IMG/VR virus record: IMGVR_UViG_3300025102_000264
Location: 1-25,011 of that record
Length of the DNA: 25,011 nucleotides
From: a virus
Strand: one strand, 5' to 3'
The first letter of the stretch is position 1. Each line of letters opens with the position of its first letter. Shown here in pieces: positions 1-25,011 of this stretch. The notes under the pieces are model-generated. The model made no database searches, was not told the DNA's origin, and saw only the letters and a program-made list of their open reading frames with translations. The position numbers were made by a program, and so were the translations under genes.

Positions 1-395
1 CCAAGAATTCTGTCCATTTTTTCTGGGTCGTAAACAACCTCGCAAGAGATCCGCTCGCTTGTGTCTCCGAAATCCGCAACAGAAGTAGCGTTGATAGAAA
101 TGATTCTAGACACATCGAATGGCTTCAGAAAAAGGCCATCACCATCAATAGAGGCTTTTCTTAAGAAGAAAGCCAAATCCTCTTCTTTCTGCTTGCGAAC
201 AGACTTATCTCTACCAGGATCAAAGTTTTGCCTGCTAAGTCTCTTAGCGTCAACCAACTCAGAGAATATCTCGTTGTAGACATTCATTTGAGCAAGGGCA
301 GCAAAGCTGTTGAACACCTGCGGGGTGACAAAGCCCTTCTGCTCTTTGTTGGCTAAGTCCTTAAGAGCGGTATATACTTGCAATACGCTAACCAT
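1..395 (-). CDS. Phage protein of unknown function, N-terminal part
   Basis: An open frame begins at ATG 395 and runs off the window at position 1, giving 131 visible residues (start MVSVLQVYTALKDLANKEQK). The start is chosen because a TATATTTG element ends 4 nt upstream of it and the preceding gene ends just before. The visible part is mostly helical in character, with a charged stretch around DPGRDKSVRKQKEEDLAFFL. I recognise the style of this protein from uncultured marine phage genomes, where it lies near head and tail genes, but I know no function. Its position downstream of capsid and decoration genes suggests a virion or connector component. The C-terminus is missing, so length cannot be compared with a family. 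Confidence 0.85.
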   Translation of the reverse strand, partial: MVSVLQVYTALKDLANKEQKGFVTPQVFNSFAALAQMNVYNEIFSELVDAKRLSRQNFDPGRDKSVRKQKEEDLAFFLRKASIDGDGLFLKPFDVSRIISINATSVADFGDTSERISCEVVYDPEKMDRIL

Positions 396-399
396 AAAG

Positions 400-407
400 C
401 AAATATA
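400..407 (-). promoter_or_regulatory. Bacteroidota -7 promoter element TATATTTG
   Basis: TATATTTG on the minus strand matches the TAnnTTTG consensus and is 4 nt from the ATG at 395. It follows a T-rich tract from the end of the previous gene. No clear -33 TTTG is visible at the usual distance. If it is a promoter, transcription would begin at about the start codon. Confidence 0.6.
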
Positions 408-428
408 CAAAAAGAAAAACCAGCCGTT

Positions 429-2054
429 TTATGCGCTGTATTTGTCGTTAAGCTGAATGGCGATGCTTTTGCAGACGTCTTCGCCAAGGTCCTTGTTTGT
501 AAACCCAAACCTCGCTATCTCAAGCTGGGGAGAGTTTGAAGGGAAAGGAACTGTGATTCCAAGGTTCTGCAACCACAAAACCCCAGAGGTTTCTTCAGTA
601 GGGGCCTGATTCAAAACAATGTCCCCGTTTTTATCATACGCCTTGATTCTGTTATTGATATCCCTTCTAATAACTAAAACAATCAGGTTGTCTTCTGGGC
701 TTTCTTCTTGAGAGCCCTCTCTTATAAATTCAGAGAAGTTTTCTATAGAAGGCCCTCTAAAGCGCTTGTTCATGACAAGGGTGCTGTCTTTGCTCGTAGC
801 AAAAGAAAACTCAAAGTCTGTGTTTTTTGAATCGGACTGAAAGGGAGATGCGTTGCTTCGAAGCGGATCGCTTGCTGTAGCCGCAGTGCTAGAAATACCT
901 GAATAAACTGGGTTTAAAAGGGTTCCGTTTTTTCTTACTAAAACCATGTACACAGTGTGTTCTGCATATGGCTGAGGAGGAGCTGTTGTTAAAGCGGCAG
1001 CAAGACCGTCTGGACCGAAGTTTATTCCAGCTGTATCTACTGTTGCTGAATTGCCAAATAAGCCCCCAGTCAAGGTAAAGGTAACGCTATCGTTAGCGTC
1101 TCCACTATCGAAAACCACGGTAAACTGGTCTCCAGCCTGCAAGTCGGCGCCACCGTAAGAAACATTTAATGAAGTTATGTTTGATCCGCTGTCAGAAGTG
1201 TAGGTAAAGGTTGGAGTAAAGAGTAATGTTGTCGATACGCCCCCCCTGGAAACTCCAACTCCGACCGAAGCCCTGTCTGTCTGATTCGCCTTAATTGCGC
1301 TTCCAGAGGTCAGGGTAACCTTACCAACTAAATTCTGGAGGATAAGAGCGTTGTCTACCGAAAACTTTAGAGTTCTTGTTTTGCAGATGTTGAAGTTCTC
1401 AGAACACCTAACATTAGTGTAAACGAGACTTTTGTAGCTATCAGAGGTCCCTCTGCTCGTAAGTCCAGAAGTAATTGCATTTCCGTCCGTAACAGAATCA
1501 GATAGCTGCTCCGCCCCAATGTCGAACAAGGGCTTGTTCTTTACGTCAAAGAAGTCAATCTGAGTGTTGATGCCTCTGCCCTTGATCGTGTTGCCAACTA
1601 CGGTAGCTGGATCATTGTCTCTTGATATGGCTTCTGTACCTGTAAGGCTTCTTTTTACAGGGAGGGACCTCACTCTGGCGTCAATGACTGGGGTGGCTGT
1701 TTTCTTCCCAAAGGTGTTCTCCTGACCTGTAGCGTCAAACTTCATAACGCTCTTCGTCCCTTCCCTGTTGATAAAGCTGATTACATTCTCCATGAGCTCA
1801 GATTCCTTTCCAGACTCACAAGAAACAAAAACGCTTGTCTTCTCAAAAGACTGACCGTCTACAGTCAGGTTGTTCTCTTCAAAGGGAGAAGCGTCATTGA
1901 AGAAAAAAGTAATACCGCCATCAGTAGCCGCCATGTAAGCAAGGCTTTTAGCGGGTATAGAAACCACGCTAATCCCTTTTCCGCTATCTGAGAACAGAGA
2001 ACCTCCAGAAACAGCGGGATCTTTTCTTTTAAATAAGAAGAACTTTTCAGCCAT
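429..2054 (-). CDS. Probable virion (tail or fibre) protein, 541 aa
   Basis: The protein starts MAEKFFLFKRKDP and has a 541-residue, beta-rich, Ser/Thr/Asp/Gly-rich sequence without signal peptide or membrane segment. The first ~115 residues resemble the whole of the next upstream gene product (2086-2472): both open with MAEK plus an aromatic FLF/YLYF strand, and both contain a helix followed by a beta strand near the end of the domain. The middle (about 120-400) is a string of beta-rich segments. The C-terminal ~130 residues include LVIRRDINNRIKAYDKNGD, which looks like a concanavalin/lectin-type beta-sandwich. Composition, size and place among structural genes suggest a tail or fibre component. 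I do not recognise an exact family. A TATATTTG element 4 nt before the ATG suggests its own promoter. Confidence 0.85.
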   Translation of the reverse strand: MAEKFFLFKRKDPAVSGGSLFSDSGKGISVVSIPAKSLAYMAATDGGITFFFNDASPFEENNLTVDGQSFEKTSVFVSCESGKESELMENVISFINREGTKSVMKFDATGQENTFGKKTATPVIDARVRSLPVKRSLTGTEAISRDNDPATVVGNTIKGRGINTQIDFFDVKNKPLFDIGAEQLSDSVTDGNAITSGLTSRGTSDSYKSLVYTNVRCSENFNICKTRTLKFSVDNALILQNLVGKVTLTSGSAIKANQTDRASVGVGVSRGGVSTTLLFTPTFTYTSDSGSNITSLNVSYGGADLQAGDQFTVVFDSGDANDSVTFTLTGGLFGNSATVDTAGINFGPDGLAAALTTAPPQPYAEHTVYMVLVRKNGTLLNPVYSGISSTAATASDPLRSNASPFQSDSKNTDFEFSFATSKDSTLVMNKRFRGPSIENFSEFIREGSQEESPEDNLIVLVIRRDINNRIKAYDKNGDIVLNQAPTEETSGVLWLQNLGITVPFPSNSPQLEIARFGFTNKDLGEDVCKSIAIQLNDKYSA

Positions 2055-2058
2055 ACAG

Positions 2059-2066
2059 CAAATATA
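2059..2066 (-). promoter_or_regulatory. Bacteroidota -7 promoter element TATATTTG
   Basis: TATATTTG on the minus strand is separated from the ATG at 2054 by only CTGT. It is the same arrangement as upstream of 395, 2472, 9518 and 24252. The 31-bp gap also has a T-rich run, with only a weak 3-bp hairpin over the previous stop codon. Confidence 0.6.
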
Positions 2067-2085
2067 CGATAAACAAAAAGGCTGT

Positions 2086-2472
2086 TTAGCTGGCGTCTAC
2101 AAGAGTAATATCGCCAAGAGAATCTATATCTGGGTGTATGTATTCGACCTCAAAGTCATCCCCAACAACTATAAAGGCTTGGCTACTGTTAGCAAAAGCC
2201 TCACACATCCCCTTCCAGACCTCTTTTGCGTTGTTGTCGGTAGTAATATTTACTGTGATGGTGTCGTAGTTTACGTTTTGCCCAGCCGTATCGTTGTGAA
2301 GTGACTCAAAAATAATAGTGAACAGGTCGTCATCAGCAGTTGCATCGGCGTCACCAAACGTTCCCATCTCAAAGCCCACGAGCTTGCTAAGAGGATAGCA
2401 AACAGAATCCTGAGCCTGGTCGTCATTACCCAAGGTGTTTACGGTTCTAAAATACAAGTACTTCTCGGCCAT
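2086..2472 (-). CDS. Small virion-type protein with MAEK N-terminal domain
   Basis: A frame extends to a TTG at 2478, but the ATG at 2472 is the better start. It gives MAEKYLYFRTVN, matching the N-terminus of the downstream 541-residue protein (MAEKFFLFKRKD), and the upstream TTG belongs to the TATATTTG promoter element. The resulting 128-residue acidic protein has alternating beta strands, a helix (KEVWKGMCEAFANSSQ) and a final strand pair. It appears to be a stand-alone copy of the N-terminal domain of the next gene. No enzymatic motif is visible. A virion role is inferred from context only. Confidence 0.8.
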   Translation of the reverse strand: MAEKYLYFRTVNTLGNDDQAQDSVCYPLSKLVGFEMGTFGDADATADDDLFTIIFESLHNDTAGQNVNYDTITVNITTDNNAKEVWKGMCEAFANSSQAFIVVGDDFEVEYIHPDIDSLGDITLVDAS

Positions 2473-2475
2473 ACG

Positions 2476-2483
2476 CAAATATA
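2476..2483 (-). promoter_or_regulatory. Bacteroidota -7 promoter element TATATTTG
   Basis: TATATTTG lies 3 nt before the preferred ATG at 2472, directly downstream of the terminator hairpin at 2491-2516. This terminator-then-promoter order implies that the next gene is started afresh rather than read through. Confidence 0.6.
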
Positions 2484-2484
2484 C

Positions 2485-2516
2485 GAAAGAAAAAAGCCAC
2501 CCGAAGGTGGCCTTTT
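2485..2516 (-). terminator. Intrinsic terminator, UUCG loop
   Basis: On the minus strand, arms at 2506-2516 and 2491-2501 pair over 11 bp (core GGTGGC/GCCACC, one G-U pair, then A-T pairs) around a TTCG tetraloop at 2502-2505. A run of six T with a further CTTT follows. The hairpin begins just after the TAA of the 294-residue gene (stop at 2518-2520). The G-U pair is only a pair in minus-strand RNA. Confidence 0.85.
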
Positions 2517-2517
2517 C

Positions 2518-3402
2518 TTATGCTAGCTTTGATAGCTGTTGTTCTATGGAGAACACAACTGATGATCCTCGCTCCGTTAGGCAGAAGCGCTGCATCACAT
2601 CCATGGGGTCTTGACCCACAGGGACGGATACGATAAGGCTGTTGCTATCGAACCAGTAAACACCGTCTTCTTTCATTCTGATGATCTGGTAGTCCTTGGC
2701 CTGAACGATAGCTGAGCGCACGGCTACTTGCGGTGAGTCAAACGCTTCGATAAAGGCTTGAGGGTTCTTCTTGGCGATACGCAACAAGTTGTATCGGATA
2801 TCAGATACAGACGAGTCAATACCAATATTGAAGAACAAGGCAATCGGGAGCAAGTCCTGGATGTCCTTGTCTCTTACCATAGCGATAGCATCTGTCTGCA
2901 AGAACTCCTTCTTGAGCTCATCTTCTGCGTCTTTCTTCTTGTTTACTTCTCTGAAGATACCACCGCCGTTGGCAGCGTTTCCAGGGTGGCGCTCCATAAA
3001 CTCTCGCAGGTTCGGCTTGTCCTTTGGCACAAACAAACGCTTCTCTCTAAAAATAACAGACTTGCGTGTTGCTCTTTCACCCTGTTCGTCGGTCCAGATA
3101 GATGGCTCGTTAGGGCAGTAGCGGATCTCTCGAACTGTATTTTTCCCCTCGTCGTAGACTGTTACTCCTTTCTGAGGGAGCATAAACACAATACCTCCAC
3201 CCTTGATCACCTCGTACTCCTTGTGCTGCTGTACTTTTTCTTTTCTCTTGATGAAGTTCTTCTTGATCGGGGCATCGTCAAGCTCACCGCGAATACTTGT
3301 TCCCTTGAACTTCTCTAGCCTTTCTGGTTGAACTTCAACCTGCTTGGGCTTCTCCTGGGTTTTTTTAGGTCGCCCAGGCGACTTCTTAGTTTGTGTAGTC
3401 AT
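2518..3402 (-). CDS. Conserved-type phage protein, probable virion or connector role
   Basis: This 294-residue protein starts MTTQTKKSPGRPKKTQ. The Lys-rich, proline-containing N-terminus includes SPGRPKK, resembling an AT-hook (GRP core), and is probably disordered to about residue 60. The rest is a mixed alpha/beta domain with no enzyme motif that I can identify. A glycine-rich link (NAANGGG) occurs near residue 140, and the C-terminal part contains YQIIRMKEDGVYWFDSNSLI. The gene is bounded by two strong terminators and has its own TATATTTG element 20 nt before ATG, so it seems to be a single-gene transcription unit. The basic tail may contact DNA. A head-completion or internal head role is possible, but nothing in the sequence proves it. 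Confidence 0.85.
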   Translation of the reverse strand: MTTQTKKSPGRPKKTQEKPKQVEVQPERLEKFKGTSIRGELDDAPIKKNFIKRKEKVQQHKEYEVIKGGGIVFMLPQKGVTVYDEGKNTVREIRYCPNEPSIWTDEQGERATRKSVIFREKRLFVPKDKPNLREFMERHPGNAANGGGIFREVNKKKDAEDELKKEFLQTDAIAMVRDKDIQDLLPIALFFNIGIDSSVSDIRYNLLRIAKKNPQAFIEAFDSPQVAVRSAIVQAKDYQIIRMKEDGVYWFDSNSLIVSVPVGQDPMDVMQRFCLTERGSSVVFSIEQQLSKLA

Positions 3403-3422
3403 ATTAAATTGAATTAGTGATA

Positions 3423-3430
3423 CAAATATA
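3423..3430 (-). promoter_or_regulatory. Bacteroidota -7 promoter element TATATTTG
   Basis: TATATTTG on the minus strand ends 20 nt before the ATG at 3402 and begins immediately after the T tract of the terminator at 3432-3461. Unlike the N3-4 group, this spacing leaves a short untranslated AT-rich leader. Confidence 0.65.
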
Positions 3431-3431
3431 G

Positions 3432-3461
3432 TAAAAAAGAAAAAGGCCCCGAAGGGCCTTT
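3432..3461 (-). terminator. Intrinsic terminator, UUCG loop
   Basis: On the minus strand AAAGGCCC and GGGCCTTT (3454-3461 and 3442-3449) form an 8-bp stem around TTCG, followed by TTCTTTTTT. It lies about 20 bp downstream of the stop of the gene at 3483-3860 and touches the next promoter element. Confidence 0.9.
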
Positions 3462-3482
3462 CTCATAGTCTGTAAGAAGCTA

Positions 3483-3860
3483 TTAAGCGAGTACTGGATA
3501 TTCAGCTACAGCTCCTGCGGCGGCAGCTGCTCCAGACGCTCTGCTGATAACAGCCCATCCGTCAGTTGTCCACACACATGTGAAAGATTCTCCGATGTTA
3601 GTCGTTGCAATCGTAGAGTATGCACCAGCAGTAGTAGCTGGAGTCAATGTTACCGTATTTGCAGTACTAGAAATGAAGATCTTAACTTGACCAATAGCCT
3701 CACCATCAGCCAAGGTTACACCTTCGTTACCATCGTGGTTGAAGATAGTAATAGGCGTGGTTACACTACAGGCTGCGGCGTCCGTGTCAACGACCTCTGA
3801 GTCGTAAACAAGACCACCAGCTCTCACCTTGGAGGCAAGTAATACATCAAAATGTCCCAT
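3483..3860 (-). CDS. Probable small virion or decoration protein
   Basis: The frame remains open to an ATG at 3932, but that upstream part crosses a strong terminator hairpin (3903-3924). The ATG at 3860 (MGHFDVLLASKVRAGG) is therefore the better start and gives 125 residues. The protein is small, beta-rich and Thr/Ala/Val-rich. It ends in an alanine-rich segment (GAAAAAGAVAEYPVLA). There are no transmembrane or enzymatic features. Such proteins next to capsid genes are typically capsid decoration or minor virion proteins. That role is inferred from position and composition. The gene stands alone between two terminators. Confidence 0.8.
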   Translation of the reverse strand: MGHFDVLLASKVRAGGLVYDSEVVDTDAAACSVTTPITIFNHDGNEGVTLADGEAIGQVKIFISSTANTVTLTPATTAGAYSTIATTNIGESFTCVWTTDGWAVISRASGAAAAAGAVAEYPVLA

Positions 3861-3875
3861 TTTATAAAAAGTTTT

Positions 3876-3924
3876 TTCGTTTAAAAATAAAAGAAAGCAA
3901 AGGGGCGGGGCCGAAGCCCCACCC
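3876..3924 (-). terminator. Strong intrinsic terminator, UUCG loop, after capsid operon
   Basis: Minus-strand arms GGGTGGGGC (3916-3924) and GCCCCGCCC (3903-3911) form a 9-bp stem around TTCG at 3912-3915. They are followed by TTTGCTTTCTTTTATTTTT. A T-G pair replaces a Watson-Crick pair, so the hairpin is better on the minus strand than the plus. It begins 7 bp after the stop of the gene at 3932-4366. Confidence 0.92.
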
Positions 3925-3931
3925 ATTCGCA

Positions 3932-4366
3932 TTAGTCAAAGACTCTAAATGCAATAGTGAACTCAATCTTACCGTTTCCAGTAGCAGTTAGAGTATGATT
4001 TGCATTCAATGTAATGTGCAGCTCTCTTTCGTCTGTGGTCATGGTTCCAGCAACCGCAGAAACAGCGTTTTCAACTGTCCCTGACGCCACCTTATTGGCA
4101 GCGAGCGTTGTTGCTCCATTCAACAGATTAAAGAATGCACAAACTTCTGCACCATCTTCAGCCGTTCCGCACTTAGCTTTCAATACCGCAGACGCATTGT
4201 CAAAAACAATCTGATCGAGGTTTCTGGCAATAACTGCGTCAACTGTGCTATTTGCAGGCTGAGTAATCGTGAACTTGGTGTCTCCATCAGAAGTAACCGC
4301 ATCAGATACGATAAGTCTTCTTGATGTAACAATTGACCCTGGGGTCGCGTGTCTAAAAGTTGCCAT
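3932..4366 (-). CDS. Probable head decoration or minor capsid protein
   Basis: A 144-residue protein starting MATFRHATPGSIVTSRRL lies directly downstream of the major capsid gene. It is beta-rich with many Thr/Ala/Val residues, has two cysteines around residues 67-76, and ends in beta strands (KIEFTIAFRVFD). It has no signal peptide or membrane helix. Position after the capsid protein and before a strong terminator suggests it is made together with the capsid in large amount, as expected for a decoration protein. The assignment is contextual. No specific family is recognised. The leader is AT-rich and lacks a Shine-Dalgarno sequence. Confidence 0.82.
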   Translation of the reverse strand: MATFRHATPGSIVTSRRLIVSDAVTSDGDTKFTITQPANSTVDAVIARNLDQIVFDNASAVLKAKCGTAEDGAEVCAFFNLLNGATTLAANKVASGTVENAVSAVAGTMTTDERELHITLNANHTLTATGNGKIEFTIAFRVFD

Positions 4367-4380
4367 AATAATCTAGTTTT

Positions 4381-4411
4381 TAATAGTTAAACATTAAGAA
4401 CAAGACTATTA
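4381..4411 (-). repeat. AT-rich inverted repeat between capsid and next gene
   Basis: Minus-strand TAATAGT (4405-4411, overlapping the capsid stop codon) can pair with ACTATTA (4381-4387) across a 17-nt loop, followed by five A. It could stabilise the capsid mRNA 3' end or act as a weak attenuator. It lacks a GC-rich stem and a T tract, so it is not called a terminator. Confidence 0.3.
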
Positions 4412-5860
4412 GGCTCCCTTGATCAATACGTGCTGGTTTGCAGCGCGAACGCAAAGAGCAATCTCAGATCTGTAGTGGAATACAGCCTGGTCTGTTCCAG
4501 CATCGCCGTTATTGTTGTGACCCAATACACCGCCACCAGTTACCCAGTGCTCCATTTCACGAGAGTATCCGTTTGCCTCCTTGTAGTGCATAGACAAAGC
4601 AGGTACAGATGCACCGCTTCGTGCGTCAGCTACAGTAGCCAAAGGAACCATAACACCTTGAATGAAGTTAGCGTCAACAGCACCCAACATAGTTGGATCG
4701 TTCAACAACCTCCAGTCGTGCTTGTGGAAAGTGTAACCACCGCGAGTAAAGCTCTTGAATCCGAGCTGTACCGCCATGTCAGCGTTGTTCTGGAATGCAC
4801 CGAACTGACCTGGGAGGCCAGCAGTAACGCCAGTAGCGATACCAGCTGCGAGCATGTCATCAATAGCCAAGTCCTGCTTTCTGTTTACGTACATAGCGTA
4901 CTCAGAAGGAGCACCCTGCTTGTCAAGCTCGATGATGATATCGTCAAACTCAGAGAAGCTGTCGAGTGGGTTGGCGGAAGCGCCTGATACGTTAATACCT
5001 CTGTTTTCGATTGCAGAGAAGTAACCCTCAGAACCAGCGAAGTTGTTTCCGTCAATAGCGTAAGCATTGCTTACCTTCTCGCCGAACAACATCATCAATT
5101 CACGACGGTCTTCGAAGCGCTTACGTGCTTCGGCCTCGCCGTACATGAACCATCTGAAGTCGCCGTTACCCATGTTTACGTAACCGATGTTTGTCGCTTG
5201 TGAACCGTTTACTTCGTAGCGGTCCTTAACGATCATGTATGGGTTTACGTAACGAACCATACCTGGATCAACAAATCCAGTTGGCTGGTTGGTGCCTTGT
5301 GCGTACAAGTTACCGAGCTGTACGAATGTGCCTCCGTTGCCCAAATTACTAGAAGCGAAGTTTGCACCGTCCAGACGCTTAATCGTAACGTCAGCGCCGC
5401 TCAATGAAGACGAAGAACCACCAGCTGTTACGATTACTCTAGTCCCTGTGGCCGCGTCCATCAAAACGTCGTTTTGCTGAACGTTTGCTTTTACGGCGGC
5501 AGTAGTTACAGTGAGTGTAGGCCCTGTGCCTGAGAGGTCATCCGTGTAAGCCAAAGATCTGTGACGACGACCTTCTTCCCACCATTCAATCTGGTCAGAA
5601 GAACCTCCGTTGTTCACAGCTCCAGTGAGCTTCAAAAATCCTGTCAATCCTTGATCACCGTAAGTCTTCACCAGGTCGGGCATGATGTCCTCCTTGGTCG
5701 CCTTAATGAGATCGTCAATAGTTGTGTAGCTGTCAGGGGTCAGTTTAAAACCTCTCTCCAGCTGGGTAGCTCTTACCTGCTTGGGTGATACCGAAAGCGT
5801 TGCGTCAATCTGTGGAAGATTGCCTGTGCCTGCGGTTCTATCTGTTCCAATAGTAGCCAT
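4409..5860 (-). CDS. Major capsid protein
   Basis: The 483-residue product, starting MATIGTDRTAGTGNLPQ, has the size and layout of an HK97-fold major capsid protein. It has a helical N-arm (about 20-75). A charged segment EWWEEGRRH at 92-100 leads into a Ser/Thr/Gly-rich beta insertion at about 102-190 that may be an extra domain on the capsid surface. A long helix with GEAEARKRFEDRRE follows near 241-254, and the C-terminal P/A-domain-like segment includes AVFHYRSEIALCVRAANQHV. It lies just downstream of an acidic scaffold-like gene and upstream of probable decoration genes, the expected head-gene order. The ATG at 5860 has an AT-rich leader and no Shine-Dalgarno. The alternative (another virion protein) is unlikely given the context. 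Confidence 0.85.
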   Translation of the reverse strand: MATIGTDRTAGTGNLPQIDATLSVSPKQVRATQLERGFKLTPDSYTTIDDLIKATKEDIMPDLVKTYGDQGLTGFLKLTGAVNNGGSSDQIEWWEEGRRHRSLAYTDDLSGTGPTLTVTTAAVKANVQQNDVLMDAATGTRVIVTAGGSSSSLSGADVTIKRLDGANFASSNLGNGGTFVQLGNLYAQGTNQPTGFVDPGMVRYVNPYMIVKDRYEVNGSQATNIGYVNMGNGDFRWFMYGEAEARKRFEDRRELMMLFGEKVSNAYAIDGNNFAGSEGYFSAIENRGINVSGASANPLDSFSEFDDIIIELDKQGAPSEYAMYVNRKQDLAIDDMLAAGIATGVTAGLPGQFGAFQNNADMAVQLGFKSFTRGGYTFHKHDWRLLNDPTMLGAVDANFIQGVMVPLATVADARSGASVPALSMHYKEANGYSREMEHWVTGGGVLGHNNNGDAGTDQAVFHYRSEIALCVRAANQHVLIKGA

Positions 5861-5872
5861 AATTATCTAATG

Positions 5873-6958
5873 TTAAATGTTAAAAGTAAGCCCCCCGCGT
5901 TGTTGTAATAGTTGTTTAACTTGGTTCGCAAGAGGGTTGTCTTGTTGGTTTTGATTCCCAGTAGGAACGGTATCCGTTGAGACATTAGACGCTGTGTCCA
6001 CAAGTGTTCTTTGTCCGTCACCCAATCCTCTGGTGTAAGCAGACTTAACAATTCTGTCAATGTTGTCAATGACAGCCATGTGAGACGAGAGCAGGTCGTA
6101 GTCCCAGCTTCCATCCTCCCGTACATAGGGATCGAAAAACTCGTCGAGACGAGCTTGTTTGTCCTTGAGTTGATCTCTGTAGTTGTCATCCAGACCGAAC
6201 TCCAAGAGGTTGTTATCACCGAGGTCAAACTCTAGACCTTCAAGGGTGTCAACTTCCTGAACCATGTCTGAAATCCACTCATCGTCAATCACGGACTCCA
6301 TAGCTTCATTTTCGTACTCAGGAGCGGCATACCCTTGTCGGATATCCTCAATGCTCTGTCGAGCCTTGTCTCCGTCCATCTTCATTTGAAGCTTGGCAAG
6401 ATTGACTTCTTCCTCTGAGTAGAGGTCGGCATCAACCTTGTATTTACTGTTAACGAGCAAGTTGAGCTCATCGTAAGAAAGGTTAGGGTACTCATTCGAC
6501 ATCTGAATGCGAATGGCTGTCATATCATCCATACCCTCTGGATTCAATGACTGGAACCTAAACCAGTCCTCTGGTGCGCGGCCTGTTTCCTCTACAAACC
6601 GAGCGATGGCATCGACTCTTTCGTCAACTACATAATCTTCTTCTTCTGCGTACAAGTCATCGAGAGAGCTGATGTTTTCACCAGTCATCTCGCTGAGGTA
6701 CTCAAACACAGCCGACTGTAGTTCTTCGTCGCTGTATTCTTCCTCGCCAGACACCTGCTGATCAGGCTGCTCTGACATGACTTGTTGCTCTACCTCTGGG
6801 GCAGATTCTTGTTGAAACTGAGGCTGTTCTTCAACAGCTTCTTGCGTTTCTACTACAGGTGATTCTACCTGTTCTGTCTCTTGAGTTGCAGAAGCAGCAA
6901 GGTCCTCAGCATTGCTGAAGACCTCGAATCCTGCAACAGTTTCGTTGTTCTCTTCCAT
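5873..6958 (-). CDS. Scaffolding protein
   Basis: The 361-residue, strongly acidic protein has a Glu/Gln-rich disordered N-terminus to about residue 75. A long, largely helical middle full of Asp/Glu follows. The C-terminus is polar and Gln/Asn-rich, ending NQVKQLLQQRGGLTFNI. This composition, and its place 12 bp upstream of the major capsid gene, fit a head-assembly scaffold that is expelled or degraded as the capsid matures. No protease catalytic motif is visible in it, and no separate prohead protease is seen in the window. The short C-terminal helix would be the expected capsid-binding part by analogy with other phage scaffolds. The ATG at 6958 is preceded by an AT-rich leader. Confidence 0.75.
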   Translation of the reverse strand: MEENNETVAGFEVFSNAEDLAASATQETEQVESPVVETQEAVEEQPQFQQESAPEVEQQVMSEQPDQQVSGEEEYSDEELQSAVFEYLSEMTGENISSLDDLYAEEEDYVVDERVDAIARFVEETGRAPEDWFRFQSLNPEGMDDMTAIRIQMSNEYPNLSYDELNLLVNSKYKVDADLYSEEEVNLAKLQMKMDGDKARQSIEDIRQGYAAPEYENEAMESVIDDEWISDMVQEVDTLEGLEFDLGDNNLLEFGLDDNYRDQLKDKQARLDEFFDPYVREDGSWDYDLLSSHMAVIDNIDRIVKSAYTRGLGDGQRTLVDTASNVSTDTVPTGNQNQQDNPLANQVKQLLQQRGGLTFNI

Positions 6959-6982
6959 TTTATTTAATTAATTGGTGTTCTA

Positions 6983-7351
6983 TTAAGATGTGGACACAGG
7001 CGACTTGGCTGGGCCAAAGTAAACTATGCATCCAGCAGCAGACGGAGTGAACGATGTCCATCTTCCGTAAATCGTCAAGCCTTTTGGAAACGCCTGAGAA
7101 GTAAGAATAAGACCTCCAGTCCCCTCATTTGCGGTTGCTGAACTTTCGTTGTGAGCAGCCTCCGCAGTGTTAAAGATCGTGCCTGGATCTTCTGCGACTA
7201 GCCCCGTGGGTGTATTGTCATCCAGGAAGGTAATTGCAACAATCACCTTTCCAAGGGGTGGGGTGAGTGCAGTCGCTGTGTCAATGTAAGCGCTTCCATG
7301 CTGACCAAATGCCATTTGATTTGACACCCCTGTATTTGCTAATGTTGCCAT
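6983..7351 (-). CDS. Probable head decoration protein
   Basis: A 122-residue protein, MATLANTGVSNQMAFGQHGS..., rich in Thr, Ala and Gly. It has predicted beta strands (GKVIVAITFLDD and the segment SQAFPKGLTIYGRWTSFTPS) and one cysteine near the C-terminus. It sits between two other small MAT-starting virion-type genes and the scaffold gene, so a capsid-associated role is likely. I recall similar proteins in marine phage genomes but no assigned function. There are no catalytic motifs. Confidence 0.75.
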   Translation of the reverse strand: MATLANTGVSNQMAFGQHGSAYIDTATALTPPLGKVIVAITFLDDNTPTGLVAEDPGTIFNTAEAAHNESSATANEGTGGLILTSQAFPKGLTIYGRWTSFTPSAAGCIVYFGPAKSPVSTS

Positions 7352-7361
7352 GTCTTATTTA

Positions 7362-7781
7362 TTATTCTGCTCCAGCTCCAGTGAACGGAACAGTTGAATT
7401 GTCGTTACCGAATACACCGTACTCAACCATCGTGTCTACCTTGGTAGCATAAACTACGTAAGATTTGTCCACTGCAACGGGGACAAAAGCAAACTCACCG
7501 CCTCCGATCTTAGCTACAAGACCGTTAGAATCATCATCGTTATATATATAAACGTATTGCTCAAGCTCAACATCAAGGTTTTTTACGTATAAGTAAGCTC
7601 TTTCGTTACACTGATTGGCAGGGTAAATTTTAAGAGCAGAAGTACTTACAGCCGTACCCTTTACTTTAGCTCTGATCAAAGCGCCAGAGTCGCATGTAAG
7701 ATTAGCTACGGTAGTCAAGGCCAACGCGCTTGTAAGCACGTCAGCACTATTTAGGCTGAGTGAAGCGCGTACTGTTGCCAT
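7362..7781 (-). CDS. Probable head decoration protein, paralogue of upstream gene
   Basis: This 139-residue protein starts MATVRASLSLNSADVLTSA. It matches the layout of the adjacent upstream product: an N-terminal MATxxAxxxLxSAD motif, a central YVKN strand, a GEFAFVP/GDWAFLP turn followed by a lysine/aspartate (DK), and a final strand ending in a Val/Glu-rich beta hairpin. The two are therefore tandem paralogues that have diverged considerably. The start overlaps the upstream stop as TAATG, indicating translational coupling. A virion surface role is inferred from small size, beta-rich sequence and context. Confidence 0.78.
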   Translation of the reverse strand: MATVRASLSLNSADVLTSALALTTVANLTCDSGALIRAKVKGTAVSTSALKIYPANQCNERAYLYVKNLDVELEQYVYIYNDDDSNGLVAKIGGGEFAFVPVAVDKSYVVYATKVDTMVEYGVFGNDNSTVPFTGAGAE

Positions 7782-8176
7782 TATCTATGCGAGATTACCA
7801 AGAACTCAACGGTCATAGCCGTACTCTCGCTTGGTGTAGCAAAAATATCTTTATCGCCAGCATAAGGAAGAAAAGCCCAGTCTCCAGCGTACAAGCGTCC
7901 AAGCTGTTGGTCTTCTACCGTAATGGTAATAAACTCAGCGGCTGTAGTGCTGATGTTTTTGACATAAATTTTGTGAGCCCCAGCATCTGCGTAGTCAGCT
8001 TTGTCAGCGAGCTTATACGCAGAAGTAGCCTCTGTTGTTTTTCTAGAGACACCAGTAGTCTGATCTAAACCCGTAAGATTTCCAGCCTTGGTTAGCGTGG
8101 CTGTGCTGGACAGCGCAAGAGCGTCACCAGTCAGGTCAGCGCTCGAAAGTGTAATTGTTGCAGTGGTTGTAGCCAT
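7781..8176 (-). CDS. Probable head decoration protein, first of tandem pair
   Basis: A 131-residue beta-rich, Thr/Ala-rich protein starting MATTTATITLSSADLTGDA. It shares the N-terminal motif, the YVKN strand and the GDWAFLPYAGDK segment with the next gene product. It is the first gene of the run through the scaffold and capsid genes with its own promoter-like element (TATATTTG, 20 nt before ATG). It may therefore open the head operon that ends at the terminator near 3900. No enzymatic feature is seen. Confidence 0.78.
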   Translation of the reverse strand: MATTTATITLSSADLTGDALALSSTATLTKAGNLTGLDQTTGVSRKTTEATSAYKLADKADYADAGAHKIYVKNISTTAAEFITITVEDQQLGRLYAGDWAFLPYAGDKDIFATPSESTAMTVEFLVISHR

Positions 8177-8196
8177 TATTCTTAGTTATATGAATG

Positions 8197-8204
8197 CAAA
8201 TATA
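8197..8204 (-). promoter_or_regulatory. Bacteroidota -7 promoter element TATATTTG
   Basis: TATATTTG lies 20 nt before the ATG at 8176, in a 32-bp gap. This is the same spacing as at 3402. It could drive the decoration, scaffold and capsid genes to the terminator at 3876-3924. Confidence 0.65.
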
Positions 8205-8208
8205 AGCA

Positions 8209-8526
8209 TTATTTTTTCTTGCCCTTGCCAGCCCTGATCTTTGCTGCCTCACGCTTTCCGAAGGCGCTCTTCACTCTAGCCATAGCCCAGGCGTGTTGAG
8301 AAACCTTTGGTCTGTTACCAGAAGACATATATGCTGCCAAGCCTCTGCGGTACACTTCTTTCTGTGGGCCGCTGAGCCCAGCCATGCCGCCCTTCTTATA
8401 CATCTTCATCTTGCCTCCGCCTTTGAAGACGCCACGACCCTTGAGGACATCAGCCCTGGTCACCTTGCCGTCACCAGTCAAGTCAGGAAACTTACCTCCC
8501 TTCTTGTATGATTTTTTAGCCTTCAT
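8209..8526 (-). CDS. Small basic protein with EF-hand/dockerin-like calcium loop
   Basis: A 105-residue, very Lys/Arg/Gly-rich protein. Residues 15-26 (DLTGDGKVTRAD) match the 12-residue EF-hand or dockerin calcium loop, with D15, T17, D19, the V22 position and D26 in register. KKGG motifs occur on both sides (residues 8-11 and near 44-47). A helical part (GPQKEVYRRGLAAYMSSG and SQHAWAMARVKSAF) follows, and the C-terminus is a basic tail (RAGKGKKK). It is the last of four small basic proteins encoded together. The start overlaps the upstream stop by 4 nt (ATGA). A virion-internal, DNA- or scaffold-binding role is possible but not shown. Confidence 0.75.
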   Translation of the reverse strand: MKAKKSYKKGGKFPDLTGDGKVTRADVLKGRGVFKGGGKMKMYKKGGMAGLSGPQKEVYRRGLAAYMSSGNRPKVSQHAWAMARVKSAFGKREAAKIRAGKGKKK

Positions 8527-8969
8527 ATTTTATCTCTTTGCTTCATGAGTTGCTTGAGACGTGCGGCCACGGAAGGAGGGAATCCCTTCTTCTGTCTTTT
8601 GGCTTTGGTGCCTCTATGCTGTTTATAAATGTTGCTGATTTCTGACATCAGCTTCTTTCTCTTACCTACGTTCGAGCTACCACGAGTATACTTCGGGCTG
8701 AACTTCATTCCCTTCTTTGCAGACTTAGGCTTCTTGCCCGCTCTCTTCATAGCGATAGCGATAGCAGCCTGTTGCTTGAGGTTCCCGCCCTTCTTGTATT
8801 TAGGGGCTTCGGGATACCCCTCGGTGATTCGATCTTTTGCGCTTCTGTTCTCCATCTCTCTTGAGAACAAATAGCCCACAAGCGATCCCGCGTCCTCAGC
8901 AGCAAGCTGTAGGGCGGCCTCCTTTGAAAGGTTTTTGTACTTGGGGTTGGGTGGATATCTAGTTGGCAT
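8523..8969 (-). CDS. Small basic phage protein with KKGG motif
   Basis: A 148-residue basic protein starting MPTRYPPNPKYKNLSKEAAL. An N-terminal helical segment (about 15-45) is followed by KYKKGGNLKQQAAIAIAMKR, combining a KKGG motif with an alanine-rich amphipathic helix, and then a long Lys/Arg-rich region (GKKPKSAKKGMKF, KAKRQKKG). It is predicted to bind nucleic acid or an acidic partner by charge alone. Its start overlaps the stop of the upstream gene as TAATG, and its stop overlaps the next start, so the basic genes are translationally coupled. I recall similar small basic proteins from marine phages, without function. Confidence 0.75.
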   Translation of the reverse strand: MPTRYPPNPKYKNLSKEAALQLAAEDAGSLVGYLFSREMENRSAKDRITEGYPEAPKYKKGGNLKQQAAIAIAMKRAGKKPKSAKKGMKFSPKYTRGSSNVGKRKKLMSEISNIYKQHRGTKAKRQKKGFPPSVAARLKQLMKQRDKI

Positions 8970-9226
8970 TATCCCTTTGGGTGGTTAGCCTGCTTAAACT
9001 TGGCTTGTCTTACGGCACCTGGGTGAGGCTTATAATCACCCTTCATGAGGTAGTATCTACCCTGCTCTTCCATCCAGTGAAATCCCTTTGGGGGATCCAC
9101 CATAACAGACTTACTAGAAATAGAGAGCTTTGGGACTCGTCCACCTTTTTTCATAACTCTCATCCCCTTCATAGCTTTAGGGGGTCTTCCTACTTTACTT
9201 CCGTATGTACCTTTTCCTTGTGGCAT
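8969..9226 (-). CDS. Small basic phage protein (PQGKGTYGSK type)
   Basis: An 85-residue basic protein starting MPQGKGTYGSKVGRPPKA. The N-terminus contains an AT-hook-like GRPPK. RVMKKGGRVPKL carries the shared KKGG motif. The C-terminal half has aromatic and basic residues (PPKGFHWMEEQGRYYLMKGD). The PQGKGTYGSK opening is familiar to me from marine phage genomes but has no known function. It lies 4 bp after the 95-residue gene and is coupled by TAATG to the next one. An internal-head or DNA-associated role is only a suggestion from its charge. Confidence 0.75.
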   Translation of the reverse strand: MPQGKGTYGSKVGRPPKAMKGMRVMKKGGRVPKLSISSKSVMVDPPKGFHWMEEQGRYYLMKGDYKPHPGAVRQAKFKQANHPKG

Positions 9227-9230
9227 GATT

Positions 9231-9518
9231 TTACCATTTTACTTTGTTGGCCCAGTAAGCAGCGCTAGTCTTACCCTTGGCTATGTTCTTTCTGTGTCTG
9301 GCCTTGAATGACTTGCGCTTTGCCTTCATGCGAGCGCTCTCCCCAGCCTTTGGCTTACCAGCCGTGCTAGCTCCTCTCTCTCCGAAGCGGATAATCTTTA
9401 CTTTTCCGCCGTCTCTTACCGCTACGATATGCGACTTCTTGCCGCTTGAGGATCGCTTAGGCTTATTCAACCCAGAGAGTCCAAATCGCTTGAGTTTTTT
9501 CTTTACATCTTCGGCCAT
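9231..9518 (-). CDS. Small very basic phage protein, KIIRFG/RHRKN type
   Basis: A 95-residue protein, highly Lys/Arg-rich, starting MAEDVKKKLKRFGLSG. The core HIVAVRDGGKVKIIRFGE is two beta strands. It is followed by KAKRKSFKARHRKNIAKGK and an aromatic end, AAYWANKVKW. This pattern (VAVxxGGKVKIIRFG, then SFKARHxxN and a W-rich end) is one I recognise as recurrent in phage genomes, without a firm function. It is the first of the four-gene basic cluster and has a TATCTTTG element 4 nt before the ATG. It might be an internal head or DNA-binding protein. Confidence 0.8.
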   Translation of the reverse strand: MAEDVKKKLKRFGLSGLNKPKRSSSGKKSHIVAVRDGGKVKIIRFGERGASTAGKPKAGESARMKAKRKSFKARHRKNIAKGKTSAAYWANKVKW

Positions 9519-9522
9519 AAGG

Positions 9523-9530
9523 CAAAGATA
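9523..9530 (-). promoter_or_regulatory. Bacteroidota -7 promoter element TATCTTTG
   Basis: TATCTTTG is separated by CCTT from the ATG at 9518 and is preceded by a T-rich tract after the stop at 9545. It would start the basic-protein cluster. Confidence 0.55.
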
Positions 9531-9544
9531 ATAAAAATAAAAAG

Positions 9545-9802
9545 TTATGGTTTGACGCCATACTCACCAACGGCAAGAGTGTAAGTAACCTCTCCCCCAT
9601 TTACCATATCCAAATAGGTGTATGTTTTAGGAGAGGACAGCTCCATGCTTTCATAGGTGGCCTCCCACTGACCTTCTCCAACCTGAACGCACTCACCTAG
9701 TTCTCTTTCGTTGAACCTCCACGAAAAGTTAGGGGCCCTCGAATCTGTCCAGGGGTCGCTTAAATCGTGTTCGCTTTTAATTATAACTGTATACTTTGCC
9801 AT
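9545..9802 (-). CDS. Small phage protein of unknown function
   Basis: An 85-residue acidic protein starting MAKYTVIIKSEHDLSDPW. It appears to be an all-beta domain with several Trp/Tyr residues (PNFSWRFNERELGE, EATYESMELSSPKTYTYLDM). It lies 1 bp downstream of the RCC1-repeat protein, so the two are probably translated together. It may be a partner or cap for that protein. No family is recognised. The gene is unlike the basic proteins that follow it in charge and amino-acid use. Confidence 0.7.
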   Translation of the reverse strand: MAKYTVIIKSEHDLSDPWTDSRAPNFSWRFNERELGECVQVGEGQWEATYESMELSSPKTYTYLDMVNGGEVTYTLAVGEYGVKP

Positions 9803-9803
9803 T

Positions 9804-11021
9804 TTAAACTACGTATATAGCTTCTGGTTTAGAACCATCAGAAACGATAATAGAAAATTTTGAAGGAGCTGGGTCAGCCAATTGAACAAATGTAGTTGTA
9901 CTTGATGTGGTGGCCGTTCCTCCTGTCTTTATATAGGGAACCCCGTTGTACCTTCCACATATATACCAACTGCTTCCCTTTTTACCCGCAGCCAAATATA
10001 TAAAACTAGAAGTTTTAAGCTCAACAAACTCGCTCCATCCCGTATCCGACCCTATTCTTGTAAACGTGCTTGTGGCGCTTGTAGAACCATCACCGCGTGT
10101 ACCCCCGCCAAATGAACCACCCGATCCGCAATGGTAGTGATGACCATCTGTAGTTTTTATGGCCTTGATAAAATCAGCGCCTACCCAAACACTTTGCCAG
10201 TCTGTATCGGAGTTCGCTGTATCAGGAGAGGTCTGATCTCCAGAGCTCGAAAGACCAAGGCAATTACTGGTGTCATCCCCCCATGTTACCAAAGTACCTC
10301 CCTTTATGGCTGCGGAAGTCCTCTGACCAGTGGAAATTTGAGTCCAATCGGTATCAGTTCCTATTTGAGTCCAGGAAGTGGTATCACCGCTCGTTGTCCC
10401 TTGTCCCGTTCTTCCGTCTTGGTTTTTGCCTGCGCTATATAAAGCTCCTGTAGTTTTTATCGCAAGGCTGTAATCTTCCCCACAAGAAACTTTCGACCAG
10501 TTTGTATCAGTTCCAATCTGATCAAAGGTGTTATATTGACTACTTGTATTTCCTCTTCCCAGCGGGCCGTCACCATTTCTTCCTATTCCCCAAAGTGTTC
10601 CATCTGTCTTTATGGCGAGAGCGTGATCGTCACCACAGCTAAATTCAGCGACTGAAGTAAGCTCAATAGCGAATTGACGGACATAACCCCCATAACTTCC
10701 AACGCCGCCCGTGGTGGAATTCGCTCCACTTGCCATCCATAAATTACCAGAGGTGTCTAAGATACCAACCATATACCTCCCACCTTTGATCTCTGACACA
10801 TCAGAAACAGACAAAGCTGTTGATACGCTGGAGTGAAACTGAATTGATTTGAATTGATCAAAATCAACAGCTCTCGTTACTGGGTTAGAACTAGTAGAAC
10901 CCCCTAATGTAAGGATTCCTGAGCTTGGCTCTGATGCCCCGCCGCCAGACGGCATGTCTATTCCGTTAATGTCAGCTATATCAGCCATGGCAATTCCATT
11001 TATATCTCCAGATGTTGGCAT
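9804..11021 (-). CDS. RCC1-repeat beta-propeller, probable virion adhesin
   Basis: The 405-residue product has about five to six repeats of roughly 50 residues with the RCC1-type signature: SCGxDHALAIKTDGTLWGIG (residues 128-147), SCGEDYSLAIKTTGALYSAG (179-198), STGQRTSAAIKGGTLVTWG (230-248), a similar unit near 280-300, and a degenerate first one near 80-99. Such repeats fold as a propeller, one blade each. The first 30 residues (MPTSGDINGIAMADIADING...) form a separate tag that could attach the protein to the virion. It lies between a collagen-like fibre gene and a small beta protein, 2 bp from the former. In phages, RCC1-type propellers are plausible host-surface-binding heads. That role is inference. 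Confidence 0.8.
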   Translation of the reverse strand: MPTSGDINGIAMADIADINGIDMPSGGGASEPSSGILTLGGSTSSNPVTRAVDFDQFKSIQFHSSVSTALSVSDVSEIKGGRYMVGILDTSGNLWMASGANSTTGGVGSYGGYVRQFAIELTSVAEFSCGDDHALAIKTDGTLWGIGRNGDGPLGRGNTSSQYNTFDQIGTDTNWSKVSCGEDYSLAIKTTGALYSAGKNQDGRTGQGTTSGDTTSWTQIGTDTDWTQISTGQRTSAAIKGGTLVTWGDDTSNCLGLSSSGDQTSPDTANSDTDWQSVWVGADFIKAIKTTDGHHYHCGSGGSFGGGTRGDGSTSATSTFTRIGSDTGWSEFVELKTSSFIYLAAGKKGSSWYICGRYNGVPYIKTGGTATTSSTTTFVQLADPAPSKFSIIVSDGSKPEAIYVV

Positions 11022-11023
11022 TG

Positions 11024-14867
<3,844 letters not shown>

Positions 14868-14868
14868 T

Positions 14869-17316
14869 TTAGCCTAATAATGAGTTTACGATATTGTCTA
14901 CACTGTCAGAAGCTTCTGGCAACTCACCCCGCGTTCCTTGTCTTTGAGAAATCAACTTGCTTTGCTCTGAAGATTGCTTTTTAACTCTTTCGTCTTTTCG
15001 ATCTTCTTTCAAAACTTCGAGCTTTTCTTTAAACTCTTGCTCGTCTGTCTTGAACCCTAGGGTAGCCTGAGCTTTAATTAGCTCAATTTCTTTTCTGAAC
15101 TGATGCTTTACTTGTTCAAGCTGGCCTTCCAGTTGAGCCTTAAGCTGAAGCTGCTGTGCTTCCAGCTGTGCCTCCATCTGCATCTCTTGCATCTTAGCCT
15201 GAGAAGCGGCCTGTGCTGCTTGCTGAGCTGACTGCGCCTGCATCTGTGAATTCTGCATAGCCATCTCTTGCTGCTTAGCCATGCGCTTTTTGCGTCGGAC
15301 TACAAGGAGTCTTTCGGCCTGGTTGACGTCTTTCATGTTTCTGATAGCAATAGCATCCTCGATGTCTAGCTCTTTTTGCTGAATAGACATCTGGATGTTT
15401 TGCTCCAGATAAACCCTGTCTTGATCCTCCATCTCTTTGACGACCTGAACCCCGAAATTGTACATGGGCAGGTCGCTGAAAGAAGAAATCACAGACATGT
15501 TTTCTTTACCTATCGCGTTCTCGTAGCTTTTGTACAAGACGCAATCTGTAGGTAAGATTTGAATGCATTTTACGATATCCTCGCACACCTTCTTGTAAAG
15601 GATCATAGAGGCATTCGTAATGTCGTAGATAGCGTTGTTGCCAGCCGCGATAGCGTTTTGTTGAACGCCTACCAAAGTGTCGCCTTTCGGGGTAGAAGCA
15701 TCCATCATCTCGTTGATTCCCGTAGTATCACGGATCATTCGGAGATAGTGGTTATAAAGACCGATCAATTCGTTGATGTTTCGAATGCTGTTACCGATCT
15801 CTCTTACGGGGGGATTCTGGAACCCGCCTTCTGGGTTCTTGCTTCTGTAGTAGAATACGCCAGTCTGCTCGTAGATATCGTGCAAGTCCAGTGGTTGGAG
15901 CTCTCCGCCCTTTCCGAGCTGAACATTCTCCAATCCCTCGATGTCAATGATCAACCCGTCTGGTTTCGCTTTTGCGATAGCCTGCTGGATCTTGAGGTGC
16001 GTCAACTGCAACATATCGGCAAAGCCAGTGCAGCTATCCACCATGGACTTTGGAATCATATTCCTCATGTTGGTAGCAGCAACAGAATATGACAGCCTGC
16101 ACTTCGACAAATCGTGAATGTTCTTGGGGACGTTCTTTGTCATCCCGTAGTTAAACATCACGTCAGATCCACCCATCACATAGCAACCTCCATAGACGGT
16201 AGATATCTCCATCTTGTGAGGCTTTCTGTCGAATACGCTTCCCTGCTTTTCTTCGTAATCAAACCCCTTCATAAAGAAGTTTACATTGCCGAATCTGTTC
16301 TCTTTTTCTTCGAAGTAGATGCAATCAACAGAAATAAACTCAAAGTCCAGGACGTCCACCATGTACTCGTCATAACCATACTCCTGGCGCATGGCGCGTT
16401 TGTTGTATGATTTTCTGCTGTACGCATTGGGGTCGTTTCCGTCTCTGTTCTTTGCGGCTTTGGCGATCTTCTCAAAAACCTCTTCGTCAAGTTCGTGACC
16501 AGCAAGACGCTTAAGCTCCTGGATGGAGATGGTCTTTACATGACCAGCGTACATCATGTCGTTGAACCCAGGGTCTTCTGTGTAGCTGTGGATAAAGCAA
16601 GAAGGGTCAACATACTCGGTTTTGATGCCTTCGTTAGGGTCGTTGCTTCTCTTCACAACGGACATGCCCAAAGACACCAAATCGTTAACGCATCTTCGGA
16701 ACACATTATCATTGAATGAGTTCCACGAGAGGGTCATGTTGGTGCCGATCTGAGCAGCCATCTCCGCATCGGTCTTGATGTTGGTCCCCAACAAGATTTC
16801 TGCCTCCTCTAAAGAATCAGGAAGATTATCTGGGTCGTCACCGATAACCATACCTGTATTTTCTTTAAGCTGCTGAAGCTGCTTCTTTGCCTCTACCTGT
16901 ATCTCTATCCTTCTTTTCCTGTTATTCTTTTCAGAAGAAGAAAGCGGATCAACAGCCTCAAGGTTTGGGTAGGGGTTACGAGACAAAATCTTGTTCGCCA
17001 CAACCCTGACAAACTTTGGCAGGATAGGAACTGGAGTGTAATCAAGGTTAAGAAGAGTGCCGTCTCCGTCATTGGGAGAAAGAGATCTTAAAAGCTTCTT
17101 ATAGATGTTGGTATCCTGAGTGCCGTTTGCATAATCTCTACTCCTTTCAAAAATTACGTTTCTTCTACCATACAACGAAGTAGCGCTAGTCATTTTTCCC
17201 CATTGAGACTCTATGGCTTTTGCATACTCCAAGCCATAAGCGTTGCTTTTCTTGGTGTCCGTGCTGGCAAGGGGGTCGGGAAAAGAGCTTTTACGCTTGT
17301 TGTTTGTGTAATTCAT
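14869..17316 (-). CDS. Portal protein
   Basis: The 815-residue protein has the layout of a large phage portal. The N-terminus is basic and disordered (MNYTNNKRKSSFPDP). The core has FERSRDYANGTQDTN, a hydrophobic segment with PILPKFVRVVANKILSRNPY, a conserved-looking GMSVVKRSNDPNEGIKTEYV region, and SYTEDPGFNDMMYAGHVKTI. The C-terminal ~150 residues (from about 659) are extremely Gln/Met/Ala/Glu-rich and predicted coiled coil (AQSAQQAAQAASQAKMQEMQ), consistent with the helical barrel that enters the head in some podovirus-type portals. It lies directly downstream of the large terminase, the usual partner. The motor docks on its ring. Its TATATTTG element is 28 nt before ATG. Confidence 0.85.
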   Translation of the reverse strand: MNYTNNKRKSSFPDPLASTDTKKSNAYGLEYAKAIESQWGKMTSATSLYGRRNVIFERSRDYANGTQDTNIYKKLLRSLSPNDGDGTLLNLDYTPVPILPKFVRVVANKILSRNPYPNLEAVDPLSSSEKNNRKRRIEIQVEAKKQLQQLKENTGMVIGDDPDNLPDSLEEAEILLGTNIKTDAEMAAQIGTNMTLSWNSFNDNVFRRCVNDLVSLGMSVVKRSNDPNEGIKTEYVDPSCFIHSYTEDPGFNDMMYAGHVKTISIQELKRLAGHELDEEVFEKIAKAAKNRDGNDPNAYSRKSYNKRAMRQEYGYDEYMVDVLDFEFISVDCIYFEEKENRFGNVNFFMKGFDYEEKQGSVFDRKPHKMEISTVYGGCYVMGGSDVMFNYGMTKNVPKNIHDLSKCRLSYSVAATNMRNMIPKSMVDSCTGFADMLQLTHLKIQQAIAKAKPDGLIIDIEGLENVQLGKGGELQPLDLHDIYEQTGVFYYRSKNPEGGFQNPPVREIGNSIRNINELIGLYNHYLRMIRDTTGINEMMDASTPKGDTLVGVQQNAIAAGNNAIYDITNASMILYKKVCEDIVKCIQILPTDCVLYKSYENAIGKENMSVISSFSDLPMYNFGVQVVKEMEDQDRVYLEQNIQMSIQQKELDIEDAIAIRNMKDVNQAERLLVVRRKKRMAKQQEMAMQNSQMQAQSAQQAAQAASQAKMQEMQMEAQLEAQQLQLKAQLEGQLEQVKHQFRKEIELIKAQATLGFKTDEQEFKEKLEVLKEDRKDERVKKQSSEQSKLISQRQGTRGELPEASDSVDNIVNSLLG

Positions 17317-17344
17317 TTGTTGATAGCACTATAGGCGTATTTTG

Positions 17345-17352
17345 CAAATATA
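17345..17352 (-). promoter_or_regulatory. Bacteroidota -7 promoter element TATATTTG
   Basis: TATATTTG lies 28 nt before the portal ATG (17316), in the 47-bp gap after the terminase stop. The sequence CCCGTATTTG just upstream repeats part of the element. No convincing terminator hairpin separates terminase from portal, so it would add transcripts rather than replace readthrough. Confidence 0.55.
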
Positions 17353-17363
17353 ACAAATACGGG

Positions 17364-19472
17364 CTAGACCTTATATTTTCTAAAAAACACCTTTTCCTTG
17401 AAGTTGGATCGCTCTTTTTCTTTTGGTTTTTGAGCAGCCAAAAGCGCAAGGCCAGAACTAATTGTCAAGTCAAACTTAGTTCTCTTGTCTATCTTAAATC
17501 CAATCCAGTCCTCTAGCGTCCTGTTGAAATACATCTTCCCAACTTCTCCGCTTTCGTGATCTATGCCTACGTGCTCGTGGATGTATTTTTCTATAGACTG
17601 AGCGTGTGACTGAATGACGTCCTGAGAGTTAGATGGTATCCCTTTTGTTTTAACGTTGACATGTGAAGAGCTACTGAGCAAGTGCTTAGGGCGATCCATT
17701 AAGTAACCGTCGTAACCTCTTGATTCAAAGTATCTTACAATACCGTACTTGTTGTTCTCTACAAGTAGCGGGTAGCCATAATAAAAAGCGCACATCAGAA
17801 CGTCTTCGTAAAAGATACTGGCAAGATCTGGGCGGGAGGCGTACTCCACCACAAACATGTTGGGTGGACGATTGAGGCTGAACTTATTGTACATGTGTAG
17901 CGCCCCCTTCGATCCCCTTCCGTCTACCGTGGCGTCCAGGTCGTAGGAGTCAACCCCGCCGCAACCGTAATCCGTAAACGGAGCAACCTTCTTTCCCCTT
18001 TCTAGCTTCAGTACGTTTCTGTGTTCTGGATCTGGCATCCAGCAAACCCTAAACCTTCCGTTCGGGGTGGGAGAAAACACAACTTCTTTATCCTTTTCTT
18101 TCCATGTAAAGTTGCCCACTACAACGGGGTCTGGAAACAGCTCCTCGTTGTGTTCGATCTGCTGGTATATCTTACCTATGTTGAACAGGCTCCCCTCAAT
18201 GCTGTCCCTGAACGCTTCGTCTTCCGTAAACGGGAACTGCCTGGTCACCTCGTTCAGCTCCGATGGGTTGTCCTTGAATGACCTACGCTCGTTCTTCAGG
18301 TAAGTCTTGCTGCCTACAGAGATGAAGTCTCCGTCAATCCCCTCTACATCCTGCTCTGGATCTTCTGTGACTGGGTTTCCGTACTGGTCAAAGAAACCTT
18401 CTAGCGCATCGTAAGCTGGGATGAATATTCTGTACAGCCCCGACCTGGTTCTTCCGTTGCTGTTCCTGTCATTCGGGTCGGAGTCATACCACAAACCTTT
18501 GTACTCGTTGCCGCCCTTGTTCATAGGGTTAACGGTGCTACCCACGATAGCTTTTCCAACCACCTTTCTACCTACGATCAAACATGTCCGCTCGATACGC
18601 CACGCCTCGCGGATGTCTGTAGGTTTCTCCCACTTTCCCGCCTCGTCCAGGTACAGCATGTGCAGTTTCTCACCATCGTATGCGTTGTTCGTGGTGTTCT
18701 TCCAGTTGATCACTGTGTTCAGTGCATCGCCCCTGTAAGATGTCTTGTTGTTTTTCGTGATTCGCTTGGATGGCTCACGGAAGGCCAGCTCCATACGTGG
18801 GTTCGTGGTACCGTCCTGGATGGGCTTGAAGAAGAAAGGGTAGCTGCGAAAGATCGCAACCACCTTTTTCATGAAAATATTTTCTTGCGCGTCTTTACCA
18901 GTCTTTGACTGAATGCCCAACAGCTTCTCTTTAACTTGACTAGCCTCGTCCACAAGGACAGCAGAGCATATATTAGTGTAGCCAGAACGACGACACTTAG
19001 TATAAAGCTGACCGAAACAACGGGGATCAGCTTCACAAGCAGCCATGTGAAGAAAGATTTCTCTTTGGAAAGCGAGGTATGATGGGTATCCGATATCAAT
19101 TTTAGACCATTGTAGAAACATATACTGTCTCCCTGTAATATACGTAGCGACCCCATTATTGTAAAACCACACACCGTCGCGCCTACGCTGAAACTCTTTC
19201 TCGACGTAAGAACGAAACTTGTTCCGAAACTCGGCAGGCTTTTCGAACCACTCATCCATACTGCGAACCCTTTGCAGTTCTTCGGGCAAAGGAATGCGTT
19301 GCCACATCTGCAACTCCTTTGGTTTGTCATGGAAGAGTATCTCAGATCGCTTCGGTTTCTTTGGAAGAACAACGAATAGCCCATGGAGCTCAACATGCTC
19401 TCCCTCTGTACCGTTAGGGTCGATCTTAATCCCTTTAGTCTCATAACCTTCTATGTCTACTAGTACGGACAT
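17364..19472 (-). CDS. terL: Terminase large subunit
   Basis: A 702-residue DNA-packaging motor protein. The ATPase domain has a divergent Walker A at 158-167 (TKCRRSGYTN, compared with the usual RRSGKT), Walker B at 270-281 (LHMLYLDEAGKW, with D276 and E277), and a coupling motif GSTVN at 311-315. The RNase H-like nuclease has D508 and D511 in GGVDSYDLDAT, E572 in LLVENNKYG, and D668 in TKFDLTIS, the expected acidic metal-binding set. It uses ATP to move DNA into the prohead through the portal encoded next, and cuts the concatemer. The ATG at 19472 lies 10 bp after the 3' end of a tRNA gene. Confidence is high from motif order and gene context. Confidence 0.95.
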   Translation of the reverse strand: MSVLVDIEGYETKGIKIDPNGTEGEHVELHGLFVVLPKKPKRSEILFHDKPKELQMWQRIPLPEELQRVRSMDEWFEKPAEFRNKFRSYVEKEFQRRRDGVWFYNNGVATYITGRQYMFLQWSKIDIGYPSYLAFQREIFLHMAACEADPRCFGQLYTKCRRSGYTNICSAVLVDEASQVKEKLLGIQSKTGKDAQENIFMKKVVAIFRSYPFFFKPIQDGTTNPRMELAFREPSKRITKNNKTSYRGDALNTVINWKNTTNNAYDGEKLHMLYLDEAGKWEKPTDIREAWRIERTCLIVGRKVVGKAIVGSTVNPMNKGGNEYKGLWYDSDPNDRNSNGRTRSGLYRIFIPAYDALEGFFDQYGNPVTEDPEQDVEGIDGDFISVGSKTYLKNERRSFKDNPSELNEVTRQFPFTEDEAFRDSIEGSLFNIGKIYQQIEHNEELFPDPVVVGNFTWKEKDKEVVFSPTPNGRFRVCWMPDPEHRNVLKLERGKKVAPFTDYGCGGVDSYDLDATVDGRGSKGALHMYNKFSLNRPPNMFVVEYASRPDLASIFYEDVLMCAFYYGYPLLVENNKYGIVRYFESRGYDGYLMDRPKHLLSSSSHVNVKTKGIPSNSQDVIQSHAQSIEKYIHEHVGIDHESGEVGKMYFNRTLEDWIGFKIDKRTKFDLTISSGLALLAAQKPKEKERSNFKEKVFFRKYKV

Positions 19473-19482
19473 TTAATTTAAT

Positions 19483-19559
19483 TGGTACACCCGACAGGAT
19501 TCGAACCTGTGACCGTCTGCTTAGAAGGCAGATGCTCTATCCAGCTGAGCTACGGGTGC
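19483..19559 (-). tRNA. tRNA-Arg (anticodon TCT)
   Basis: A complete cloverleaf on the minus strand. The acceptor GCACCCG pairs with CGGGTGT (one G-T), the D arm is AGCTCAGCTGGATAGAGC, the anticodon arm TCTGC-CTTCTAA-GCAGA gives anticodon TCT, and the T arm contains GGTTCGAATCC. The discriminator A and the 3' CCA are encoded in the DNA. It is 77 nt with CCA. It reads AGA (and AGG by wobble) codons. It lies between a small phage gene and terL, 10 bp from the terL start. Confidence 0.95.
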
Positions 19560-19601
19560 ATATATTTATCTTTAAGTAATCAGTCGTATTGTCTTGATTA
19601 T

Positions 19602-19630
19602 CAAAGTTATAGTCATCCCAGTATATCAAA
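19602..19630 (-). promoter_or_regulatory. Bacteroidota promoter TTTG-N17-TAACTTTG for tRNA-Arg
   Basis: In the 80-bp gap upstream of the tRNA, the minus strand has TTTG (19627-19630), a 17-nt spacer and TAACTTTG (19602-19609). This is the two-part Bacteroidota promoter. It is 42 nt before the mature tRNA 5' end. This is the only promoter in the window where a clear -33 element is also present. Confidence 0.7.
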
Positions 19631-19639
19631 CCGCTTGGG

Positions 19640-19924
19640 TTATTTTGAGAATCGTTCTGCGAATCCTCCTGAGTAGTCTTTTTCTTTTTCGATTGATCCA
19701 TTGTCTTGTAGCTCTTTAACCATTTGTTCTAAACGCTGACGCTCTATCAGCAACTCCTTACAGTCAATAGCTGTTTGTTTAATGGATTGCAATTCTGCTT
19801 TCCTTGCAGACCCACCAGCCTCTGGGTCTACAGGTTTCTTTACCTCTTCAATCATATTATTGATAGCAACCTCCATGCTTGCCATCAACCTCTTAGATGC
19901 ATTTATCGTGGTGAACTTAGACAT
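19640..19924 (-). CDS. Small helical phage protein, unknown function
   Basis: The frame is open upstream to 20008, but that part overlaps the previous gene by about 90 nt. The ATG at 19924, starting MSKFTTINASKRLMASMEVA, leaves only an 8-nt overlap and gives 94 residues. It is mostly helical and coiled-coil-like (QTAIDCKELLIERQRLEQMV), with a charged C-terminus. It sits a few genes upstream of terL (with a tRNA between), where a small terminase subunit often lies, and is short and helical enough to be one, but there is no visible helix-turn-helix, so this is only a possibility. Confidence 0.75.
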   Translation of the reverse strand: MSKFTTINASKRLMASMEVAINNMIEEVKKPVDPEAGGSARKAELQSIKQTAIDCKELLIERQRLEQMVKELQDNGSIEKEKDYSGGFAERFSK

Positions 19925-20180
19925 CTTCCTGGATATCGTAAACAAAGATGGGCGTCTTCTCTCCAACATATGCGCCAGCCATGTTGTACTCGAAGTATTC
20001 GAGAGCATCTGTAAAGCTCATCTCATCCTCTTCCATCAAAATGTCAAGGCATGCTTGAACACTGTAAACGGCAATCATGTTCGCGCCAAACGTGATACCT
20101 ATTACTGCTGCGTCAAACCCGTCAGCAAGCATGGCCCCCTCGTCAGAAAGGAGGGCAAAAATTTCTTCTTTGCTAAACAT
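19917..20180 (-). CDS. Conserved-type phage protein (EYFEYNMAGAYVGEKTP)
   Basis: An 87-residue acidic protein starting MFSKEEIFALLSDEG. It has a helix-strand pattern: DGFDAAVIGITFGANMIAVY, then an acidic helix (ILMEEDEMSFTDALEYFEY) and NMAGAYVGEKTPIFVYDI near the end. The pattern DGFDxAxIGI...EYFEYNxxGAYVGExTPxF is one I recognise from marine phages of several hosts, though the function is unknown to me. It is in a chain of closely packed genes with the GroES-like gene 1 bp upstream. Confidence 0.8.
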   Translation of the reverse strand: MFSKEEIFALLSDEGAMLADGFDAAVIGITFGANMIAVYSVQACLDILMEEDEMSFTDALEYFEYNMAGAYVGEKTPIFVYDIQEDV

Positions 20181-20181
20181 A

Positions 20182-20766
20182 TTAGACCTCTTTGTAAAGT
20201 AAATCTTCGATACGAGTACGGTAGTATTCCTTCCCGTCTATCTTGATGCGATAGTCGCGGTTCTCTTTGAAACCCACTACGTCTCCGACCTTCAGCCCTA
20301 CTTCTTCAATCCCAGAAGACGTAAATGCGACTCTACCTCTTGTTGGGAGCGTCTCATTGAGTTTAACGACTTCGATAAACTCCGATTCTTGAACTTCCTC
20401 TTCTTCGACAGGCTCAAGTAAGCTCCAGCCTTTGAGAGGCTCGACAACACCAGTATGCTGATCTTTAAAAGCAATAGCTTGATTATTGACAGCATGATCA
20501 TGGTTGTACTTGACAATGTAGTGATTATCAACTCCAGTAAGTGGCTGGCCTTCTTTGAGCACCACGAGGTGATGGAAGTAAAGCGTGTCGCCAGGCTTGA
20601 CGCCAGTTTCATACTTGAACGGTACAGCCACGACTGGGCCTTCTGTAACTCTGTTTTCAAACTCATTGAATCTTGTGTCTATGTATAGCTCTAATCCGCT
20701 ATCGGTTGTGATCGTGTCGTTTATCGCTTTGTCTAGCTCTACGATAAACAAGTCAAACGTTTTCAT
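20182..20766 (-). CDS. GroES-like co-chaperonin with two GroES-type halves
   Basis: The 194-residue product resembles GroES twice. The second half (about 128-194) has the GroES order: GRVAFTSSGIEEVGLKVGDV, then KIDGKEYYRTRIEDLLYKEV, matching the family pattern G-V-x-x-x-G-x-G...VKVGDxVxF...IDGxEYxxxRExDIL. The first half (1-118) has EGPVVAVPFKYETGVKPGDT and a final GWSLLEP, also GroES-like but with a long insertion. An acidic linker EPVEEEEVQESEF (118-130) joins them. Like T4 gp31 it may act with host GroEL to fold phage structural proteins such as the capsid. No mobile-loop hydrophobic tripeptide is obvious, so GroEL binding is uncertain. It lies in the gene run upstream of terL. Confidence 0.7.
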   Translation of the reverse strand: MKTFDLFIVELDKAINDTITTDSGLELYIDTRFNEFENRVTEGPVVAVPFKYETGVKPGDTLYFHHLVVLKEGQPLTGVDNHYIVKYNHDHAVNNQAIAFKDQHTGVVEPLKGWSLLEPVEEEEVQESEFIEVVKLNETLPTRGRVAFTSSGIEEVGLKVGDVVGFKENRDYRIKIDGKEYYRTRIEDLLYKEV

Positions 20767-20776
20767 TAATTAAATT

Positions 20777-21118
20777 TTAATAACCTCCTCCTCTTGAAGG
20801 CTGGTTTGAAGTTCTTGTTGATGCTTGTTTTGCGTTGCGCCTTACAGGTCTTGATGGTGCGGTCCTTTGCCTTCTTTGCTGTCCGCTAGCGTTTATTTTT
20901 CTTTCGTGTTGCTCCATCGCTCTTAGCTCGGTTTGGATTGACCTCACCTTTTCAGCGACGACAGAGTTTAATGGCGTTAAGGTATCGTGCGGCCTGTTAG
21001 AGTGAGTGGCCCCCACCATGGCACCTTTTGAAACATGAATGTGATATTTTCCAGAATATCGTTTTCCATTTGGAAGCGAAAATTCATTGCCGCTCGTAGA
21101 AAGGTTTTCTCTAGTCAT
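20777..21118 (-). CDS. Phage protein with YHIH motif and basic tail
   Basis: A 113-residue basic protein. Residues 20-50 carry a histidine-rich segment (GKYHIHVSKGAMVGATHSNR followed by PHDTLTPL), a pattern I recall in phage virion proteins (GxYHIHxxGxxMxGxxH). A charged helix follows (VAEKVRSIQTELRAMEQHER) and then an Arg/Gln/Ser-rich disordered C-terminus. The histidines could bind metal, but no fold is assignable. The ATG overlaps the preceding stop as TGATG. A minor virion role is inferred. Confidence 0.75.
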   Translation of the reverse strand: MTRENLSTSGNEFSLPNGKRYSGKYHIHVSKGAMVGATHSNRPHDTLTPLNSVVAEKVRSIQTELRAMEQHERKINASGQQRRQRTAPSRPVRRNAKQASTRTSNQPSRGGGY

Positions 21119-21354
21119 CAGAAGTTTAAATCATATTCCAAAACACAAGACATTTCGTCTATGCTTTTCCAAAGCATGGTCCCGTCTTCGTTTTCAATGT
21201 AGATAAGATATCTCTGCTTTCCAAACTTATGGAGATGTCTGTCATCTTCTACAATGGCTGATACCTCTCCGCTTCCTGCTCGCATGCCCACATAATAAGC
21301 CATGCCGTTCTTGGGATCCTTCCCAACTATAATCTTTCTAATAAGTCCCTCCAT
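21118..21354 (-). CDS. Small phage protein (GLIRKIIVGKDPKN type)
   Basis: A 78-residue protein starting MEGLIRKIIVGKDPKNGMAY. The strand-turn-strand pattern, with YYVGMRAGSGEVSAIVED, RYLIYIENEDG and LWKSIDEM, suggests a small beta domain. I recall near-identical short proteins in phages of marine Bacteroidota, always of unknown function. Its start overlaps the upstream stop as TAATG and its stop overlaps the next start, so it is part of a coupled chain. No catalytic motif is visible. Confidence 0.8.
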   Translation of the reverse strand: MEGLIRKIIVGKDPKNGMAYYVGMRAGSGEVSAIVEDDRHLHKFGKQRYLIYIENEDGTMLWKSIDEMSCVLEYDLNF

Positions 21355-21653
21355 TAGTTCAAGGATATACCCAGCTCACCGAGGAGATCATCGAGGTCGG
21401 TGTTGGAATCCCTATACGCATTGTCCATGACATCTTTTACGGTTTGTAGTTCCGCCCTGTCTTGCAGGTTAAAGCTGTACATGGTTTTCATTTCCGTCTC
21501 TGTCGCGCCAGTTTCGATTGCGTCTAAGTCCAATACACCCACAACAATAGATGCCAATACCCGTTCTTTCATGTCGAACTCATCTATCGTCTCCTCCATC
21601 TTCTTGACGAGGGAGTACATTTCGGCAAAGAAGAGGGTGTCGCTAGGGCTCAT
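21354..21653 (-). CDS. Small acidic helical phage protein, first gene of packaging block
   Basis: A 99-residue, acidic, largely helical protein starting MSPSDTLFFAEMYSLVKKME. The C-terminal part is rich in Asp/Leu (NTDLDDLLGELGISLN). It is the promoter-proximal gene of the block that leads to terL and portal, and is divergently arranged with the winged-helix gene. A small-terminase role is possible by size but no DNA-binding motif is visible. The ATG at 21653 is 19 nt from a TATCTTTG element that lies inside a 17-bp palindrome. Confidence 0.75.
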   Translation of the reverse strand: MSPSDTLFFAEMYSLVKKMEETIDEFDMKERVLASIVVGVLDLDAIETGATETEMKTMYSFNLQDRAELQTVKDVMDNAYRDSNTDLDDLLGELGISLN

Positions 21654-21657
21654 GATG

Positions 21658-21665
21658 TAAATTTG
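21658..21665 (+). promoter_or_regulatory. Bacteroidota -7 promoter element TAAATTTG for winged-helix gene
   Basis: TAAATTTG on the plus strand lies 28 nt before the ATG at 21694 and matches TAnnTTTG. Its start site would fall inside or beside the palindrome at 21667-21683. Confidence 0.5.
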
Positions 21666-21666
21666 T

Positions 21667-21683
21667 TTGTATCAAAGATACAA
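21667..21683. promoter_or_regulatory. 17-bp palindrome, candidate operator between divergent genes
   Basis: TTGTATC-AAA-GATACAA is a perfect inverted repeat with 7-nt arms and a 3-nt centre. It is directly between the only plus-strand gene, which encodes a winged-helix protein, and the minus-strand packaging block. It covers the minus-strand TATCTTTG element completely and touches the plus-strand one. This is the classic position for an autoregulatory operator. Confidence 0.5.
21673..21680 (-). promoter_or_regulatory. Bacteroidota -7 promoter element TATCTTTG for packaging block
   Basis: TATCTTTG on the minus strand is 19 nt before the ATG at 21653. It is embedded in the palindrome at 21667-21683, so a protein bound there would block this promoter. 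Confidence 0.55.
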
Positions 21684-21693
21684 CATAATTGAG

Positions 21694-22113
21694 ATGCCGA
21701 AATCGACAGTGAAAAAAACGCGCATGTTTAGAGATTTCTCTAAGATGCCGTCTAGGTTTGTTAAGCACAACCACTTAAAAAACTTGCGGAGCGCCACGAA
21801 CGAGTTCCTCGAAGTCAACCCAGAACTCACAAAGTCGTACCTGCACCTGCTCTTGTTTGTCTACGACCTAGAGTTCTTTACTATCTCTTGGCTAGCAGAG
21901 AACTACGGGATGAACAGAAAGAACTTGGCGGACAGGATGGTGTACCCGTTAGTTCTTGCAGGGTATCTGTACAAGCATTTCGACAAGCTTACTCCTTCTC
22001 AGAGTCTAGAGGATCACTTGTTCCGTGATGAGACCAAATACAATTACAGAGTTCGCTATGCGCTATCGCAGAAAGGTAGACTAGCGGTACAGCGTTTCTA
22101 CAACTCACTTTAG
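21694..22113 (+). CDS. Winged-helix DNA-binding protein, probable late regulator
   Basis: The frame is open from a TTG at 21667, but that codon lies in the palindrome and the ATG at 21694 (MPKSTVKKTRMFRDF) is preferred. This gives 139 residues. After a basic N-terminus, residues 47-100 have helices and a helix-turn-helix of MarR/winged type (FFTISWLAENYGMNRKNLAD then RMVYPLVLAGYLYKHF). The wing is around NYRVRYALSQKG with a final helix. It is the only plus-strand gene, sits between the fibre block and the packaging block, and converges with the fibre gene with a 4-bp overlap in which TTAG carries both stop codons. It probably regulates its own and the divergent promoter. Confidence 0.75.
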   Translation: MPKSTVKKTRMFRDFSKMPSRFVKHNHLKNLRSATNEFLEVNPELTKSYLHLLLFVYDLEFFTISWLAENYGMNRKNLADRMVYPLVLAGYLYKHFDKLTPSQSLEDHLFRDETKYNYRVRYALSQKGRLAVQRFYNSL

Positions 22114-23105
22114 AAGATTGAGTAGAAGGTGTTGATGTTAGACTGAATGTTGCTTAGGTCTGTAGATCCTTGATTAGCCCAAATAATCAACTCGGAATAT
22201 TTAAGGTTCAGGTCTGATGAGTAGCCTCTACCAATCGTCCTAATATTCAGCTTATAACCATTGGTATTTGACCAGGAGCTATTGCCAGTTCCAGTAAGTT
22301 GCTGACCATTAAACTGCATTTTTTTTGTACTAGACTCAACATATATGTTTAAAAGAGCCATTTCACTCGCTGCAACATCAGCGCTAAAAGCAAAACGTAG
22401 ATTTACGTTTCCAGTATCTGCCTCGTTTGTGTGGCGTAAAGCAAATCGATCTAAGCCACTTCCCGCTTCGGTAGCAAAAAAATTGAGCGCTGCCTGTGTA
22501 TGACCCGTAAAATATTCCCCATTTGTAGTGCCCGACTCTCTTCCTTCTGCTACGATGGAAATCAAGAAAGCATCAGGAGTATTTGATCTCAAGAAAATCT
22601 CGTTTGCTAACTCCATATCATTAGTGTCAAAAGACAGCGTAGGCTTGTTGTTATCGTCTAAAACAAGACCAGAAGAAGCATCATAAATTTTTGGCTGTTT
22701 CGCAGCGTTCGTCGCGGCGGCATCATTTGAGTTGCCGCTTTGATCATACCATGTCATAGCTGTGGCATCCCTAGGAGATCCAAGGCTGTCGGCATCGGTG
22801 TACCCAGAGTCGGCTACAAACTGACCTAAATTAACAGCAGCAGTAGAGCCCTGGTCGGCACCGCTGGTTTCTTCAGGCACATTGGTGACTCTAGAGTCCA
22901 AAGAGATGACTCCGTTTTGATCAAAACTAACGTCCACTTCTACGTTGTCGCCAGACCTTCTAGCCTGAAGTACGGGTCCTGAATAAGAATTAGAAAGCTT
23001 TCTCAAAGAATAAGCTGCTGAAGCTCCTGAATACGTATCAAGAAGCAGTGGGTCAGCAGCGCTGACAAACCCACCTCTGTTTATTGTTGTGCCTAGTCCT
23101 AACAT
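22110..23105 (-). CDS. Tail-fibre or receptor-binding-type protein, arabinofuranosidase-B-like fold, copy 2
   Basis: A 331-residue protein that begins MLGLGTTINRGGFVSAADPL and ends SNIQSNINTFYSIF, almost as its upstream neighbour does. The N-terminal ~75 residues (SLRKLSNSYSGPVLQARRSG) and the motif TWYDQSGNSNDAA near residue 120 are typical of the arabinofuranosidase-B catalytic-like (LamG/ConA-type) domain found in phage tail proteins. The region after this (about 130-300) differs completely from the neighbour and is the likely binding surface. It probably acts as a fibre tip or surface-polysaccharide binder rather than an active enzyme. Its ATG overlaps the previous stop as TAATG. Confidence 0.8.
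   Translation of the reverse strand: MLGLGTTINRGGFVSAADPLLLDTYSGASAAYSLRKLSNSYSGPVLQARRSGDNVEVDVSFDQNGVISLDSRVTNVPEETSGADQGSTAAVNLGQFVADSGYTDADSLGSPRDATAMTWYDQSGNSNDAAATNAAKQPKIYDASSGLVLDDNNKPTLSFDTNDMELANEIFLRSNTPDAFLISIVAEGRESGTTNGEYFTGHTQAALNFFATEAGSGLDRFALRHTNEADTGNVNLRFAFSADVAASEMALLNIYVESSTKKMQFNGQQLTGTGNSSWSNTNGYKLNIRTIGRGYSSDLNLKYSELIIWANQGSTDLSNIQSNINTFYSIF
23022..23078. repeat. 57-bp exact direct repeat, copy in second fibre gene
   Basis: This 57-bp segment near the 5' end of the second fibre gene is identical to 23948-24004 in the first. It encodes the N-terminal RGGFVSAADPLLLDTYSGA segment. Flanking sequence is diverged. Confidence 0.9.
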
Positions 23106-24031
23106 TAGTAAATAGAGTAGAAAGTGTTGATGTTGGACTCGATGTTTGTGCGGTTGCTGGATTGGTCGCTGTTATAATAAATTATCTCTTGGAAAACACC
23201 CGTCATATGTCCTGTACCTCCATCCCTGCGGCTTCCGATAAATATTTGAGAGGAATTTGCAGCATCTCCGCTGTTGCCTGGTCCGTTAGTCGATCCATTT
23301 AATTCAGAAAAGCTGTTTGTTGTGTCGGCCAAAACAAAACCGAGGTTCTGTTGATTAAGGGCCTTCGAGGTGGTACTAACAGCTTGGCTTACATAAACTT
23401 GGAAAGAATTCCCACTAGTTACGTTTCCGATGGCTAACCTGTTAGGGGATATTGCATCCAGAATGTAAGACGTGGCACTTCTTTTATATACTAAGAAAAC
23501 GGTCACAGCGTTTTGAAGTGATACCGATCCGCTCATAAAATCGTCCGTACCATCAAATTGCATTGCAGGATTTCCGTTTTCGGTCACTAATACGCCGCTT
23601 GAAACAATGGTTGGCTGAGAGCCCGCCGTGTTTTGAGTGGCGCCGTTAGAATTTCCAGACTGATCATACCAACGCTGGACCAGCGCAGAATCAGTAGACC
23701 CCAGGCTGTCTGCATCTGTGTAGCTGGCGTTAGCCACAAACTCACCAAGAGTTGTTGCAGAAGTAGAGTCAGGGTCGGGGCTAGTCCCTGAAGTCTCCTC
23801 TGTCACATTGGTAACAGCGGAGTTCAGAGAAACAACACCGTTATCATCGAAGCTTACGTCTACTTCTACGTTGTCGCTTGCCCTTCTGATTTGAAGTGCG
23901 GGGCCTGAATAAGTGCTTGATAGCTTTCTCAAAGAGAATGCAGCGGCAGCTCCTGAATACGTATCAAGAAGCAGTGGGTCAGCAGCGCTGACAAACCCAC
24001 CTCTATTGACTGCTGTCCCCAACCCTAACAT
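23105..24031 (-). CDS. Tail-fibre or receptor-binding-type protein, arabinofuranosidase-B-like fold, copy 1
   Basis: A 308-residue paralogue of the next gene, starting MLGLGTAVNRGGFVSAADPL. It has the same N-terminal domain (FSLRKLSSTYSGPALQIRRA), a matching RWYDQSGNSNGATQ motif, then a variable LamG-like part (NPAMQFDGTDDFMSGSVSLQ, VTVFLVYKR) and the same C-terminal SNRTNIESNINTFYSIY end. Conserved ends with a diverged middle are typical of modular receptor-binding proteins. It is coupled to both neighbours by TAATG overlaps. Catalysis on arabinose-containing polysaccharide is not supported by any residue I can identify. Confidence 0.8.
   Translation of the reverse strand: MLGLGTAVNRGGFVSAADPLLLDTYSGAAAAFSLRKLSSTYSGPALQIRRASDNVEVDVSFDDNGVVSLNSAVTNVTEETSGTSPDPDSTSATTLGEFVANASYTDADSLGSTDSALVQRWYDQSGNSNGATQNTAGSQPTIVSSGVLVTENGNPAMQFDGTDDFMSGSVSLQNAVTVFLVYKRSATSYILDAISPNRLAIGNVTSGNSFQVYVSQAVSTTSKALNQQNLGFVLADTTNSFSELNGSTNGPGNSGDAANSSQIFIGSRRDGGTGHMTGVFQEIIYYNSDQSSNRTNIESNINTFYSIY
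23948..24004. repeat. 57-bp exact direct repeat, copy in first fibre gene
   Basis: Identical to 23022-23078 in the second fibre gene, 926 bp apart. Recombination between the copies would delete exactly one gene length and fuse the two fibre genes. Confidence 0.9.
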
Positions 24032-24252
24032 TATGCTTCTGGGTCAGATGGTAAGAATCCGTCGGGAAGTGTATCTACTGTAGTGTAGCTCACAGACTCA
24101 TCATCCTGAAAACACAGTGCGGCCTGATCAGCATCTCTGTCGTCAACAATCCAGCCCCACCAGTATTTAGTTACAGGACCGCAGCCTTTCTCTATGGCTT
24201 TGTCGCGGCTGATCTGCTCTGCATTTGCTGTAGTAGTAATATAATACTTCAT
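24031..24252 (-). CDS. Small phage protein upstream of fibre genes
   Basis: A 73-residue acidic protein starting MKYYITTTANAEQISRDKAI. It has an aromatic segment (VTKYWWGWIVDDRDADQAAL) and an acidic C-terminus (TLPDGFLPSDPEA). The stop overlaps the start of fibre copy 1 as TAATG, and a TATCTTTG element 4 nt before its ATG suggests the fibre operon starts here. It may be a fibre partner, chaperone or attachment factor, but no family is recognised. Confidence 0.75.
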   Translation of the reverse strand: MKYYITTTANAEQISRDKAIEKGCGPVTKYWWGWIVDDRDADQAALCFQDDESVSYTTVDTLPDGFLPSDPEA

Positions 24253-24256
24253 ACAA

Positions 24257-24264
24257 CAAAGATA
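24257..24264 (-). promoter_or_regulatory. Bacteroidota -7 promoter element TATCTTTG
   Basis: TATCTTTG is separated from the ATG at 24252 by TTGT, the same N4 spacing as at 395, 2054 and 9518. It would drive the three-gene fibre operon. Confidence 0.55.
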
Positions 24265-24270
24265 ACTATT

Positions 24271-24408
24271 TTATCCGCTACAGTTTTCGCAGCCTTCTGG
24301 TGCATGGATATCACACACGATCTTACCACTCTTGACCTTTTCTTCGGTCGCTTTTACTCGTTCTGGATCTAGGAAATCTACGTTGAAGTCTTCTTCTTTT
24401 TCGCGCAT
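24271..24408 (-). CDS. Very small protein with C-x2-H-x4-C-x2-C cluster
   Basis: This 45-residue protein starts MREKEEDFNVDFLDPERVKA. Its N-terminal part is acidic. The C-terminus has C32-D-I-H35-A-P-E-G-C40-E-N-C43, four ligands in a zinc-knuckle-like spacing. It could bind one metal ion. It lies between a 44-residue gene and the fibre operon, and has a TATATTCG element 20 nt before its ATG. The length, consistent coding and neighbour spacing support a real gene, but no function is known. Confidence 0.65.
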   Translation of the reverse strand: MREKEEDFNVDFLDPERVKATEEKVKSGKIVCDIHAPEGCENCSG

Positions 24409-24428
24409 GATAAAAAATTTTAGGAGCG

Positions 24429-24436
24429 CGAATATA
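24429..24436 (-). promoter_or_regulatory. Variant Bacteroidota -7 element TATATTCG
   Basis: TATATTCG differs by one base from TAnnTTTG and lies 20 nt before the ATG at 24408, the same spacing as for 3402 and 8176. Confidence 0.35.
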
Positions 24437-24443
24437 GACAAAT

Positions 24444-24578
24444 TTATCTTCCTTGTCCTCGATAGGATTTCTTGTAGTTTTTGCTGCTCTTGTTGCTCGA
24501 CGTCTTCGTCTTGGCGTGTACTCCTGGGCGGCTAACTTTGTGCGACTCAGGGGTAAAGTTGTTTACGTTCTTAGGCAT
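24444..24578 (-). CDS. Very small basic protein, unknown function
   Basis: A 44-residue, basic, Ser/Asn/Lys-rich protein starting MPKNVNNFTPESHKVSRPGV and ending NYKKSYRGQGR. It overlaps the end of the peptidase gene by 8 nt (ATG inside the last codons), so it is translationally coupled to it. I recall very similar short proteins from marine phage genomes, but not a function. A low-complexity basic sequence cannot be assigned by eye. The coupling and the lack of any alternative frame argue that it is translated. Confidence 0.65.
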   Translation of the reverse strand: MPKNVNNFTPESHKVSRPGVHAKTKTSSNKSSKNYKKSYRGQGR

Positions 24579-25011
24579 TCTCTACTGTGTAGTAAACTTT
24601 ATTCTTCTCGTCTCTGCGGGCTCGCTTAATCTGTTTACGGTTTTGCCCTACAGACTTGTACGAGATATGTACCCAGTTAGGCTCTTCGTCATCCCCGAAC
24701 TCCCAGATCATCTGGTCCCACACCAGGTTGTCTTTTACGAAGTTGAAGATATCTGCATTCGTGATGCGTCCGTACACGTCGGCATCCAGGTCGAGCGCCT
24801 CCCCCACCATATGTTGAGAGTACCTACTTCCCCCGATAGCTTTGTTCAGCTGCTTCCCTCTATACCCAGAGCTTACGGCGATAGGTACATCGAAGTGATC
24901 GCGGATAGGTTGGAAAATGTTTTCTGCTACAGCCTTGAGGTTATCAATCTCCCAGTCTTCTGGGGTGTTATCGATCCCAAGGCGACTGGCCGTGTTTGAT
25001 TTTACGACCTC
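24571..25011 (-). CDS. M15-family peptidase, endolysin-like, C-terminal part
   Basis: The frame is open to the window edge, giving 146 visible residues of the C-terminal part. Motifs are those of the M15 D-alanyl-D-alanine peptidase family: VSSGYRGKQLNKAIGGSRYS (including the S-x-H-x-x-G-x-A-x-D motif SQHMVGEALD, with H67 and D74 of the fragment) and the second His in NWVHISY (H115). These residues bind the catalytic zinc. It probably cuts peptide cross-links in peptidoglycan for lysis, or helps local wall penetration if carried on the virion. No signal peptide can be judged because the N-terminus is missing. It overlaps the following 44-residue gene by 8 nt. Confidence 0.9.
   Translation of the reverse strand, partial: EVVKSNTASRLGIDNTPEDWEIDNLKAVAENIFQPIRDHFDVPIAVSSGYRGKQLNKAIGGSRYSQHMVGEALDLDADVYGRITNADIFNFVKDNLVWDQMIWEFGDDEEPNWVHISYKSVGQNRKQIKRARRDEKNKVYYTVENA

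Follow-up and report, generated by a model that had tools for sequence, protein, structure and literature searches.

Candidate terminator-promoter units, many with predicted leaderless starts, between the capsid gene and the tail/neck operon in relatives of Cellulophaga phage phi38:1

Related systems in phages and Bacteroidota

In phage T7, the terminator T-phi, which lies directly behind major capsid gene 10, splits the capsid gene from the tail genes (PMC5592923), and a comparable arrangement is found in the phage DNA analysed here, where a hairpin (3924-3903) stands behind a pair of capsid and probable cement genes. However, T7 relies on an RNA polymerase that it encodes itself and has only one terminator of this kind, with genes 11-12 expressed only by read-through, whereas the present phages carry several units, each of which is predicted to be restarted by a host-type promoter. 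No polymerase gene was identified in the window (the whole stretch of 25,011 nt, IMG/VR record IMGVR_UViG_3300025102_000264), and the promoter box is of the host sigma type. Phage morons are likewise independently expressed genes inserted into a late operon relative to related phages (definition in PMC2629481), and the accessory genes described below, which have a predicted promoter and terminator of their own, also lie between conserved neighbours. Unlike morons, several of these genes stand in a row, their products are probably virion proteins rather than non-morphogenetic ones, a gap of ~40-80 nt unites terminator and promoter, and most starts are predicted to be leaderless.

On the bacterial side, the sigma-ABfr promoters of Bacteroidota (-7 TAnnTTTG) have the same box, the same exclusion of G and a T-rich block just upstream, whereas in the phage units the place of this block is taken by the tail of a terminator hairpin, and a GC stem lies around -25 to -40. 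The leaderless mRNAs of Bacteroidota likewise carry the start codon at the 5' end; they make up 5.5% in F. psychrophilum, and 3.7% of the 5' UTRs in B. thetaiotaomicron are shorter than 10 nt (PMC9723704, PMC7366714). Against these few per cent, ~62% of the promoters in the phage interval are predicted to be leaderless, the bacterial baseline being taken from published values. A search for genome contigs yielded no capsid relatives, and elemo GroEL led to one unrelated 3.8-kb contig.

Gene order around the capsid gene

The window is a fragment of a podophage whose kin are Elemovirus and Cellulophaga phi38:1; in this group of flavobacteria-infecting phages, compact units that appear to carry stop and start signals separate the genes just behind the capsid gene. 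All genes of the interval are on the minus strand, as are the hairpins and boxes given below. The interval begins behind a major capsid-like virion protein gene (4409-5860, phrog_13704), which is directly followed by a small gene (3932-4366) probably encoding a capsid cement/decoration protein: its product has an all-beta model (pLDDT 74), and the top hits of this model in the PDB are capsid chains from Ralstonia phage GP4 and from cyanophage Pam1 (E ~1e-3). A TAHHTTTG promoter was found before the capsid gene in 0 of 81 homologues, and the small gene lacks a promoter of its own in 17 of 17. Next comes an ORF without an assigned role (3483-3860), whose true start is most likely 3860, because the longer ORF start at 3932 would precede the terminator. 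It is followed by the conserved phrog_34748 gene (2518-3402, profile match), a family also found behind the capsid gene in elemo, phi38:1 and Panino, and by two accessory genes. One (2086-2472) is headed by a predicted leaderless unit and has homologues in 16 cassettes of relatives; a fold search with its protein gave no match, though the model is confident. The other (429-2054) varies in order relative to the phrog_34748 gene among relatives. The last gene, for a phrog_14543 virion protein (3-395), is the first of the next operon and is cut by the contig end. A Pfam search with ten proteins gave no hits, an Rfam search found only a tRNA, and the tRNA gene was the sole match in a nucleotide search against cultured phages.

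The earlier note placed the units at the distal end of the late block, but the contig is simply cut at position 1, beyond which relatives go on with tail/neck genes; the units sit behind the capsid gene and ahead of the tail/neck operon. The capsid, phrog_34748 and phrog_14543 genes are direct neighbours in elemo and phi38:1; in the window and its relatives, accessory genes are interposed among the three in varying order. Between the capsid and phrog_14543 genes lie 79 of 82 UUCG hairpins, and downstream of the phrog_14543 gene there is 1 promoter in 261 kb.

Hairpins, boxes and their spacing

Hairpins and TATATTTG boxes, which fit the sigma-ABfr -7 form TAHHTTTG and precede four genes of the interval, were found where the earlier note had placed them. 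In complete unit 1, an intrinsic-terminator-like UUCG hairpin (3439-3464; -19.0 kcal/mol, z = -5.7) is followed by a box at 3423-3430, 20 nt before the ATG at 3402, a predicted leadered promoter. Complete unit 2 has a hairpin of the same kind (2490-2517; -17.6 kcal/mol, z = -4.9) and a box at 2476-2483, 3 nt before the ATG at 2472 and predicted to be leaderless. Both hairpins have the GC-rich stem and T tract of an intrinsic terminator and covary in relatives. The third UUCG hairpin, claimed for 3876-3924, folds at 3903-3924 with a T-rich tail (-27.1 kcal/mol, z = -5.2) and recurs in relative L029; shuffled sequences never fold as well as any of the three. The gaps before 2054 and 395 do contain the T-rich runs and TATATTTG noted previously, with boxes at 2059-2066 and 400-407, each 4 nt before its ATG (2054 and 395) and predicted to be leaderless, the second as the promoter of the tail/neck operon; the hairpins there are not significant (z -0.33 and -1.75), that upstream of 400-407 being only weak. 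The window therefore holds two complete units, two promoter-only gaps and one hairpin-only gap, and the statement that nearly every gene is terminated and restarted went too far.

TAnnTTTG occurs 26 times in the whole window (16.9 +/- 3.8 expected), a modest enrichment, and the weight of the box evidence lies in position and conservation, not in this count. A scan for sigma-70 promoters, the wrong type for Bacteroidota, gave no excess (26 vs 23.1). Neither the leaderless nor the leadered class has a conserved -33 TTTG 18-22 nt upstream of the box.

Related phages, where the earlier note had proposed to look, show strong conservation of the unit. In 46 distinct relatives, a TAHHTTTG box precedes 112 of 245 interval genes and a terminator precedes 75 of these 112 boxes, the hairpin standing 12-14 nt before the box at nearly constant spacing. 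At 82 related loci, 104 UUCG hairpins were counted, every one of them on the sense strand; 69 of the 104 are followed by a T tract, and TAHHTTTG occurs within 70 nt of 60 of these 69, nearly always 5-9 nt downstream. Because the hairpins keep to one strand and 60 of 69 lead to a box, the pairing is not chance, though these counts are not independent, since related loci share ancestry. A hairpin lies within 45 nt upstream of 57 of 126 leaderless and 35 of 149 leadered promoters, as against expectations of 2 and 1 after shuffling and ~4 at random positions; these counts and those for the 46 relatives include stems with G-U pairs. The stems score 0.926 for covariation (0.251 in shuffles) with 64 two-sided changes (19.5 in shuffles), in rows preselected as hairpins. 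This placement of hairpins and boxes in relatives supports the earlier proposals that a predicted terminator leads directly into a Bacteroidota-type promoter and that its T tract may double as the AT-rich promoter flank. Leadered terminator-promoter units occupy the two ancestral gaps in elemo, Manatee and L085; in phi38:1, each of these gaps contains a terminator, and the second also a box. A terminator directly after the capsid gene is also present in elemo, phi38:1, Panino, Manatee and crAss001, the last retaining hairpin and T tract.

The earlier note overlooked that the distance from box to ATG is exactly 4 nt in most cases. The distances are bimodal, 3-6 or 15-26 nt: they pile up sharply at 4 and more broadly at 15-22, values of 8-14 are nearly absent, and neither control motifs nor the opposite strand show such peaks. 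The 4-nt spacing was seen independently in 15 protein clusters, which rules out a single gene family as the source of the peak; among phrog_14543 homologues, the box is 4-6 nt before the ATG in 49 of 52. Among 118 boxes 4 nt from the ATG, G is never found at either free position of TAnnTTTG, which agrees with the mapped promoters of F. johnsoniae; there, the G of the box is at -5 and box to start is 4-5 nt (PMC6847099). By this rule, which is that of F. johnsoniae and may not be that of this phage's host, transcription at a 4-nt spacing is predicted to start on the A of the ATG and give a leaderless mRNA, and the box at 2476 would need a 3-nt spacing. Both leaderless and leadered members occur in 7 of 25 protein clusters, and thus the box shifts relative to the ATG and keeps its place relative to the hairpin. 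A is present at -6 and at -12 in 51% each of leadered starts and in 0% of leaderless ones.

Proposed mechanism, alternatives and significance

From the hairpins and boxes, their spacing, covariation, conservation and map position, and the reshuffling of genes, we infer that the units are probably intrinsic terminators joined to sigma-ABfr promoters, mostly with leaderless starts, which uncouple the head operon from the tail/neck operon. The terminator would end the transcript of the preceding gene, and its T tract would lead into a host sigma-ABfr promoter (-7 TAHHTTTG) that starts the next one. In most units, with the box 4 nt before the ATG, transcription would begin at the A of the start codon; in the others, with the box 15-26 nt away, the mRNA would have a short A-rich leader. 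The last genes of the head operon would be those for the capsid and the probable cement protein; the phrog_14543 gene would open the tail/neck operon. The units probably uncouple the very abundant capsid products from the low-copy neck and tail products, and probably let accessory virion genes insert and reorder as self-contained modules. Several points count against this reading: there is no clear -33 element, though F. johnsoniae is also without one; the GC stem takes the place of the F. johnsoniae AT-rich -28 block; the spacing rule is that of F. johnsoniae, and the box at 2476 departs from it; and in the window a convincing terminator is missing from two promoter gaps and a promoter from the gap with the third hairpin.

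It is unlikely, in our view, that there is instead a single long late transcript, to which the promoters merely add, and that the hairpins, rather than mainly terminating, serve for its processing, 3'-end stabilisation or weak attenuation. Such a role would suit hairpin 3924-3903, after which no recognisable promoter follows, the 16 similar gaps in relatives, and the gaps with a promoter and no hairpin; however, the T tracts, the restriction to the sense strand and the fixed distance before promoters argue against it, and hairpin and T tract behind the capsid gene persist even in crAss001. We give still less credence to the idea that TATATTTG beside the ATG is an AT-rich, unstructured translation-initiation context rather than a promoter, even though start regions in Bacteroidota lack Shine-Dalgarno sequences and are preferentially A-rich and unstructured (PMC6847099). 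The box fits the sigma consensus including the exclusion of G, stays at a fixed distance from the hairpin and not from the ATG, is absent before genes inside operons and does not supply the favoured A at -6 and -12. Since start codons were taken from ORFs, box-adjacent starts might be misassigned, with the real starts downstream and ordinary leaders on the mRNAs, but this is most improbable: conservation begins right at the N-terminal ends (the phrog_14543 profile already aligns at position 4 or 5, and every member of the accessory family has M1 and K4), and the 15 clusters show a box-adjacent start independently.

If the units are indeed terminators joined to sigma-ABfr promoters, they provide a clear criterion in the sequence by which transcription units and start codons can be annotated across a large group of uncultivated marine phages, and, with stop and start signals in ~45 nt, a compact element that could be tested in laboratory strains of Flavobacterium or Bacteroides. 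The sharply two-peaked promoter-to-start distances are also material for studies of start selection in Bacteroidota. Because Shine-Dalgarno pairing is absent and leaderless mRNAs are reported to be rare, this phage clade is a natural test of ribosome start choice. It is conceivable, though rather doubtful, that the lineage has strategically moved to leaderless mRNAs for much of its late, and part of its other, gene expression; if so, late messages might, for instance, suit ribosomes altered during infection, and the terminator-promoter unit would be a portable start module allowing gene insertion without any translation signal. On this reading, the apparent exclusion of leader lengths of ~4-10 nt would indicate two separate ways of initiation on Bacteroidota ribosomes. 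In the window, two TATCTTTG boxes on the minus strand also give predicted leaderless starts, at 9523-9530 (4 nt before the ATG at 9518) and 24257-24264 (4 nt before the ATG at 24252). The cultured relatives show a simpler, leadered form of the unit.

Hairpins and promoter boxes in the window

The minus-strand hairpins claimed in the earlier note were found at 2517-2490, 3464-3439 and 3924-3903, and the boxes it had proposed, which match the -7 element TAnnTTTG of Bacteroidota sigma-ABfr promoters, were recovered at 2483-2476, 3430-3423, 2066-2059 and 407-400. All three UUCG hairpins folded far more strongly than shuffled sequences, and the sequences before 2054 and 395 folded no better than shuffles. 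In the interval from the capsid gene (4409-5860) to the phrog_14543 gene (3-395), the genes starting at 3402 and 2472 are each preceded by a complete unit of hairpin, T tract and box. Those starting at 2054 and 395 have a promoter but no convincing terminator, and the gap before 3860 has the hairpin at 3924-3903 but no promoter. For the gene behind this hairpin, 3860 is the most likely start, in preference to the first in-frame ATG, 3932. The closest relative, L029, shares a hairpin with the window, GGCCACC-UUCG-GGUGGC, in its region 13598-13973. Downstream of it come TATATTTA, which is a broken -7 box, and a gene that differs from the window's accessory gene at 2086-2472 (26% identity); there the terminator is retained and the promoter and gene are altered.

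Box-to-ATG distance and predicted leaderless starts

Loci were retrieved for 80 of the 242 capsid relatives in IMG/VR, and in about 82 related loci each TAnnTTTG was scored for how far it lies from the closest ORF start (simple gene caller, ATG only). A sharp peak appeared at 4 nt (111 sites), with minor shoulders at 5-7 nt, almost none at 8-14 nt and a wide hump at 15-22 nt; the opposite strand and control motifs gave a flat profile. Removal of identical sites left 279 promoters, with 99 at 4 nt, 126 at 3-7 nt (predicted leaderless) and 149 at 14-30 nt (leadered); the loci share ancestry, and site and promoter counts are not independent. The box of F. johnsoniae has its G at -5 and is separated from the transcription start by 4-5 nt (PMC6847099). 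Because of this spacing, a box at 4 nt would put +1 on the A of the ATG, and we predict that these transcripts start on that base and are leaderless. G was found at the two free box positions in 0 of 118 sites 4 nt from the ATG, and is likewise missing there from the mapped promoters of F. johnsoniae.

The peak might be the trait of a single gene family, or the box at 4 nt a fixed translation signal. Neither reading fits, since leaderless members occur in 15 protein clusters, 7 of which have leadered members as well. Leadered starts have A at -3, -6, -12 and -13 in 63, 51, 51 and 65%, resembling the Kozak-like context of F. johnsoniae, and no leaderless start has A at -6 or -12.

Predicted terminators and the placement of units

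UUCG hairpins in the related loci lie on the sense strand (104, with 0 on the other strand), and 60 of the 69 with a T tract have TAHHTTTG within 70 nt, nearly all 5-9 nt downstream. Without UUCG selection, a hairpin lies at most 45 nt from 57 of the 126 leaderless and 35 of the 149 leadered promoters, where 2 and 1 were expected from shuffled flanks and 3.6 and 3.9 from random positions, and its GC core ends 12-14 nt upstream of the box in nearly all cases. Two-sided stem changes numbered 64 against 19.5 in shuffles, and the compensation score was 0.926 against 0.251; 99% of stem alignment cells are paired by construction, since the rows were preselected as hairpins, whereas this selection does not explain the diversity of stems at one place. 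Loops also differ (UUCG, GAAA, UUAG, UACG and others), so that structure is kept and not sequence.

Across 46 distinct loci, the interval (capsid gene itself excluded) holds 245 genes; a promoter was assigned to 112 of them, a terminator to 91 and both to 75. Of the 82 UUCG hairpins in these loci, 79 lie inside the interval (1 upstream, 2 downstream). Of these promoters, 69 (62%) are 3-6 nt from the ATG and none is at 7-14 nt; the published bacterial values for comparison, obtained by other methods, are 5.5% leaderless in F. psychrophilum, 3.7% leaders below 10 nt in B. thetaiotaomicron (PMC9723704, PMC7366714) and 87% of predicted leaders above 10 nt in F. johnsoniae (PMC6847099). The 261 kb beyond the phrog_14543 gene hold a single gene-linked promoter, which suggests that this gene is the first of a long tail/neck operon; its own promoter lies 4-6 nt before the ATG in 49 of 52 homologues. 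Across 16 relatives, scanned over their full contigs, TATATTTGNNNNATG was counted 43 times, always on a single strand of a given contig, against one occurrence of its reversed-pattern control.

A proposed head-to-tail break and its expansion

The window is one linear virus contig from IMG/VR, exactly 25,011 bases long, with nearly all genes on the minus strand, in the series endolysin, GroES-like, large terminase (phrog_6681), portal (phrog_6547), fibre-like genes, capsid-like protein (phrog_13704) and the genes discussed here. Its relatives include an uncultured podovirus from Manatee Spring, and the cultured ones (by terminase and capsid protein) are Elemovirus Flavobacterium phages, Cellulophaga phages (phi38:1, Calle) and Maribacter phage Panino, so we infer that the host is very probably a flavobacterium.

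In the Elemovirus phage and phi38:1, the phrog_34748 and phrog_14543 genes directly follow the capsid gene. Both gaps of the Elemovirus and Manatee phages carry a hairpin, a T tract and TATCTTTG and are leadered; in phi38:1 both gaps contain a hairpin and the second also TATATTTG. A hairpin follows the capsid gene in Panino as well, and a strong one follows that of crAss001. A distant relative, L085, also has the short form, with 934 nt between the capsid and phrog_14543 genes. The corresponding interval spans about 2.6-6.4 kb in the window's clade, where it is filled by accessory genes that vary in their order relative to phrog_34748. Panino (L089:16345-17448) has five small ORFs between its phrog_34748 and phrog_14543 genes, which is the second of the two gaps with accessory genes in the window's clade.

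The gene directly behind the capsid gene (3932-4366) has a promoter in 0 of 17 homologues, and the predicted model of its product is similar to capsid chains from phages GP4 and Pam1 (E ~1e-3, moderate model confidence), which together suggest a cement protein made with the capsid protein. Hairpin 3924-3903 stands immediately after this capsid and putative cement gene pair.

The simplest reading is that the units interrupt transcription between the head genes, whose products are abundant, and the neck/tail genes, whose products are less so: transcription would stop after the head genes and restart from host-type promoters. In T7, T-phi after gene 10 gives the same break (PMC5592923), but the units here restart by host-type promoters and are expanded to several modules. 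In the window's clade, the break would have expanded into several moron-like modules (as defined in PMC2629481) and the leader would have collapsed, pressing the promoter against the ATG. Such leader collapse in Bacteroidota phage terminator-promoter units is the new element, and we found no paper describing it in the mainly open-access literature searched.

Elsewhere in the window, 22110-23105 and 23105-24031 are adjacent paralogues, both phrog_10356-like. Their N-terminal parts are closely alike (MLGLGT..RGGFVSAADPLLLDTYSGA) and the rest diverges, as if a virion gene had been duplicated in tandem. A tRNA gene (Rfam tRNA, 19486-19559) lies between the terminase gene and the upstream small genes; over 59 nt it shares about 93% identity with tRNA-Arg genes of Thanatos-1 and -2, phages of Shewanella, which belongs to a different phylum. 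A single 148-codon plus-strand ORF (21667-22113) lies inside the otherwise minus-strand block, next to a minus-strand gene (ATG 21653) with TATCTTTG 19 nt upstream.
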